Source: Candidatus Didemnitutus sp. | Lineage (GTDB): Bacteria; Verrucomicrobiota; Verrucomicrobiia; Opitutales; Opitutaceae | Length of the DNA stretch: 64,000 bases | Reading direction: 5' to 3' | NCBI GenBank assembly: GCA_017991595.1 | Contig: JAGOQJ010000002.1 | Coordinates: forward strand, 187,386 to 251,385 | Part shown: positions 1 through 64,000 of the stretch, in pieces | How positions within the stretch are numbered: position 1 is the stretch's first letter | How the letters are laid out: each line of letters opens with the position of its first letter | Position numbers and translations under genes: made by a program | Notes under the pieces: model-generated | The model's database searches: none | The model's input: only the letters and a program-made list of their open reading frames with translations | Told to the model about the DNA's origin: nothing

Positions 1-868
1 CGGCAAATTGCGACGCGCCGGACGGACCGAAGCCGATCCACTCGTGCATGCGCCAAGTGTTGAGATTGTGCCAGCAGATGTGGCCCGGACGGGCGAAGTT
101 CGAGACCTCGTATTGCGCGAAGCCGGCCGCCGCGAGGTATTCCCAGGTGCGCAGGTAGAACGCTGCCTCCTTGTCCGCATCGAGCTTCACCTTGCCCTGC
201 GAGAGCTTCACCCACAACGCGGTGTCCTCCTCGAAAGTCAGGCAATAAGTCGAGAGATGGTCGGGCGCGAGGCGCATGGCCTCGTCGAGATCGGCGCGCC
301 ACTGGGCCTCTTGTTGCCCGGGCAGGGCGAACATCAGGTCGAGATTCACGCTGGCGAAGCCCACCTCGCGCAGCAGGTCGTAGGCGCGGTAGATCTGCTT
401 GGGCGTGTGCTGCCGACCCAGTGCGTCGAGCAGCGCGGCATCGAAACTCTGCACGCCCATCGAGATGCGCGTGACTCCAAGCGCCTTCAGCACCTCAAGC
501 CGCTCCTTCGTCACCGTGGCCGGCGCCATTTCCACGCTCCACTCCGTCGGTGCTGTCGCGCCGCAGAAATCCAGCATGGCGCGGCCGAGTTGTTCCAGTT
601 CGCCGGCGCGCAACAGGCCCGGCGTGCCGCCGCCCCAGAACGCGGTCTCGACGGCCCGACCGCCCCGGTCGACGAGGCGTGCCTCGTCCGCGATAGCCGT
701 GAGGTAGCGCGGCACCGCATCGGCCTTGGGCACAGTCTGGTAGAAGGCGCAGAAATCACAGGTGGTCGCGCAGAAAGGCACGTGCACATAGACCCCGAGC
801 GGCACGGCCGCGGGCTGCGCCGGGGGCTGCGTCCTAGACTTTTCTTGCGCTGTGAGGAACCCGGCCAT
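1..868 (-). CDS. hemW: HemW-like radical SAM protein (coproporphyrinogen III oxidase-like), 3' end outside window
   Basis: The reverse strand reads open from an ATG at 868 to the window edge (289 codons). The radical SAM signature CATTCDFC gives Cys33, Cys37 and Cys40 (CxxxCxxC), the ligands of the SAM-binding [4Fe-4S] cluster. It is followed by the family-typical WGGGTPGLL, a TISMGVQSFD-like stretch (here RISMGVQSFD), NLDLMFALPGQ and HNLNTW blocks. HemW is a heme chaperone related to oxygen-independent coproporphyrinogen oxidase HemN; the cluster motif and the Gln/Ser-rich second SAM half fit HemW rather than HemN. The C-terminal HemW domain is cut off by the window start. The gene is divergent from the lipoprotein gene at 930. 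HemN itself or a related radical SAM enzyme is a less likely alternative. Confidence 0.85.
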   Translation of the reverse strand, partial: MAGFLTAQEKSRTQPPAQPAAVPLGVYVHVPFCATTCDFCAFYQTVPKADAVPRYLTAIADEARLVDRGGRAVETAFWGGGTPGLLRAGELEQLGRAMLDFCGATAPTEWSVEMAPATVTKERLEVLKALGVTRISMGVQSFDAALLDALGRQHTPKQIYRAYDLLREVGFASVNLDLMFALPGQQEAQWRADLDEAMRLAPDHLSTYCLTFEEDTALWVKLSQGKVKLDADKEAAFYLRTWEYLAAAGFAQYEVSNFARPGHICWHNLNTWRMHEWIGFGPSGASQFA

Positions 869-929
869 TAGAACTGCGTCAATTTACGACCAGCCAACGG
901 CCTGCGAGGCCGGGCGCAATCCGTTTCCC

Positions 930-1847
930 ATGCAACTCACCAAATCCCTTTTTCCGGGCCGACTGCTGCCGCTCCTCGGCACGTTGCTCGCCGCTTGGCT
1001 CCTCACCGGTTGCCAGACGCTGACGATCACGAACATGACGCCCGACACGGTGCCGGCGAACCCGTCGCAGATCTACACGATCACGGCGAGCTTCGCCCCG
1101 ACGACGCCCAACATCGATCCGGACTCCGTGCAGCCGCGCATCATCATCGACGGCCAATCCTTCCCGATGACGCGCAGCACCGCCGCGCATGTGTGGGAGT
1201 TCGAATACCAGTTGCCCGTCGGGCGCACGCAGGCGGCCTACTATTTCCTCGTCGAGTATAAACCCAAGGACGTCGCGCCGACCTCCACGCCCATCGAAGC
1301 CACTTCGGACCTGCAACGCCTGAACGTCGCCGGCCGCTATGTGCTCCGCCCGGAGGCGAGCCGCGCCCCGATCGGTGCGCGCGTCAGCGTGCTCGGTGCG
1401 GGCTTCACGCCGCAGGATGTCGTCTATTTCGACACCACGCCCACGCGAACAGTGTTCGAGTCGCCGAGCTCGCTCAGCTTCTTCGTCCCCTCCGTGGAGA
1501 CCGGTCGCAATTACCAGCTGCGCGTCAGCGGTGGCGGCGTGGCGCTGATGGTCGGTTCGTTCCGCGTCGACGCGATCAGCTTCAGCGTCTCGCCCTCCTC
1601 GCTCTCGCTGCGCAGCGGCGAGCAACAGGCCCTCACCTTCACCATCCCGCAAGCCGCGCCCGCCGGTGGCATGCTGATCGATGTGACGACTGACGTTCCT
1701 GAGAGCGTCGTCATGCCCGAAGTCATCATCCCCGCCGGCCAGCTCAGTGTTACCATCCCGGTGCAAGGCGGTCGGCCCGGCAACGGCGCGCTCTACTTCA
1801 AGAGCAGCGCCGGTGAAGGCAGCGTGCCCGTGACGGTCACGCGTTGA
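930..1847 (+). CDS. Predicted outer-membrane or periplasmic lipoprotein with an IPT/TIG-like domain
   Basis: A 305-aa protein with a lipoprotein signal peptide: Lys5, a hydrophobic stretch and the lipobox LLTGC with Cys28 as the lipidation site. I chose the ATG at 930 because the in-frame start further upstream (852) would put about 26 charged residues in front of the signal and would overlap hemW. Residues about 150-235 look like an IPT/TIG immunoglobulin-like fold (GARVSVLGAGF, a loop, then a YQLRVSGGG-like strand), followed by a second beta-rich region ending in VPVTVTR. Nothing indicates an enzyme; an envelope structural or binding role is the simplest reading. The gene stands alone between divergent hemW and a terminator at 1872. 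Confidence 0.7.
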   Translation: MQLTKSLFPGRLLPLLGTLLAAWLLTGCQTLTITNMTPDTVPANPSQIYTITASFAPTTPNIDPDSVQPRIIIDGQSFPMTRSTAAHVWEFEYQLPVGRTQAAYYFLVEYKPKDVAPTSTPIEATSDLQRLNVAGRYVLRPEASRAPIGARVSVLGAGFTPQDVVYFDTTPTRTVFESPSSLSFFVPSVETGRNYQLRVSGGGVALMVGSFRVDAISFSVSPSSLSLRSGEQQALTFTIPQAAPAGGMLIDVTTDVPESVVMPEVIIPAGQLSVTIPVQGGRPGNGALYFKSSAGEGSVPVTVTR

Positions 1848-1871
1848 GGCGGCACTAGCTTCCCTAATCCG

Positions 1872-1902
1872 AGCGCGCGGTTTGCCACCGCGCGCTTTTT
1901 GT
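1872..1902 (+). terminator. Rho-independent terminator after the lipoprotein gene
   Basis: A perfect 9-bp GC-rich stem (1872-1880 with 1888-1896) encloses a 7-nt loop and runs into a T tract (1896-1900). It lies 25 nt after the lipoprotein stop codon. Confidence 0.85.
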
Positions 1903-1988
1903 TGCCTGTCGGCCTGCGCGACACGCGTCTTGACCGGGAAAAGCGTTGCCCGGCAGGCGACGCGGCCCACGCTCGCGTTTTTCTCCGC

Positions 1989-2495
1989 ATGAGCTCCGCC
2001 CTGCCCTACAAGATCAGCGTCCTCGTCTTCATCGAGAACCGCGCCGGCGAACTCCTGCTCATGCTGCGCGCCAAGCAGCCCAACCTCGGCGTCTGGTCGC
2101 CCATCGGCGGCAAGCTCGAGATGGCCACGGGCGAGTCGCCTTTTCAGTGCGCCGTGCGCGAGACCGCAGAGGAGACTGGCCTGCAGGTGCGCGAGGAGGA
2201 CCTGCATCTCTTCGCCATGATCGCCGAGAAGGCTTACCAAGGGCACAACCACTGGCTCATGTTCCTTTTCCGCTGCAAGGTGCCGATCGACGCCCTCCCG
2301 GCCGACATCAGCGAGGGCAAATTCGCCTTCTGGTCCCGCGAGAAGATCAACACCCTTGAAATTCCTGAGACCGACGCCGCGGCGTTGTGGCCGATCTACG
2401 ACCGCTACCGCGACTCCTTCGTTTCGCTGCGGGCGGATTGCGCCGTGTCGCCGATTGCCATCACGATTGAGCAAATCACCCCCAGCCCTCGGTAA
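1989..2495 (+). CDS. Nudix hydrolase
   Basis: A 168-aa Nudix-fold protein, counting from the ATG at 1989. A frame extends upstream to 1899, but that part overlaps the preceding terminator and codes no plausible sequence. The Nudix box is recognisable as GGKLEMATGE followed by REtaEETGL. The glutamates REtaEE are the usual Mg2+ ligands for hydrolysis of nucleoside diphosphates linked to another moiety. The spacing between the leading Gly and the first box Glu is two residues longer than the standard GX5E. The C-terminal half carries a WSREKI segment seen in MutT/NudG-like proteins. The substrate cannot be told from sequence. It lies upstream of the pdh genes but is separated by 109 nt. Confidence 0.85.
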   Translation: MSSALPYKISVLVFIENRAGELLLMLRAKQPNLGVWSPIGGKLEMATGESPFQCAVRETAEETGLQVREEDLHLFAMIAEKAYQGHNHWLMFLFRCKVPIDALPADISEGKFAFWSREKINTLEIPETDAAALWPIYDRYRDSFVSLRADCAVSPIAITIEQITPSPR

Positions 2496-2521
2496 GCGAG
2501 CGGGAGAAAACTACGCAATTT

Positions 2522-2548
2522 CCCGGAAGTTTTTCTTGTCTTTCCGGG
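2522..2548. repeat. Short inverted repeat in the Nudix-pdhA intergenic region
   Basis: CCCGGAA at 2522-2528 is mirrored by TTCCGGG at 2542-2548 around a 13-nt T-rich loop. It could be a weak terminator for the Nudix gene or an operator or leader structure for pdhA. No T tract follows, so neither role is firm. Confidence 0.35.
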
Positions 2549-2604
2549 CCTAGACCCAAGTTAGGTCCTTGGCATCCCGAAATCATTTTAAACTCAAACT
2601 AATT

Positions 2605-3702
2605 GTGAGCAAAAAAGCCTCCACCACCAAGAAGCCCGACGAGGGCGCCGCGGCCTACAACGCCCGCCTCGCTCCCATCAATGCCAAGCTCGGTCAGGAC
2701 GAGCTGATCAAGTTTTACAAGGACATGGTCCGCATCCGCCGCTTCGAGGAGCGCTGCCTGCGGAGCTACCAGCAGGGCAAGATCGGCGGCTTCCTCCACC
2801 TCTACATCGGCCAGGAATCCATCGCGGTCGGCTGTGCCTCCGTCATGGCCAAGGACGACCACATCATCACCGCCTACCGCGACCACGGCCACGCGCTCGC
2901 CGTGGGCATGGGCATGAACGAGATGATGGCCGAGAACTACGGCAAATACACCGGCTGCTCCAAGGGCAAGGGCGGCTCGATGCACTACTTCGACCCCACC
3001 CGCCACTTCTGGGGCGGCCACGGCATCGTCGGCGGCCAGATCCCGCTCGGCACGGGCATCGCCTACGCCCTCAAATACAAGGGCCTGAAGGGCGCCTGCA
3101 TGGCCTTCATGGGCGACGGTGCCGTCAATCAAGGCGCCGTGCACGAGTCCTACAACCTCGCCGCGCTCTGGAATCTGCCCGTCATCTTCGTTGTCGAAAA
3201 CAACGGCTATTCGATGGGCACCAGCCAGGCCCGTTCCTCCGCCGGCCCGTCCCTCGCCCAGCGCGCCGAAGGCTACGGCATGAACTGGGAAATCTCCGAG
3301 AACGGCCACGACGTGCTCGAAGTCCGCGACAAGTTCCACCGCCTCCTCAAACTCGCCCACGAAGAATCCAAGCCGAGCGTCCTCGAGATCCGCACCTACC
3401 GTTACCGCGGCCACTCCGTCGCCGATCCCGACACGACTTACCGCGAGAAGAAGGAAATCGAGGAATACAAGGCCACCAAGGATCCGCTCAATACCTACCT
3501 CGCCGCCCTCAAGGCCGAGGGCGTCATCACCGACGAGCTCGCCAAGCAGATCGACGACGCCGCGAAAGCCGAGGCCGAGACCTCCGCACAGTTCGCCGAG
3601 CAGAGCCCCTTCCCGACCGCCGAGGACATCCAGAAGGACGTCTATTGGGAGGCCGACAATCCCGCCGACCGCAAGTCCGTCGGCACGCTGTTCTTCTCCT
3701 GA
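2605..3702 (+). CDS. pdhA: Pyruvate dehydrogenase E1 component, alpha subunit
   Basis: A 365-aa thiamine-diphosphate-dependent E1 alpha subunit. The TPP-binding motif starts with GDGAVNQG (residues 170-177) and ends about 28 residues later with ENN (198-200). Other family blocks are GFLHLYIGQE, AYRDHGHAL, GKGGSMH and HGIVGGQIPLG. With E1 beta it decarboxylates pyruvate and acetylates the E2 lipoyl group. I prefer the GTG at 2605; a TTG at 2569 would add 12 atypical residues. No clear Shine-Dalgarno precedes either. It is first in a pdhA-pdhB-pdhC operon with 46- and 34-nt gaps. A branched-chain 2-oxoacid dehydrogenase is the alternative, but the pairing with a standard PDH E2 makes PDH likelier. 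No E3 gene is present here. Confidence 0.93.
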   Translation: MSKKASTTKKPDEGAAAYNARLAPINAKLGQDELIKFYKDMVRIRRFEERCLRSYQQGKIGGFLHLYIGQESIAVGCASVMAKDDHIITAYRDHGHALAVGMGMNEMMAENYGKYTGCSKGKGGSMHYFDPTRHFWGGHGIVGGQIPLGTGIAYALKYKGLKGACMAFMGDGAVNQGAVHESYNLAALWNLPVIFVVENNGYSMGTSQARSSAGPSLAQRAEGYGMNWEISENGHDVLEVRDKFHRLLKLAHEESKPSVLEIRTYRYRGHSVADPDTTYREKKEIEEYKATKDPLNTYLAALKAEGVITDELAKQIDDAAKAEAETSAQFAEQSPFPTAEDIQKDVYWEADNPADRKSVGTLFFS

Positions 3703-3748
3703 GCCGCGTCCCTCCACTCGCACCCGCATCACCCAACCTTTTCCGCAA

Positions 3749-4726
3749 ATGCCAGTCATCACTTACCGCGAAGCCCTCCGCCACGCCATGAGCGAGGAAA
3801 TCGAGCGCGACGAGAACGTCGTGCTCATGGGCGAGGAAGTCGGCCAGTTCAACGGCGCCTACAAGGTCTCCGAAGGCATGTTGGCCAAATACGGCCCGAA
3901 ACGCATCATCGACACGCCGATCTCCGAAGCCGGTTTCATCGGCATGGGCATCGGCGCCGCCATGCTCGGCATGCGTCCGATCATGGAGCTGATGTTCTTC
4001 AGCTTCTACTCGGTCGCCTTCGACCAGATCTTCAACAACGCCGCCAACATCCGCTACATGTCCGGCGGCCTGATCAATTGCCCGATCGTGCTCCGCGGAC
4101 CCGCCAACGGCGGCACCAACGTCGGCGCCACCCACTCGCACACGCCCGAGTCCATCGCCGCCTACCACCCGGGCATCAAGGTCGTCGTCCCCTCCAACGC
4201 CTACGACGCGAAGGGCCTGATGAAGTCCGCCATCCGCGACAACGACCCCGTCATCTTCCTCGAAAACACGATGCTCTACGGCGAGTCGTGCGAGGTGCCG
4301 GACGGCGAATACCTCATCCCGCTCGGCAAGGCCAACGTCATGCGCGAAGGCACCGATGTCTCGATCATCGGCCATGGCCGCCCGATCCAACTCGCGCTCA
4401 AAGCCGCCGACCTTCTGAAGGAGAAGCACAACATCAACGCCGAGGTCATCGACCTCCGTTCCATCCGCCCGCTCGACGAGGAGACGATCCTCAACTCGGT
4501 CAAGAAGACCAACCGCGTCCTCTACGTCGAGGAAGCCAAGCCCTTCTGCTCCGTCGGCGCCATGGTCGCCTGCATCATCCAGGACAAGGCCTTCGACTAC
4601 CTCGACGCCCCCGTGAAGCGCCTCACCTCCATCGACGCGCCCGCGATCTACTGCCCGCCGCTCGAAAAGGTCCAACTCCCCAACGTCGACCGCATCTACC
4701 AAGCGGCCCTCGAAACCCTCAAGTAA
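3749..4726 (+). CDS. pdhB: Pyruvate dehydrogenase E1 component, beta subunit
   Basis: A 325-aa E1 beta subunit of the transketolase pyrimidine-binding plus C-terminal type. It opens with the typical ITYREALRHAMSEE, then VVLMGEEVGQFNGAYKVSEG, and includes DTPISEAGFIG and the PVIFLENTMLYG block. The C-terminal transketolase domain has VIDLRSIRPLDEETI. The start at 3749 matches the family N-terminus. It forms the alpha2beta2 E1 with the upstream gene product in the cytoplasm and is 34 nt ahead of the E2 gene. The length is standard and all blocks are intact. Confidence 0.94.
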   Translation: MPVITYREALRHAMSEEIERDENVVLMGEEVGQFNGAYKVSEGMLAKYGPKRIIDTPISEAGFIGMGIGAAMLGMRPIMELMFFSFYSVAFDQIFNNAANIRYMSGGLINCPIVLRGPANGGTNVGATHSHTPESIAAYHPGIKVVVPSNAYDAKGLMKSAIRDNDPVIFLENTMLYGESCEVPDGEYLIPLGKANVMREGTDVSIIGHGRPIQLALKAADLLKEKHNINAEVIDLRSIRPLDEETILNSVKKTNRVLYVEEAKPFCSVGAMVACIIQDKAFDYLDAPVKRLTSIDAPAIYCPPLEKVQLPNVDRIYQAALETLK

Positions 4727-4760
4727 CCGGCTCGCCCCTCATCGCTAACTGCTCACTCCC

Positions 4761-6074
4761 ATGGCCAACATCATCGATATGCCGAAGCTCTCCGACACCA
4801 TGTCGGTGGGCACGCTCGTCAAATGGCTCAAGAACGAGGGCGACGCCGTGAAATCCGGCGACATGCTCGCTGAAGTCGAGACCGACAAGGCGACAATGGA
4901 GCTCGAATCCTTCTTCGACGGCACGCTCCTCAAGATCTTCGCCCCCGCCGGCTCGCAAATCGCCATCGGCGCCGCGCTCTGCGCCATCGGCCAGCCCGGC
5001 GAACAAGTCGAAGCCCCCGGTGCCCCGGCCCCGAAAACCGCCGCCCCCGCTCCCGCTGCCACGCCTGCCGCTCCGGTGGCCGCTCCTGCTCCTGCGCCCG
5101 CCGCGCCGACACCCGCACCTGCCGCGGCTCCGGCCCCGGCGCCAGCTCCCGCCGCGCCCGAAGGCCGCGTGAAAATCTCGCCGCTCGCGAAGAAGATCGC
5201 CGCGCAAAATAACCTCAACGTCGCGGCCCTCGCCGGCACCGGCCCGCACGGCCGCATCGTCAAGGCCGACGTCCTCGCCGCAATCGCGAACCCCGCCCTG
5301 CTCCAAGGCAAGCCCGCCGCTTCCGCCGTCGCAAAGTCCGGCGCCGCCTTCACCGGCGGCACGCCGTCGCGCACTGGCCCCTTGCAGGAGGACCGCACGG
5401 TTCCCGCCACGAACATGCGCGCGACCATCGCCAAGCGCCTGCTCGAAGCGAAGACGACCATCCCTCACTTCTACCTTGAGATCGAAGTCGACGCCGAGCC
5501 GCTGCTCGCGCTCCGCGCCCAACTCAACGAAGGCCTCGCCGCTGAAGGCGTGAAGCTTTCCGTCAACGACTTCGTCCTCAAGGCCAGCGCCGAAGCGCTC
5601 CGCCGCGTTCCGGGCGTCAACGCCTCCTGGACCGGCACCGGGATCCAATACTTCAGCGCCGCGCACGTCTCGTTTGCCGTCGCGATCGAGGACGGCCTCA
5701 TCACGCCGGTCATCCGCGACGCGCATCAGAAGTCAGTCTTCGCGATCAGCGCCGAGGCCAAACCGCTCGGCAAGCGCGCTAAGGAGAAGAAGCTCAAGCC
5801 CGACGAGTTCACCGGCGGCACGTTCTGCGTGTCCAATCTCGGCATGATGGGCGTCACGAAGTTCTCCGCGATCATCAACCCGCCGAACTCCGCAATCCTC
5901 GCCGTCGGCACGACCGTGACGAAGCCGGTCGTGAAGAACGGCGCGATCGTCGTCGGTCAGACGATGACGCTCACGCTCTCGTGCGACCACCGCGTGGTCG
6001 ACGGCGCGCTCGGTGCCGAGTTCCTCGCCGCGCTGAAGAACCTGCTCGAGAAACCGGCCCTGCTGCTCATCTGA
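4761..6074 (+). CDS. pdhC: Dihydrolipoamide acetyltransferase (PDH E2)
   Basis: A 437-aa E2 core protein. One N-terminal lipoyl domain carries the lipoylated Lys43 in ETDKATME. It is followed by an Ala/Pro-rich flexible linker (about residues 85-135), a peripheral subunit-binding domain at about 137-174 (KISPLAKKIA through GRIVKADVL) and the catalytic acyltransferase domain with the active-site HRVVDG motif (His410, Asp414). It transfers the acetyl group to CoA and scaffolds the complex. With one lipoyl domain it is a short-type E2. The strong terminator at 6102 closes the operon. Confidence 0.94.
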   Translation: MANIIDMPKLSDTMSVGTLVKWLKNEGDAVKSGDMLAEVETDKATMELESFFDGTLLKIFAPAGSQIAIGAALCAIGQPGEQVEAPGAPAPKTAAPAPAATPAAPVAAPAPAPAAPTPAPAAAPAPAPAPAAPEGRVKISPLAKKIAAQNNLNVAALAGTGPHGRIVKADVLAAIANPALLQGKPAASAVAKSGAAFTGGTPSRTGPLQEDRTVPATNMRATIAKRLLEAKTTIPHFYLEIEVDAEPLLALRAQLNEGLAAEGVKLSVNDFVLKASAEALRRVPGVNASWTGTGIQYFSAAHVSFAVAIEDGLITPVIRDAHQKSVFAISAEAKPLGKRAKEKKLKPDEFTGGTFCVSNLGMMGVTKFSAIINPPNSAILAVGTTVTKPVVKNGAIVVGQTMTLTLSCDHRVVDGALGAEFLAALKNLLEKPALLLI

Positions 6075-6101
6075 GCCGGGCTCGCCAGCTCGTTCCCTTG
6101 C

Positions 6102-6128
6102 AACGCGCCGCCACTCGGCGCGTTTTTT
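6102..6128 (+). terminator. Rho-independent terminator of the pdh operon
   Basis: A perfect 9-bp stem (6102-6110 with 6116-6124), a 5-nt loop, and a run of six T (6123-6128). It starts 28 nt after the pdhC stop codon. Confidence 0.9.
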
Positions 6129-6378
6129 ATTTTCCGAGGCTGCGGATGTCCGTCGGCCAGCGCATGTTGGCTCGACGCTGCGCGCGAATTCCCCACAGTT
6201 GAGCCACGCCGTCCACGCGGCGCCTCCATGACACCCCTCATGCTGAACCCGTGGTGCCCCCGACGCTCCCCTGCGAAGCATGCGCCGGCCGGCTCCCGTC
6301 TCTCGCGGGCAGTGGCGTGCGGCAGCCGCCCTCAGGCCATCGCCGGACGCACGCACGACCCCAGCTGAGGTTTCCACC
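6129..6378. other. Intergenic leader before the sensor-kinase array
   Basis: About 250 nt without a supportable gene. Open frames here are short and lack family features. A GAGG at 6367-6370, 8 nt ahead of the ATG at 6379, is a plausible ribosome binding site for the next gene. No convincing promoter hexamers or hairpins were seen. Confidence 0.5.
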
Positions 6379-9300
6379 ATGCCCGACGTCTCCGCCCAGG
6401 AACAAACCCGGCTCGCCATCCTCCGCGATTATGGCGTCCTCGACACGGCGCCGGAGGCGGAGCTCGATGCCATCGTCAGTCTCGCCAGCGAGATCTGCGG
6501 CGCGCCCATGGCGCTCATCACGCTCATCGACGAGTCGCGGCAGTGGTTCAAGGCCCGGCATGGCATCCCTTTCGCCTCGACCCTCCGCGAACATTCCTTC
6601 TGCGCCCACGCCCTGCACACCCCCGATGATCTGCTGCTGGTGCGCGACGCGACGCAGGATGCCCGTTTCGCGGACAATCCCTACGTCCGCGGCGAGCCCC
6701 ACATCCGTTTCTACGCCGGCTCAGCGCTCGTGACGCCCGAGGGCCATCGTCTCGGCACACTGTGCGTGCTCGACCGCCGCGAGCGCACGCTCACGCCCGA
6801 GCAGCAACAGGCGCTGCGCGTGCTCAGCCGGCACGTCATGGTCCATCTCGAACTCGCCCGGCGCTTGCGCACGCAGCAACGCGGCGAACAGCAACTCCAG
6901 GAACTCGCCAGTCGCCTCGAACAGCAGCGTGGCCGGCTCATCGAAGCCCAAGCCGTCGCCAAGGTCGGTAGTTGGGAAACCGATCTCGCGACGCTCGACG
7001 TGGTCTGGACCGAGGAGACGCACCGGATCTTCGGCACCGATCCCGCGCGGTTCCAGCCGACGCACGCCGGTTTTTTGGCGCTGGTTCATCCCGACGACCG
7101 GACCGCTGTGGAACGCGCCTTCTCGGAATCCGCCGGCAGCGCCTCGCCTTGCCTCATCGGCCACCGCATCGCGTTGCCCGACGGCACCGTGAAGTTCGTG
7201 GAGGAGCGCTGGCAGGTTTTCCACGATGCGGCCGGGCGTCCGCTGCGTGCGGTCGGCACCTGCTCCGACATCACCGAGCGGCGCCGGCTGGAGATCGAGC
7301 GTGAGCAACTCGTCCACGACCTCGGCGAGCGCATCAAGGAGCTGCGCGCGCTGCACGGCGCGGCGGAGCTCCTGCGCGACACCGATCGTCCGCTCCGTTC
7401 CGCGCTGGAAGGCATCGTGCAACTGCTGCCCGCCGCCATGCAACATGCCGGGATTAGCGCGGCGCACCTGCGCTTCGGCACGGAGGAATATGCCTCTCCG
7501 GGCTGGCAGGAGACGCCTTGGCGCCTGCGCGCCCGCTTCATCACCCGGCAGGGCGTGCCTGGTCTGCTCCAAATCGCCTACTTGGAGGAGCGCCCGCTCG
7601 CCGACGAAGGGCCGTTCCTCCGCGAGGAGCGCCACCTGCTCGACTCGCTGGTCGAGATGATCCGCGGCACCGTCGACCGGCGCGAATCCGAATCCGCCCT
7701 GCACGAATTGCGGCACCGCCAGAGTTTGGTGCTCAACTCGGTCAGCGAAGGCATCCACGGCCTCGATCTGCAAGGGCGCATTATTTTCGAGAACGCCGCC
7801 GGCGCCGCCATGCTGGGCTGGAGCGAATCCGAGCTCATCGGCCGACACTCCCACACCGTCATCCATCACCATCGGGCGGACGGGCGGGATTACCCGGTCG
7901 AGGAATGTCCGATCTTCCGCACGTTGCGCGATGGCGTCGTGCGCCGCATCGACGACGAGGTTTTCTTCCGCCGGGACGGTTCGAGCTTCCCCGTCGAATA
8001 CACCGTCTCACCCATCCTGGACGCCAGCAATCGCATCAGCGGCGCGGTCGTCAGCTTCCGCGACATCACTCGCCGGCTCGAGGCCGAGCAGAATGTCGTG
8101 CATCTCCGCAACCTCGCGCGGATGACGAGCCGTCTCGCTCGCATCGGTGCCTGGCAGGTGGATCTGCCGGATGGCCGCACGTATTGGTCCGACGAAGTGC
8201 GCGCCATCCACGCTGTCGAGGAAACCTATGTGCCGACTGCCGCGAACGGCCTCGATTTCTACACGTCGGAATACCGCCCGCTCGTGCGCGAGGCATTTCA
8301 GCGCTGCGTCGCGGACGGCACGCCCTTCGACCTCGAGGCCCAGCTGGTCAACCGCAACGGCCGTCGCCTTTGGGTCCGTGTCATCGGGGAAGCCGTGCGC
8401 GATGCGCGCGGCACAATCGTGCAGGTGCAGGGCGCGTTCCAGGACGTGTCCGAATCCAAACTGGCCCAGCAGGAACTGGCCGAGGCGCGCGAACTTCACA
8501 CCAACCTCGTCCACACCATCGACGGCATCGTGTGGGAAGCCACGGCCGCCGACCTGCGTTTCACCTTCGTCAGCCCGCAAGCCGAGCGCATGCTCGGGTA
8601 TCCTGCGGCCGATTGGATCGAACAGGCGGATTTCTGGGCGGCACACATCCACCCCGCCGATCGCGAGGCCACCGTCAGGCACTGCATCGAGTTGACCGCG
8701 CGCAAGGAGAACCACGCCTTCGAATACCGCATGCTCGCCGCCGACGGCCGCGTCGTCTGGCTCCGCGACATCGTCACCTATGTCGAATCTTCCGATCGGC
8801 CCGCACTCTTGCGCGGCCTGATGCTCGACATCACGGCCCGCAAGGAAGCCGAAACGCAGGCCCGTCAGCTCGAATCCCGTCTCACGACGACGCTGGAGAA
8901 CCTGACCGACGCATTCTTCACCCTCGATCACGAGTGGCGCTTCGCTTACCTCAATCGCCAGGCCGAGCTCCTGCTGCAGCGTCCGCGCAACGAACTTCTC
9001 GGCCGCGTCGTGTGGGACGAGTTCGCCCCGGCGCGGGGCACGATCTTCGAGTCCGAATACCGCCGCGCCATCGCCGAGCAGCGCGCCGTCAGCTTCGAGA
9101 CCTATTACTCGCCGCTCGGCGTCTGGCTTCAGGTCCACGCCTACCCGTCCGACCTCGGGCTCGCCGTCTATTTCCGCGACAGCAGCGCGACTCACGCCGC
9201 GGCGGAGGCGATGCGGATCAGCGAGGAGCGTTTTCGCCGCACCTTCTTCAACGCCCCGCTCGGTATGGCGGTCGTCTCCCTCGAAGCCCGCTTCCTCCAA

Positions 9301-11892
9301 GTCAACGAGTCCTTCTGCCGCATGCTCGGCTACACCGAGGCCGAGTTGCTCGCGCGCGACGTCGGCAGCATCACGCATCCCGACGATCGCACTGACACGG
9401 CGGAGGAGATCCGGCAGGTGCTCACCGGGGCCAAGGACACCTATTCCCTCGAGAAACGCTACCTCGCCCGCGACGGCCGCGTCCTCTGGTGCCACGTCAT
9501 CGTATCCGCCCTGCGGGACTCCGCCGGCAACGTGCAGCACTTCATCGGCACGGTCGAGAACGTCACCGAGTCCCGTGCCGCCGCCGAGGCCCTCCGCCGC
9601 AGCGAGCAGCGCTTCCGCGAGATGGCCGAGAACATCGGCGACCTCTTCTACAACTACGACCCCGTCAACAACCGCCTCCTCTACGCCAACAGCGCCTACG
9701 AGACCATCTGGGGCCGCTCGCTCAGCTACATGTATGCCCAGCCGACGAGCTACCTCGACGACGTGCATCCGGACGATCGCGCGGCCGCCGCCAACGCCTT
9801 CGAGCGCCAGCTCCGCGGAGAGTCCACCGATGTCGATTTCCGCATCATCCGCCCCGACGGCTCCATCCGGTGGATCCGCGAGCACGCCGTGCCCATCTTC
9901 GACGACGAGGGCAAGGTCGAGCGCATCGTCGGCACGATGCGTGACGTCACGGATCGCAAAACCGGCCTGGAGCGTCTGCGCGAGAGCGAGGAGCGTTTCC
10001 GTCTCCTCGCCAAGTCCACCTACGACGCCGTCTGGGACTGGAACCTCCTCACCGACACCATCTGGTGGAACGACGGCTTCGAGCAGCTTTTCGGCTGGAA
10101 GCGAGAAACGCTCCCGCCCGGCAGCCGTTCCTGGACAGACTACATCCACCCCGACGACCTCGACCGCGTCGTCACTGGCATCCACCGCTTGATCGACGGC
10201 ACCGACACCGAGTGGGCCGACGAATACCGCTTCCGCCGCCAGGATGGCACCTATGTCTACATCGCCGACCGTGGCGAAGTCGTGCGCGATGCGGACGGCA
10301 AATCGGTCCGCATGATCGGCGGCATGACAGACCTCACCGAACGCCGGCGAGCCGAGGAAAAGCTCCGCGAGCAGGCCGCGCTGCTCGACCAAGCCAAGGA
10401 CGCCATCATCGTCCGCGACCTCGAGCACCGCATCCTCTATTGGAACCGGAGCGCGGAGCGCTTCTACGGCTGGACCGCCGCCGAAGCCGTCGGCCGCTCC
10501 ATCAAGGAACTGATCTACGCCGACCCCGCCCCCTTCCTCACCGCCACAGCCCTCGTGATCGAGCGCGGGGAATGGACCGGCGAGATCGAGCACCTCCGCC
10601 GCGACGGCACCTCCCTCATTGTCGAAGGTCGCTGGACACTCATGCGCGACGAGGCCGGCCAGCCCAAATCCATCCTCGCGATCAACACCGACATCACGGA
10701 GCGCAGGAAGCTCGAGCAGCAATTCTTCCGCGCCCAGCGCCTCGAGAGCATCGGCACGCTCGCCGGCGGCATCGCCCACGACCTCAACAATCTCCTCGCC
10801 CCGATCACCATGGGCGTCGAGCTCCTGCGCCGCTTCGACCCCAACCCCAAGGCCAAACCCATCATCGACAGCATCGAGCGCAGCGCCCGCCGCGGCTCCG
10901 ATCTCGTCAAGCAGGTGCTCTCCTTCGCCCGCGGCGTCGAGGGCTCGCGCGTCGACATGCAAGTCCGGCACGTCGTGCGCGAGGTCGAATCGATCATTGA
11001 GAATACCTTCCCGAAGAACATCCACGTCGAGACCCAGCTCGCGGATTCCCTCTGGCTCGTCACGGGCGACCCCACCCAACTCCACCAGATCCTCCTCAAC
11101 CTCTGCGTCAACGCCCGCGACGCCATGCCTGAAGGCGGCACCTTGCTCATCGGTGCCGACAACATCGAGATCGACGAGCAATACGCCGCGATGGACCAGA
11201 GCGAAAAAACCGGCCGCTACGTCGTGCTCAGCGTCGTCGACACCGGCGTCGGCATCCCGCGCGAAAACATCGACCGCATCTTCGATCCTTTCTTCACCAC
11301 CAAGGATCTCGGCAAGGGCACCGGTCTCGGCCTCTCCACCGTGCTCGGAATCGTCCGCAGCCACGGCGGCTACGTGAATGTTTACAGCGAGACCGGCAAA
11401 GGCACCACCTTCAAGGTCTACCTGCCCGCCTCCGCGTCGGGCCCGGCCGCGCCCGACGCGCCGCGCGAGGAGGAAAAGTTTCCCCGCGGCCACGGCGAGA
11501 CCATCCTCGTCGTCGATGACGAGACCTCCATCCTCACCATCACGCAGCAGACGCTCGAAGCCTTCGGTTACAAAGTCCTCATCGCGGAAGATGGTGCGCA
11601 TGCCATCAGCCTCTTCGTCCTGCACCGGCAGGAAATCGCCGCCGTGCTCACCGATATGATGATGCCCGTGATGGACGGCCCCGCCCTCATCACCGCGCTG
11701 CGCCGCATCGACCCGTCCGTGCGCATCATCGCGGCGAGCGGCCTCAACGCCAACGGCCATGTCGCCAAGGCTGGCGCGCTCGGCGTGAAACACTTCCTCC
11801 CCAAACCCTATTCCGCCGACACTCTCCTCGTCGCCCTCCACAAGGTCCTCACCGATTCCGGCAGCCGGCCGCCCCTGCCCTCCGCTCCATGA
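6379..11892 (+). CDS. Giant cytoplasmic hybrid histidine kinase: GAF, PAS, GAF, eight PAS, HisKA, HATPase, receiver
   Basis: A 1837-aa soluble sensor with no transmembrane segment. Approximate domains are GAF 1-160, PAS 193-298, GAF 321-434, eight further PAS units from about 446 to 1443 (most closed by DITERR/DVTDRK-type linkers), HisKA with phospho-His1467 in GGIAHDLNN, a GHKL ATPase about 1563-1684 with GTGLGLST, and a C-terminal receiver with Asp1759 in TDMMMPVMDG. The start at 6379 has a GAGG 8 nt upstream and opens directly into the GAF domain; an in-frame ATG at 6280 would add an Arg/Pro-rich tail. The stop overlaps the next ATG (ATGA). Nine PAS domains suggest integration of several small-molecule or redox cues. 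The cognate output is unknown. Confidence 0.92.
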   Translation: MPDVSAQEQTRLAILRDYGVLDTAPEAELDAIVSLASEICGAPMALITLIDESRQWFKARHGIPFASTLREHSFCAHALHTPDDLLLVRDATQDARFADNPYVRGEPHIRFYAGSALVTPEGHRLGTLCVLDRRERTLTPEQQQALRVLSRHVMVHLELARRLRTQQRGEQQLQELASRLEQQRGRLIEAQAVAKVGSWETDLATLDVVWTEETHRIFGTDPARFQPTHAGFLALVHPDDRTAVERAFSESAGSASPCLIGHRIALPDGTVKFVEERWQVFHDAAGRPLRAVGTCSDITERRRLEIEREQLVHDLGERIKELRALHGAAELLRDTDRPLRSALEGIVQLLPAAMQHAGISAAHLRFGTEEYASPGWQETPWRLRARFITRQGVPGLLQIAYLEERPLADEGPFLREERHLLDSLVEMIRGTVDRRESESALHELRHRQSLVLNSVSEGIHGLDLQGRIIFENAAGAAMLGWSESELIGRHSHTVIHHHRADGRDYPVEECPIFRTLRDGVVRRIDDEVFFRRDGSSFPVEYTVSPILDASNRISGAVVSFRDITRRLEAEQNVVHLRNLARMTSRLARIGAWQVDLPDGRTYWSDEVRAIHAVEETYVPTAANGLDFYTSEYRPLVREAFQRCVADGTPFDLEAQLVNRNGRRLWVRVIGEAVRDARGTIVQVQGAFQDVSESKLAQQELAEARELHTNLVHTIDGIVWEATAADLRFTFVSPQAERMLGYPAADWIEQADFWAAHIHPADREATVRHCIELTARKENHAFEYRMLAADGRVVWLRDIVTYVESSDRPALLRGLMLDITARKEAETQARQLESRLTTTLENLTDAFFTLDHEWRFAYLNRQAELLLQRPRNELLGRVVWDEFAPARGTIFESEYRRAIAEQRAVSFETYYSPLGVWLQVHAYPSDLGLAVYFRDSSATHAAAEAMRISEERFRRTFFNAPLGMAVVSLEARFLQVNESFCRMLGYTEAELLARDVGSITHPDDRTDTAEEIRQVLTGAKDTYSLEKRYLARDGRVLWCHVIVSALRDSAGNVQHFIGTVENVTESRAAAEALRRSEQRFREMAENIGDLFYNYDPVNNRLLYANSAYETIWGRSLSYMYAQPTSYLDDVHPDDRAAAANAFERQLRGESTDVDFRIIRPDGSIRWIREHAVPIFDDEGKVERIVGTMRDVTDRKTGLERLRESEERFRLLAKSTYDAVWDWNLLTDTIWWNDGFEQLFGWKRETLPPGSRSWTDYIHPDDLDRVVTGIHRLIDGTDTEWADEYRFRRQDGTYVYIADRGEVVRDADGKSVRMIGGMTDLTERRRAEEKLREQAALLDQAKDAIIVRDLEHRILYWNRSAERFYGWTAAEAVGRSIKELIYADPAPFLTATALVIERGEWTGEIEHLRRDGTSLIVEGRWTLMRDEAGQPKSILAINTDITERRKLEQQFFRAQRLESIGTLAGGIAHDLNNLLAPITMGVELLRRFDPNPKAKPIIDSIERSARRGSDLVKQVLSFARGVEGSRVDMQVRHVVREVESIIENTFPKNIHVETQLADSLWLVTGDPTQLHQILLNLCVNARDAMPEGGTLLIGADNIEIDEQYAAMDQSEKTGRYVVLSVVDTGVGIPRENIDRIFDPFFTTKDLGKGTGLGLSTVLGIVRSHGGYVNVYSETGKGTTFKVYLPASASGPAAPDAPREEEKFPRGHGETILVVDDETSILTITQQTLEAFGYKVLIAEDGAHAISLFVLHRQEIAAVLTDMMMPVMDGPALITALRRIDPSVRIIAASGLNANGHVAKAGALGVKHFLPKPYSADTLLVALHKVLTDSGSRPPLPSAP

Positions 11893-14666
11893 CCCTGCCC
11901 GACAATCTCCCCAAGATCCTTGGTCGCATGCTGGCCCGGCTCCGTTCGCGCGCCCTCTGGATCGCGCTCGGCTACGCCGTCTTCGCCACGCTCTGGATTT
12001 TCTTCTCCGATTCCGCCCTCGCCTTGCTCGTCGACGACCCGGCCGAGCTTGTGCGCTGGAGCGTCGCCAAGGGTATCGCCTTCGTGCTCGTCACCTCCGG
12101 TCTGCTGCTCCTCCTCATGCGGCACGCCTTCGGCGCGATGGAAGCCGGCTACGGTTTCCTTGAAGCGCAGCAAAGCGAAATTCGCCGCCTCAACCGCCTC
12201 TACGCCGCGCTCAGCCACATCAACCAGGCCATCGTCCGCGAATCCACCCGCGAGGCGCTCTTCCACCGCATCTGCGCCGTGCTCGTCGAACACGGCGGCT
12301 TCCGTCTCGCTTGGGTCGGGTGGCACAATGCCGCCACCCACCAGCTCGAGCCCATCGCCTTCGCCGGCGATTCCGACGGTTATATCAAGAACATCCAGAT
12401 CTACGGCGACGACCGCCCGCTCGGCCGCGGTCCCACCGGCCAAGCTTTCCGCTCCGGCCAGCCCTACGTCTGCAACGACACCGTCGCCGACCCCGCGACG
12501 GCCCCGTGGCGGGAGCAGTTCGCCCGCCGCGGACTACGCGCCTCCGTCGCCCTGCCCGTGCGTCACCAAGATGAGATCGTCGGTGTGCTCAGCGTGTATG
12601 CGGACGAGCCCGGCGTCTTCCACGATCGCGAACTTGCCCTGCTCACCGAGGCGACGCAGGACATGGCCTTCGCCCTCGACAACGTCGCCCGCGAGGAACA
12701 GCGCCGGGAGGCTGAAGCCAGCGCCCAGCGCGAGCGTCAGTTCTCCGACACCATGATCGAGAGCATGCCCGGCGTGCTCTACTTCTACGACCTGTCGGGG
12801 CATTTCCTGCGCTGGAATCGCAACTTCGAGCAAATCTCTGGCTATACCGCCGCCGAGATCGCGCGCATGCACCCGTTGGATTTTTTCTTCCCCGCCGATC
12901 GCCCGCTCGTCGAAGCGCGGATCGCCGAGGTTTTCAAAGGCGGCGAATCATCCGTTGAAGCCCCCTTCCGCACGAAGTCAGGCGGCGCCATTCCCTACTT
13001 CTTCACGGGCCGGCGCGTCATCTTCGAGGAGCGCGACTGCCTCGTCGGCGTCGGCATCGACGTGAGTGAGCACAAGCGCACCGAGGCCGCGCTCATGGCC
13101 AGCGAACACCGCTACCGCACGACACTCGATAGCATCATGGAGGGGTGCCAGCTGCTCGACCACAGCTGGCGCTACCTCTATCTCAACGCCGCCGCCGCCG
13201 CGCACAACCGCCGCCCCGAGTCCGAGTTGCTCGGCCGCACGCTGATGGAAGCGTGGCCCGGCATCGAGCAGACCCGCGCCTACGCGCTCATGCGCATGGC
13301 GATGCACGAGCGGGTCCCCATGCACGAGGAGATCCCTTTCCGCTTCCCCGACGGCAACACCGCCTGGTTCGACATGCGCTGCCAGCCCGTGCCCGAGGGT
13401 CTCTTTCTGCTCTCGATCGACGTCACCGAGCGCCGCGAGGCCGAGGCCGCGCTGCAGGAGATCCAAGGCCGCATGCAGGTCGTCGTCGACAACCTGCGCG
13501 AGGGCCTGATCATCGCCGATCCCGCCAACGATTTTCTTCACTGGAACCCTGCCGCGCTCCGCCTGCTCGGCTTCGCCGATCCCGGCGAGGGCCGCCAGTG
13601 GCAACGGCGCTTCGCCGAGCTGTTCGAGATCTCGACGCTCGACGGCGTGCGCCTGTCCCCTTCGGCCTGGCCGCTCGCGCGCGTGCGCGAAGGCGAATCC
13701 TTCGACGCGCTCGAGCTGCGTGTCCGGCGCATCGACCGCGATTGGGAGCGCATCTTCAGCTACAGCGGCGCCCAGGTGACCTACGCCGGCAACCGCAAGC
13801 TCGCCTTCCTCACGCTGAGCGACATCACCGCCAGAAAACACGCCGAGCAATTGCTCCGCGAGACGAACGAGACGCTCGAGCGCAAGGTCGCCGAGCGCAC
13901 CGAGGAGCTCATGCAGGCGCTCACCCGTGCCGAGTCGGCCGACCGCACCAAGTCCGCCTTCCTCGCCACGATGTCGCACGAGCTGCGCACCCCGCTCAAC
14001 TCGATTATCGGATTCACCGGCATCGTGCTGCAGGGACTCGCCGGCCCGCTCACTCCCGAGCAGTCGAAACAACTCGGCATGGTCCGCACCAGCGCCCGCC
14101 ACCTCCTCGAGCTGATCAACGACGTCCTCGACATCTCCAAGATCGAGGCCGGCCAGCTCGAGTTCCACGCCGAGCCCTTCGATCTCCCCGAATCGCTGCA
14201 CCGCGTCGTGCAGACCATCCGCCCGCTGGCCGACAAGAAGGGGCTCGCACTCGACCTCGCGGTCGGCCCCGAACTGGGCGCTGTCATCGGCGACCGCCGC
14301 CGCACCGAGCAGATTCTCCTCAACCTCCTCAACAACGCCGTCAAATTCACCGAACGCGGGCGCGTGAGCCTGCAGGCCGAGCGCACCACCCTGCCCGGCG
14401 TCACGCCCGAAGCGCCGCCGATCCCCGTCGTGCGCCTCCGCGTGAGCGACACCGGCATCGGCATCAAGTCCTCCGACTTACCCGTCCTTTTCCAACCCTT
14501 CCGCCAGATCGACAGCGGCCTCTCGCGACAACACGAGGGCACCGGTCTCGGCCTCGCCATCTGCCGCCGCCTCGCCACGCTCATGCAAGGCGACATCACC
14601 GCGACCAGCGAGTGGGGCCACGGCAGCGTGTTCACCGTGGTGCTGCCCCTGCCTCCTTCGCCATGA
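11889..14666 (+). CDS. Membrane-anchored histidine kinase: 2 TM, GAF, three PAS, HisKA, HATPase
   Basis: A 925-aa kinase. Two hydrophobic segments (about 22-44 and 58-78) anchor it with almost no periplasmic sensor loop. They are followed by a GAF domain (about 110-275), three PAS units (about 285-400, 405-515 and 520-645), a short coiled stretch, HisKA with phospho-His697 in MSHELRTPLN, and an HATPase domain with DTGIGI and GTGLGLAI. It ends without a receiver, and the next gene, overlapping by 4 nt, is a free receiver that is the obvious phosphoacceptor. Sensing is most likely cytoplasmic or at the membrane plane. Confidence 0.92.
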   Translation: MTLPDNLPKILGRMLARLRSRALWIALGYAVFATLWIFFSDSALALLVDDPAELVRWSVAKGIAFVLVTSGLLLLLMRHAFGAMEAGYGFLEAQQSEIRRLNRLYAALSHINQAIVRESTREALFHRICAVLVEHGGFRLAWVGWHNAATHQLEPIAFAGDSDGYIKNIQIYGDDRPLGRGPTGQAFRSGQPYVCNDTVADPATAPWREQFARRGLRASVALPVRHQDEIVGVLSVYADEPGVFHDRELALLTEATQDMAFALDNVAREEQRREAEASAQRERQFSDTMIESMPGVLYFYDLSGHFLRWNRNFEQISGYTAAEIARMHPLDFFFPADRPLVEARIAEVFKGGESSVEAPFRTKSGGAIPYFFTGRRVIFEERDCLVGVGIDVSEHKRTEAALMASEHRYRTTLDSIMEGCQLLDHSWRYLYLNAAAAAHNRRPESELLGRTLMEAWPGIEQTRAYALMRMAMHERVPMHEEIPFRFPDGNTAWFDMRCQPVPEGLFLLSIDVTERREAEAALQEIQGRMQVVVDNLREGLIIADPANDFLHWNPAALRLLGFADPGEGRQWQRRFAELFEISTLDGVRLSPSAWPLARVREGESFDALELRVRRIDRDWERIFSYSGAQVTYAGNRKLAFLTLSDITARKHAEQLLRETNETLERKVAERTEELMQALTRAESADRTKSAFLATMSHELRTPLNSIIGFTGIVLQGLAGPLTPEQSKQLGMVRTSARHLLELINDVLDISKIEAGQLEFHAEPFDLPESLHRVVQTIRPLADKKGLALDLAVGPELGAVIGDRRRTEQILLNLLNNAVKFTERGRVSLQAERTTLPGVTPEAPPIPVVRLRVSDTGIGIKSSDLPVLFQPFRQIDSGLSRQHEGTGLGLAICRRLATLMQGDITATSEWGHGSVFTVVLPLPPSP

Positions 14667-15046
14667 CCCCTACCGTCCTCCTTATCGAAGACAACGAGCA
14701 GAACCGCTACCTCGCCACGTTCCTGCTCGAACAGCACGGCTACAAGGTGGTGGCGGCGCCGGACGGCGTCAGCGGCATCGCGACCGCTGTCTCGCTCCGC
14801 CCCGACCTCATCCTGCTCGACATCCAGCTGCCAGGCATGGACGGCTACGCCGTCGCCCGCGCCCTGCGCGAGATCGAGTCCCTCCGTCGCATCCCCATCG
14901 TAGCCGTCACTTCCTACGCCATGGTCGGCGACCGCGAGAAATCGCTGTCCGCCGGCTGCAACGGTTACATCGAGAAACCCATCAACCCGGATACTTTCGT
15001 TTCCGAGATCCAGCGGTTCGGGCCCGCCGCTCCTTCCACCCCATGA
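14663..15046 (+). CDS. Receiver-only response regulator
   Basis: A 127-aa CheY-like receiver domain with no output domain. The acidic pocket is LLIEDNEQNR near the N-terminus, the phosphoacceptor is Asp53 in LLDIQLPGMDG, and the switch Thr (AVTSYAM) and Lys (EKPINP) are present. It overlaps the kinase gene before it and the hybrid kinase gene after it by 4 nt each, so translation is probably coupled. It most likely shuttles phosphate between the two kinases or acts by protein-protein contact, in the manner of DivK. Confidence 0.9.
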   Translation: MTPTVLLIEDNEQNRYLATFLLEQHGYKVVAAPDGVSGIATAVSLRPDLILLDIQLPGMDGYAVARALREIESLRRIPIVAVTSYAMVGDREKSLSAGCNGYIEKPINPDTFVSEIQRFGPAAPSTP

Positions 15047-17472
15047 CACGCGTCCTGATCGTCGACGACAAGGAGGAGAACCTCTACTACCTGCAGGCTC
15101 TGCTCACCGGGCACGGTGAGCAGGTCGACACCGCCCGGCACGGCGCCGAGGCGCTCGTCAAGGCGCGCCAGCGCCCGCCGGACATCATCGTCTCCGATCT
15201 GCTCATGCCCGTGATGGACGGCTACACGCTGCTCCGCCACTGGAAGATGGACCTGCGCCTGCGGAAGATCCCCTTCATCGTCTACACCGCGACCTACACC
15301 GAAGCCGAGGACGAGCGCCTCGCCCGCAGCCTCGGCGCCGATGCCTTCATCCTCAAGCCCGCGGAGCCGGAGGAATTCCTCGCCCAACTCCGCGACGTCC
15401 GCTCCCGCGTCACCACCGCCAGCGCCAACATCCCCCAACTCGCACCCGCCGAGGAGAACCGCATCCTCAAGAGCTACAGCGAGACGCTCATCCGCAAGCT
15501 AGAGGAGAAAACGCTCCAGCTCCAGCAGACCAACCGCGAGCTCGAGCGCGACATCGCCGAGCGCAAGGCCGTCGAGGCCACGCTGCGCGAGCGCGAGGCG
15601 GAGCTCCGTCTTCTCACCGAGACCATCCCGCACATCGTCTGGATCACGCGCGGCGACGGCGCCCACACTCATTTCAACCAACGCTGGCTCGACCACACCG
15701 GCCTCACCCTCGGCCAAAGCCTCGATACCGGCTGGATCGAAGCCATCCACCCCGCCGATCGCGCCCGCACCATCACCACCTGGCAGCAATCCGTCACTCG
15801 CGGCGAGCCCTACGAGATCGACTACCGCCTTCGCCGCACCGACGGATCCTATTCCTGGATGCTCGGCCGCGCCCTGCCCCTGCGCGACGCGAGCGGCACC
15901 ATCGTCAAATGGTTCGGCACCTGCACCGACATCGACGAGCTCAAACGCGCTCAATCACGCATCGAAGAGCAGGCCGCCCTCCTCGATCAGACGCAGGATG
16001 CGATCATCGTGCGCGACCTCGAGCAGCGGGTGCTCTATTGGAACAAGGGCGCGGAGCGCATCTACGGCTGGAGTTCCGCTGAAGCCCTCGGTCGCTCCGT
16101 TTCCGAGCTCTTCTACCGCGACCGCGGTCCGTTCACCCACGCGATGGAGACCCTGCTCCGCCGCGGCGAGTGGAGCGGCGAGCTGCGGCACGTGCACAAG
16201 AGCGGACAAGAGATCGCCATCGAGGCCCGTTGGTCGCTCCTGCGCGACGCCAACGGTGCCCCGCGCTCCGTGCTCGCCATCAACACCGACGTCACCGAGC
16301 GCAAGAAGATCGAGGCCCAGTTCCTCCGTTCCCAGCGCGTCGAGAGCATCGGCACGCTCGCCGGCGGCCTGGCCCACGATCTCAACAACCTCCTTTCCCC
16401 CATCGTCCTTTCCGTGAGCCTCCTCCGCGACGCGCTCCCCGACGGCCCCTTGCGCAAGATCGTCGACACCATCGAGCAGAGCGCACACCGCGGCACACAC
16501 CTCGTGCAACAGGTGCTGTCCTTCGCCCGCGGCGTCGAAGGCGCGCATGTCGCCGTCCACCTCAGCGACGTCGTGCGCGAGATCAGCACGATCATGCAGA
16601 CCACGTTCCCCAAGAACGTCACCTTCTCCTCCCACCTGCCGCCCGACCTCTGGCTCGTGCGCGGCGACCCCACGCAGCTCAGTCAGATCCTGCTCAACCT
16701 CTGCGTGAACGCCCGCGATGCCATGCCCGAGGGCGGACGCCTCCGCATCAGCGCGCAGAACCGCGCGCTGGACGAGCAGGAGACCGCCGCCCAGCCCACT
16801 CTCAAGCCCGGGCGCTACGTCACACTTGAGGTCAGCGACACCGGCATCGGCATGGGCCCCGAGGTGATCGAGCGCATTTTCGAGCCGTTCTTCACCACCA
16901 AGGAACTCGGCAAAGGCACCGGCCTCGGCCTCTCCGCCGTCCGCGGGATCGTGCGCAGCCACGGCGGCACGATCAGCGTCGACAGCACCCCGGGGCGCGG
17001 TTCGACCTTCCGGATCCTGCTACCGGCGCAAGACGAGGCGGGCGCTCCGTTGCCTGCGAGTGCGCCCGCGGCGCGCATCCGCGGCAATGGCGAAGTCATC
17101 CTCGCCGTCGACGACGAAGCCAGCATCCTGCAAGTGACCCAGGAGACGCTCCAGTTGCACGGCTACCGCGTCCTGACCGCCGTCGATGGCGCTCAGGCGA
17201 TGGCCCTCTTCGCGCTGCGACGGGCGGAAATCAACCTCGTGCTCACCGACCTGATGATGCCTGTGATGGACGGCTACGCCTTCATCGCGGCGCTGCAACG
17301 CATCGAGGCCAAGGTGCCGATCATCGCCGTCAGCGGCGTCGGCGACGAAGTCAGCGGACAGCGTCTTGCCCGGGCCGGTGTGCATCAGGTGCTGACCAAG
17401 CCGTTCTCGGCCGAGAGTCTCCTCGCCGACATCGCCCGCGGGCTCGCCGCCGGGAAACCGGGTCCGTCCTGA
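15043..17472 (+). CDS. Hybrid histidine kinase: receiver, two PAS, HisKA, HATPase, receiver
   Basis: An 809-aa soluble protein. The N-terminal receiver (about 1-120) has phosphoacceptor Asp52 in VSDLLMPVMDG. A coiled-coil linker is followed by PAS units at about 185-300 and 305-420, HisKA with His445 in GGLAHDLNN, an HATPase domain with GTGLGLSA, and a C-terminal receiver with Asp736 in LTDLMMPVMDG. From the second PAS onward it closely parallels the C-terminal part of the 1837-aa kinase three genes upstream, which points to duplication. The receivers at both ends make it a relay node: it could take phosphate at the N-terminus and pass it on at the C-terminus. Confidence 0.92.
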   Translation: MTRVLIVDDKEENLYYLQALLTGHGEQVDTARHGAEALVKARQRPPDIIVSDLLMPVMDGYTLLRHWKMDLRLRKIPFIVYTATYTEAEDERLARSLGADAFILKPAEPEEFLAQLRDVRSRVTTASANIPQLAPAEENRILKSYSETLIRKLEEKTLQLQQTNRELERDIAERKAVEATLREREAELRLLTETIPHIVWITRGDGAHTHFNQRWLDHTGLTLGQSLDTGWIEAIHPADRARTITTWQQSVTRGEPYEIDYRLRRTDGSYSWMLGRALPLRDASGTIVKWFGTCTDIDELKRAQSRIEEQAALLDQTQDAIIVRDLEQRVLYWNKGAERIYGWSSAEALGRSVSELFYRDRGPFTHAMETLLRRGEWSGELRHVHKSGQEIAIEARWSLLRDANGAPRSVLAINTDVTERKKIEAQFLRSQRVESIGTLAGGLAHDLNNLLSPIVLSVSLLRDALPDGPLRKIVDTIEQSAHRGTHLVQQVLSFARGVEGAHVAVHLSDVVREISTIMQTTFPKNVTFSSHLPPDLWLVRGDPTQLSQILLNLCVNARDAMPEGGRLRISAQNRALDEQETAAQPTLKPGRYVTLEVSDTGIGMGPEVIERIFEPFFTTKELGKGTGLGLSAVRGIVRSHGGTISVDSTPGRGSTFRILLPAQDEAGAPLPASAPAARIRGNGEVILAVDDEASILQVTQETLQLHGYRVLTAVDGAQAMALFALRRAEINLVLTDLMMPVMDGYAFIAALQRIEAKVPIIAVSGVGDEVSGQRLARAGVHQVLTKPFSAESLLADIARGLAAGKPGPS

Positions 17473-17604
17473 TGGTTTCTCCCCGGACTGTCTGAGGCCC
17501 GCTCCCGGAGCGGTTGCGCACATTTTGCGAAGAATTGGTTAAAGCGTGTTGTCGGCATTTCTCGCGCTTCAGTTCGGCTTGGCTGGGCCGAAGAAGAAAT
17601 CGCT

Positions 17605-17754
17605 ATGCGCGATCTCTTCTTCCGCACCGACAATCCCTGGCTCGCCCAGGATTGCCGCGAACGCCTCAAGAACGCCGCGGCCGCCGCCGTCTTTTTCTGC
17701 GCTGTGGTCGGCGGGCTTTTCTCGCTCTTCGTCGGCCTGTTCCGCCTCGGCTGA
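17605..17754 (+). CDS. Small predicted membrane protein (49 aa)
   Basis: An ORF of 49 codons starting at the ATG at 17605. It is preceded by a purine-rich AAGAAGAAA stretch that may serve as ribosome binding site. The N-terminal half is polar (MRDLFFRTDNPWL), and residues about 23-48 form one hydrophobic helix rich in Ala, Phe, Val and Gly that ends FRLG. Codon choice (G/C at third positions) matches real genes here. It lies 132 nt after the last sensor kinase on the same strand and 105 nt from the convergent phosphohexomutase gene. No family is recognised. A chance frame cannot be excluded at this length. Confidence 0.55.
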   Translation: MRDLFFRTDNPWLAQDCRERLKNAAAAAVFFCAVVGGLFSLFVGLFRLG

Positions 17755-17799
17755 ACGCGCCCTGCGGCGTGCCCGAACTGCCTGCGAACAGCCACCTCT

Positions 17800-17823
17800 A
17801 GCCGGCCCGCACACGGGCCGGCT
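17800..17823. terminator. Intergenic hairpin between convergent genes
   Basis: A perfect 10-bp GC-rich stem (17800-17809 with 17814-17823) with a 4-nt loop, lying between the small plus-strand ORF and the minus-strand phosphohexomutase gene. There is no T tract on either side, so it may end transcription inefficiently in both directions or need Rho. Confidence 0.5.
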
Positions 17824-17858
17824 GTCAGCGTTAACCCGGGACGCCGTGGCGTCCTCGC

Positions 17859-19817
17859 TCAGCCCTCCGCGCGGCGGCGGGCATCCGCCTCGATGGCGGC
17901 GCGCAACGTCTCGAGCGTGGCCTTCGCCTTGGCTTTGGCCACCGGCAGATCCGCGGCGGACTGCACCGGCTCAGTCGCGAAGAGGTAGAACTTCATCTTC
18001 GGCTCCGTGCCGCTGCCCCGCGCGGCGAACGAGTAGCCGTTGCCCAGCGTGACGAGGTAGAGGTCCTGCGCCGGGATTTGTTCGCCGTCGGCGTCGAAGA
18101 ATTTCTCGCGGCCGAAATCCTGGAAGCGCGTGACCGCCACGTCGCCGAAGGCCTGCGGCGGGCTGGAGCGGTAGGTGTCGAGGATGCGCTTGATCTTCGC
18201 CGCCCCGGTCGCGCCCTCGTAATAGATGTTGATCACGCCCTCGAGGTAGAAGCCGCAGCGCAGGTAAATCTCGTCGAGATACTCGGGCACGGTCAGACCG
18301 CGCGACTTCACCCACGCGCAGAGCTCGGCGAACATCAGGCAGGCAGCGTTGCCGTCCTTGTCGCGCAGCGAGTCGTTCGGGAGATAACCGTAGCTCTCCT
18401 CGGTGCCGAAAAGATAGAACGTGCTGTGCTGTTGCAGCAGGCGCGCGCGCTCGCGGAACGGCGTGGCGTCGTAATCGAAGCCCGGCCCCATCGCGGCGGC
18501 GAGCTGGCGCTCGTAGCCGCCCATCTTGCCGGCGATCCACTTGAAGCCGGTGAGGGTGTTGATGACCTTCACGCCGTGCGCCTTGCCCACGGCGTCCTGC
18601 AGCGGCGTCGTGACGAAGGTCTTGATGAGGCACGCGCTCGTGGTGCCCTCCTGCGGAATCCAGCCGAGCTCCTTGTATTTGCTGACGCGGTAATCGGCGA
18701 GCAGCGCGCCCACCTGGTTGCCGGTCAACAGCTCAAGCTTGCCCGCGCGGTTGCGCACGGCGACGCCCATGCGGTCGCTGTCGGGATCGGTGGCCAGCAC
18801 GGCGTCTCCACCGGTCTGCTCCGCCAATTGGACGGCGAGCGCGAGCGCTTCGGCGTTTTCCGGATTGGGCGACTTCACCGTGGGAAAGCGCGCGTCGAAC
18901 GCGGACTGCGACGGCACCTCGGTGACGTGCACGCCGGCATGGAGCAGCAGCGGCACAGTGGAGACGCCGCCGACGCCGTGGATATTGGTATAAACCACGC
19001 GCAGGCCGGAGCGGCGGACCAGCTCCGGATCGATGACTGCCTGCGCCGCCACCGCGAGGTAAGCGTCGTCGGCATCGCGGCCGAGCACGGTCACGCGCGA
19101 GATGTCGGCGGAGAGAAACTCATGCACGGCGGAAAGCGGCGTGGCGTTGACCTCGGCGATGATGCCCTTGTCGTGCGGGGCGATCACCTGCGCGCCGTCC
19201 TCGAAGTAGGCCTTGAAACCGTTGTCGTGGGGCGGATTGTGGCTGGCGGTGATGACGACGCCGCAATGCGTCTTCAGCCAGCGCACCGAGTAGCTGAGCT
19301 GCGGCGTGGAGCGCGGGCCGTCGAAGATATAGGCCTCGCCGCCGAGACGCGTCCAAGTCGACGCGGCGAGTTCGCAGAAGTGGCGGGAAAAATGCCGAAC
19401 GTCATGCGCGATGACGATGCGCGGCTTCGCCGGGCTGGCTTGCGCGGCGAGATACTTCGCCACGTAGCGGTGCAGGCCGATGACGGCGCGCACGAGGGTG
19501 AAATCGTTGAGCAGGTTGCTACCCACGCCGGCATGCTCCGGCGTGCCGGCCGCGGAGAGCGTGCCGGTCTCGGCCCGTGCCGTCACGGCGCCGATGGTGC
19601 GGCCGCGCATGCCGCCGGTGCCGAACTCGAGGTAACGGTAGAAGCGGTCGTTCAACTCGCCCCATTGCGCGCGCTCGATCAGCTCCGCGATGCTCTGCTG
19701 CGCCCACGACGGCAACCCGCCCTGCCACCAGGCGGTGAGATTCTCGACGGTGCTGGGGAGCAGTTGGCCCGCCTGGGCGGCGGCGTGGACTTGGGCAGGA
19801 ACGGTGGAGGAGCTCAT
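17859..19817 (-). CDS. Phospho-sugar mutase (phosphoglucomutase/phosphomannomutase family)
   Basis: A 652-aa alpha-D-phosphohexomutase. The catalytic phosphoserine is Ser192 in TASHNPPHDNG. The Mg2+ loop is TDPDSDRMG, the sugar-specificity loop is GTEESYGY and the phosphate-binding loop is RGSGTEPKMKF. The length fits the long PgcA/PGM2-type enzymes that interconvert glucose 1-phosphate and glucose 6-phosphate. Its ATG overlaps the stop of the UDP-sugar pyrophosphorylase gene by 4 nt, so the two act in one cytoplasmic route from hexose 6-phosphate to a nucleotide sugar. Phosphomannomutase activity is possible; sequence alone does not decide. Confidence 0.9.
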   Translation of the reverse strand: MSSSTVPAQVHAAAQAGQLLPSTVENLTAWWQGGLPSWAQQSIAELIERAQWGELNDRFYRYLEFGTGGMRGRTIGAVTARAETGTLSAAGTPEHAGVGSNLLNDFTLVRAVIGLHRYVAKYLAAQASPAKPRIVIAHDVRHFSRHFCELAASTWTRLGGEAYIFDGPRSTPQLSYSVRWLKTHCGVVITASHNPPHDNGFKAYFEDGAQVIAPHDKGIIAEVNATPLSAVHEFLSADISRVTVLGRDADDAYLAVAAQAVIDPELVRRSGLRVVYTNIHGVGGVSTVPLLLHAGVHVTEVPSQSAFDARFPTVKSPNPENAEALALAVQLAEQTGGDAVLATDPDSDRMGVAVRNRAGKLELLTGNQVGALLADYRVSKYKELGWIPQEGTTSACLIKTFVTTPLQDAVGKAHGVKVINTLTGFKWIAGKMGGYERQLAAAMGPGFDYDATPFRERARLLQQHSTFYLFGTEESYGYLPNDSLRDKDGNAACLMFAELCAWVKSRGLTVPEYLDEIYLRCGFYLEGVINIYYEGATGAAKIKRILDTYRSSPPQAFGDVAVTRFQDFGREKFFDADGEQIPAQDLYLVTLGNGYSFAARGSGTEPKMKFYLFATEPVQSAADLPVAKAKAKATLETLRAAIEADARRRAEG

Positions 19818-21235
19818 TCGAGGTAAAGGTTGGGCGTGATGGGCGACGCGGGACGGCGGCGCCAGGATTCGGCGACCGTCTCGGCATCGTAGCCGTAGAG
19901 CGGAGAAATCTCGATCTTCTGCGCAGGCAGACCCGTGGCGTCGACGGCGACATCCGCGCCGGCGGCCCGGAGCCAGCGGGCAAACTGCCGTAACTGGTCC
20001 TCCGCGCAGGTGCGCGGCGAGTCGAGGCCCTCGGCATTCTTGACCGGGCTGAAATCGTTGGCGCGGTCCGTCTCGATGACGAGTGGGCTGCGCGCAAACG
20101 GCAGCGCATCGAACACGAAGAGCTCGAACTTCACGCCGTTCGGCGCGGCGGGTTTTACCGGCTGTCCGGCGGCATCGATGGTGGGGATTTTTTTGTCCGC
20201 CCGGTGGAAGGGCAGTTCGACCGCCGCACCGCCGGCCGCCATGCGGCGGGCGAACTCGCGGTCGATGACATGGATCGCAATGCTGCCCGCGCTGAAGCGA
20301 AGCGAGCCGTCGGCGTTGCGCTCGCGCTGCACGTCCATGGGCACGTCGCTGTATTCCGCCACCATGAGCTTGCCGTCGCGGAGGCAGAACAGGCCGACCT
20401 TCTCCTCGGGATAGGCCTTGGGCAGCGCCTTGCTCGACATCTCCGAGCGTGCCAGCAGGTGGAAGCCGATGAACTCCGCGTCGATGCAGCGCACGAGCGG
20501 GTTGTCGACTTGGAAGTAGCTCAGCGTGTCGATGCCCTCGCGCTCCATGAGGTCGAGCGCGCCGCTGCGGTGCAGCGCCCGCAGCGAGCCGCCATGTCCG
20601 TCGGGGCTGAGCGCGATGGAGCTCTTGGTCTCAAGCAGGATCTTGCCGTCGAAGCCGATGGCCGGCATGCGGCCTTGGCGGAAAAGATGCACGCGGTCGC
20701 GGCCGAGGCCGAAGTAATCGTGCGCCGCGAAGAACTGCTCCGTCTGCGCGTGGTTCGCGTGACTGGTCATGATGAACCAGTGCAACGGCCGCCCGAAGCG
20801 GCGACCGGCCGCGAGGATCTTCTCGGCGAAGACCTGGAAGAGCGTCTTCTGCTGCACTGGCGTGACCGGAAAAGTGCCCTTGGGCCCGTCGTAACCGAGC
20901 CGCGTCCCCTGCCCGCCTGCGACGGTGAAGGCGGCCACGCGTCCGGCGCGCAACGCTTCCTCGCCGGCGGCGCGAGCGCGCATCCATTTGGCGACGTCGC
21001 CGCCATTCTCCGGCCGCGGCTCGAACGGCGCGGGCTCCAGCCCGGCCACGGCGGCCGCCGTCGCGGGCTTCTCAACCACGAGTTCGCGGTGGAGGCGCGC
21101 GATCTCGTCGAGATCGACCTCGGCGGCTTGCGCCAGCAGGGTCTCGCGCTCGGTGAGCGCCAGCTCGTTCCAGAAGCGGAACACCTGGCCCTGACCGGCC
21201 GCGGTGAAACGGGAAATGATGGGTTCGGGACTCAT
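19814..21235 (-). CDS. UTP-sugar-1-phosphate uridylyltransferase (UDPGP/UAP1-type)
   Basis: A 473-aa protein of the eukaryote-like UDPGP family. It has the nucleotide-binding AGGQGTRLGYDGPKG at residues 106-120, a Q-K-rich uridine-binding region, the metal-site QVDNPL and the C-terminal SPLYGYD. Members make UDP-GlcNAc (UAP1/AGX) or UDP-glucose/galactose from the sugar 1-phosphate and UTP. The next gene is a phosphohexomutase, so UDP-glucose synthesis is plausible, while the similarity in length and motifs is to UAP1-like proteins. It sits between ftsB-like and mutase genes with 4-nt overlaps on both sides. Confidence 0.85.
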   Translation of the reverse strand: MSPEPIISRFTAAGQGQVFRFWNELALTERETLLAQAAEVDLDEIARLHRELVVEKPATAAAVAGLEPAPFEPRPENGGDVAKWMRARAAGEEALRAGRVAAFTVAGGQGTRLGYDGPKGTFPVTPVQQKTLFQVFAEKILAAGRRFGRPLHWFIMTSHANHAQTEQFFAAHDYFGLGRDRVHLFRQGRMPAIGFDGKILLETKSSIALSPDGHGGSLRALHRSGALDLMEREGIDTLSYFQVDNPLVRCIDAEFIGFHLLARSEMSSKALPKAYPEEKVGLFCLRDGKLMVAEYSDVPMDVQRERNADGSLRFSAGSIAIHVIDREFARRMAAGGAAVELPFHRADKKIPTIDAAGQPVKPAAPNGVKFELFVFDALPFARSPLVIETDRANDFSPVKNAEGLDSPRTCAEDQLRQFARWLRAAGADVAVDATGLPAQKIEISPLYGYDAETVAESWRRRPASPITPNLYLE

Positions 21236-21528
21236 TGCGGAGGGGTTGGCTCGTCGAAGCGGAAAACGAATTCCTGCCCGCGCACGTAGCCGAGCTTGCG
21301 CCGGATCACCCGTTCCACGAGTTCGGGATCGCGCCGCAGGCTCTCGAGATATTTTTCCTGCGCCGCCAGCCGGTCGCGCGCCTCGGCCAGCCGGCGCTCG
21401 TTGGCCCCCGCCTGCGCCCGCAGCACGGTCAGCTCACGGTTCATCTCCAGCAGGAACAGCGCCGCCCACCCCGCCACCGCGGAGAAAAGCACGACGAAGA
21501 CCCAGAGGATGACCTTGTTCCAATTCAC
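21232..21528 (-). CDS. ftsB: FtsB/DivIC-type septum formation protein
   Basis: A 98-aa bitopic protein. A short N-terminus (NWNK) is followed by one transmembrane helix (about 6-28), a coiled coil from about 29 to 70 and a C-terminal DPELVERVIRRKLGYVRGQE segment typical of the septum-initiator family, where an ER..R..LG.v..GE pattern is conserved. FtsB/DivIC joins FtsL and FtsQ at the division site. I chose the GTG at 21528; the frame stays open far upstream but only because of the opposing exeA gene. Its stop overlaps the next ATG by 4 nt, coupling a divisome gene to nucleotide-sugar genes. Confidence 0.82.
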   Translation of the reverse strand: MNWNKVILWVFVVLFSAVAGWAALFLLEMNRELTVLRAQAGANERRLAEARDRLAAQEKYLESLRRDPELVERVIRRKLGYVRGQEFVFRFDEPTPPQ

Positions 21529-21642
21529 GACGCGAAGGCCCCGATAAAGCGGACGCGGCAATGGGCGGGCAACTGTTTTTGAGGTATCATTGACAGCGAA
21601 TTTTCGTGCGTTCGGGAGGGCGGCGGGAATACTCCCGGCGCA

Positions 21643-22458
21643 ATGTATCAGAGTTACTACGGATTCACGGAGATGCCGTTTCACATCACTCCGGACCCGA
21701 AGTTTCTTTACCTGAGCCCGCCCCACCAGGAAGCGCTGCAACACCTCAAATACGGCGTCACGGAGCGGAAGGGCTTCATCGTGCTCGTCGGCGAGGTCGG
21801 TTGCGGCAAGACGACCCTCTGCCGCAAGTTCCTCGGCGAACTCGACCCGCAGCACTACGACACCGCGCTCGTGCTCAACCCGCGCCTCACCGAGACGCAG
21901 ATGCTCAAGGCGATCCTCACCGAGCTCGGCGAGACCCACCTCGCCCGCAGCAAGAACGATCTCGTCTCGCAGATGAACCAGGTCCTGCTCGCCCGCATCG
22001 CCGCCGGCCGCGAGATCGTTCTCATCATCGACGAGGCGCAGAATCTCTCCTTCGACGTCTTCGAGCAGGTCCGCCTCCTTTCCAACCTCGAGACCGACAA
22101 ACAGAAACTCCTCCAAATCGTGCTCATGGGCCAGCCGGAGCTGAAGGAGAAACTCGCCGCCGAGGAACTCCGCCAACTCCGCCAACGCATCCTCGTCCAC
22201 TACGAACTGCGCCCGCTCACCCGCGAGGAGATGGACCACTACATCCAGCACCGCCTCACCCTCGCCGGCGGTTCGGGCCGTCCGCAATTCACCCCGTGGG
22301 CACTGCGCCACCTCTACCGCCACAGCCGCGGGATTCCCCGCATCATCAACAATCTTTGTGACAAGTCCCTCCTCGCTGCCTTCATCCGCGACTCCGACGA
22401 GGTCACCTACTGGGACGCCCGCCGCGCCTCGCGCGACCTCGATCGCCTGACGAGCTGA
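21643..22458 (+). CDS. ExeA/GspA-type AAA ATPase
   Basis: A 271-aa AAA+ ATPase of the ExeA/GspA family. It starts MYQSYYGFTEMPFHITPDP, the hallmark N-terminus of the family. Walker A is GEVGCGKTT (residues 50-58), Walker B is VLIIDEAQNL, and a sensor and arginine region follows (RQRILVHYELRPLT). In the known system GspA pairs with GspB to help the type II secretion secretin cross or remodel peptidoglycan. No peptidoglycan-binding domain is visible at the C-terminus, unlike Aeromonas ExeA. It is 3 nt upstream of a gspB-like gene and divergent from ftsB. An MSHA-type MshM role is an alternative. Confidence 0.88.
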   Translation: MYQSYYGFTEMPFHITPDPKFLYLSPPHQEALQHLKYGVTERKGFIVLVGEVGCGKTTLCRKFLGELDPQHYDTALVLNPRLTETQMLKAILTELGETHLARSKNDLVSQMNQVLLARIAAGREIVLIIDEAQNLSFDVFEQVRLLSNLETDKQKLLQIVLMGQPELKEKLAAEELRQLRQRILVHYELRPLTREEMDHYIQHRLTLAGGSGRPQFTPWALRHLYRHSRGIPRIINNLCDKSLLAAFIRDSDEVTYWDARRASRDLDRLTS

Positions 22459-22461
22459 GCC

Positions 22462-23160
22462 ATGAGCCTGATCAACGACGCCCTCAAACGCGCCCAACGC
22501 GACCGCACCAGCTCCTCCCACGCTCCGCTGCCACACGCGGCCGGCGCGTCCGCCCTGCGCCCTGCCGGCCGCTCAGGTCCGCCGTGGCTGCTGATCGGCC
22601 TCGGCGTCACCGTCGGCGGCCTGCTCGCTCTCGTGGCCGTGCTGCTCCTGCGCCCTTCCGCCACTCCGTCGGCCGTTGCAGCTGCCGCAACGACTGCCTC
22701 AACCGCAACACCGCCGCCTGCGACCGCGTCTTCCATGCCGGTCACCTCAACGCCGGTGGCCGCACAGCCCGCCACTAGCGTTTCGGTTTCCTTGGCCTCG
22801 TCCGAGAGCGCTGCGCCGACGAAATCAACCACCCCGCACCCCGTCGCCGAGCCCATCGTCACGACCGTTGCGACCATTCCTGCCGCCAGCACACCCGCGC
22901 CCGCCCCGGTGGTAACCACACCCGCCGCGCCGACCGGTCCGGCGCGTCCGAGCCCGCGTCTGATCCAAGCCGTCGAGGCGCTCCGCGTCACCGGCATTCG
23001 CGCCGCCGGCGCCGACAGCAAGGTGCTCATGAACGATCGCGTTTACCGCCTCGGCGACATCGTCGATCACGAACTTCAGATCCGGCTCACCGCCGCGACG
23101 GCTCAATCGCTTACCTTCGTGGACGAGACGGGCGCGAGCTACACGCGCAACTTCAACTGA
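22462..23160 (+). CDS. GspB-like type II secretion accessory protein
   Basis: A 232-aa bitopic protein. The N-terminus MSLINDALKRAQRD is the conserved start of GspB/ExeB-like proteins. A transmembrane helix spans about 41-63, followed by a long Ala/Thr/Pro-rich linker (about 65-155) and a compact C-terminal domain (LRVTGIRAAG, SKVLMNDRVYRLGD) that matches the GspB C-terminal fold. It would span the inner membrane and reach the periplasm with the ATPase GspA as cytoplasmic partner. The immediate adjacency to exeA supports the call. Core secretion genes are at 56.6-62.5 kb. Confidence 0.8.
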   Translation: MSLINDALKRAQRDRTSSSHAPLPHAAGASALRPAGRSGPPWLLIGLGVTVGGLLALVAVLLLRPSATPSAVAAAATTASTATPPPATASSMPVTSTPVAAQPATSVSVSLASSESAAPTKSTTPHPVAEPIVTTVATIPAASTPAPAPVVTTPAAPTGPARPSPRLIQAVEALRVTGIRAAGADSKVLMNDRVYRLGDIVDHELQIRLTAATAQSLTFVDETGASYTRNFN

Positions 23161-23260
23161 GCCGCACGCAATCCGCGCCGTGCGACCGCGTTGACAATGC
23201 TGCGCGTCAAGGTGCCAAAGTCTGGTTGCACCCCGGAGCCGCGCGCCCAACCATGCGCGC

Positions 23261-24163
23261 ATGCTGGAATCATCGATCAAGCGGGTGCGTCACGAAGGCG
23301 ACGCCGCAGTTGAACTCACGACGCCGGCCCTGCGTCTCGTCGTCGTCACCGGTCGCGGTCCGCGCGTCGCGCACCTCAGCCGCCCCGACGGCAAGAATCT
23401 CCTGCTCTGGAAACCCGGCCGTTACCGCCGCAATGCGTGGGATCTCATGGGCGGCCACCGTTGCTGGCTCGCGCGCCCCGGCGCCGACGAGGCCGAGGAA
23501 ACCTACGCGGCCGACAACCGCGCCTGCGCTGTCGAGCTCGGCGCCGATTTTTTCACCGTCCAAGCCCCCACCGATCCGGTCGCGCGTCTGACCCGCGGCC
23601 TCACCATCCAGACGCTCGCCGCCGACCGCGTGCGCGTGCGCCACTTCGTTCGCAACGAGTCCGACATGCTCTGGAGCGGCGCACTCTGGGGCCTGACCTG
23701 CACCGTGCCCACGCCGACCACGACCTACACGGTGCCGATGTCCGACGGCACCAACTGGGACACGTCCACGATGACCTTCTTCAAGGCTTGGGGCGGCACG
23801 CACACCGGCGCCTACGACGACCCGCAATTCAAGCTCACTCCCGAGGGCCTGCTCATCCGCGCACTCGGCCAGGAAAACAAGCGCGCCGTGCGCACCGCGC
23901 CCGGCATCATCGCCATGCACGATCGCGACCGTGACTCGCTCTTCGTCAAGCGCGCCCCGTGGCGCACCGGTGCGAGCTATCCCTTGGAGTCCAATCTCGC
24001 GCTCTACACCGGCCCCGACGCGTTCATGGTCGAGATGGAGACGATGAGCCCCAGCGTCACCCTGCGCCCGGGCGAACAGCATCAGCACGACGAGGAATGG
24101 GTGCTGCGCGCCGCCGGTGCCCGCCGGCCGGACGCGGCCGCCCTCCGCGGTTTGTTCGACTGA
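23261..24163 (+). CDS. Uncharacterised protein resembling galactose-mutarotase-fold or DUF4380-type proteins
   Basis: A 300-aa, probably cytoplasmic protein with no signal peptide. Strand-rich sequence with a WDLMGGHRCWLARPG block, repeated short hydrophobic strands and a GEQHQHDEEW stretch near the end recalls the beta-sandwich of aldose 1-epimerase-like proteins and DUF4380 members. The catalytic His/Glu pair of true mutarotases is not obvious, so enzyme activity is uncertain. It is transcribed in the same direction as gspB after a 100-nt gap and converges on the minus-strand gene at 24213. Assignment to a fold is my inference from pattern, not an alignment. Confidence 0.5.
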   Translation: MLESSIKRVRHEGDAAVELTTPALRLVVVTGRGPRVAHLSRPDGKNLLLWKPGRYRRNAWDLMGGHRCWLARPGADEAEETYAADNRACAVELGADFFTVQAPTDPVARLTRGLTIQTLAADRVRVRHFVRNESDMLWSGALWGLTCTVPTPTTTYTVPMSDGTNWDTSTMTFFKAWGGTHTGAYDDPQFKLTPEGLLIRALGQENKRAVRTAPGIIAMHDRDRDSLFVKRAPWRTGASYPLESNLALYTGPDAFMVEMETMSPSVTLRPGEQHQHDEEWVLRAAGARRPDAAALRGLFD

Positions 24164-24212
24164 ACTGTCGCACCCGGCGATTTCGAACACGGCGCACAAG
24201 TCGTCCGCGCTT

Positions 24213-24755
24213 TCAGCCGCGCTGGACCAATGCCGCCACCTCGGCCGCCGCAATCACCCGATACGCCGGCCAGTAGGCGGCGTTAAATTTCGGCGAGTGC
24301 CGGCACGGCGGATAACCCGCGCTCGCCTGCACGACGCCGTATTCGCGCGCCCGCTCGCCGTCGAAGGGCAGCAAGCCCGCCTTCGCGAGCGCCTCGACCT
24401 GCGCCCAAAGCTCGCCGAGAGCGCGCCGACCGCCCGCCACCGGCTGCGCGGACCGCACGAAGGCCGTGGCGAGTTCCTCGTGGCGTCCGCCGCCCGCGAC
24501 AAAGGGCCGCAAGTGCACGCGCACGAACGCACCGCCCGGCGGCAACGGCTCGAGCATCGGCTCCAACTCGGCCTCCTGCAGGGAGGCGACTTCCTCCGCC
24601 AGACGTGCCTGTGCCCCGCCCCGCTCCACCGCATGCTCCGGGCCGCAGCAGCCTTGGAACAGCAGTTTGTAGACATCCTGCGGCTCCAGCAGCGGATAGC
24701 GCGCCACGTGGGCGAGCAAGAGCTGGCGGGAGGATTGAACCGTCGGGGTCGCCAT
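24213..24755 (-). CDS. Conserved hypothetical protein (180 aa)
   Basis: A 180-aa soluble protein with no signal or membrane segment. Recognisable blocks are EPQDVYKLLFQGCCGPEHAV near the N-terminus, FVRVHLRPFVAGGG in the middle and HSPKFNAAYWPAYRV near the C-terminus. I recall similar unassigned proteins in several phyla that share the Y-K-L..Q...G-P-E-H, R-V-h-L-R-P and P-A-Y-R-V blocks, but I know no function for them. I chose the ATG at 24755, preceded by GGGGAACG; a longer frame upstream has no family features. It follows the YcaO gene by 113 nt on the same strand. Confidence 0.7.
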   Translation of the reverse strand: MATPTVQSSRQLLLAHVARYPLLEPQDVYKLLFQGCCGPEHAVERGGAQARLAEEVASLQEAELEPMLEPLPPGGAFVRVHLRPFVAGGGRHEELATAFVRSAQPVAGGRRALGELWAQVEALAKAGLLPFDGERAREYGVVQASAGYPPCRHSPKFNAAYWPAYRVIAAAEVAALVQRG

Positions 24756-24868
24756 CGTTCCCCAGCTAATCAATTTCGCGCCAAGCCGACAATCCGGGGA
24801 TTGACCGAAGACGCGCAGGAAAATCCCCGACGCCCGCCCCCCTTCGGTTATCCGCACTCGCGCGGCCG

Positions 24869-25768
24869 TCACCAGAAAAAATATGTCGGATCGTCGGCGA
24901 GGAAACGCTCGCTCGGTGGCGCATACGCCACGCGCCACACCGAGGCGTAGCGACTCCACGGCCCGGGGATTGCCGCGTCGCAGATCAGCCGCGGACGCAA
25001 TGCCGGACGCGAACACCCCGACCGCAAGCGCTCGAGAAAATGTTCATACCCGTGCGCGCTCGCGAAGTGAAGACTGCGTCGTTCCAGCAAATCCGTCACC
25101 TCCGGCAGCACCGTGGCGGCATCGTTCGACGCCAACACACGCTGCCGCAGCACGAGCGCGTGGCGCTCGAGTTCATCCATGGCCCGCGCGCACGCCGCCG
25201 CGTAGGTCGCCGCGCTCGCGTGACCATAAGCCGCCGATCCGTCCGGCGCGCGTCGATGCAGCAGCACCGTGATCCCCGGCGCCTCAGAGCACAGCACGGC
25301 GGCCTCCACGCCCGGCCAAGGTGTTGTCGTCTCGCGCGCCGCGAGATGTCCTTCCCACCACGCGCGCAGATTGAAACGCTCCGCGGCCTCGTGCAGCGCC
25401 GCCCTGCGTGCCTCCCGCGCGAACAAGCCGGGATACGCCGCCATGCCGGTCGTGGAGGGATCGATATCAAATCCATAGCGCCGCCCTTCCGAGATCGGCG
25501 CGAGCGTCAGGTGCGCCCAACGCTCGAGCGTCTCGGAGATGGCCTTGAAGCGGGCAACCATCGGCGCCGCATCCGTGCCGGAGCCGGTCGCATCGCTGAA
25601 GAGATGGTTCTCGGACCGGCGCGGCCCGCATAGCTCCGCACACAAATAAGCGTTGGCAGCAAAGCGCCGCGCGCCGGCGACGGTGAAGTCGCCAAGTTCG
25701 ATGCGCGCGACGGGTCCGCCGGCCGCAGCCATAACCGCGCGATAACGGAAGGCAGCGAGGTTGGGCAT
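24869..25768 (-). CDS. YcaO-family ATP-dependent peptide-modifying enzyme (standalone)
   Basis: A 299-aa protein matching the YcaO fold in three places. The first is SDATGSG followed by KAISETLERWA (Glu79, Glu82, Arg83), the ATP/Mg-binding motif. The second is ALHEAAERFNLRAWWEG (about 125-140), equivalent to the ALLE..ER block. The third is a helix rich in AAACARAMDELERHA (about 191-204). YcaO enzymes phosphorylate peptide amide oxygens to build azolines, amidines or thioamides. The usual C-terminal Pro-rich tail of azoline-forming members is absent; it ends DDPTYFFW. No E1-like, TfuA or dehydrogenase partner is in the window. The ATG at 25768 lies 4 nt after the stop of a 60-codon ORF, so the two are likely translationally coupled. 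Confidence 0.75.
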   Translation of the reverse strand: MPNLAAFRYRAVMAAAGGPVARIELGDFTVAGARRFAANAYLCAELCGPRRSENHLFSDATGSGTDAAPMVARFKAISETLERWAHLTLAPISEGRRYGFDIDPSTTGMAAYPGLFAREARRAALHEAAERFNLRAWWEGHLAARETTTPWPGVEAAVLCSEAPGITVLLHRRAPDGSAAYGHASAATYAAACARAMDELERHALVLRQRVLASNDAATVLPEVTDLLERRSLHFASAHGYEHFLERLRSGCSRPALRPRLICDAAIPGPWSRYASVWRVAYAPPSERFLADDPTYFFW

Positions 25769-25772
25769 CGAT

Positions 25773-25955
25773 TCAGGCCGGAAGGGTGAGCTGACAAGTT
25801 GTGCCCGTGAACGGCGCCGTGGCCAATGTCGACCGCGGCTGGTTGGCCGATTGCTCGGCACGCAACGGATCGCACCAGACGGCGGCGCGGATCAAGCCCA
25901 AGGAAAGAAAAGCGCTCGAGAGCGCTCCAGTGATAAGCGAGGAGGTGAGTTTCAT
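25773..25955 (-). CDS. Candidate precursor peptide (60 aa) directly upstream of the YcaO gene
   Basis: A 60-codon ORF on the YcaO strand, ending 4 nt before the YcaO start. Residues 1-25 are hydrophobic and signal-like (MKLTSSLITGALSSAFLSLG). A charged spacer with Cys28 follows, then a C-terminal half rich in Ser and Thr with one Cys (STLATAPFTGTTCQLTLPA, residues 42-60). An in-frame ATG six bases upstream would give 62 aa; I prefer 25955 because a GAGG then sits about 10 nt away. Third-position G+C is fairly high but lower than in neighbouring genes. It may be a YcaO substrate, a small secreted protein, or a chance frame. Confidence 0.45.
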   Translation of the reverse strand: MKLTSSLITGALSSAFLSLGLIRAAVWCDPLRAEQSANQPRSTLATAPFTGTTCQLTLPA

Positions 25956-26107
25956 CGCCATCCAGCCTCGGTCGCGTTCTCGCTCGGCGTGCAGGAAGCA
26001 AACCGCCTCTCCTGCGGTCGGGTGCGGCCTGCCAACAAGCGCGGCGCGACCTGAAACTAGGTGTTGCGCAGGCGTTTTTCGTCGCGTCAACTGCCGGTCT
26101 TAAGGTC

Positions 26108-29100
26108 GTGCGCTGGATCGTTCTCCTCCTTTGCAGCCTCTGCCTGGCCCGAGCGGAGACGCTTGCCGCCAGTTCGTGGAGCGCGCCCGCCAGCGGGCAG
26201 GTGCCGGTGGAAATTTTCAGTCGATCCCAGACCGGCGTGGGCGCCAATTCCATTGGCGTGCTCCACGACGCGCGCGGCCGGCTCTTCGTTTTCTCCGACC
26301 GCCTTTCCGTCTACGACGGCGCCACCTGGTCAAGCTGGCCGCTGCCCAGCGGCACTGCCATCCGCAGCATCCACTGGGGCCAGGATCGGCGCTTGTGGAC
26401 CGGCGCGGTCAACCAACTGGGCTACTACGACGAGACAGCCCGCGGCTGGGAATTCCATTCCCTGCTCGAACACCTGCCGGCCGACCAGCGCGACTTTCAG
26501 GACGTCTGGGGCTGCACCGTCGTGGGACGCACCACGTTTTTCGTCTGTCTGAACCGCGTGCTCGCGTGGGACGGGGAGAAATTCACGACTTGGCGCTTCC
26601 CCACGGCGAACCGCCTGTTCCCGGTGCGTATCGGCGCAGAACTCTGGTTCAACCATTCCGAAACGGGCTTCCACCGCCTCACCGAGCAGGGGCCGGTGAA
26701 GATGCTGGAACCAAGCGCGCTGCCGCCCCGCTCTCCCTTCTGGGCCGAGCGCGACGGTGCGGCTCTGCTCCTCGTCAGCAGTGCCGGCACGCATCGCACA
26801 GGCTCGCTCGAGCGTCTCAGCGACGACGCGTTGACCGACTTTCTCCGGGTAAATTTTGTCTCCCAAGGCGTGCGTCTGCCCAGCGGCGAAGTCGCGCTGG
26901 CCACGTTTGGAGGCATTGCCATCGTCTCACCCGATCTGCGCCGGCTGGTGCGGGTCCTCGGTCTTGCTGACGGGTTGCCCAATCAGCTCATCCGCGGCGT
27001 GACGCTCGACGAAAGCGACAATCTCTGGCTCGTCACGGAGAGCTATCACGTCGTGCGGCTCGACGCGCGCAACACCGCCACGCGCGTTTCCTTACCCAAG
27101 GCCGACGTGCCACACGGAGCGGCGCTCAGCCTCGTCCGGGACGCCGACACCTTGCATCTGCTCACGGAGAACGGCGTCTTTCGCGCCGATCTCCGGTTAC
27201 CGATACCGGCTTGGCGCCAAGTGCCGCTGCCGCCGGGACGCTACACGCAGGTCCTGCCGACTCCGCACGGCAGCCTCTACACGGTGTTCGCCGAACTCCG
27301 ACTGCAGGAGGGCGATTCCCTCCGCACCATTCACCGGCAACTCGGCATCACGTTCTTCGACCTTCAACTGTCGCGCCGCGACCCCGCCACCCTCTACCTG
27401 CTCCAGAATTACGCGCTCACGGCCCTGCGCCGGCAACCCAAGGGGAACTACTTGGCCGAACCGCTCCACGCGCTGCGGTTCCCCGCCAACAGCCTGGTCG
27501 TCGACGAGCGCGACAATGTCTGGGTCAACTCCCCGCACAACGTCGTCGTCCACTTCGATCAGCGCACCCGCCAGCTGACGGAATTCGTCCTCACGACGAC
27601 GGCATCCACCGGTTCCCACGGCACGCGCATCGCCACGCACGGCGACAAGGTCTACCTGTTCAGCGGAGCCGAGGTGTTCGTCACCGACACGGAGCGCAGT
27701 CCGCTGCGCCCCCTGCCCCGGTTGCCCGATGGCACCGCCATCATCCGCGCAGTCCTGTCGCCTGACGGACAACAGCTTTACGCCCTGATCGAACGTCCCG
27801 GCCGCGACCGTCAGATCGGGCTTTGCTCGCTCGCGCTCGATGCCACGCCGACCGCCTGGCGCGAGTGGTATCTGCCCGCGCTCAGTCAGGCGACAGCACC
27901 GGGCGTCTTCCTTTGCGATCCCGTCGACGGCCAGCTCTGGATCGGCAGCGACGAAGGCCTGCTGCGCGTGCGCCCCGAGACCTTGCGCGAGGCGCCGCCA
28001 CCGAGTCCGCTGCACCTCCGCGTCTCCGGCGCAGGACCGGAAGCGGTGCTCCCTTACGGCGGACATCGCCTCGTCATCGCCGTCGACTCGCCCGACCTCG
28101 GTCGCCGCGGTCGCTTCACCTTGCAGACCCGTCTGCTCAGTCGAGCCGGGCAACCTGACTGGACCGATGCCGGGCCGGAGGGGATTTTTGAATTCACCAA
28201 TCTCGCCGACGGCGTCCACACGTTCGAGGTGCGTGCCGTCGACCCGCAGGGTCGCACGAGCGACACCGCGACCTATCGCTTCACCGTGCAGCCACCGCCT
28301 TGGCGCTCGCCGGTTGCGTTGGGCGGTTATGCCCTCGCCACCCTCGCGGGACTCTGGACGCTGCTGCGCCTGCGCGAACGCACCATCCGCCGCCGCAACG
28401 AGGAACTGGAACGCACCGTCACCCAGCGCACCGCCGAGCTGCGCAAGGCCAACGCCGCGAAGGACGAATTTCTCGCCAGCATCAGCCACGAGATCCGCAA
28501 CCCGCTCAACGGCGTCGTCGGCCTCGCCACCTCGATCGACGCCCGGGCCTTCGATGCGGGCACACGGCTCAAATTCGGCCACCTGCAACACTGCGCGACC
28601 CACCTCGCCTCGCTGCTTGAGGACATCCTCGATTTCTCCAAGCTCGAGAGCGGCGGCCTCGCGCTTGATCCGCAGCCGTTCAACCTGCGCGACACGATCG
28701 CCTCGATCGCCGCCATCACCGCCGATCAGAGTGCGCGCACGGGGCGGCGGCTCGACATCCAAGTCTCGCCCCAGGTGCCGGCCTGGGTCCACGGCGATGC
28801 CGCCCGCATTCGCCAGACCGTGATCAACCTCGTGATCAACGCCATGAAATACAGCGATCGCGGCGAGGTGCAGCTCACCGTCTGGGGACGGCAGACCCAG
28901 CCCGAGATTTGCCTGATCACGTTCGCCGTTTCCGACGAAGGCCCCGGCATCGCTCCCGAGGAACTCGCGCAACTCTTCACGCGCTTCACGCGCGGCGCCG
29001 CCGCGAAGCGCAACCGGCAGAGCGGCTCCGGCATCGGTCTGGCCATCTGCAAGGCGCTCGCCGAGAAGATGGGCGGTCGCATCTGGGCCGAGAGCGAGCT

Positions 29101-29914
29101 GGGCAGCGGCTCCACCTTCTACTGCGAACTGCCACTCCCGGTCGCCACCGCGCCCGCGGTCGCCGAGCTGAGGCCGTCGCTCACTGGCCGCGCGCTCGTG
29201 GTGGATGACGAGGACTACAACCGCATTGCCTGCGCCTCCCTGCTCGAACCGCTCGGCTTCGTCGTCGTGGCCGCATCCGATGGGCGCGCCGCGTTGGCGC
29301 AGGCGGAAACCGAGCGCTTCGATTTCATCTTCCTCGATTACGACATGCCCGAATTGAGCGGTCCCGCGACCGCCCGCGCGCTGCGGGCCAGCCCCGCCGT
29401 GGGGCACCCGTGCATCATCGGCACCACCGCCTTCGTCACGCCGGACAAACACGACGAATGCCGCCGGGCCGGCATGGATGCGGTGATCACGAAGCCGCTC
29501 ACCGCCGAGAAACTGCGCCACGCCCTCGCCGCGCTGGATACCGCCACGGCTTGGTCCTCGTCAGCCGCTTCCAACGCGACGCCCGTCACCGATCCGCTCG
29601 AAACGCTGACCGCTCTGGCCCGACGCAAAGGCATCGCCGCGACCGACGAGATTCGCGCTTTCGCCGCCGCGCTGGCCGGTGAGGTGAAGGAAATGACGCA
29701 GGCGCTCGCCGCCCGCGATTCCGCCTGGGCCAGCCGCTCCGCACACAAGCTCGTCGGTCGTTGCGCCTACTTGGGCGCCGACGGACACGCCACCAGCGCC
29801 CGCGAAGTGGAAGCCGCCGTCGCGCTCGGTCATTGGGAGCGCGCCGATTCGCTCTGGCAGCAGCTCGCCGATCAGCTGGATGAACTCGGCCGCGAACTCC
29901 GCGCCCGAGAGTGA
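26108..29914 (+). CDS. Periplasmic-propeller hybrid sensor kinase with receiver and Hpt domains
   Basis: A 1268-aa one-piece phosphorelay starting at GTG 26108 with a signal peptide (RWIVLLLCSLCLARA). Residues about 40-640 are a two-component-regulator propeller of repeated beta blades (DNLWLVTES, DNVWVNSP, GQLWIGSDEGLL), followed by a Y_Y_Y-type domain (about 645-730), a transmembrane helix at about 734-755, HisKA with His794 in ISHEIRNPLNG, an HATPase domain with SGIGLAICK, a receiver with Asp1077 in LDYDMPELSG and a C-terminal Hpt domain with His1213 in SAHKLVGRC. Bacteroides-type relatives sense carbohydrates and end in an AraC HTH; here the DNA-binding domain is missing. The convergent LuxR-type regulator, 4 nt away, is the likely output. 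Confidence 0.9.
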   Translation: MRWIVLLLCSLCLARAETLAASSWSAPASGQVPVEIFSRSQTGVGANSIGVLHDARGRLFVFSDRLSVYDGATWSSWPLPSGTAIRSIHWGQDRRLWTGAVNQLGYYDETARGWEFHSLLEHLPADQRDFQDVWGCTVVGRTTFFVCLNRVLAWDGEKFTTWRFPTANRLFPVRIGAELWFNHSETGFHRLTEQGPVKMLEPSALPPRSPFWAERDGAALLLVSSAGTHRTGSLERLSDDALTDFLRVNFVSQGVRLPSGEVALATFGGIAIVSPDLRRLVRVLGLADGLPNQLIRGVTLDESDNLWLVTESYHVVRLDARNTATRVSLPKADVPHGAALSLVRDADTLHLLTENGVFRADLRLPIPAWRQVPLPPGRYTQVLPTPHGSLYTVFAELRLQEGDSLRTIHRQLGITFFDLQLSRRDPATLYLLQNYALTALRRQPKGNYLAEPLHALRFPANSLVVDERDNVWVNSPHNVVVHFDQRTRQLTEFVLTTTASTGSHGTRIATHGDKVYLFSGAEVFVTDTERSPLRPLPRLPDGTAIIRAVLSPDGQQLYALIERPGRDRQIGLCSLALDATPTAWREWYLPALSQATAPGVFLCDPVDGQLWIGSDEGLLRVRPETLREAPPPSPLHLRVSGAGPEAVLPYGGHRLVIAVDSPDLGRRGRFTLQTRLLSRAGQPDWTDAGPEGIFEFTNLADGVHTFEVRAVDPQGRTSDTATYRFTVQPPPWRSPVALGGYALATLAGLWTLLRLRERTIRRRNEELERTVTQRTAELRKANAAKDEFLASISHEIRNPLNGVVGLATSIDARAFDAGTRLKFGHLQHCATHLASLLEDILDFSKLESGGLALDPQPFNLRDTIASIAAITADQSARTGRRLDIQVSPQVPAWVHGDAARIRQTVINLVINAMKYSDRGEVQLTVWGRQTQPEICLITFAVSDEGPGIAPEELAQLFTRFTRGAAAKRNRQSGSGIGLAICKALAEKMGGRIWAESELGSGSTFYCELPLPVATAPAVAELRPSLTGRALVVDDEDYNRIACASLLEPLGFVVVAASDGRAALAQAETERFDFIFLDYDMPELSGPATARALRASPAVGHPCIIGTTAFVTPDKHDECRRAGMDAVITKPLTAEKLRHALAALDTATAWSSSAASNATPVTDPLETLTALARRKGIAATDEIRAFAAALAGEVKEMTQALAARDSAWASRSAHKLVGRCAYLGADGHATSAREVEAAVALGHWERADSLWQQLADQLDELGRELRARE

Positions 29915-29918
29915 GCGA

Positions 29919-30617
29919 TCACTGCCGGCCCGGAATCTGGTCCGCGCGCACCAAACCCTGGGCCAGCGCAAAGTGGATCAGCTTCGGCGTGCTGTGGATG
30001 TCGAGTTTCTTCATGATGTCGCGCCGGCGCGACTGCGCGGTGGACGGGCTGATGCCGAGCACGGCCGCGATCTCGTGGTCATCCTTCGCCTCGCCGATGA
30101 GTGCCAGCACCCGCATCTCGTAGTCGGACAGGACACGGTTGAACGCATGGGGATCGCGCCGCAGCTCGGCGCTGGCCCGGCCGACGACCTCCGTGTAAAA
30201 AGTGCGCCCGAAGAGCACCGCCTCGATCGCTTCGCCCAGGATCTCCGGCCGCTGCTCATTCTTGTCCACGAAGCCGTGCAACCCGCTGCGCTGGACCTGC
30301 AGCATGGTCCAGGGGTCGCGATGAGAGGAGATGCCGATCACGCGCAACGTGGGGATCTCGCCCATGAGCTGGACGGCCGCGGACAACCCGTTCCCGTCCG
30401 GCAGCGAGAAATCCATCAGCACGAGGTCGGGCTTGAGCCGCCGGATCGTAGCGACGCCCTCCTCAAGCAACGCGCACATCGCGACGACCTCCAGTCCCAT
30501 TTGCCGGCAATGAGCGCCGAAGAGCTCAGCCACCAGCAGTTGGTCCTCCACGATGACGACCCGGCCGCTGAGTTTGGGCATCGCTTTGACCTGAGTTGTT
30601 TGGCGACCACTCCCCAT
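29919..30617 (-). CDS. NarL/FixJ-type response regulator
   Basis: A 232-aa regulator with a receiver (phosphoacceptor Asp in LVLMDFSLPDGNG, switch residues GISSHRD and FVDK) and a C-terminal LuxR-type helix-turn-helix (YEMRVLALIGEAK, HEIAAVLGISPSTAQSRRRDIMKKL). The start is ambiguous: ATG 30617 has an AGGGG 7 nt upstream, while ATG 30581 (MPKLSGRVV) opens closer to the receiver fold. The gene converges on the propeller kinase, with 4 nt between stop codons, which suggests a functional pair with phosphate passing from the kinase Hpt domain to this protein. It should bind DNA and control transcription, and it is the only regulator with a DNA-binding output domain in the window. Confidence 0.9.
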   Translation of the reverse strand: MGSGRQTTQVKAMPKLSGRVVIVEDQLLVAELFGAHCRQMGLEVVAMCALLEEGVATIRRLKPDLVLMDFSLPDGNGLSAAVQLMGEIPTLRVIGISSHRDPWTMLQVQRSGLHGFVDKNEQRPEILGEAIEAVLFGRTFYTEVVGRASAELRRDPHAFNRVLSDYEMRVLALIGEAKDDHEIAAVLGISPSTAQSRRRDIMKKLDIHSTPKLIHFALAQGLVRADQIPGRQ

Positions 30618-30690
30618 ACCATGACCCCTAGCAGTCGATTCCGGGCAATCAAGTCCGCGGAACAGAACACCGTTGATTTGTCATCCGGGC

Positions 30691-30723
30691 AAAAACAAAG
30701 GCGCATCCGGTGGGATGCGCCTT
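30691..30723 (-). terminator. Rho-independent terminator of tRNA-Glu
   Basis: On the minus strand an 11-bp perfect stem (30713-30723 with 30698-30708) with a 4-nt loop is followed by TGTTTTT (30697-30691). It begins 6 nt after the tRNA CCA end. Confidence 0.9.
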
Positions 30724-30728
30724 AAAAT

Positions 30729-30803
30729 TGGCGCCCTCACGGGGAATCGAACCCCGGTTTGGGCCTTGAGAGGGCCCCGTCCTAGCCGCTAGACGATGAG
30801 GGC
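30729..30803 (-). tRNA. tRNA-Glu (anticodon CUC)
   Basis: A full cloverleaf is readable on the minus strand. The 7-bp acceptor stem is GCCCTCA with TGAGGGC, and the T-loop is GTTCGATTCC. The anticodon loop CTCTCAA gives CUC at positions 34-36, which reads GAG. The CCA tail is encoded (30729-30731). Total length is 75 nt. It lies 61 nt downstream of ndk on the same strand and has its own terminator. Confidence 0.95.
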
Positions 30804-30864
30804 GGAACTGCGAGAGGGGCGAAATAAGCGCACCCGGCGCGCAGTCGTCAAGTGTGCAGTCGCG

Positions 30865-31281
30865 TTAAGCGAGAACTTCCTCGGGACGGAAGAAGCGAGC
30901 GATCTCCTTGAGACCGTTCTCCTCGCTATCGGACGCGTGGACGACGTTCTTCATCATCTCCGTGCCGAAGTCGCCGCGGATCGTGCCCTTGGCGGCCTTG
31001 CGGGAATCCGTCGGCCCGAGCAGGTCGCGGACGCGCTGAACGATGTTGTCGCCGCGCAGCGCCATGACGACGACCGGACGCGAGCTCATGAACTGCTCAA
31101 TCTCCGGGTAAAACGGCTTGTCGGCCACGTGGGCGTAGTGCTCGCGCAGCTGCGCGGAGGTCAGGCGCGTGAGCTTGGCGCCGATGATGTCGAAGCCGGC
31201 CGCTTCGAAGCGCTGCAGCACGGTGCCAACGAGGCGCTTCTCCATGCAATCGGGCTTAAAGATGATGAGGGTTTTCTGCAT
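30865..31281 (-). CDS. ndk: Nucleoside diphosphate kinase
   Basis: A 138-aa protein of standard bacterial length. It begins MQKTLIIFKPD, with the family Lys at the ATP site, and carries the active-site His115 in NVVHASDS (the common variant of HGSDS), plus GPTDSRKA and GTIRGDFG. It transfers the gamma phosphate from ATP to NDPs through a phosphohistidine. The ATG at 31281 gives the canonical N-terminus; the longer frame upstream is the overlap with the DUF2256 gene region. A 7-bp inverted repeat lies between it and the DUF2256 gene, so it may have its own promoter. Confidence 0.95.
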   Translation of the reverse strand: MQKTLIIFKPDCMEKRLVGTVLQRFEAAGFDIIGAKLTRLTSAQLREHYAHVADKPFYPEIEQFMSSRPVVVMALRGDNIVQRVRDLLGPTDSRKAAKGTIRGDFGTEMMKNVVHASDSEENGLKEIARFFRPEEVLA

Positions 31282-31333
31282 ATAAAGATTCAAAACCATA
31301 CAATCCGGAGGGCGCTTGGGAAGCCCGGATTTT

Positions 31334-31498
31334 TCAAGCGGACGGCGGGCGCGCTTCCCGGCGCCGCGCCCGGCAGGCATCGGAGCAGTAACGCACGTCA
31401 GCCCAAACCTTTTCCCACTTTTTTCGCCAAACGAAGGGACGCCCGCAGACGGCGCAACCCTTGCTCGGCAGATCGGCTTTGCGACGCATCCGGGCCAT
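31334..31498 (-). CDS. DUF2256-type small zinc-finger protein (54 aa)
   Basis: A 54-aa basic protein with two Cys pairs, Cys15/Cys18 (GCAVCGRPF) and Cys38/Cys42 (RYCSDACR), spaced to bind one zinc. The WRKKWEKVWADV segment between them is typical of DUF2256. Proteins of this family are often encoded beside cryptochrome/photolyase genes, which fits: its ATG is 3 nt after the stop of the iron-sulfur photolyase gene. Its function is unknown; nucleic-acid binding or photolyase assistance is inference. Confidence 0.85.
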   Translation of the reverse strand: MARMRRKADLPSKGCAVCGRPFVWRKKWEKVWADVRYCSDACRARRREARPPSA

Positions 31499-31501
31499 GG
31501 T

Positions 31502-33094
31502 TCAGGCAAGAGGGAGTTCATCCGCCGGCACCGCGGGCGCCGGCGGCACGCCGCCACCGGTCCGGATGGTCCCAGCCCGCTGGCGAATCGCAGCGCGCTC
31601 GGGCTCGGTCAGCCGGGCGAGATTCTTCACCTGCAGCGCCATGCGGGGATTGCGGCCGAGCACCGGCGCATGCCGCAGCAGGAAATCCCAGTAGAGCGTC
31701 GTGAACGGACACGCGTTCGCCCCGGTGGCCTTCGCGGGATCGAAGCGGCAACCCGCGCATGCGTTGCTCATGCGCTGGATGTATTTGCCCGTGGCCACGT
31801 AGGGCTTCGAGGCCATCAACCCGCCGTCGGCATACTGCGACATGCCCACCGTGTTGGGCAGCTCCACCCACTCCACCGCGTCGGCATAGACCGCGAGATA
31901 CCACTCGTGCACGCGCTGCGGCTCCACCCCGAGCAGGAGCGAGTAGAGGCCAGTCACCATCAGGCGCTGAATGTGATGCGCGTAACCGTGTTCGAGCGTC
32001 TGGCCGATCGCGTCGCGCAGGCACCGCATCGGCACCTCGCCCGTCCAATAGAAACCGGGCAACGGCTCCTGCGCCCCGAGCGCGTTGCGCGTAAGGTAGG
32101 AAGGCATCTCTCGCCAATAGATGCCGCGCACGTATTCGCGCCAGCCGAGGATCTGCCGGATGAAGCCCTCCACCGCGGCGAGCGGTGCGCGTCCGTCGCG
32201 ATAAGCCTGCTCCGCGACGGCGATGACCTCGCGCGGCGGGAGCAGCTTCAGGTTCATTGCCGCGGCGATCCGCGAGTGAAACAGCCACGGTTCCCCCACC
32301 CACATCGCGTCCTGATAGCGCCCAAACTCCGGCAGCCGATGCCGGATGAAATCCGCCAGCGCCACGCGTGCCTGCTCCGCCGTCACGGGCCAGTCAAACT
32401 GCGCCAACCGGCCCGGGTGCTGCGGAAATCTCCGCTCCACCAGCGCCATCACCTCCCGCGTCACCGCATCCGGCTCGAACCGCACCGGTGCCGTCCGTCG
32501 CGGCGGACCCTCCGCGCCGAAACTGGCACGGTTCTCCTCGTCGTAATTCCATTGCCCGCCCTCCGGCTCGCCTCGGGCGTCGAGCAACACGCGGTGCCGG
32601 CGCCGCATCTCTCGGTAGAAAAATTCCATGCGCAGCTGCCGCCGGTCCGCCGCGTGCGCGGCGAATTCCGCCCGGCTGCACAGGAAATGCCGGTCGACCC
32701 GCACGTCGAGCGGCACGCCACTCGTCCGCGCCACGGCTGCGAGTGACTGCTCCACCCGCCATTCGCCCGCCTCGACCCAGATGAGTTTCGCCGGACACAG
32801 CCGCGCGAGTGCCTGCTTCAATTCGCCGGCGAGCGTGCCGGCGTTGTCGGCCTCGTCGAGACACCGGTAGTGCACCGTCCAGCCGCGCGCGCGCAGCTCG
32901 TCGCGGAAGTGCCGCATGGCGGCCAGGAACATCACGATGCGCGGCTTCGCCACCCACACGTGCGTCGATTCCTCCGCGACCTCCGCCATCCAGACAGCAT
33001 CGCGCGCCGGATCGAAACCATCGAACGCCGCCGAGGCGGCATCGAGCTGGTCGCCCAACACGACGACGAGGTGGCGGATTGGCGCAGGCATCAC
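31502..33094 (-). CDS. phrB: Iron-sulfur bacterial cryptochrome/(6-4) photolyase
   Basis: A 530-aa member of the FeS-BCP class (Agrobacterium PhrB/Rhodobacter CryB type). The four cluster ligands are Cys358 (PMRCLR), Cys446 and Cys449 (NACAGC) and Cys462 (NACPF). This spacing equals that of PhrB, which has Cys350/438/441/454. The N-terminal alpha/beta domain (RHLVVVLGDQLD) would hold the lumazine antenna, and the C-terminal helical domain the FAD. The class repairs (6-4) photoproducts or acts as a blue-light sensor. It lies 6 nt after a CPD photolyase gene and 3 nt before the DUF2256 gene, so light-dependent repair of both main UV lesions is encoded in one run. Confidence 0.92.
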   Translation of the reverse strand: MMPAPIRHLVVVLGDQLDAASAAFDGFDPARDAVWMAEVAEESTHVWVAKPRIVMFLAAMRHFRDELRARGWTVHYRCLDEADNAGTLAGELKQALARLCPAKLIWVEAGEWRVEQSLAAVARTSGVPLDVRVDRHFLCSRAEFAAHAADRRQLRMEFFYREMRRRHRVLLDARGEPEGGQWNYDEENRASFGAEGPPRRTAPVRFEPDAVTREVMALVERRFPQHPGRLAQFDWPVTAEQARVALADFIRHRLPEFGRYQDAMWVGEPWLFHSRIAAAMNLKLLPPREVIAVAEQAYRDGRAPLAAVEGFIRQILGWREYVRGIYWREMPSYLTRNALGAQEPLPGFYWTGEVPMRCLRDAIGQTLEHGYAHHIQRLMVTGLYSLLLGVEPQRVHEWYLAVYADAVEWVELPNTVGMSQYADGGLMASKPYVATGKYIQRMSNACAGCRFDPAKATGANACPFTTLYWDFLLRHAPVLGRNPRMALQVKNLARLTEPERAAIRQRAGTIRTGGGVPPAPAVPADELPLA

Positions 33095-33100
33095 CCGTGG

Positions 33101-34555
33101 TTACGGGCGAGGCTGGCGGATGGATTCAAGTGCCGCCAAAGCCGCGGCGCGCGCCTTGGCGTGATCGACGATCGGGGCAGGATACTCGCGCCCCAGCGTG
33201 ACGCCGGCCGCACGCAGGTCCAGCGGCGCCGCCTCCCACGGCCGGTGGATGAACTCCACCGGCACCCGCGCCAACTCCGGAACCCAACGCCGCACGTAAG
33301 CGCCTTCAGGATCGAATTTCATGCCCTGCAACACCGGGTTGAAGATCCGGAAATACGGCGCCGCGTCCGCCCCGCAACCCGCGGTCCATTGCCAGCCGAG
33401 CGTGTTGGCCGCGAGATCCGCGTCCACCAACGTGTCCCAGAACCACGCCGTGCCTTCGCGCCAAGAGAGCCGCAGATGCTTCACGAGAAACGACGCCACG
33501 ATCATGCGCACGCGATTGTGCATCCAGCCCGTCTGCCACAGCTGCCGCATCCCGGCATCCACGATCGGATAACCGGTCCGCCCCTGCTGCCATGCGCGGA
33601 GCTGAGTAGCGTCGCTCCGCCACGGGAACGCCGCGAACTCCGCCCGCAACGGCGCAGCCGGCGTGTGCGGAAAATGGAACAGCAGATGATACGCAAACTC
33701 GCGCCAGCCGACCTCGCTGAGAAACACCTGCGCGCCGCGACTCGGCGGGAACACGCCGCTGTCCTTGCTCAGCGCCTGCACCGCCGACCAAATCTGCCGC
33801 GGGCCGATTTCGCCGAAGTGCAGGTGCGGCGACAGCGCGGAGGTGCCGGACGCGTCGGGAAAATTGCGCCGGTCGGCGTAGTCCTCCATCGCGCCTGAGA
33901 CGAAGCGCCGCAACCGCTTCTCCGCTCCGGCCTCGCCGGGTTGCCACTCGCGTGCAAAGCCGTCCGCCCACGGCAGGCGCGGCAACAGCTCCAACGCGGC
34001 CGGCGCGAGCGAATCCGGCCATTGCGCAGGCGCGGCAAGCGGCCCGGCGGGCAGGCGCAGCGGCACATCGACCGGCAAGGTCAGGCAATGCTTCCAGAAC
34101 GGCGTGAACACCTGGAACGGGTTGTCCGATTTGTTCCGCACGGCGTGCGGCTCGAAGAGCACCGAGCCGGCGAAGCTCCGCGCCTCCACGCCGGTCGCCG
34201 TGAACTCCGCCTTCAGCGCCGCGTCGCGCGCGATGGCCGCGGGCTCGTAGCGGCGATTCCAGTGGATCGCAGCCGCGTCCGTGCGGCGCGCCAAGTCGCG
34301 CAGCACGGCCCCGCTGTCGCCGCGCGCGAGCACGAGCCGGGAGCCGCGCTCGCGGAGCGCCGCATCGAGCGCCACCAGCGAGTGGTGCAGCCACCAGCGC
34401 GACGCGCCGCCCATCGGCCACGCCGCCTCGCCGGCATCGTCGAGCACGTAGACGGGCACGACCGGACCGCGCTGCGCGGCGGCGTGCAACGCGGGGTTGT
34501 CCTGCAAGCGCAGGTCCTGACGGAACCAGACGATGGTGGGGCGCACGGTTCGCAC
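33101..34555 (-). CDS. phr: Deoxyribodipyrimidine (CPD) photolyase, class I-like
   Basis: A 484-aa cryptochrome/photolyase-family protein. The N-terminal Rossmann domain is TIVWFRQDLRLQDNPAL. The FAD domain contains SPHLHFGEIGPRQIW, RTGYPIVDAGMRQLWQTGWM and DADLAANTLGWQW, all hallmark blocks of class I photolyases. I chose GTG 34555, which lies 7 nt after the glgA stop with GGAAGAG at a suitable distance inside the glgA end; a second in-frame GTG is at 34546. It should split cyclobutane pyrimidine dimers using FADH- and light. A DASH-type cryptochrome is less likely. Confidence 0.92.
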   Translation of the reverse strand: MRTVRPTIVWFRQDLRLQDNPALHAAAQRGPVVPVYVLDDAGEAAWPMGGASRWWLHHSLVALDAALRERGSRLVLARGDSGAVLRDLARRTDAAAIHWNRRYEPAAIARDAALKAEFTATGVEARSFAGSVLFEPHAVRNKSDNPFQVFTPFWKHCLTLPVDVPLRLPAGPLAAPAQWPDSLAPAALELLPRLPWADGFAREWQPGEAGAEKRLRRFVSGAMEDYADRRNFPDASGTSALSPHLHFGEIGPRQIWSAVQALSKDSGVFPPSRGAQVFLSEVGWREFAYHLLFHFPHTPAAPLRAEFAAFPWRSDATQLRAWQQGRTGYPIVDAGMRQLWQTGWMHNRVRMIVASFLVKHLRLSWREGTAWFWDTLVDADLAANTLGWQWTAGCGADAAPYFRIFNPVLQGMKFDPEGAYVRRWVPELARVPVEFIHRPWEAAPLDLRAAGVTLGREYPAPIVDHAKARAAALAALESIRQPRP

Positions 34556-34562
34556 CGGTAGT

Positions 34563-36008
34563 TCACTCTTCCGTTTTGTAAAGCTGCTCGTAGGCCGCGA
34601 CCGGTTTGGCCCACGAAAAATCCCGCCGCATCCCACGCCGCCGCACGGCGTCGAGCCACGGCTTGTCGGCGTGCAGCTTCATCGCCGCCAGCAAGGCCCC
34701 GCGCAGGCCCTCCTCCGTCGGTTCCAGCAGGAAACCCGTGCCAGCCTCGGGGTCCTCGCGCAGGTCGATCACCGTGTCCACCAAGCCGCCGACGCGCCCG
34801 CACAACGGCACGGTGCCGTAGGCTTGGCTATACATCTGGTTCAAACCGCAGGGCTCGGCCCGCGACGGCATGAGGAAGAAATCCGCGCCCGCCTCCACGA
34901 GGTGGCTCATCTTCTCGTCGAGGCGCACGCTTACCGCGACCTTCGCCGGGAGTTTCGCAGCGAGCGCGCGGAACGCCTCCTCGATCGCCGCGTCGCCCGA
35001 TCCGAGCACGACCAGACGCGCCTTGTGCCGCCGGAAAAAATCCGCAACCGCGAGGACAAGGTCGTGCCCCTTCGCCGCCGTCATGCGGCTGATCATGCCG
35101 AACACCGGCCCGCTGAACTCCTCGCCCCAGCCTACCTGGCGCAACAGCGCCGCGCGGCAAGCCTGCTTGCCGCGCAGGTCGTCCGCGTTGTAGGCCGCCG
35201 GCAGCGCCGGATCGATCGCGGGATTCCATACTGCGGTGTCGATGCCATTCAACACGCCCGAGACCGCCGCGCCGCGCGCGCGCAGCACGCCGTCGAGCCC
35301 GCAGCCGCCGCCGGGCACGCGGATCTCGCGCGCGTAGTTCGGACTCACGGTGGTCACGCGATCGGCGAAGGCGATGCCCGCCTTCAGAAGGCTGATCTGC
35401 CCGTGGTATTCGATGCCACCCTCGATGCCGCGATAGACCGTCGGCAAGTCCGCGAACGCAAACGACGCCGCGGGGAAAACGCCCTGATACGCAATGTTGT
35501 GAATCGTGAACACCGTGCGCCGTGCCCACGCGCGCCCGTCGCGCCGCGCCGCTTCCCGCAACAGCAGCGGCAGCAACCCCGTCTGCCAGTCGTGCGCGTG
35601 CACGGCGTCGATCGCACGCCCGCCGCGGCGGATCGCCTCCACCACCGCCCGCGCAAAGAAGATGAAGCGCGCATCGTTGTCGTCGTAGTCGCGCCGCCCG
35701 TTCCAGTAGAGATGCAGGCGGTCGAAGAACTCGTCGCGCACCACCAAGTGCACCGCGAGTCCCGCCTGTGGCCGGAACGTGTGGATCTCGCCGGCCACCG
35801 TGCGCCCGCCGAGCTCGAACGCGAAGGGAGCTTCGCGCTCCGCCGCCTGCGCCGCCGGATGCTCGAGCAACGCCCTGTAACCCGGCAGATACACCTCGAC
35901 CTCGTGACCCCGCGCCGCGAGCGCCGGCGCCAGCGCCCCCACCACGTCCGCCAGCCCGCCCGTCTTCACGTAAGGGAACATCTCGCTCGCCGCGTGGACA
36001 ATTCGCAT
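34563..36008 (-). CDS. glgA: Glycogen synthase
   Basis: A 481-aa GT5 glycosyltransferase. It starts MRIVHAASEMFPYVKTGGLADV with the ADP-glucose-binding KTGGL (residues 15-19), followed by HAHDWQTGLLPL and, in the C-terminal domain, PSRAEPCGLNQMYSQAYGTVP with the catalytic Glu region. It extends alpha-1,4-glucan chains from ADP-glucose. It leads a minus-strand run with the two photolyases, an unusual combination. The branching enzyme glgB is in the window at 50.9 kb, but no ADP-glucose pyrophosphorylase (glgC) is seen. Confidence 0.95.
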   Translation of the reverse strand: MRIVHAASEMFPYVKTGGLADVVGALAPALAARGHEVEVYLPGYRALLEHPAAQAAEREAPFAFELGGRTVAGEIHTFRPQAGLAVHLVVRDEFFDRLHLYWNGRRDYDDNDARFIFFARAVVEAIRRGGRAIDAVHAHDWQTGLLPLLLREAARRDGRAWARRTVFTIHNIAYQGVFPAASFAFADLPTVYRGIEGGIEYHGQISLLKAGIAFADRVTTVSPNYAREIRVPGGGCGLDGVLRARGAAVSGVLNGIDTAVWNPAIDPALPAAYNADDLRGKQACRAALLRQVGWGEEFSGPVFGMISRMTAAKGHDLVLAVADFFRRHKARLVVLGSGDAAIEEAFRALAAKLPAKVAVSVRLDEKMSHLVEAGADFFLMPSRAEPCGLNQMYSQAYGTVPLCGRVGGLVDTVIDLREDPEAGTGFLLEPTEEGLRGALLAAMKLHADKPWLDAVRRRGMRRDFSWAKPVAAYEQLYKTEE

Positions 36009-36112
36009 GTTGCCACGCTAGGCCGCCATCCGCACCGTGCCAGAAGAAATGCCGCGCATTGCGGCCGACCGGGCGCGCAGCCGCCCTTCCCGTCCACCCT
36101 TTGTCCGACCCC

Positions 36113-38344
36113 ATGAATCTACGCGATCGCGTCCTCCAGCATCTTTCCCACCGCAACTACGTTCCCGTCTCCGCCGACAAGCTCGGCCGCGAGTTCCGGC
36201 TCAACACCAAGGACCGCCGCAAGCTCGCCCAGGACATCCGCGACCTCATCCGCACCGGCCGCATCGTGCTCGTGAAGGGCGACCGCCTGTGCCTGCCGCA
36301 GGAGGCCGACCTCGTCACGGGCCGCATCTCCTTCCGTCAGGGGGGCTCCGCCATCGTCTTCCCCGAGGCCAAGGTCAACCAGCCCGACAAGGAGCCGCCC
36401 ATCCAGATCGCCAACGAGAACACCGGCGTCGCCCTGCACGGCGACACCGTCGTTGTCCGCCTCATCACCGGCCGCGAGCGCTCCGAATACCGTTTCCTCA
36501 AACCCGACGAAAAAGCCGGCCGCGTCATCGAGGTGCTCTCCCGCGGCAACCCCACCCTCACCGGCACGCTCCAGCGCGGGCGGAATTATTTCTACGTGCT
36601 GCCCGACGATCCGCGCATGGGCGTCGATGTCATCGTCTCCGATCCCACGCAGGCCAAGCTCCGCCCGATGCCCGCCGTCGGCGACAAGGTCGTCGTCCGC
36701 CTCGGCGAATGGAAACAGCGCAACCTGCCGCCCGAGGGCGAGATCACCGAGCGCCTCGGCCGCACCTTCGAGCCGCGCGCCGAGCTCGCCGCCATCTTCC
36801 ACAAATACAACCTCTCGCAGGCCTTCCCGCCCGACGTCGTCCGCGAGGCCGCCGCCCTGCCCGCTCAGGTCCGCGCGCAGGAAATCGAAGGCCGCCTCGA
36901 CTTCCGCGAGACTCCCACCTTCACCATCGATCCGGACGACGCCAAGGACTTCGACGACGCGCTCTCGCTCGAATACCTCGACAACGGCGACCTCCGCATC
37001 GGCGTGCACATCGCCGATGTCAGCACCTACGTGCGCGCCGGCTCGCCCCTCGATCGCGAGGCCCAGCAACGCGGCAACTCCACCTACCTCGTCGGCACCG
37101 TCGTGCCCATGCTCCCGGAGAAACTCTCCAACGGCCTCTGCTCCCTCGTCGAGGCCCAGGACCGCCTCACCAAGGCTGCGCTTTTCACGATCACTTCGTC
37201 CGGGCGCATCAAGCACACCGAGTTCGCCAACACCGTCATCCGCTCCCGCAAGCGCCTCACTTACAAGCAGGCCTACGCGCTGATGTTCGAGGACGACCTC
37301 GCCGCCATCCGCCGTCTCCCCGTCCCGCCCAAGCACCAGACCGGTTCCACCGGCCGCCTGCTCAGCTCGCTCACCGACCCGGAATTGTCCGACCTGCAGA
37401 AATGGGTCCGCCAGCTCTGGGCGATCGCCTCGAAGCTCCGCCGCGAGCGCATGCGCGCCGGTTCCCTCGACCTCGACATGCCCGAGACCAAGATCTTCGT
37501 GGACCCCGAGGGCTACGCCGACCGCATCGAGAAGATCGAGAACGACGAGAGCCACCAGCTCATCGAGGAATTCATGCTCCTCACCAACGAGGCCGTCGCC
37601 CGCCTCACCCGCCTGCAGCGCCTGCCTTCGCTCTACCGCGTGCACGACGAGCCCGACGAGGCCCGCCTCGAAGAGTTCCGTCGCGAGCTCGCCACGCAAG
37701 GCATCAAGGTCGGCGACCTCACCAAGCGCGAGGAAGTCGTGAAGCTCCTCGCCGTCCTCAAGCATCACTCGCAGGGGCATCTCCTCCGCGTCCAGCTCCT
37801 CCGCAGCATGCGCAAGGCCTGCTACCGCGCCTCGCCCGACGGTCATTACGGCCTCAACAAGGCCGACTACACGCACTTCACCTCGCCCATCCGGCGCTAC
37901 TCCGACCTCGTCGTCCACCGCGTGCTCGAACACTACCTCGCCAAGCCCGGCGCCAAGGCCGCCTACAACATCGCCCGCGCCGAGACCCTCGCCGAGCACC
38001 TCTCGCTCACCGAGATCAACAGCACCGAGGCCGAGCGCGACTCCGTGAAGGTGAAGCTCGCCGAGTTCTTCGAACGCGAGACCGAGAAGAAAAGGAAGAG
38101 CCGGTTCAAGGCCGTCATCACCGACGTGCGCAACCACGGCTTCTTCGTCGAACTCTCCGAGGCCGGCGCCTTCGGCATGGTGCCCATCTCCTCCCTGCAG
38201 GACGATTTCTACCAGCTCAACCCATCCGGCAGCGCCTTCATCGGCCGCAAGACGAAGCGCAAGTTCGAGATTGGCCACACCATCGAGGTGACGATCCTCC
38301 GCGTCGACCGCCAGAAGCGCCAGCTGGACTTCACCGTGCCGTGA
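36113..38344 (+). CDS. rnr: Ribonuclease R
   Basis: A 743-aa RNase II/R-family exoribonuclease. An N-terminal helical domain (MNLRDRVLQHLSHRNY) is followed by cold-shock domains, the RNB catalytic domain with the Asp cluster TIDPDDAKDFDDALS and GVHIADVSTYV, and a C-terminal S1 domain (FKAVITDVRNHGFFVEL). It degrades structured RNA 3' to 5'. The Lys-rich tail of E. coli RNase R is short here (743 versus 813 aa). The ATG at 36113 gives the family N-terminus; the frame upstream is overlap with the divergent glgA region. Confidence 0.93.
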   Translation: MNLRDRVLQHLSHRNYVPVSADKLGREFRLNTKDRRKLAQDIRDLIRTGRIVLVKGDRLCLPQEADLVTGRISFRQGGSAIVFPEAKVNQPDKEPPIQIANENTGVALHGDTVVVRLITGRERSEYRFLKPDEKAGRVIEVLSRGNPTLTGTLQRGRNYFYVLPDDPRMGVDVIVSDPTQAKLRPMPAVGDKVVVRLGEWKQRNLPPEGEITERLGRTFEPRAELAAIFHKYNLSQAFPPDVVREAAALPAQVRAQEIEGRLDFRETPTFTIDPDDAKDFDDALSLEYLDNGDLRIGVHIADVSTYVRAGSPLDREAQQRGNSTYLVGTVVPMLPEKLSNGLCSLVEAQDRLTKAALFTITSSGRIKHTEFANTVIRSRKRLTYKQAYALMFEDDLAAIRRLPVPPKHQTGSTGRLLSSLTDPELSDLQKWVRQLWAIASKLRRERMRAGSLDLDMPETKIFVDPEGYADRIEKIENDESHQLIEEFMLLTNEAVARLTRLQRLPSLYRVHDEPDEARLEEFRRELATQGIKVGDLTKREEVVKLLAVLKHHSQGHLLRVQLLRSMRKACYRASPDGHYGLNKADYTHFTSPIRRYSDLVVHRVLEHYLAKPGAKAAYNIARAETLAEHLSLTEINSTEAERDSVKVKLAEFFERETEKKRKSRFKAVITDVRNHGFFVELSEAGAFGMVPISSLQDDFYQLNPSGSAFIGRKTKRKFEIGHTIEVTILRVDRQKRQLDFTVP

Positions 38345-38486
38345 GGCGCGCCCTGACTTCACGAATGCCGGCTCTCGCCAGAAACCTGGCATCGCCACAA
38401 ACTACAAAGCCAGATCCAGTTCGTTCGACCGACAGTCTCGTTCGGCCAAAATTGAATTTTTGATCACCCAACTTCGTCTGATTGGT

Positions 38487-38505
38487 AGCGCGCATCTCGC
38501 GCGCT
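38487..38505. repeat. Perfect inverted repeat upstream of the Gly-rich gene
   Basis: A 7-bp palindromic arm (38487-38493 with 38499-38505, AGCGCGC) with a 5-nt centre. It ends 34 nt before the ATG at 38540, the place for an operator or a leader hairpin. The role is inferred from position only. Confidence 0.4.
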
Positions 38506-38539
38506 CACGAAATACCAAAATCAAATAACGGAGTCTATC

Positions 38540-38686
38540 ATGAGCAAAGGAAGCTCACACGGTGGCGGCGGCAAAGGTGGCGGCGGAAATCAAAGTGGTG
38601 GCGGCAAGGGAGGCGGTGGTGGCGGATGGCCGAGCACCACTGGCAATCCCTCCGGCGGCGGCAGAACAAATGCTCCGTCAAAGTAA
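38540..38686 (+). CDS. Glycine-rich small protein (48 aa)
   Basis: A 48-codon ORF with a good ribosome binding site (GGAG at 38530-38533, 6 nt before the ATG). About half of the residues are Gly in blocks broken by Lys, Ser, Asn and Gln; it ends STTGNPSGGGRTNAPSK. It has no hydrophobic segment and should be disordered and basic. It overlaps the next gene by 17 nt, so the two are coupled. I know no family for it. The strong ribosome site and the overlap argue that it is translated. It lies in a stretch with lower GC than the flanks. Confidence 0.6.
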   Translation: MSKGSSHGGGGKGGGGNQSGGGKGGGGGGWPSTTGNPSGGGRTNAPSK

Positions 38687-39230
38687 GAAGAAGCCGAACA
38701 AGCGGCCAGAGGCCATGGCGGTGCTGCGCACTGCCATGGGCTCATCACTGAACGTTCGGCAAAAGAAAATGGCTACGCCAGTCTCCAGCGCATTGACCGA
38801 GGAAAGGCTCCGTCGAAGCCTAGCGCATTCGGGCTACACCTTGTCACCTAAGCGAAAGAATGGTGAGACCGGCGTCGATGTGATCGCGAAAAAGGACGGA
38901 GAGGAAATTCACATCGAAGTGATCGGCTACAAGAAGGCGGGACCGGCTCGGTCGAAAGACTTCTACGAAGTGTTTTTTCGCGCAATTTCCCGTCTGAAAG
39001 ACGGAGCCCCGAAAGTGGTGATCGCATGCCCAGTCGATTTTCGCTTGGGCCTTCCGGAAAGAACGGCAGTCTACGACATAGCGTGGCGTCGTCTGGGCGA
39101 TGCATTTCCCGAGCTGCACATATGGTTTATCTATCCTGATCGCATCGCCTTCGATCACGGTCATTGGAATACTTGGTTCGAGCGCGAGAATCGAAAGCAC
39201 CTCATGAGGCTCGGGAAGATCGCAAAATAA
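38670..39230 (+). CDS. PD-(D/E)xK nuclease-like protein
   Basis: A 186-aa soluble protein. Residues about 40-165 follow the layout of restriction-endonuclease-like folds: a helix (LTEERLRRSLAHSGY), then GVDVIAKKDGEEIHIEVIGYKK, then a helix (DFYEVFFRAISRL) and a strand (KVVIACPVDF). Candidate catalytic residues are Asp70 and Glu83, but the expected Lys85 is Ile (E-V-I). Lys88 follows two residues beyond and might substitute. The last strand contains IWFIYPDRI. The start at 38670 overlaps the Gly-rich gene; a frame from 38562 exists but would overlap it wholly. Lower GC and less G/C-ending codon use than the neighbours suggest acquisition by transfer. The fold assignment is inference. Confidence 0.55.
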   Translation: MLRQSKKKPNKRPEAMAVLRTAMGSSLNVRQKKMATPVSSALTEERLRRSLAHSGYTLSPKRKNGETGVDVIAKKDGEEIHIEVIGYKKAGPARSKDFYEVFFRAISRLKDGAPKVVIACPVDFRLGLPERTAVYDIAWRRLGDAFPELHIWFIYPDRIAFDHGHWNTWFERENRKHLMRLGKIAK

Positions 39231-39294
39231 AAAAGCCGAACTCAGAGGGCGGCGAAATAGTGTCAGGCTTTGTAGTTTGAAGTTAAATGCGTCC

Positions 39295-39353
39295 GCCAGC
39301 CGCGCGGACCGGCGATTCTGGTCCGGCGGGTTTGCCTTTCGCACGCGGCTGGC
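39295..39353. repeat. Nested inverted repeat in the leader of the DUF5069-like gene
   Basis: An outer 10-bp arm (39295-39304 with 39344-39353) encloses an inner 6-bp arm (39305-39310 with 39320-39325) around a 9-nt loop. The structure ends 13 nt before the ATG at 39367, so it could affect translation initiation. No terminator-like T tract follows. Confidence 0.45.
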
Positions 39354-39366
39354 TTCGCTCGGGGCG

Positions 39367-39897
39367 ATGCAGCATTACGATTTCACCGACCGCTTCCGCG
39401 CGCTCTACCAACGCGCCGTCGAGCTCTACGGCACCGGCCGCCGCGGGGCCGAAAGTTTCTTCAACGCCGAAGAACAGGCCTTCCTCACCGCCCACGGCCT
39501 CACGGCGCAGAATCTCTATGACTACGCCGAGGATCATCTCGGCTACGGCGAGCCGGGCTACGACCTCGCCCTCGCGATCGAGCTGGTGCGGCGCGACTAT
39601 TTCCTGAACGCCCAGCAAGGCCGTCCGTCAACCCGCGTGCTGGACGAGACCGCGATGCCGGCCAAGGACGCCGCGGTCGAGGGCATCGCCTGGCTGCCGC
39701 GTCTCATCCCCAAGGCGAAGGCCAAGCTGCGCGGCGAGCTGCCGGCGTCGCTCATGTATTGCTGCGGCGGCGACCGTCGCTTCTTCAAGCAGCACGACAT
39801 CCACCCGGCCGAATTCCTCAGCCTCGTCTGGCGCCACGAACACGACGACGCGGCGATCATCCGCTGGGTCGTGCAGCGCAGCCGGGCCGCCCGGTGA
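39367..39897 (+). CDS. DUF5069-like protein
   Basis: A 176-aa soluble protein. The C-terminal half (WLPRLIPKAKAKLRGEL, GGDRRFFKQHDIHPAEFL, AIIRWV) has the layout I associate with DUF5069, where LPR.iDK.rAkL.g is followed by a D.rF....gi motif. The N-terminal half (TDRFRALYQRAVELYGTG) is helical and not recognised. Function unknown. The ATG at 39367 comes after a structured leader. It is 51 nt upstream of the Y-family polymerase gene on the same strand. Confidence 0.6.
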   Translation: MQHYDFTDRFRALYQRAVELYGTGRRGAESFFNAEEQAFLTAHGLTAQNLYDYAEDHLGYGEPGYDLALAIELVRRDYFLNAQQGRPSTRVLDETAMPAKDAAVEGIAWLPRLIPKAKAKLRGELPASLMYCCGGDRRFFKQHDIHPAEFLSLVWRHEHDDAAIIRWVVQRSRAAR

Positions 39898-39948
39898 ATT
39901 TCGCCGCCGGCGGATTGACGCCGCCCCGCCGGCGCGCACGTTGACCGC

Positions 39949-41265
39949 ATGCCGCTGCGGGCTCTCGTCGTCGACTTCAACTCGTTCTTCGCCTCCGTCG
40001 AACAGCAGGAGCGGCCCGAGTTGCGCGGGCGCCCCGTGGCCATCCTGCCCGTGCTGGCCGAGACGACGGGCTGCATCGCCGTGAGCATCGAGGCGAAGCA
40101 GCGCGGCCTGAAGCGGAACCTCCGGGTCGCCGAGGCGCGTGCGCTGGTGCCGGATCTGGTGCTCGTCGAATCGCGGCCTGAGACCTACATCGCCTACCAC
40201 CACCGGCTCGTGGCGGTCATTGAATCCTGCCTCCACATCGACCGCGTGGGCTCCATCGACGAGGTCACCTGCGGGCTCGCCGGGCGTCTGGCCGAACCCG
40301 CCGCGGCCCGCGCTGTCGCCACGCGGATCAAGCAGGCGATCCGGCGCGAGGTCGGAGAATGTCTCCGCTGCTCGATCGGCATCGCGCCCAATTGGCTGCT
40401 CGCGAAGGTTGCCTCCGATCTGCAAAAGCCCGACGGACTCGTCGTGCTCGAGGACGCCGATCTGCCCGGTCGGTTGCTACCACTTTCGCCCACCGACATT
40501 GCGGGCATCGGCTCCGGCATGGAGGAGCGCCTACGGCAGCACGGCATCACGACGATGTCGCAGCTCTACGCCGCGCCGTTGCGCGAGTGGCGCGGGCTCT
40601 GGGGCGGCGTGCGCGGCGAGCAGATGTGGCGCCTGCTGCACGGCGAAGACCTGCCGCCCTTCGAGCACGCAGCGGATCAGACCATCGGCCACGGGCATGT
40701 GCTGCCGCCGGAGCTGCGCAACGAGCCCGCCGCCTTCTCCGTCCTCCACCGCCTGTTGCAGAAGGCGGCGATGCGCCTGCGCGACTCCGGGCTCTACACC
40801 GGCCTGCTCCAGGTGCATGTCAGCTACGCCGGCGAGGAGCGCTGGGGTGACGAGATCCGATTCAACGAGACGCAGGACACGTTGCGGCTCACGCAGGCGC
40901 TCAACCAGCTCTGGGAACGCCGCCCCACCCGCCTGCGCGGCCGCGCGCCGCGCAAGGTCGGCGTGCGCCTGCTGCACCTCCTCCGCAGCGAAGCGCACAC
41001 GCCCGATCTGTTCAGCGGCACGCAGGAGCAAGCGCACGGCCGGCTGCTCGGCGCCGTCGATCAGCTCAACAAGACCTTCGGCAAAAACTCCGTTTACTTC
41101 GGCAGCGCGCTGGGCGCGACGCACTACGCACCGATGCGCATCGCCTTCACGCGCATCCCCAAGCCCGAGCTTGAGGAGATCGACCGCGCCCGCGGCCGCC
41201 GGTTGCGCCCGACTCAGCCACCCGCCTCACGCACCGAAGAGACCGACCCGCCCGACGTCGATTGA
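39949..41265 (+). CDS. Y-family DNA polymerase (DinB/ImuB-like)
   Basis: A 438-aa translesion polymerase-like protein. The catalytic carboxylates are present: Asp9 in VVDFNSFFASVEQ, and Asp104/Glu105 in SIDEV. The palm and fingers include SIGIAPNWLLAKVASDLQKPDG, the helix-hairpin-helix region is IAGIGSGMEERLRQHGI, and the little-finger region follows. Because the metal ligands are intact it is likely active, unlike ImuB proteins that lack them. No canonical C-terminal clamp-binding peptide is visible; the C-terminus is Pro/Arg-rich. Pol IV or a UmuC-like enzyme are both possible. No LexA-type site was identified upstream. Confidence 0.85.
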   Translation: MPLRALVVDFNSFFASVEQQERPELRGRPVAILPVLAETTGCIAVSIEAKQRGLKRNLRVAEARALVPDLVLVESRPETYIAYHHRLVAVIESCLHIDRVGSIDEVTCGLAGRLAEPAAARAVATRIKQAIRREVGECLRCSIGIAPNWLLAKVASDLQKPDGLVVLEDADLPGRLLPLSPTDIAGIGSGMEERLRQHGITTMSQLYAAPLREWRGLWGGVRGEQMWRLLHGEDLPPFEHAADQTIGHGHVLPPELRNEPAAFSVLHRLLQKAAMRLRDSGLYTGLLQVHVSYAGEERWGDEIRFNETQDTLRLTQALNQLWERRPTRLRGRAPRKVGVRLLHLLRSEAHTPDLFSGTQEQAHGRLLGAVDQLNKTFGKNSVYFGSALGATHYAPMRIAFTRIPKPELEEIDRARGRRLRPTQPPASRTEETDPPDVD

Positions 41266-41321
41266 GCGTCCAGCCGGCTCCAACACGCAAAGCCAGCAGC
41301 GCGGCACGCCTTCGCGCCACA

Positions 41322-41960
41322 TCAAGGCATCAGCCGCTCGATCGCCCAGCTGCCGTCGGCCTGCCGGCGATACATGAAACGGTCGTGCAGCCGGTTCGGA
41401 CGCCCTTGCCAGAACTCGAAGCTCTGCGGCGTCACGCGGTAACCGCCCCAATTCGTCGGCAACGGGATCTCGCCCTGCGCGAACTTGGCTTTCATCTCCG
41501 CAAACTTCTGCTCCAGCAGCGCGCGCGTCGTGATGACCGAACTCTGACGCGAGGCCCAGGCGCCGATCTGGCTGTCGCGCGGGCGCGAGAGAAAGTATTT
41601 CAGCGACTCCGTAGCGCCGATCCGTTCCGCCGTGCCGGTCACGACCACCTGGCGCTCCAACGGCAGCCACGGGAACATGAGCGCCACCCGCGGATTAGCG
41701 GCGAGGTCGCGTGCTTTGGCGCTCTCGTAATTCGTGTAGAAGACGAAGCCGCGCTCGTCGAAGCCCTTCAGCAGCACCGTGCGCAGGTTCGGCCGCCCGC
41801 TCGCATCCGCAGTCGCGAGCGACATCGCGTTCGGCTCCAGCACCTGGGTCTCGATCGCCTCGCGCATCCACAGGTCGAACTGCTCGAACGGGCTGGTCCG
41901 GAGGTCCGGCAGGTCCAGCGAGCGGGAGGCGTAGTTGCGGCGGAGTTCCTGCAGATTCAT
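41322..41960 (-). CDS. pdxH: Pyridoxamine 5'-phosphate oxidase
   Basis: A 212-aa FMN enzyme of standard length. Family blocks include AMSLATADASGRPNLRTVLLKG, FYTNYESAKARDLAANP, PLERQVVVTGTAERI, SRPRDSQIGAWAS and the C-terminal WGGYRVTP...FWQGRPNRLHDR with PLP- and FMN-contacting residues. It oxidises PNP or PMP to pyridoxal 5'-phosphate. It is convergent with the Y-family polymerase gene and divergent from ispH. No other vitamin B6 gene is nearby. Confidence 0.95.
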   Translation of the reverse strand: MNLQELRRNYASRSLDLPDLRTSPFEQFDLWMREAIETQVLEPNAMSLATADASGRPNLRTVLLKGFDERGFVFYTNYESAKARDLAANPRVALMFPWLPLERQVVVTGTAERIGATESLKYFLSRPRDSQIGAWASRQSSVITTRALLEQKFAEMKAKFAQGEIPLPTNWGGYRVTPQSFEFWQGRPNRLHDRFMYRRQADGSWAIERLMP

Positions 41961-42058
41961 GGCCGGAGAGCATCAGGCGCGCGCCGAGCCGAGGCAAGCA
42001 ACGCCTGCCGACTGCGCCGCATGATTGACCCCCGGAGCCGTTGTGCTTCCGTGGCAGC

Positions 42059-43780
42059 GTGACCGTGGATACCGAACGCCTCCCGCTCCTGCTCGTCTTC
42101 AATCCGAGCAACCAACTCGCCGTGCGCGTGGCGGATGCCCGCCTTTCTGCCCCCTTCGCCGGCCCGGACGCCGAGGCGCAGCTGCGCGCGCATTTCCCGG
42201 ATCACACCCCGCCTGCGCCCTTCTACACGGTCGAGTCGGGCGGCCGCACGTGGGAGGTGTCGCTGGTCCAGGTCGGCGAAGCCGCGCCGCCGGACGGCAT
42301 CGAATTCCGCTCGCTGGCGCAGCTCGAGCTTTCCGCCGCGGCGCAGGATGCGTTGCTGGCCGAGGCAGTCCGCGGGCTCGAGCCGCATCTCATCGAGGTT
42401 CCTTACCTGCATCTCGGTGAGAACGACTACATCTACCGCTTCCGCGTCGAGCGCGACCGCAACCGCTCGATCTACGCGCAGGACGCCGAGGCCCGCGCGC
42501 TTTACCAGAGCAAGCTGTGCGAAGCCATCAAGGCCCTGTCGCGCACCAACGAGCGCTCGGCCTCCGCGCCGGCGCGGTTGGATTTCGGCGCGGTCCAGTA
42601 TGTGATCCCGAGCCACTTCGGCTTCTGCCTCGGCGTGAAAAACGCCATTGAGCGCGCCTACGAATCCCTCGCGGAAAATCCGGGACGGCGCGTGTTCATG
42701 CTGAGCGAGCTGATCCACAATCCCTTCGTGAACGAGGATCTGCTGCGTCGCGGCCTGCGCTACCTCCAGACCGACAAGGGCGTGCCGCTCACGACCTCGG
42801 GCCGGCCCGCGCTCCCGGACGGGACGGAGTCGTTGCTGTGGGACACACTCACCGGCGACGACGTCGTGATCATCCCGGCCTTCGGCGCCACCGACGAGGA
42901 CAAGAAGCGACTCATCCGCAAGGGCATCCGGGTCGCGCAATACGACGCCACCTGCATGCTGGTGGAAAAAGTCTGGAAAGCCGCCCGCGCCTTCGGCCGC
43001 GAAGGGTTCACCGTCATCATCCACGGCAAAAGCGAACACGAGGAAACCAAGGCGACCTTCTCCAACAGCCGCCGCTACGCTCCGTCGATCATCATCCGCT
43101 CGCTCGCCGAGGCCCGCGTGCTCGGCGACTATATCGCGCAACCGACTCCCGAGGGACGCGCGGCGATCCTGCAACGCTTCGCCGGTCTGCACACGCCGGG
43201 CTTCGATCCGGCCGTGCATCTCGACCGTCTCGCCATCGTCAACCAGACGACGCTGCTCATGAACGAGACAGCGGCGATCATCGACTACTTCAAGGCCGTC
43301 TTCGTCGCCCGCTACGGCGACACCGACGGCCCCGCGCACGTGGGCGGAGCGGGCAAGAAGGACACGCTCTGCTACGCCACGCAGGTCAACCAGGATGCGC
43401 TGGCCCGCGCCCTCGGCGAACCGCTCGACGCCGCGTTCATCGTCGGCGGCAAGAACAGCTCCAACACCTACCAGCTCTACCGCGTCTGCGAGCAGAAGCT
43501 CGGCAACCGCGCCTTCTTCATCCAATCCGAGTCGAGTATTCGCTCGCGCTGCGAGATCGAGCATTACGTCTTCCCGGCAACGGGCCCCGGCAAGGGCGGA
43601 CACACCGAGGTCCATCCACTGTGGTGCCACGACGACGTGGCGCCCAAGCGCGTGCTCATCACGGGCGGTGCCTCCTGTCCGGACGGGCTCGTCCAACAGG
43701 TCATCATGCGCATCAATGCGCTGTTCCCACCCGAGCGGCTGCGCCCGATCGACGCCGTGCTGGCGGACCTGAAGGCATAA
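42059..43780 (+). CDS. ispH: 4-hydroxy-3-methylbut-2-enyl diphosphate reductase, plant/cyanobacterial type, with long N-terminal extension
   Basis: A 573-aa IspH/LytB starting at GTG 42059. The iron-sulfur cluster ligands are Cys190 (HFGFCLGV), Cys299 (YDATCML) and Cys438 (DTLCYATQVNQDA). The context of the third Cys, plus HGKSEHEETKATFS and GKNSSNTYQLY, matches the plant/cyanobacterial type rather than E. coli, where it precedes GVTAGAS. It reduces HMBPP to IPP and DMAPP in the MEP pathway. The first 175 or so residues have no counterpart in ordinary IspH (about 310-410 aa); they are mixed alpha/beta with no signal peptide. A further Cys540 is in GGASCPD. It is divergent from pdxH and followed by a hairpin at 43784. 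Confidence 0.9.
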   Translation: MTVDTERLPLLLVFNPSNQLAVRVADARLSAPFAGPDAEAQLRAHFPDHTPPAPFYTVESGGRTWEVSLVQVGEAAPPDGIEFRSLAQLELSAAAQDALLAEAVRGLEPHLIEVPYLHLGENDYIYRFRVERDRNRSIYAQDAEARALYQSKLCEAIKALSRTNERSASAPARLDFGAVQYVIPSHFGFCLGVKNAIERAYESLAENPGRRVFMLSELIHNPFVNEDLLRRGLRYLQTDKGVPLTTSGRPALPDGTESLLWDTLTGDDVVIIPAFGATDEDKKRLIRKGIRVAQYDATCMLVEKVWKAARAFGREGFTVIIHGKSEHEETKATFSNSRRYAPSIIIRSLAEARVLGDYIAQPTPEGRAAILQRFAGLHTPGFDPAVHLDRLAIVNQTTLLMNETAAIIDYFKAVFVARYGDTDGPAHVGGAGKKDTLCYATQVNQDALARALGEPLDAAFIVGGKNSSNTYQLYRVCEQKLGNRAFFIQSESSIRSRCEIEHYVFPATGPGKGGHTEVHPLWCHDDVAPKRVLITGGASCPDGLVQQVIMRINALFPPERLRPIDAVLADLKA

Positions 43781-43805
43781 AAAAGCCGGCCCCGCAGGAC
43801 CGGCT
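43778..43805 (-). terminator. Terminator for the minus-strand outer-membrane-like gene
   Basis: A 6-bp stem (43800-43805 with 43784-43789, AGCCGG/CCGGCT) with a 10-nt loop runs on the minus strand into a T run (43784-43778). It also lies just after the ispH stop, so it can end both converging transcripts. Confidence 0.7.
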
Positions 43806-43830
43806 GAGAGTGTTGCGCTGACCGCGCGGA

Positions 43831-45090
43831 TCAGAAGCGCACGCTGATGCCGCCGCGCAGACCGATGGCGTTGCCGAGATCGATCGTCGCGGTGCGCCCG
43901 GCGACGGACATCTCGTAGGTGCCGAATTGCTGCATCGAGACGCCGGCGAACAGCCCGGTGCGCTCGGTGGCCGCCCACTCGACGTTCACGTCAGCGTAGA
44001 AGCCCGCCAGCAACTTGCTATCGGCATCCCAGCGCTCATCCGAAATCGTCATCGGGCCATCCGGCAAAGCCACTTCGATCTGTTCCATCACGCTGTAGCG
44101 GCTGCCGCTGTAGGCGCCGGCCACGCCGATGCTGGCGTTGAGACCGATGGTGTCGGTGACTTGGGTGCGGATCGACGGACCGACGCGCACCATGAAATAA
44201 GCGCCCTTGATTTGCCAGTTGCCGTGCACATCGATCTCGCCCATCGCCACTGGAGCGCCCTCTTCGACGGGCTCATAGACCACCGGCGCGGTGGTCTCGT
44301 TGCCATTGTTGTCATACGTGGGACCGCCCCAAGAGCCGGTAGGCAAGGTGCCGACGATGGTGTAGAAATCGGACCGCTTGAAAAGCGAGGAGCGGACCGT
44401 GCCGCCCGTCTTAGCGTTCATGGTGTTGAGCGCGATGCCCGCCGTGACGCCCCACTCGATGCGCTGGCCAAATTTACCAATCGCGCGGGCGAGCGACATT
44501 TCGATGCCGGCGTTCATGCCCTCGTCCTTCTCGATCGAATTACCCAAGCTGGTCGTGGTGTAATTGCTCATCTGCACACGCCCGCCTACAATCTGACTCT
44601 CGGAGGCCGCCTGCCAGACACGGCTGTTCGGCTCGTTGTAGGCGAGGTTGCTACTGGACACCTCTTCCAGTATCCCGCCACCTTTGTCTTCAGTCTGGCG
44701 CGTGCGCGTGCGAATCTCGTAGCGTCCGCCACCGACATCGGCCCGGTAAACCGTATACGAACCGGCCGTGGTGTCCGGGTCCGTAGGCGTCGTGGGAGTA
44801 TCCGTCTCGTTGAAGCGGGGCTGGTCTTTGCGCACGAAACCGTCGGCGTAAGCGCGGTCTCCATTTTCCAGCGGACCGTTGACGTAAGGATTCACAACAC
44901 CGAGGTTGCCGAACTTCACGTTGGCTCCGGAGCTCATCAAGCGGACGCCAAAGCTCAGGGTGCTCTTCGGCACATACCATTCGTCGGTGGGCAACGTGTA
45001 TTGGACCTGCTCCTCGTCGGTGGATTGGGCGGCCGCGGGCAGGACAAAGGACGCCAGCAGCGCCACGGGGAGAACGGAACGGAGATTCAT
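43831..45090 (-). CDS. Secreted or outer-membrane beta-barrel-like protein
   Basis: A 419-aa protein with a signal peptide (MNLRSVLPVALLASFVLPAAAQ) chosen at ATG 45090. The mature chain alternates polar and hydrophobic residues in strands (TLSFGVRLMSSGANVKFG, GAYFMVRVGPSIRTQV, LLAGFYADVNVEWAA) and ends in GNAIGLRGGISVRF. A C-terminal Phe preceded by alternating residues is the usual signal for outer-membrane insertion. A Thr/Pro/Asp-rich loop occurs around residue 95-105. No named family recognised. It stands alone between the ispH terminator and a coiled-coil gene. Confidence 0.7.
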   Translation of the reverse strand: MNLRSVLPVALLASFVLPAAAQSTDEEQVQYTLPTDEWYVPKSTLSFGVRLMSSGANVKFGNLGVVNPYVNGPLENGDRAYADGFVRKDQPRFNETDTPTTPTDPDTTAGSYTVYRADVGGGRYEIRTRTRQTEDKGGGILEEVSSSNLAYNEPNSRVWQAASESQIVGGRVQMSNYTTTSLGNSIEKDEGMNAGIEMSLARAIGKFGQRIEWGVTAGIALNTMNAKTGGTVRSSLFKRSDFYTIVGTLPTGSWGGPTYDNNGNETTAPVVYEPVEEGAPVAMGEIDVHGNWQIKGAYFMVRVGPSIRTQVTDTIGLNASIGVAGAYSGSRYSVMEQIEVALPDGPMTISDERWDADSKLLAGFYADVNVEWAATERTGLFAGVSMQQFGTYEMSVAGRTATIDLGNAIGLRGGISVRF

Positions 45091-45202
45091 TCGGGATAGG
45101 TGAAACAGATGGCTTGGGATGGGAAAAGCCAAATGTGAGGATGTTCCCGCCTTCCAGCGGGATAAATCGGTCTTTTCCCGCCACGGACGCCCGCGGGCAG
45201 CC

Positions 45203-45937
45203 TCAGGCCTTCTCGATCGGCTCCTGCGGCTCGTCCTTGAGCAGGCCCAGTTGCCGCATCTTCCGCTTCAAGTCCTCTTCCTTCTGCTCGAGCTCGGTTT
45301 CCTTCTCCTGCTGCTCCTGCATCTTCTGGAAGAGGGTCGCTTCGCTTTGATCGAGGAATTCCTCCCGATCCTTCAACACTTGGCGCTGCTCCTTGAGGGA
45401 AGATTCCTGCCGGTCGAGCTCCTCCTTGAGCTTCTTCAGCGCTTCCTGCTGTTCAGCCGAAATGCCTTCGCTGGTGGCCGGCTGCCGGCGGGCGGCCTCG
45501 ATCACACGTTCGCGCGCCACGAGCAAGGCCTCGGCTTCGGCGAGTTCGCGTTCCCGCTCGGCCAGCTTGGCCTGCGCCTCGGCCACGGCGGCGTCGCGCT
45601 CGGCGACCTTGGCCTCCAGGGCGCGGATGGCCTTTTCGAGCTCCTCCACCTGCGAGCCGCTGAGCGAGCCCGCGGCGGCGTTCCACGGCGCGCGCGACTG
45701 GGAAAAAATGCTGTCGATCGAGCGGCGGGCCTCGACCGTGGCGGCCGTCGCCTCCTGCGCCCGTTGCAACGGGCTGGCGCGGCGAGGAAGCACCAAGGGC
45801 CTCAACCCGAGGGCGGGCTTGCCCGCAGGCGGCTTGAGGCCGCTGCCGAAAGGCGACGCGCCGGCCGGAGGCGGAAAGGCACCGGGACGGAGAGAAGGAG
45901 CGGGATCGGAGGTCGACACGACGGCAAGGCCACCCAC
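45203..45937 (-). CDS. Coiled-coil protein encoded with the ParA-like gene
   Basis: A 244-aa protein. Residues 1-65 are Pro/Ala-rich and probably disordered. Residues about 90-235 form a long heptad-rich coiled coil of Glu, Lys, Gln and Ala (VEELEKAIRALEAKVAERD, ELDRQESSLKEQRQVL) that ends KRKMRQLGLLKDE. No membrane segment or signal. The GTG start at 45937 directly abuts the stop of the preceding gene (45938), indicating coupled translation; a second GTG is at 45919. Long coiled coils are typical of scaffold or landmark proteins that work with ParA ATPases, but the role here is inferred only from the operon. Confidence 0.7.
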   Translation of the reverse strand: MGGLAVVSTSDPAPSLRPGAFPPPAGASPFGSGLKPPAGKPALGLRPLVLPRRASPLQRAQEATAATVEARRSIDSIFSQSRAPWNAAAGSLSGSQVEELEKAIRALEAKVAERDAAVAEAQAKLAERERELAEAEALLVARERVIEAARRQPATSEGISAEQQEALKKLKEELDRQESSLKEQRQVLKDREEFLDQSEATLFQKMQEQQEKETELEQKEEDLKRKMRQLGLLKDEPQEPIEKA

Positions 45938-46903
45938 TCAACCGCGGCCGAAGAGGCGGGCGAAAAATCCGCCCTTCTTCGGCTCAGGCGCCGCCTCGGA
46001 CGGGAGTTTGGATTCGCCCGCGCCGAACGCGGCGCGCGCCAAGTGCGCGGCGATCGCCTCGCGCGCCGGATCGTTGATCGGCACGAGGTAGCGCTCAAAA
46101 GCCTGCCCCTGCTTGATCTGCGCGCAGGCGGCGGTGTGCTGATCCTTGAACCACGCGATGGCCGCATCGAGGCGCAGTTTGACCTGACGCTCGAGCGCTT
46201 CGCGTCTGGCGCTGTCCAATTTCTGCGCGACGGGTGCTTGCGCGGGCGGCAGCTTGGCACCGTAGGCAAGCGCGAGCGCGACTTGGTCGGCACGGCTCAG
46301 CTCGGCCACCGCGAGGCCGAGCGCCTCCGGCAGGTGCAACCCGAGGGCGCCGCGGCGGAACGGCAAAAACTCGCCGATACCCGCCTCGTCACCATGCGTC
46401 AGCGCGTTGAGCAGGCTGCGGAAATCGCCGCCGATGACGACGCGGGTCGACATCTGCTGCGCGAGGTTGGCGAATTCGCCGAGGGTCTTCACGCCCTCGG
46501 AGGCACACACGATGCGCGTGCCCTCGCTGAGATTGACGAGTTGGAGCGGGAAAGCCGGCGGGATCTCGAGCCGCGCGAGCGTCTTCAAGATCGGGTTCTC
46601 CTTCGCGGCGCTTTCCTCGACCTGCTCCACCATGTCGCCGAAGGGATCGTCGAACGCGAGCGTCTCCTTGAGGATGCCGACCAGCAGGTCCGCGCGGGCG
46701 GACTGGCCGGCGATCTCGGGCAGCATCAGCAGCTCGTCGTAGGTGAAGTCGATGTATTTGGACGGCTTCTCCTCGTCGCCCGGCACAGGCCAGGCATCAC
46801 CCTCGAGGTTTTGCGCGAGGCTGTGCAGCGACGTGTCGGCCATGATGGAGGTGCGGAACTTCTTCCGAACCTCGTCCCATTCCTTCGCGGTGAATTTCGG
46901 CAT
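45938..46903 (-). CDS. Uncharacterised 321-aa protein downstream of the ParA-like gene
   Basis: A soluble, mostly helical 321-aa protein (MPKFTAKEWDEVRKKFRTS at the N-terminus) of no family I recognise. The central part has TRVVIGGDFRSLLNALTHGDEAG. The C-terminal 13 residues, PKKGGFFARLFGRG, combine basic and aromatic residues in a short amphipathic segment of the kind that can bind membranes. It begins 18 nt after the ParA stop and abuts the coiled-coil gene, so all three are likely one operon. A role as the partner that stimulates or reads the ParA ATPase is plausible but unproven. Confidence 0.65.
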   Translation of the reverse strand: MPKFTAKEWDEVRKKFRTSIMADTSLHSLAQNLEGDAWPVPGDEEKPSKYIDFTYDELLMLPEIAGQSARADLLVGILKETLAFDDPFGDMVEQVEESAAKENPILKTLARLEIPPAFPLQLVNLSEGTRIVCASEGVKTLGEFANLAQQMSTRVVIGGDFRSLLNALTHGDEAGIGEFLPFRRGALGLHLPEALGLAVAELSRADQVALALAYGAKLPPAQAPVAQKLDSARREALERQVKLRLDAAIAWFKDQHTAACAQIKQGQAFERYLVPINDPAREAIAAHLARAAFGAGESKLPSEAAPEPKKGGFFARLFGRG

Positions 46904-46921
46904 GGTGTAATCTGGGGATGA

Positions 46922-47815
46922 TCAGGCGTTCGACCCGTGCTCGACGATCTCCGCGGCGAGCAGACGGTAGTCGTTGGTGACACTGTCGGTCTCGGTCGGC
47001 TCGGTGCCGACGAGGCTGACGGGCAGGCCGAGTGTCACGGCGCGGCGCACGACCATGGCATCGCGGACCTGCGTGCCGAAGATCTTGGCCGACGGGGCCA
47101 CGCCGCGCTTCTGCGCCTTGAATTGATTCAAGCGGAGCTGCATGCGCATCTTCGGCACCTCGATGTCGGTGTTGAGCTTGATCGAGTTGAAGATGATGCC
47201 GTAAACCTGCGCGGCCGGCCCCATCGCGCTCGTGCGGAAGCTCGCCGAGGTCTGCTGGAAGCGCATCAACTTCTCCACCAGCAGGGTGAAGCCGATCAGG
47301 CTCAGCGCGTCGGGATTGGCCGGCACGTAGATCTCGTTGGCGCAGAAGATGCCATTCTGCGAGGCGCGCAGGATGTTGGGCGGACAATCGAAGAGGATGA
47401 CGTCGTAATCCTTCTCCACCTCCGCGAGCTGTTCCTGGAAAATCGCGTAGGACGGCCGCTTCGGATCGGGCTTATATTCGCCCTCGAGGTCGACGAGGTT
47501 GAAGGTCGTCGGCACGAGATCGAGGCCGGGCAGCAGCTTCTCGCCTTCCTTGCCCTCGACGACATCCTTGATGATGAGATCCTTCACCCGAGCGGTGCCC
47601 GGGTCGTAGATGGAGTAGATCGAGCCCACGCCGCCAGCGTTGATCTTGTTCCAACGCTCCAGCTTCAACAGCCAGATGCTGGCGTTGGACTGGGTATCGA
47701 AGTCGAACAGCAGCACGCGCAGTCCACGCTGAGCCAGCGCTGCGGCGGTGTTGACGATGAGCGAGGTCTTGCCGACGCCGCCCTTGTAGTTGATGAAAGC
47801 GATTTTGCGGGCCAT
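46922..47815 (-). CDS. ParA/MinD-family ATPase
   Basis: A 297-aa P-loop ATPase. The deviant Walker A is KGGVGKTS (residues 11-18, with Lys11 the signature Lys), the switch is FDFDTQSNAS, and Walker B is DVILFDCPPN. The sequence continues with VPANPDALSLIGFTLL, typical of ParA/Soj. There is no N-terminal HTH, as expected for a chromosomal or positioning-type ParA. No parB homologue or parS-like inverted repeat is adjacent; the next two genes are novel proteins. It may position a cellular structure rather than segregate DNA. I chose the ATG at 47815; upstream residues in the frame are not family-like. Confidence 0.88.
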   Translation of the reverse strand: MARKIAFINYKGGVGKTSLIVNTAAALAQRGLRVLLFDFDTQSNASIWLLKLERWNKINAGGVGSIYSIYDPGTARVKDLIIKDVVEGKEGEKLLPGLDLVPTTFNLVDLEGEYKPDPKRPSYAIFQEQLAEVEKDYDVILFDCPPNILRASQNGIFCANEIYVPANPDALSLIGFTLLVEKLMRFQQTSASFRTSAMGPAAQVYGIIFNSIKLNTDIEVPKMRMQLRLNQFKAQKRGVAPSAKIFGTQVRDAMVVRRAVTLGLPVSLVGTEPTETDSVTNDYRLLAAEIVEHGSNA

Positions 47816-47948
47816 TGGGAAGGTTGGCGACTGAGGGCAAAATGGCGCCAACGCTCACGGAAGCGCGAGTTAAAAATCTCGCGAAACATTGCGCCGGCGG
47901 GCGCAATTTCCGGCTTCGCCTGCGGCCCGTTTTTCGCAACCTCCCGCC

Positions 47949-48413
47949 ATGCCCGAGCTTTCCCTGCAACAGCGTTTCTCCCCCGCCAGCATCTGCTTCG
48001 GCTGCGGCCCAGCCAACCCCCAAGGCCTCCATGTCCAAAGCCACGTGCGCGGCGACGAGGTCGTCGCCACCTGGCACCCCGCCGCCCACCACCAAGCCTT
48101 CCCGGGCGTCCTGAACGGGGGCATCATCGGCTCGTTGCTCGACTGCCACTGCAACTGGACCGCAGCCTGGCACCTGATGCAGCAGGGAGGACTCGAGAAA
48201 CCGCCGTGCTGCGTGACGGCCGATTACGCGATCAAGATGATGCGCCCTACCCCGTCCGACGGCCCGCTCGAACTCGTCGCGCGCGTCGTCGCGTCGTCCG
48301 CCGACCGCGCCACCGTCGAAGCCACCCTCTCCGCCGCGGGCAAACCCCGCGCCACCTGCCGCGGCACCTTCGTGGCTGTGCAACCGGGCCATCCCGCCTA
48401 TCATCGTTGGTAA
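47949..48413 (+). CDS. Hot-dog fold thioesterase (PaaI-like)
   Basis: A 154-aa protein. The segment CFGCGPANPQGLHVQ followed by FPGVLNGGIIGSLLDCH is the 4HBT/PaaI pattern, where the Gly-rich turn packs against the hot-dog helix and an acidic residue (Asp) lies on it. The C-terminal half forms strands (GPLELVARVVASS, ATCRGTFVAV). It likely hydrolyses acyl-CoA thioesters; the substrate is unknown. It is divergent from parA. The ATG at 47949 gives the family N-terminus; upstream residues in the same frame are not conserved in character. Confidence 0.8.
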   Translation: MPELSLQQRFSPASICFGCGPANPQGLHVQSHVRGDEVVATWHPAAHHQAFPGVLNGGIIGSLLDCHCNWTAAWHLMQQGGLEKPPCCVTADYAIKMMRPTPSDGPLELVARVVASSADRATVEATLSAAGKPRATCRGTFVAVQPGHPAYHRW

Positions 48414-48516
48414 AGAGCAAGAGCGCGCGCCCCGCCGTCCACGCCGCGCTCGGGAATGTTGCGCAATCGTGACCTGCGCGCCACCCCGGCGTCACGCGTC
48501 GCAGCGATAATGCGGC

Positions 48517-48906
48517 ATGCCCACCCGCATCCTCGCCGTTGACGATGAGCCCGAGATCACCGACCTGATCCGCTATCACCTCACGCGCGCGGGCTACGAG
48601 GTCGACACCGCCGCGAACGGCTGGGAGGCACTCGCCGCCATCCAACAGAACCGGCCCGACCTGATGCTGCTCGACCTCATGCTACCGGACCTCGACGGTT
48701 TCGGCGTCTGCGAGATTCTGCGTCGCGAGGTCACGACCGCCACCATCCCGATCGTCATCATCTCCGCCTGGGCCTCGCCTGATTCGCGCAACCTCGGCTT
48801 GGAACTCGGCGCGCTCGACTACATCACCAAGCCGTTCAGCCCGCGCGTGCTGGTGGAGCGCGTGAATCGCCTCACCGCGCAACGCGCGGACCGAGCGGCC
48901 AAGTGA
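48517..48906 (+). CDS. Receiver-only response regulator
   Basis: A 129-aa CheY/PhoP-like receiver without output domain. Acidic pocket residues are in ILAVDDEPEI, the phosphoacceptor Asp is in LLDLMLPDLDGFG, and the switch Ser and Lys are in IIISAW and ITKPFSP. The 13-residue tail after the domain (VNRLTAQRADRAAK) is too short for DNA binding. No kinase is adjacent; it may be served by one of the hybrid kinases in the window. It converges on the tonB-like gene. Confidence 0.88.
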   Translation: MPTRILAVDDEPEITDLIRYHLTRAGYEVDTAANGWEALAAIQQNRPDLMLLDLMLPDLDGFGVCEILRREVTTATIPIVIISAWASPDSRNLGLELGALDYITKPFSPRVLVERVNRLTAQRADRAAK

Positions 48907-48908
48907 GC

Positions 48909-48924
48909 GCCCGGTCAGCCGGGC
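48909..48924. terminator. Hairpin between convergent receiver and TonB-like genes
   Basis: A 6-bp GC stem (48909-48914 with 48919-48924) with a 4-nt loop fills the 18-nt gap between the two stop codons. No T tract, so it may be a weak bidirectional terminator. Confidence 0.4.
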
Positions 48925-49626
48925 TCAGTCCTCCGTGAGGTTGAAACCGATCGGCACCGCCATGCGGAACGGCACCGCGCGACCGTCCTTGCGGCCGGGC
49001 TCGAAGCGCCACTTCAACACGGCGCGCAGGGCTGCCTCCTCGAACTCCTTCTCACCGCCGCGCACGATGCGGGCGGTGACCACGCGACCGGCGGTATCGA
49101 CTTCGAACTCGACGAACACCTGCCCGGTCACTCCGCTCTGGCGCAACGCGAAGGGATAATCCGGCGCCGGCTGCGCCACCGCCCGCGGCGTGCGATCGAG
49201 GCGATCGATGCCGAACACCGGTGTGGCCGGCGGGCCCCACGTGCCGGGGCCAACGAGATCGCCCGGTCCGCCGGGACCGCCCGGCACGACCGTGAGGTCG
49301 CGATGAGGCGTGAAGGGACGCGCCGGCTCGTGCGGCATTTCAATCCACGGGTTGCGCGGCCCCGTCACGTCATCGGGCAAGCTCGGCGCAGTCGGACCGC
49401 CACCGAGGGGCTTCACCGCCGCGGCGTTGGTCGGGGCCGGGTCGGCGGGCGGACGCAGGATCTCGATCAATCCTTCCGGGAACGGACGCGGACGCGGCAA
49501 CTCCACCGGCGGGGTGAAATCGATGCTCCGCGTCGCGGGCACGAAGGCGAAAAGCAACACGGCATGGATGGCCGCTGCGAGGCAGACAGGAACGCCGAAG
49601 CGTTGGGTGAGGGTCAGGGTGTTCAT
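48925..49626 (-). CDS. TonB-like energy transducer
   Basis: A 233-aa protein. An N-terminal transmembrane helix spans about residues 10-32 (VPVCLAAAIHAVLLFAFV), a Pro-rich region spans about 35-150, and a C-terminal TonB domain contains RPDYPFALRQSGVTGQV-like sequence (here APDYPFALRQSGVTG) and VLKWRFEPGRKDGRAV. TonB couples the inner-membrane proton motive force (with ExbB/ExbD, not seen here) to outer-membrane receptors. ATG 49626 starts just before the membrane helix; the longer frame upstream is not family-like. It could instead be a TonB-domain protein of another envelope system. Confidence 0.82.
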   Translation of the reverse strand: MNTLTLTQRFGVPVCLAAAIHAVLLFAFVPATRSIDFTPPVELPRPRPFPEGLIEILRPPADPAPTNAAAVKPLGGGPTAPSLPDDVTGPRNPWIEMPHEPARPFTPHRDLTVVPGGPGGPGDLVGPGTWGPPATPVFGIDRLDRTPRAVAQPAPDYPFALRQSGVTGQVFVEFEVDTAGRVVTARIVRGGEKEFEEAALRAVLKWRFEPGRKDGRAVPFRMAVPIGFNLTED

Positions 49627-49713
49627 GACGTTTCTCCACCTCCACGACGCGCGGACGCGCCACTTCTTAGAAGGACGTTGCCAAGTTCCGACGTGCCCGT
49701 GTGAATTTTCCGC

Positions 49714-50154
49714 GTGCAACCCACCGACCTCGCGCTCAGCCAGGCTCTCGGGATCGTCGCCGCGCCCCCGGGTGCGGCGCATCTGCTCGAGCTGTCGCCC
49801 GGCGCACTCACGCACAACCATGTGGGCACGCTGCACGCCGCCGTGCAATTCGCGCTCGCCGAGGCCGCCTCCGCCGCCTGCCTACAACGCGACTTTCCCG
49901 ACGCCGGTGCCGTGTTCGCCGTCGTTCGCGGCGCCCAGGTGAAATACCGCCGCGCCGCGACGGGCGATCTGCTCGCCTACGCCCGGCCCGACGACGACAC
50001 TCGCGAACACCTCGCGCACGATCTCGCCACCCGCACGCGAAGCTCCGCCACCGTCGTGGTCGAACTCAAGGACCGCGCCGGCCAACTCGTTTTCCAGGGC
50101 CACTTCGATTGGTTCATCGCCTGCACCCCGGCGCCCGCGCCGGATTCCGCATGA
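49714..50154 (+). CDS. Hot-dog fold thioesterase-like protein
   Basis: A 146-aa protein starting at GTG 49714. It has the hot-dog signature HNHVGTLHAAVQFALAEAAS, with a Gly-Thr-Leu-His turn before the long helix, followed by strands (GAQVKYRRAATGDL, SATVVVELKDRAG, FQGHFDWFI). This resembles DUF4442/YiiD C-terminal thioesterases. The substrate is unknown. Its stop overlaps the ATG of a secreted protein gene by 4 nt, so both are probably made together. Divergent from tonB. Confidence 0.75.
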   Translation: MQPTDLALSQALGIVAAPPGAAHLLELSPGALTHNHVGTLHAAVQFALAEAASAACLQRDFPDAGAVFAVVRGAQVKYRRAATGDLLAYARPDDDTREHLAHDLATRTRSSATVVVELKDRAGQLVFQGHFDWFIACTPAPAPDSA

Positions 50155-50864
50155 CATCCTCGCTCCGATTTCCGTTCACCCTGCGACTGCTCGGCATCGC
50201 CGGCTGGTTGCTGTTCGCCGTGTCCAGCGCGCAGGTCACGACGCTGCCCGATTATCTCACGCAGGCGCTCACGCGCCTCACGTCCGACGCGCCGCACGGC
50301 TGGGCCTACACGGTGGCGACGACGCGCGACGACGAACACTCCGTCGAGCGCTACGACCCGTCGCGCCCGAAAGGCGGCGAGTGGACCCTTCTCTCGCGCA
50401 ACGGCCGCGCGCCCGACGCCGACGAGATCCAGCGCTATCTCCGCTACAAGGCAAGCAACGCCCCGACGACGGCACGCGCGAGTTTCCAGAAAGGTGACAT
50501 CGACGTCGGCTCGCTTGCTCTCTTGCGCGAGGAGAACGGGCTCGCGGTGTTCCGCGGGCGCTTCCGCGAGGACGCCAACGAGCCGCTGTTGGCGCATGTT
50601 GTCCTTGATCTCACGGTCGATCCGGCACGCGCCAGCGTCGTCGAGGCGGTGCTGCGGCTCGCCGCGCCGTTCTCGCCTGCCCTCGGCGTGCGCATGCACG
50701 AGCTCACGCTGACGATGAGCTTCCAGGAAGCAGCGGACGGCTCGGTCGTGCTCCCGCACACGGCGCATTCCCGTTTTCGCGGGAGGTTATTCTTCCTCGT
50801 GCCGATCGAGGAGGAAATGCGCATCGCCTACTCGGATTTTGTCCGGGTGACGCCGCGGCGCTGA
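50151..50864 (+). CDS. Secreted protein of unknown function
   Basis: A 237-aa protein with an N-terminal hydrophobic signal (LRLLGIAGWLLFAVSSAQ). The rest is mixed alpha/beta with strands such as LLAHVVLDLTVD and ELTLTMSFQE and no cysteine pattern. The mature part probably lies in the periplasm or is secreted. It overlaps the preceding thioesterase gene by 4 nt and converges on glgB. No family recognised. Confidence 0.7.
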   Translation: MTSSLRFPFTLRLLGIAGWLLFAVSSAQVTTLPDYLTQALTRLTSDAPHGWAYTVATTRDDEHSVERYDPSRPKGGEWTLLSRNGRAPDADEIQRYLRYKASNAPTTARASFQKGDIDVGSLALLREENGLAVFRGRFREDANEPLLAHVVLDLTVDPARASVVEAVLRLAAPFSPALGVRMHELTLTMSFQEAADGSVVLPHTAHSRFRGRLFFLVPIEEEMRIAYSDFVRVTPRR

Positions 50865-50880
50865 GCCGCGCGGGCGCCGC

Positions 50881-53106
50881 TCAAGCCGGCGCGACGCCGC
50901 CCTCTTGCCAACGCAACACCAGCGTGCTGAGCCCGGGCAGCGTGAGCGAAAGCGAATGCGGGCGACCGTCGCACGGCACGGCCTCGGCGGTCTGGCCACC
51001 GTAGTTGCCGAAGCCGGCGCCACCGTAGACCTCCGCGTTGGTGTTCATGACCTCGCTCCAGAAGCCCGCGTGCCGCACGCCGACGCGATAGGCCGTGCGG
51101 GTGACGGGCGTGAAGTTGCCGATGACAAGGAAGACACACTTACCCTCGGGATCGGCGCGTTCGAAACTGAGCACGGAGTTGTCGCCGTCGTTGGCGTTGA
51201 CCCAGCTGAAATTGCGGTGGTCGAAATCGTGCGCCGAGAGAACCGGTTCGCCGGTGTAGAGCCGGTTCAGGTCGCGCACGAGCGTCTGCAGCCCGCGGTG
51301 CGGCTTCTGTTCGAGCAGGTGCCAGTCGAGGCTGGCGTCGTGGTTCCACTCGCGCCACTGGCCGAACTCGCCGCCCATGAAGAGCAGCTTCTTGCCCGGG
51401 TAGGTCCAAATGAAGCCGTAGAGCGCGCGGAGGTTGGCCGCTTTCTCCACGTCCGAGCCCGCGCCCATCTTGCCGAGCATCGATGACTTCAGGTGCACGA
51501 CCTCATCGTGCGAGTAGACGGTGATGAAATTCTCCGAATACTGATAGACCATCCCAAAGGTCAGCTTGTTGTGCGACCACTTGCGGTAGATGGCGTCCTG
51601 CTGGAAATACGACAGCGTGTCGTGCATCAGCCCCATGTTCCACTTGTAGTCGAAGCCGAGGCCGCCGTCCTTCGTCGGCCGGCTGACCCGCGGGAAGGCT
51701 GTCGACTCCTCCGCGATCGTGACCACGCCGGGATAATAGTGGTGCACGAGGTCGTTCACCTGGCGCAGGAAGTCGATGGCGTCGATGTTCTCGCGGCCGC
51801 CGTAGCGGTTGGGGATCCATTCGCCGGCCTTGCGCGAGTAATCGAGGTAAAGCATCGAGGCGACGGCGTCGACGCGCAGACCGTCGATGTGGAACCGCTC
51901 GAGCCACGACAGCGCGCTGGCCACGAGGAAGCACCGCACCTCGTGGCGGCCGTAATTGAAGATCAGCGTGCCCCAGTCCATGTGCGCACCGAGCCGCGGA
52001 TCCTGATGTTCGTAGAGGTGCGTGCCGTCGAACTGCGCGAGCGCAAAACTATCGCGCGGGAAATGCGCCGGCACCCAGTCGAGGATCACGCCAATGCCGC
52101 GTTGGTGCAGGTGATCGACGAAGAACTGGAAATCCTCCGGCGTGCCGTAGCGGTGCGTGGGCGCGAAGTAACCCGTGACTTGGTAACCCCACGAGCCCGT
52201 GTAAGGATACTCCGCGACCGGCATCACCTCGATGTGCGTGAAGCCCAGCTCGGTCACATAATCTGCCAGCGCGGGCGCGAGCTCGCGGTAGGTCATGGGC
52301 CGCTCGCCGTCCTCCGTCTTGCGCCGCCACGAGCCCAGATGCACCTCGTAAACGGACATCGGCACGTCGACCCGACCCGCGCGCGCGGCGCGTTGCGCGA
52401 TCCACTCGGCGTCGCCCCAGACATGGTGCGTGGTGGCGCAGACGATGGCGGCGTTGTTGGGCGGCGCCTCGAAATACGTGCCGTAGGGATCGGTCTTGAG
52501 CCGCATCTGTCCGTGCTGGTCCCAAACGGCGAACTTGTAGAGTTCGCCCTCGTCCAAGCCGGGCACGAAGAGCTCCCACACGCCCGAGGCCCCGAGCGGA
52601 CGCATCGGATGATAACGGGCATCCCAACCGTTGAAATTGCCGACCACCGAGACGCGCGAGGCGCTGGGCGCCCACACGGCGAAGGCCACGCCGGGCACGT
52701 CGCCGAGGCAGCGCAGGTGCGCGCCGAGCTTCTCGTAGATGCGGTGCTCGTTGCCTTCGTTGAAGAGATAGAGGTCCTGTTCGCTCAGCGTCGGGAGGAA
52801 CGAGTAGGCGTTGTAGACTTGGTGAATCTCGCCCCACGACGTCTCATAGCGCACCTGGTAGCGGAACACCTCCTTGCCAGGCAGGAAGCCCTCGAAGAAA
52901 CCCGGCGCCAGCTCCGTCAATGGATGGGCCGGCGCGCCCGGCGCATCGAGTTCGATCGCGGCACACTGCACCGCACCGCGCACGTAGGCACGCACGACGA
53001 CGCCCTCCACCTCGTCGACCTCGGCCGGATGCATGCCGAGCCAACCGTGGGGATTCGCCTGACGATTTTCGAGGAAGGCTGCGAGTTCGTGCGGGGGGAT
53101 GATCAC
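50881..53106 (-). CDS. glgB: 1,4-alpha-glucan branching enzyme
   Basis: A 741-aa GH13 enzyme, near the usual 730 aa. N-terminal CBM48-like domains are followed by the (beta/alpha)8 barrel. Catalytic residues are the nucleophile Asp in LRVDAVASM, the acid Glu in TIAEEST and the transition-state Asp in YSHDEVVH. YPYTGSWGYQVTGYFAPTHR is the classical branching-enzyme block. It makes alpha-1,6 branches in glycogen. I took GTG 53106, whose product reads straight into the family N-terminus; the frame upstream overlaps the divergent lptD start. It is remote from glgA at 34.6 kb. Confidence 0.93.
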   Translation of the reverse strand: MIIPPHELAAFLENRQANPHGWLGMHPAEVDEVEGVVVRAYVRGAVQCAAIELDAPGAPAHPLTELAPGFFEGFLPGKEVFRYQVRYETSWGEIHQVYNAYSFLPTLSEQDLYLFNEGNEHRIYEKLGAHLRCLGDVPGVAFAVWAPSASRVSVVGNFNGWDARYHPMRPLGASGVWELFVPGLDEGELYKFAVWDQHGQMRLKTDPYGTYFEAPPNNAAIVCATTHHVWGDAEWIAQRAARAGRVDVPMSVYEVHLGSWRRKTEDGERPMTYRELAPALADYVTELGFTHIEVMPVAEYPYTGSWGYQVTGYFAPTHRYGTPEDFQFFVDHLHQRGIGVILDWVPAHFPRDSFALAQFDGTHLYEHQDPRLGAHMDWGTLIFNYGRHEVRCFLVASALSWLERFHIDGLRVDAVASMLYLDYSRKAGEWIPNRYGGRENIDAIDFLRQVNDLVHHYYPGVVTIAEESTAFPRVSRPTKDGGLGFDYKWNMGLMHDTLSYFQQDAIYRKWSHNKLTFGMVYQYSENFITVYSHDEVVHLKSSMLGKMGAGSDVEKAANLRALYGFIWTYPGKKLLFMGGEFGQWREWNHDASLDWHLLEQKPHRGLQTLVRDLNRLYTGEPVLSAHDFDHRNFSWVNANDGDNSVLSFERADPEGKCVFLVIGNFTPVTRTAYRVGVRHAGFWSEVMNTNAEVYGGAGFGNYGGQTAEAVPCDGRPHSLSLTLPGLSTLVLRWQEGGVAPA

Positions 53107-53227
53107 AAGGGGCGACGTTGGCGGCCAACATTGGGGAAAGGCGAGAGGGCGTCTAGAGCAAATCGCCCGCATGCCGCGCGGAGGAAATCTCATTGCCCCG
53201 CCGCGGGCGAGCCGGCAAGCAAACGGC

Positions 53228-55327
53228 ATGCTCCGTCGCCTTGCTCACTGCGCCGCCCTCGCGGCGTCGCTCCTGCTCGCCCCCGCCGTCCTGCGGGCGC
53301 AACCGGCCCCGGCCACCCCGGCGGTCACCGGCGCGAGCAGCGTCTATGACGACGCCACCGGCCAGCTCGTCGTCACGGGCAACGCGCGCCTCGATTACGG
53401 CGACGTCGTGCTCACGGCCGACGAGATCCGCTACCACCGCGCCGACAACACGGTGAGCGCCCGCGGGAATTTTGTGCTCACGAGCGGCGCCCGCCGGCTC
53501 GTCGCCGACGAGGGTTCCTATGATCTCAACACCGGTCGGATGCGCGTGCACAATCTCCGGCTCGGCGAATATCCCATCTACGTCCGCGGCGCGCAGGTCG
53601 AGGGCACCTTCGACGAGATGGTGCTGACCGACGCCACGATCTTCTTCCGCGAGGAGGCCACCTACGCGCCCTCCATCAAGGCCCGCACAGTGACTTACCG
53701 CCAGGGCCGGCTCGTCGCCGCCGCCGGCCTCGAGCTGGGCGTGCTCGGCGCGCACTTCATCAAGCTGCCCAAATTCGAGCACGACCTCCGCACGGAGCTG
53801 ATCTCCTACTTCATGGCGAAGGTCGGCTACCGACGCAGCCTCGGTGCCTTCGTCGAAACAAATCTCCGCGTGCCCGTCGCCCCGGGCGTGCGCGTCGGCG
53901 CCGATGCCGGCTACTACTCCGCCCGCGGTCTGCTGATCGGACCCGCCGCCAACTACCGCCGCGGCTCCGGCGACCGCTCCGTGCAGGGCGGCTTCGCCAG
54001 CGGCTACATCAACGACCACGGCGACAAGTTCACCGACATCCTCGGCGCGCCCGTGCCCGAGGAACGTGGCTTCGCCTCTTGGTGGCACCGCCAGCAGCTC
54101 GGTCCGCGGCTCCGTTTGGACGCACAGGTCAATTACTGGAGCGATTCCGAGGTCGTGCGCGATTTCCGTTCGAAGGAGTTTTTCCCCGTGCAGCAGCCCG
54201 ACTCCTTCGTCGAAGCGGCCTACACCGGCGACAACTTCATCCTCAGCGCCTTCACGCGCGGCCATCCCAACCGTTACCACCGCGTGCAGGAACGCCTGCC
54301 GGAACTCCGCTTCGACGGCCTGCCGATCGAACTCGGCGGCGGCATCTATCACCGTCTCGAGGCCAGCCTCGCGATCCTCGAGGAAGACGCCTACCTCACG
54401 CAACCCGGCCAGCGCTCGCGCCGGCTCGACGCGTATTACGGCCTCGAGCGGCCCTTCGCGTTGACACCGTGGTTCACCTTCACGCCCGTCGCTGGCGGAC
54501 GCTTCACGCATTACGACCAGGCGACCGGCGGACGCGACACCTACACGCGCAGCTTCGGCGAGTTCGGCTTCGACGCCCGGCTGCGCGCCAGCGGCACCTT
54601 CGACTACCGCAACGAAGTCTGGGAAATCGACGGCCTCCGCCACCTCATCGAGCCGCGCCTCTCCTACCGTTACGCCCCGCGCGCCAACAATGGCCGCGCC
54701 TACATCCCGCAAATCGACCGCCGCGTTTTCTCCACCTACCTCCAGCCGCTCTCGATCGCCGACACGCGCAATATCGACGAGCTCGACCGGCTCAACACGC
54801 TCCGCGTCGCGCTGCACAACACGCTCCAGACGCGCGACACCGCCCAGGGCACGCGCGACCTCGCCCGCCTCACCGTCGCGGCCGACTACCGCTTCGAGTT
54901 CCGCGGCGGCGCCAAGCCGCTCTCGGACATCCACACCGAGTTCGCCCTGACGCCCGCCGACTGGCTGCGCCTCGAGGTTTACCAGCGCTTCACTCCGCAG
55001 ACGACGGTGCAGCAGGAACTCAATTACGCGCTCACGCTCACCGATCAGGAATGGTGGTCCGCGCGGCTCGGTTCCCATTTTCTCAAGGGTCCCAACGGCT
55101 ACGAAGAATACTCGCTGGAGGTGCGCCGCCGCCTGAACGAGGTCTTCGAGGTCACCGGCACCTGGCGCTATGACCTTCGCCGCAGCCGCTTCAACGAGCA
55201 GAGCTACGGCGTCTGGCAGCGCCTCGGCCAGACCTGGGCCGTGAAGTATGAAGTCTCGCTCTTCGAGGGCCCGCGCCGCGAGAGCTCGTCGGGCTTCACG
55301 ATCGAGATCGAGCTGCTGAAATTCTGA
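53228..55327 (+). CDS. lptD: LPS-assembly protein LptD
   Basis: A 699-aa outer-membrane protein. A signal peptide (MLRRLAHCAALAASLLLAPAVLRAQ) is followed by an LptA/OstA-like jellyroll at about 40-150 (GNARLDYGDVVLTADEIRYHR, RLVADEGSYDLNTG) and a long beta-barrel (about 190-699) with repeated amphipathic strands and an aromatic C-terminus (IEIELLKF). LptD with LptE inserts LPS in the outer leaflet. No lptE is adjacent. It starts at ATG 53228, divergent from glgB. The long plug and barrel fit the family; an LptD-like paralogue is the alternative. Confidence 0.88.
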   Translation: MLRRLAHCAALAASLLLAPAVLRAQPAPATPAVTGASSVYDDATGQLVVTGNARLDYGDVVLTADEIRYHRADNTVSARGNFVLTSGARRLVADEGSYDLNTGRMRVHNLRLGEYPIYVRGAQVEGTFDEMVLTDATIFFREEATYAPSIKARTVTYRQGRLVAAAGLELGVLGAHFIKLPKFEHDLRTELISYFMAKVGYRRSLGAFVETNLRVPVAPGVRVGADAGYYSARGLLIGPAANYRRGSGDRSVQGGFASGYINDHGDKFTDILGAPVPEERGFASWWHRQQLGPRLRLDAQVNYWSDSEVVRDFRSKEFFPVQQPDSFVEAAYTGDNFILSAFTRGHPNRYHRVQERLPELRFDGLPIELGGGIYHRLEASLAILEEDAYLTQPGQRSRRLDAYYGLERPFALTPWFTFTPVAGGRFTHYDQATGGRDTYTRSFGEFGFDARLRASGTFDYRNEVWEIDGLRHLIEPRLSYRYAPRANNGRAYIPQIDRRVFSTYLQPLSIADTRNIDELDRLNTLRVALHNTLQTRDTAQGTRDLARLTVAADYRFEFRGGAKPLSDIHTEFALTPADWLRLEVYQRFTPQTTVQQELNYALTLTDQEWWSARLGSHFLKGPNGYEEYSLEVRRRLNEVFEVTGTWRYDLRRSRFNEQSYGVWQRLGQTWAVKYEVSLFEGPRRESSSGFTIEIELLKF

Positions 55328-55361
55328 CGCGCCGCGCGGCCCTGCGTCGCGCGCCTCCGGC

Positions 55362-56591
55362 ATGAACCCGCGCATCGCCGCCAACCAGCAACGCACCTTC
55401 CTCGCGCAACTGGCGCAGGTGTTGCCGCACGTCGAGCGCGACAGCGCCCTGCCCCGCCGCATCAAGGAACTGCTCGCGCGCAACCGCGCCTTCGGTTCGC
55501 GCGACCGCCGCCTTTACCGCGAGCTGCTCTACACCGCCCTGCGCTACCTGCCGTGGGTCCGTCCGCTCCTCGAATCCGACGAACTGCGCGCGACGCAACT
55601 CGTCGCCTGGCTTGCGCCGGAGATGAAGGACACCGCCGCCTACCGTGCCGCCCTGCTCGCCGACTGGCCGGCCGTGCCGGCCACGCTCGCGGAAAAAGCC
55701 GCCGCGCTGCGCCAACTCCTCGCCGCACCGGATGACGTCTTTGCGCCCACGGCGCTGCTGCCCGCGTGGTTCCGCGAGCACTGTCCCGCCGCGTTCGACT
55801 CGCCGCACCTCGATGCGCTGCTTGCCCGGGCGCCGCTCTGGGTGCGCTTGCAAGTCAACGATCCCGCGCTGGCGCTGGATGAATTTTCCCGCCGCGGCTG
55901 GCCGGCACGCGGCTTCGCCGCCTTGCCCGAGGCCTGGGCGCTGCCGCCCAACGCCGAAGTCGCGGGCAGCGACGCCTATCGTCGCGGCTTCGTCGAGATA
56001 CAGGACCTCGGCTCGCAACTCGTCGTCGCCCACGCCCCACTCGCCGCTGGACAAATCTGGCTCGACGCCTGTGCCGGCGCCGGCGGCAAGACGCTTCAAC
56101 TCGCCCGCGCCCTTGGCGACACCGGACGCGTCGACGCCACCGACATCCGCCCGGCGATGCTGGAGGAATTGCGCGAACGCGCCACCCGCGCTCGCCTCGG
56201 CAACGTCCGGCTCGGTCGCGGCGCCGAGCTCTACGACGGCGTCCTCGTCGACGCCCCTTGCTCCGGTTCCGGCACATGGCGCCGCCTGCCGCACATGAAG
56301 TGGTATACGCGGCCGGAGATGATCGACGAGTTCGCCGCGAAGCAGCTCGCTATCCTCACAGAAAACGCCGCCCGCGTCCGTCCCGGCGGCCTGCTCGTTT
56401 ACGCCACCTGTTCACTCAGTCGTTGCGAGAACCAAGGGGTCGCCACCCGCTTCCTCTCCGCGCATCCCGAGTATGCCGCCGAGCGACCGGCGCGCGATTT
56501 CGGCGGCGACTACGACGGCGCAGGCACCACGCTCCTGCCGGGCACGCACGACAGCGACGGCTTCTACGTCGCACTCTTCCGGCGTTCTTGA
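55362..56591 (+). CDS. RsmB/NOP2-family RNA (cytosine-5)-methyltransferase
   Basis: A 409-aa protein with an N-terminal helical NusB-like region (about 1-150) and a Rossmann methyltransferase domain. SAM binding is LDACAGAGGKT, followed by the acidic VDATDIRP. The catalytic cysteines are in VDAPCSGSGTW and YATCSLSRCENQ. RsmB-type enzymes methylate cytosine in 16S rRNA. The position target cannot be read from sequence. It is 34 nt downstream of lptD on the same strand, possibly co-transcribed, and converges on gspF. Confidence 0.9.
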   Translation: MNPRIAANQQRTFLAQLAQVLPHVERDSALPRRIKELLARNRAFGSRDRRLYRELLYTALRYLPWVRPLLESDELRATQLVAWLAPEMKDTAAYRAALLADWPAVPATLAEKAAALRQLLAAPDDVFAPTALLPAWFREHCPAAFDSPHLDALLARAPLWVRLQVNDPALALDEFSRRGWPARGFAALPEAWALPPNAEVAGSDAYRRGFVEIQDLGSQLVVAHAPLAAGQIWLDACAGAGGKTLQLARALGDTGRVDATDIRPAMLEELRERATRARLGNVRLGRGAELYDGVLVDAPCSGSGTWRRLPHMKWYTRPEMIDEFAAKQLAILTENAARVRPGGLLVYATCSLSRCENQGVATRFLSAHPEYAAERPARDFGGDYDGAGTTLLPGTHDSDGFYVALFRRS

Positions 56592-56611
56592 GTGACCGCG
56601 CGCCGCGCCGC

Positions 56612-57937
56612 TCAGGTGAGCAGCTGCACGATGCGGATGATGGGCAGGAACAGCGCGATCACGATCGTGCCGACCACACCGGCAAGAAAGACGATCAGCA
56701 GCGGCTCGATCATCGAGCTCAGCCCGGCGACAGCGGTGTCGACTTCCTCGTCGTAGATGTCGGCGACCTTGTTGAGCATCTCGGGCAATTGTCCCGTGTG
56801 TTCGCCAACGTCGATCATGCTCGTGACCATCGAGGGGAACACCTGCGTGCTCTCGAGCGGCCGCGCGACCGGGTCGCCTTCCTTCACGCGCTCATGCACG
56901 ACGTCGAGCGCGTCGGCGACGCGCAGGTTGCCCGTCGTGTCGCGCGTGATGGTGATCGCCTGCAGGATGGGCACGCCGCTGGAGAGGAGCGTGCCGAGCG
57001 TGCGGGTGAAGCGGGCGACGAGCGATTTCAGGATCAGGTCGCCGAAGATCGGCATCCGGATCAACGCCCCGTCGATCGTGCGCGCGCCGCCGGGCGTGCC
57101 GCGGAACATCCGATAGGCCACGTAGAACGCCGCGCCGACGCCGATCGTGACGATATAATGTTCGCGCACCGCCTCGCTCGCGGCGAGCACGGCCTCGGTC
57201 AGTGCGGGCAGCGGCGCGCCCTTCAGCAGGTCGGCGAAGATCTGTTTGAACTTCGGCACCACGAACACGAGCAGGCCCGCGAGGATAAGCACGGCCACCG
57301 TCATGACGATGAGCGGATAGACCATCGCCGCCTTCACTTTGGCGCGCAGCTGCAGGCTCTTTTCCTGAAACTTCGCCAGGCGATCGAGAACGACATCAAG
57401 CACACCGCCCGCCTCGCCGGCCTTGATCATGTTGACGTAGAGGCGATCAAACACCCGTGGATGCCGGGCCATCGACTCGGACAGCGTGCCGCCGGAGCGG
57501 ATGTCGTCGGCGAGTGCGCCAATCACGGCGCGGAACGCGGCATTCTTTTCCTGCCGCGCGAGCACCTCGAGGCCGCGCAGCAAGGGCATGCCGGCCTTGA
57601 TCAACGTGCCGAGCTGGCGCGTGAAAGCCGCCTGCTCCTTGGCGCTCACCGGCCGCACGAAAGGCAGCCGGATCTCACGCGCGAGCCCGCGTCCGGTCGA
57701 CGCCGCCGAGGCGCGACCGGACAATTCTCCAGCGGCACTTGGAGCGGTGCGCGTGGGCGCGGCGGGACGCGACAGTTTGGCTTCCGGCGCCACGGCGGCG
57801 GTGGCGACGTCGATCTCGGTCGGGAAAAGTCCCTGCGCCTTCAGCGCGGCGGTGGCGGCCTCGAGGCTGCCGGCATCGATCACACCGGAGCGTTCCGCAC
57901 CGCGAGCATCGAAGGCTGTGTAAGCGAAGCGGGGCAT
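56612..57937 (-). CDS. Type II secretion/type IV pilus inner-membrane platform protein (GspF/PilC)
   Basis: A 441-aa protein of the GspF/PilC family. It starts MPRFAYTAFDARG, the conserved family N-terminus. A Pro/Ala/Ser-rich linker (about 45-90) is followed by two GspF domains (about 105-230 and 305-430), each ending in membrane helices (AMVYPLIVMTVAVLILAG and LLIVFLAGVVGTIVIAL). It would form the platform on which the assembly ATPase acts. The ATG at 57937 is 16 nt after the GspE/PilB stop, placing it last in the rho-gspE-pilT-gspE-gspF run. Confidence 0.9.
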   Translation of the reverse strand: MPRFAYTAFDARGAERSGVIDAGSLEAATAALKAQGLFPTEIDVATAAVAPEAKLSRPAAPTRTAPSAAGELSGRASAASTGRGLAREIRLPFVRPVSAKEQAAFTRQLGTLIKAGMPLLRGLEVLARQEKNAAFRAVIGALADDIRSGGTLSESMARHPRVFDRLYVNMIKAGEAGGVLDVVLDRLAKFQEKSLQLRAKVKAAMVYPLIVMTVAVLILAGLLVFVVPKFKQIFADLLKGAPLPALTEAVLAASEAVREHYIVTIGVGAAFYVAYRMFRGTPGGARTIDGALIRMPIFGDLILKSLVARFTRTLGTLLSSGVPILQAITITRDTTGNLRVADALDVVHERVKEGDPVARPLESTQVFPSMVTSMIDVGEHTGQLPEMLNKVADIYDEEVDTAVAGLSSMIEPLLIVFLAGVVGTIVIALFLPIIRIVQLLT

Positions 57938-57953
57938 GGGAGCGACGGCACCT

Positions 57954-59651
57954 TCAGGTATACTTCGCGACCTCGTCGAGCGTCGTTTCGCCGGCGAGCA
58001 TCGCACGCAGGCCGGCGTCGCGCAGCGGCACCATGCCGCGCGCGGCCGCCCGCTGGCGCAGTTGCACGAGCGAGGCGCCCGCGACCACGAGCTCGCGCAG
58101 GGCGTCGTCGAGTTTCAGCAATTCGAAGATGCCCAGCCGGCCCCGGTAACCGCTGTGGTGGCAACCCGGGCAGCCGCGTCCGTAATGGAAGGGTTGTCCG
58201 CCCAGCTCGGCGCGGGCGATGCCGGCCTGTTTCAGCACGGCATCGGTCGGTTCGTAGGGTGTGCGGCAATCCGGACAGATGCGGCGCACCAGACGCTGCG
58301 CGAGCACGGCCTCGAGCGTCGAGGCGAGCAGGAAGGGCTCGATGCCCATGTCGACGAGGCGCGTGACGGCACCGGGTGCGTCGTTGGTGTGCAGCGTCGA
58401 GAGCACAAGGTGGCCGGTGAGCGAAGCCTGGATGGCGATCTGCGCGGTCTCGAGGTCACGGATTTCGCCGACCATCACGATGTCGGGGTCCTGCCGCAGG
58501 AACGAGCGCAGCGCGCGGGCGAAGCTGAGATCGGCAGCGTAGTTCACCGGCACCTGCATGATGCCGTCGATCTCGTATTCGACGGGGTCCTCGACGGTGA
58601 GAATCTTCACGTCGGGCGAGTTCAGTTCCTTGAGGCAGCTGTAGAGCGTGGTCGTCTTGCCGGAGCCGGTGGGCCCGGTGACGATGAAGATGCCGTTGGG
58701 CCGGCGAATGATGTCACGCACACCGGCTTCGAGTTCCGGCGGCATGGTGAGCTGGCCGAGCTCGAGTTGCACGGCGGATTGGTCGAGCACGCGCAACACG
58801 ACGCTCTCGCCGAATTGCGTGGGCAGGGTCGACACGCGCAGGTCGACCGGGCGGCCGGCGATGGTGAGCTTGATGCGTCCGTCCTGCGGCACGCGGCGCT
58901 CGGCGATGTTGAGGTTGGCCAGCACCTTCACGCGTGAGATGATGGGCATCGCGAGCGCCTTGGGCGGGGGCGCCATTTCGTAGAGCGTGCCGTCGATGCG
59001 GTAGCGGATCTTGAACTCGTGCTCGAATGGCTCGAAGTGGATGTCGGAGGCCTTGTCGCGGATGGCCTGACTGAGCACGAGGTTGACGAAGCGGATGATC
59101 GGCGTCTGTCCCGCCATTTCCTCCAAGTCGGCCTCGGAGAACTCGTCGCGCCCGGCGGTGGCGCCGGCGGCCTGCGCCTGCAACTCGCCCGCGACTTCCT
59201 CGACCGAGGCCTGTTCCTCGCCGTAGTGCTGGCGGATGAGCGAGGCGATGCGCTCGGGGTCCGCCACGGCAAGGCGGACATCGCGATCGAGCGCGAAGGT
59301 GAGGTCGTTGACGAGCTGGCTGTTGAAGGGATCGACGGCGAGGAGCGTCACCGTGGTGGCGTCGGCGCGCAGCGGAGCGACGCCGTAAGTGCGCGCCAGA
59401 GAACCTTCGAGCAAGGCGAGTGCCTCGCCAGGCAGGGTCGCAGGGAGCGGCTCGGCGCAATCGGCGTCGAGGTGCGCGGCGATGGTGCGTAGCAGCGGCT
59501 CCTTCTCCACGAGCCCGAGATCGAGCAGCACGCGCGCGAAGGGCTTGCCTGAGTTGCGGTGCTCGTCGAACGCGAGGTCGAGCTGCGAGCGATCGAGCAC
59601 GCGGTGCTCGGCGAGCAGATCGAGCAGGGTCTGGTCGTGGCCTTCGAACAT
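57954..59651 (-). CDS. Secretion/pilus assembly ATPase (GspE/PilB), second copy
   Basis: A 565-aa hexameric assembly ATPase. An N-terminal GspE-N domain (about 1-150) is followed by the ATPase core with Walker A GPTGSGKTTT, the Asp box VEDPVEYEIDG, the Walker B and His boxes (IVMVGEIRDLET, TGHLVLSTLHTND), and a tetracysteine zinc site (ICPDC and GCPGC) typical of GspE/PilB. It powers pilin or pseudopilin polymerisation. It is one of two such ATPases in the run; the other is at 60811. It is 57 nt after pilT and 16 nt before gspF, so it probably works with that GspF. Confidence 0.9.
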   Translation of the reverse strand: MFEGHDQTLLDLLAEHRVLDRSQLDLAFDEHRNSGKPFARVLLDLGLVEKEPLLRTIAAHLDADCAEPLPATLPGEALALLEGSLARTYGVAPLRADATTVTLLAVDPFNSQLVNDLTFALDRDVRLAVADPERIASLIRQHYGEEQASVEEVAGELQAQAAGATAGRDEFSEADLEEMAGQTPIIRFVNLVLSQAIRDKASDIHFEPFEHEFKIRYRIDGTLYEMAPPPKALAMPIISRVKVLANLNIAERRVPQDGRIKLTIAGRPVDLRVSTLPTQFGESVVLRVLDQSAVQLELGQLTMPPELEAGVRDIIRRPNGIFIVTGPTGSGKTTTLYSCLKELNSPDVKILTVEDPVEYEIDGIMQVPVNYAADLSFARALRSFLRQDPDIVMVGEIRDLETAQIAIQASLTGHLVLSTLHTNDAPGAVTRLVDMGIEPFLLASTLEAVLAQRLVRRICPDCRTPYEPTDAVLKQAGIARAELGGQPFHYGRGCPGCHHSGYRGRLGIFELLKLDDALRELVVAGASLVQLRQRAAARGMVPLRDAGLRAMLAGETTLDEVAKYT

Positions 59652-59652
59652 G

Positions 59653-59694
59653 TCAGGCGCAGCGCAGCGTCACATAAGCGAAGCGGGGAACGGC
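59653..59694 (-). pseudogene. Possible remnant of a gspF/pilC 5' end
   Basis: Between pilT and the second assembly ATPase gene, a 14-nt stretch (59675-59688, CCCCGCTTCGCTTA on the minus strand) is identical to the first bases after the ATG of gspF at 57937-57921 and encodes PRFAY in the same frame. The frame then runs VTLRCA and stops, and the start codon is now GTT. A decayed duplicate of gspF is one reading, chance the other; the match is short. Confidence 0.3.
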
Positions 59695-59708
59695 GCGCGC
59701 CGCACGCG

Positions 59709-60791
59709 TCAGATCTCGCGGAGCTTGTGCCCCATGCTGGTGAGCTTGTTGCGCATGCCCTCGGGGTCCTGGGATTTCTCCACGGCCTCGTCGGGATCGA
59801 TCAGCTCGCGGTTGACGAGGCTGAGCAGGTGCGTGTCGAGGGTGATCATGCCGAGCGCGGCGCCGGTCTGGATGTCGGAGGAGATGCGGAAGGTCTTGTT
59901 GTCGCGGATGAGCGAGGCGATGGACGAGGTGTTCACCATGATCTCGTAGGCGGCGATGCGTCCGCCGCCGTTCTTCTTGCAGAGCGACTGGGCGACGACC
60001 GCGATGATCGAGGTGGAGAGCTGGGTGCGGATCATCTCCTTCATGTTCGCCGGGAAGGCGTCGACGATGCGGTCGACGGTCTTGGCGGCGCTGTTGGTGT
60101 GGAGCGTGCCGAAGACGAGGTGACCCGTCTCGGCGGCGGAGATGGCGGCCTCGATGGTTTCGAGGTCGCGCAATTCGCCGACGAGGATGACGTCGGGGTC
60201 CTGGCGCAGCGCGCGGCGGATGGCCTCGGAGAAGCTGGGCACATCCTGGCCGACCTCGCGTTGGGTGACGACGCAGCGCTTGTGCGGATGGTAATACTCG
60301 ATCGGGTCCTCGATCGTGATGATGTGGCCGTCGCGGTTCTCGTTGATGTAATTCACCATCGAGGCGAGCGTGGTGGACTTGCCGGAACCGGTCGGCCCGG
60401 TGACGAGGAAGAGGCCGCGCGGGCGGTAGAGGAGTTCCTTGATCTTGTCGGGCAGGCCGATCTGGCGGAGGTCGAACAGTTGGTTCGGGATCTGGCGCAG
60501 CACCATGCCGTAGTTGCCCTTGGCCTTGAGAACGGAGACGCGGAAGCGGGCCTTGTCGAGGTAGGCGAAGCCGAAATCGGTGCCGCCGTTCAGCTTCACG
60601 TTCTGGACGTGGTTGTCGGGCGTGATGGAGAGCATGAGCTTCTCCGTGTCCGTGGGCGTGAGGGCCGGGCCGTCGATCGGCGTCATGCTGCCGCGGAGGC
60701 GCAGGGTCGGCGGCGTGCCGACTTGGAGGTGGAGATCGGAGCACTTCTGGTCCACGACCAGCTCCAACAGATCGTTCATTTCGTAGCTCAT
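59709..60791 (-). CDS. pilT: Twitching-motility retraction ATPase
   Basis: A 360-aa PilT-type ATPase, close to the usual length. It has the N-terminal [18 protein letters not shown], Walker [11 protein letters not shown], the Asp box [12 protein letters not shown], Walker [14 protein letters not shown] and the His box [14 protein letters not shown]. No zinc cysteines and no GspE-N domain, as expected for a retraction rather than an assembly motor. Its presence argues that the adjacent GspE/GspF genes include a type IV pilus system and not only type II secretion. It follows the first assembly ATPase gene by 19 nt. Confidence 0.93.
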
Positions 60792-60810
60792 GGCGGGAGT
60801 GGGCTCGGGG

Positions 60811-62544
<1,734 letters not shown>

Positions 62545-62560
62545 CCGCAGGAAGGCGGGC

Positions 62561-64000
62561 TCAGCGATTCAGGCTCAGCAGGAACTCGGCGTTGGTCTTC
62601 GTCTTCTTCAGACGCTGGATCAGCATCTCGATGGAGTCCGCCGCGGGCACGCCCTGCATGGCGCGGCGCAGCGCGTAGATGCGCGCGAGCTCGTCGGGGT
62701 GGTAGATGAGCTCTTCCTTGCGCGTGCCGGACTTGTCGATGTTGAGCGCGGGGAAGATGCGCTTGTTGACGAGGTCGCGATCGAGGTGGAGCTCCATGTT
62801 GCCGGTGCCCTTGAATTCCTCGAAGATGATCTCGTCCATGCGCGAACCGGTGTCGACGAGCGCGGTGCCGAGGATGGTGAGCGAGCCAGCGCCCTCGATG
62901 TTGCGCGCGGAACCGAAGAAGCGCTTCGGCTTCTGCAGCGCCGTGGCCTCGAGGCCGCCGGACATGATCTTGCCGGAGTTCGAGGCCAGCGCGTTGTAGG
63001 CGCGGGCCAGACGCGTGATGGAGTCGAGGAGGATGACGACGTGCTCGCCGAGCTCGACGAGGCGGCGGGCCTTCTCGATCACCATCTCCGCGCAGTGCAC
63101 GTGGCTCTCGGGGGTCTCGTCGAAGGTCGAGCTGACGACCTCGCCCTTGCAGTGGCGGCGGAAGTCGGTGACTTCCTCGGGGCGCTCGTCGATGAGCAGG
63201 ATGATGAGCTTCGCCTCGGGCGAGTTGGCCGCGATGGAGTTGGCGATGTTCTGCAGGAGCACCGTCTTGCCTGTGCGCGGCGGGGCGACGATCAGGCCAC
63301 GCTGGCCGAAGCCGACGGGCGTGATGATGTCGACCATGCGCATCGAGACATCCTTCGCGCCCTGCGATTCGAGCCAGATGCGCTTGAGCGGATAATAAGG
63401 CGTGAGCTCCTCGAACGGTTTGACCGAGGAGATGCCATCCGGCGCGCTGCCCATGACGGAGCGGATGCGCACGACGCTTGGGCAACGGTCGTTGCCCTGC
63501 GGGGCCTGCACCTGCACCTCGACGCGGTGGCCGCGCTTGAGGCCGAGTTTGCGGATGAAGATCTCGGGCAGGTAGGCGTTCTCGGGGAAGAGCCGGTAGT
63601 TCGTGAAGTCGTGGACGACGAAGCCGAAGCCGCGGTCCGTGAGGTCGATCCAGCCTTCGTCGAGCAGCGGGATCTTCTGCTCGGCGGCGGCGGCGAACAC
63701 GGCCGCGAGCAGCTGCTTTCGATTCGGCACGCCTTCGAACTTCGCGCCGAGCGCGCGCGCCTTCGCGCTGAGATCGGCGTGGCCGAGCGCGTAGAGCGAT
63801 TTCAGCCAGATCGGCTCGGCGGCCTGCGGGCTGGAAATTTCGTCGGAGGTCTTGGCGAGGGCCTCGAGGTCGGCGAAGCGCGCCGGATCGGGCAGCTCGC
63901 CGAAATAAATCTCGCCCTTGGGCGGAGGCGGTTGCGGCGGATGCTTAGGTTGGCCGCCGTTGCCGCCACCCTGCCCGCCTCCTCCATTGCCACCCCCGCC
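62561..64000 (-). CDS. rho: Transcription termination factor Rho with N-terminal Gly/Pro-rich extension, 5' end outside window
   Basis: 480 codons are visible and the frame is open to the right edge, so the start lies outside. The C-terminal part is canonical Rho: an RNA-binding cold-shock domain ([14 protein letters not shown] through [12 protein letters not shown]), Walker [16 protein letters not shown], Walker [14 protein letters not shown], the Q-loop/R-loop region [15 protein letters not shown] and [12 protein letters not shown]. Ahead of it are a Gly/Asn/Gln-rich stretch (first 18 visible residues), a Pro-rich stretch and a helical region. An internal GTG at 63730 would give a 389-aa protein, but the upstream residues [22 protein letters not shown] look like a Rho N-terminal helix bundle, so the extension is probably real. 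Confidence 0.92.

Follow-up and report, generated by a model that had tools for sequence, protein, structure and literature searches.

What looks like an undescribed YcaO-dependent modified-peptide cassette, with an unusual leader and a dedicated sensor kinase, in Opitutia

Two adjoining genes in the 64,000 nucleotides of DNA analysed here (the window), one for a 60-codon peptide and one for a standalone YcaO-type enzyme, are the centre of what looks like an undescribed YcaO-dependent modified-peptide system, unusual in its leader and served by a sensor of its own. In our full reading, which we hold with a probability of roughly 0.55, the enzyme modifies the peptide, the peptide is exported, and it is the probable ligand (an autoinducing signal) of a phosphorelay belonging to the same cassette. 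A first-pass annotation had proposed that the two genes might form a minimal, undescribed pair. The pair stands, while 'minimal' does not: a hybrid sensor kinase, a LuxR-type regulator and a promoter palindrome also belong to the cassette (Table 1).

The small ORF lies where that annotation had put it (25773-25955, on the strand of the YcaO gene and ending 4 nt before its start). Its stop codon is 25773-25775, the YcaO ATG follows at 25768 after the 4 nt, and the YcaO stop codon is 24869-24871. The single Cys described in the C-terminal half of the peptide is C54; there is an additional Cys, C28, which closes the leader. In the sensor kinase Pfam identifies two-component propeller, Y_Y_Y, HisKA, HATPase, receiver and Hpt domains.

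Table 1. Coordinates of the cassette and of neighbouring features in the window
Feature	Position	Strand	Basis or remark
Candidate precursor peptide	25773..25955	-	60 aa from ATG 25955 (62 aa from ATG 25961)
Leader, residues 1-30	25866..25955	-	Column composition in aligned homologues
Variable core region, residues 31-60, with Cys54	25776..25865	-	pN comparison and repeated copies in relatives
Standalone YcaO-type enzyme, 299 aa	24869..25768	-	Pfam family matches, Foldseek, hhalign
Divergent hybrid sensor histidine kinase, 1268 aa	26108..29914	+	Pfam; faces the precursor/YcaO pair
Response regulator, receiver and LuxR-type (GerE) DNA-binding domain	29919..30617	-	Pfam
Palindromic box CACCTAGTTTCAGGTC	26048..26063	-	Shared promoter region, 92 nt before the precursor ATG
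180-aa protein, 3' of YcaO	24213-24755	-	ORF
tRNA-Glu (ctc)	30729-30803	-	Adjoins the response regulator gene

The small ORF is a real gene and not a chance ORF. A profile search (E <= 0.1) finds a precursor homologue upstream of the YcaO gene in 73 of the 80 named loci, which were kept from 103 confirmed in a scan of GTDB genomes. The profile was built from 20 seeds picked by eye among upstream ORFs; 12 of these are the same DNA as named loci and, when those loci are excluded, the count is 61 of 68. The 77 profile matches include two weak ones (L103, E = 0.017; L104, E = 0.062). Among the seven loci missed, L080 and L105 have 1 and 120 bases of upstream DNA, L096 carries upstream an ORF in which a core-like repeat occurs twice (the second copy lacks Cys), and three from Cerasicoccus (L090, L099 and L100) have a 39-aa ORF in the place of the precursor; L085 has no upstream precursor candidate. 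Across 57 genomes (the window's own included) the profile matches 20, and 21 of the 23 matches adjoin a YcaO gene or a YcaO remnant. One of the two found away from YcaO (G011:C304) runs into a contig end and has a divergent kinase-like frame on its other side; the second (G001:C12:779174; E = 0.006) has no cassette gene that we noticed within 2 kb. The precursor profile (A4) finds no match in G002 and G022, both of which carry an intact YcaO gene.

Conservation of the ORF in relatives that keep the YcaO gene had been proposed as a check, together with purifying selection, and both are found. In 18 independent pairs YcaO has a pN/pS of 0.17, residues 1-29 of the peptide one of 0.32 and the remaining residues one of 0.52; pN itself is 0.09 for YcaO, 0.16 for the leader and 0.37 for the core. 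When dN/dS is corrected for multiple hits in the same 18 pairs, the values are 0.11, 0.22 and 0.24, respectively. Since those of leader and core are then nearly equal and core pS (0.70) is near saturation, faster evolution of the core rests on pN alone. The pooled dN/dS leaves out the multi-precursor loci (L067, L069, L073 and L078) and also L072.

With 73 of 80 loci carrying a homologue and with purifying selection, a chance ORF was rejected. That the frame might be accidental, or regulatory (for example, a leader peptide controlling translation), could be suggested by the window, where 4 nt separate its end from the YcaO start, as with coupled leader ORFs, but conservation at the amino-acid level and purifying selection over many loci have already largely refuted this. 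The multi-copy cores count against it too, as do L093, L098, L101, L102 and L104, where precursor and YcaO lie 83 to 255 nt apart and the DNA between them forms a stable hairpin, and we give it hardly any credence. Among 12 long gaps that were folded (61-256 nt), six fall below mononucleotide shuffles by more than 3 sd (L033 and the five loci just named) and six do not; in L098, L101 and L104 the strong hairpin is followed by a T run, as in a terminator. A hairpin at this place would be expected to yield more precursor than enzyme. Four loci (L067, L069, L073 and L078) have two precursor-like genes each; in the first three of these one gene lacks P-[CST] and ends ...SRLS. The second gene of L078 is downstream of YcaO.

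The linked precursor combines a conserved leader with a variable core, and thus has a RiPP-type architecture. The leader was aligned in 76 of 89 peptides, those with a hydrophobic-Asp anchor; the 89 include 12 added by hand, four of which (from L090, L096, L099 and L100) had been missed by the profile. It consists of a basic start, a hydrophobic core G-x2-S-S-L-L-L-x2-G, and then a conserved Ala and D-P (consensus M-K-...-R-L-x-L-G-L-x-S-S-L-L-L-x-x-G-F-x-R-x-A-E-R-L-D-P). In the 76 anchored leaders three columns are 99% Gly, 96% Ala and 89% Leu. Judged from sequence only, the leader resembles a Sec signal peptide and is more conserved than a plain signal would need to be. If the conserved Ala is taken as -1, residue -3 is R, K or H in 66% of leaders. 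The excess conservation and the basic -3 place make a role in leader recognition likely and leave cleavage by signal peptidase unsettled.

The core occurs in several copies in some relatives: five of SSAFSELPCQF in L071, three in L034, two in L070, three of (T/L)GCAQLPCYHRDF in each of L093 and L094, and three of DTCTWPCE in L102. Pro-Cys pairs number 77, compared with 17.0 +/- 3.8 in within-peptide shuffles, and are carried by 54 of the 89 peptides. At the end of the motif C-x(1,2)-P-X (55 occurrences), X is Cys in 35, Thr in five, Ser in three and another residue in 12 (32, 5, 3 and 12 if counted by peptide), and the peptides of the three Cerasicoccus loci end FPTEV, YPTEV and WPCEV. YcaO cyclodehydratases use Cys, Thr and Ser, and the exchange of these three residues after Pro therefore points to that position. 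P-[CST] is missing from 18 of the 89 peptides, and seven lack Cys beyond residue 28. In the window, the core closes with TTCQLTLPA and has Thr-Cys, not Pro-Cys. The role of substrate that the small ORF had been assigned is strengthened by the conserved leader, the variable and repeated cores and the P-[Cys/Thr/Ser] position, with modification still an inference. We consider it very probable that the cassette is a RiPP system, again with the proviso that modification of the core is inferred.

The enzyme is a divergent, partner-free member of the YcaO superfamily (PF02624). As a single sequence, the window YcaO has no Pfam match, only a weak NCBIfam match to SagD (E = 0.012), and a single-sequence search of PDB sequences was negative; a search of its own genome with the PF02624 profile gave no match. 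Because these searches were negative, family, fold and profile-profile routes were tested, and all were positive. A YcaO search of 57 genomes (own included) gave matches in 22, from which 23 sequences were aligned, leaving out L022 (genome G012) and L025 (genome G028), where YcaO is degraded or partial. Pfam YcaO is matched at E <= 1 by 20 of the 23 (best 5.3e-8) and SagD by 21 (best 1.1e-5), and in single scans seven of ten family members exceed the curated Pfam cut-off. The predicted structure (mean pLDDT 89.7) has eight Foldseek matches in the PDB at E <= 0.001, all of them YcaO enzymes (two to microcin synthetase chain D and six to YcaO 4q85), with modest TM-scores by query length (0.41-0.53). 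An hhalign comparison of the family with E. coli YcaO and six canonical YcaOs from the phylum yields E = 2.2e-5 at 76% probability, and one with the six canonical YcaOs alone yields E = 7.7e-6 at 84%. The family profile run against PDB sequences finds no YcaO, only unrelated matches (E 0.16-0.34). Misassignment of the enzyme was rejected on the family Pfam matches, the Foldseek matches and hhalign, and the YcaO identity given in the first-pass annotation withstands family-level profile and fold tests (20 of 23 sequences and eight of eight structures).

In the hhalign alignment E128, E131, R132 and E200 are placed opposite E. coli E199, E202, R203 and E290 (our numbers are those of the aligned sequence, whose first codon precedes the ATG, and each is one more than if counted from the ATG). 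By eye, E80 and E83 fit the first E-x2-E-R motif. We take the paired acidic residues of the family to be its ATP/Mg-binding residues. The protein is a bare YcaO domain whose C-terminus, ...Y-F-F-W or close variants, is conserved across the family. It had rightly been remarked that it has no Pro-rich C-terminal tail, a feature that has a role in azoline-forming YcaOs.

We propose that the 60-codon gene encodes a leader-core precursor, which the YcaO would bind without a partner, probably through the conserved hydrophobic leader; this recognition is inferred. Using ATP, the enzyme would activate a backbone amide of the core, most likely before a Cys, Thr or Ser that follows Pro, and the product of this step would be an azoline or, alternatively, an amidine. 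The chemistry is likewise inferred. It could also be imagined that the small protein is exported, or is a membrane peptide, without being modified, and that the YcaO acts on something else (a ribosomal protein or the kinase, for example). E. coli YcaO is annotated as an accessory factor in methylthiolation of ribosomal protein S12, and roles of YcaO other than on peptides therefore exist; in addition, the leader looks like a signal peptide or a short membrane helix. This seems to us improbable given the close coupling of the two genes (60 of 76 gaps are no more than 50 nt), the repeated cores, the exchange of C, T and S after Pro and the near absence of the peptide where there is no YcaO.

A survey of neighbouring genes identified nine gene clusters present in at least six of the 80 loci, eight with Pfam matches and one without. 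E1-like or ThiF-like partners are characteristic of azoline-forming cyclodehydratases (TOMM/LAP type), and TfuA of thioamide-forming YcaOs. No E1-like, ThiF, TfuA or dehydrogenase gene is among the eight identified by Pfam (one cluster being unidentified), so that the lack of an E1-like, TfuA or oxidase partner noted for the window extends to the identified recurring neighbours in the 80 loci. No ABC exporter, immunity gene, protease or other peptide-modifying enzyme was identified among the nine clusters, one of which is unidentified. The missing partner protein is no bar to activity, since the standalone YcaOs of bottromycin act without partners: according to the accessible parts of two papers, one forms a thiazoline from Cys and the other a macroamidine (PMC8442711, PMC7136475). 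As no dedicated exporter recurs beside the pair, the peptide would be exported by a general route such as Sec. Export is inferred, and we regard it as probable that the peptide leaves the cell.

The clusters that do recur include signalling genes 3' of YcaO, namely a receiver-PAS-kinase on the same strand (in up to 11 loci), an HATPase protein (10 loci) and a receiver-sigma54 activator (seven loci). A type II secretion F-type gene is found after YcaO in six of the 80 loci, and the further clusters are two methyltransferase-type proteins and one unidentified protein. By homology, TonB-dependent receptor genes are present in the flanks of six of the 80 loci (L037, L086, L098, L099, L101 and L102), with confirmation by Pfam for L099 only (8906-11638). 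These receptors could import the peptide or be unrelated to it. In the window, the 180-aa protein has no Pfam or NCBIfam match; a counterpart lies at the equivalent place in L026.

The cassette includes a linked sensor kinase and regulator, as a peptide quorum-sensing system requires; a response of the kinase to the peptide is inferred. The kinase faces the pair in 65 of the 66 named loci with at least 4.3 kb of upstream DNA (the exception is L077). Homologues of the LuxR-type regulator that group with it by sequence are linked in 52 of 80 loci, in most but not all cases at about 4.9 kb upstream (the median); a stricter positional test finds the regulator in 40 of the 57 loci that have enough DNA. 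In 17 of the 21 genomes whose YcaO is intact (16 of 20 when the window's own genome is set aside), the sensor half of the window kinase has its best match next to YcaO. This count was compiled by hand; the best match is elsewhere in G021, G022 and G039, and in G028 contig ends prevented the test. Of eight genomes searched, three have their sole Y_Y_Y match at E <= 0.001 at the position of the kinase beside YcaO.

One genome, G011, has a sensor match (L159 on G011:C424; E = 1.5e-98) with no precursor or YcaO found beside the kinase. An unrelated frame, which resembles a carbamoyl-phosphate synthase, faces this kinase, and the precursor of G011 lies on a different contig, next to a second kinase-like frame. 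It is mainly this genome, together with the near-equal corrected dN/dS of leader and core, that lowers our confidence in the full reading slightly.

The sensor half varies more than the rest: among 19 chosen pairs with members in common, the kinase core has a median identity of 78.1% and YcaO one of 82.7%, against 48.7% in the sensor half. An unlinked kinase pair used as a control has 63% identity in the kinase and 56% in the sensor, and the linked pair from the same two genomes 77% and 51%. Fast evolution of the sensor is weak evidence because only one unlinked control pair was found. L026, the nearest relative of the window, has a divergent core and a sensor that is 86% identical. Sensor divergence may fit a change of ligand and receptor, although the support is weak, and the pair formed by the window and L026 would not fit a strict co-evolution of core and sensor.

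The pair may instead make a modified peptide while the kinase responds to something external, such as a glycan, a metal or stress, and merely turns on production of a bacteriocin, a metallophore or some other effector. Kinases with propeller/Y_Y_Y sensors, such as this one, sense glycans (oligosaccharides) in Bacteroides. Paired Cys residues, in the form C-x(2-5)-C in 50 of the 89 peptides, could bind metal, TonB-dependent receptors flank some loci as described above, and in G011 a related kinase occurs with no pair found beside it. We nevertheless think such an arrangement unlikely, if worth keeping in mind: the nine recurring clusters (one unidentified) hold no ABC-type exporter, immunity or protease gene, the facing kinase is nearly universal, and its sensor half diverges fast. 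In the full reading, the facing kinase and the LuxR-type regulator would constitute a phosphorelay acting on the shared promoter, with the mature peptide probably its ligand and hence an autoinducing signal. That the peptide signals through its own phosphorelay is an inference, and taken by itself we rate it a little below even. We put forward only tentatively the most extended form of the proposal, in which this would be the first peptide-pheromone system built on YcaO, with an exported modified peptide whose leader doubles as signal peptide, sensing by a propeller-type hybrid kinase and autoregulation of LuxR type, distributed over many Opitutia (Verrucomicrobiota) with many types of core signal.

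The shared promoter region provides a further regularity. In 72 family regions of 230 nt before the precursor (loci without a profile-found precursor or with too little upstream DNA are excluded), the exact palindrome YACC-N8-GGTR occurs in 33, compared with a mean of 0.3 in 30 shuffles and with 22 of 1420 random 230-nt windows of the loci. A spacer of 8 gives these 33 regions and the next best, a spacer of 4, gives four. Of 36 exact sites, 30 are 47-49, 70-71 or 90-93 nt before the precursor ATG, positions spaced by about two helical turns. The exact palindrome is absent from 39 of the 72 regions, including that of the window, whose own box fits YACC-N8-GGTR with one mismatch. The pattern is also found at five other places in the window (1.3 expected), and four other loci have TACG-N8-CGTA at 68-71 nt. 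NarL/LuxR-type regulators bind inverted repeats of this kind; the palindrome as operator of the cassette regulator is an inference made without binding data.

Several known systems share part of this organisation. Microcin B17 (McbBCD) is the nearest in fold, its synthetase chain D being the best match, and it has Cys, Ser and Thr acceptors. Unlike microcin B17, the cassette has among its identified recurring genes neither a dehydrogenase nor an ABC exporter nor a partner of E1-like or ThiF-like type, and its enzyme ends ...YFFW and not in a Pro-rich tail. If the main reading is right, the cassette would, like agr-type quorum sensing, hold a modifier, a variable peptide and a sensor kinase in one locus. 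The agr-type systems have a different enzyme, leader, kinase and regulator, and no homology is claimed.

Bottromycin and the cassette both have a partner-free YcaO. The methylations, radical SAM genes and transporter of bottromycin, as given in the accessible part of its description (PMC7136475), have no counterpart among the identified recurring genes of the cassette, which for its part has a hydrophobic precursor leader and a phosphorelay. The streptamidine family (AmiA/AmiD) and ItfA/ItfB resemble the cassette in pairing a YcaO with a small precursor outside the classic azole clusters. Their products are amidines, as far as the available portions of the papers go (PMC8442711, PMC10352776). 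From what is accessible of these sources, formation of streptamidine involves AmiB beside the YcaO and its family is described from Actinobacteria and Firmicutes; a BGC8 cluster described as similar to ItfB combines a leader of GG type with a transporter that contains a peptidase; and no facing sensor kinase, such as the cassette has, is mentioned for either group. Sec signal peptides on RiPP precursors are called rare, with use of Sec experimentally proven only for bufferins, in the part of PMC12452194 available to us. Bufferins and other MNIO-modified peptides with Sec signal peptides rely on an MNIO enzyme, usually with a partner protein, whereas the cassette has a YcaO, and no MNIO is among its identified recurring genes.

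A literature search on YcaO, RiPP and quorum sensing in Verrucomicrobi- and Opitut- gave no description of such a system among the matches listed, which were titles and starts of abstracts and did not cover most subscription papers and preprints; nor is the cassette described in the accessible parts of PMC7298704 or PMC7794033. If our reading is true, it would add a YcaO peptide family based on a divergent enzyme that the Pfam profile misses in this genome. It would also join YcaO chemistry to signal-peptide-like leaders, those called rare among bacterial RiPPs in the partly available source cited above, and would provide these bacteria with a possible cell-cell signal, of a type that the literature matches listed (titles and abstract starts) do not include for the group.

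The carriers of the cassette are a group of soil and water bacteria. The enzyme was found in 16 of 384 genomes drawn from the class (own included), all of them in the order of the window according to the grouping used by the tool. Its named relatives carry Opitut- labels, other Verrucomicrobiota labels or genus names such as Lacunisphaera, Cerasicoccus and Coraliomargarita; NCBI taxonomy places the last two in the class Opitutia, order Puniceicoccales. The enzyme has no plasmid match, and a plasmid origin was rejected on that ground. In genome G012 a kinase remnant with a stop codon adjoins the degraded YcaO gene, so that the cassette seems to decay together.
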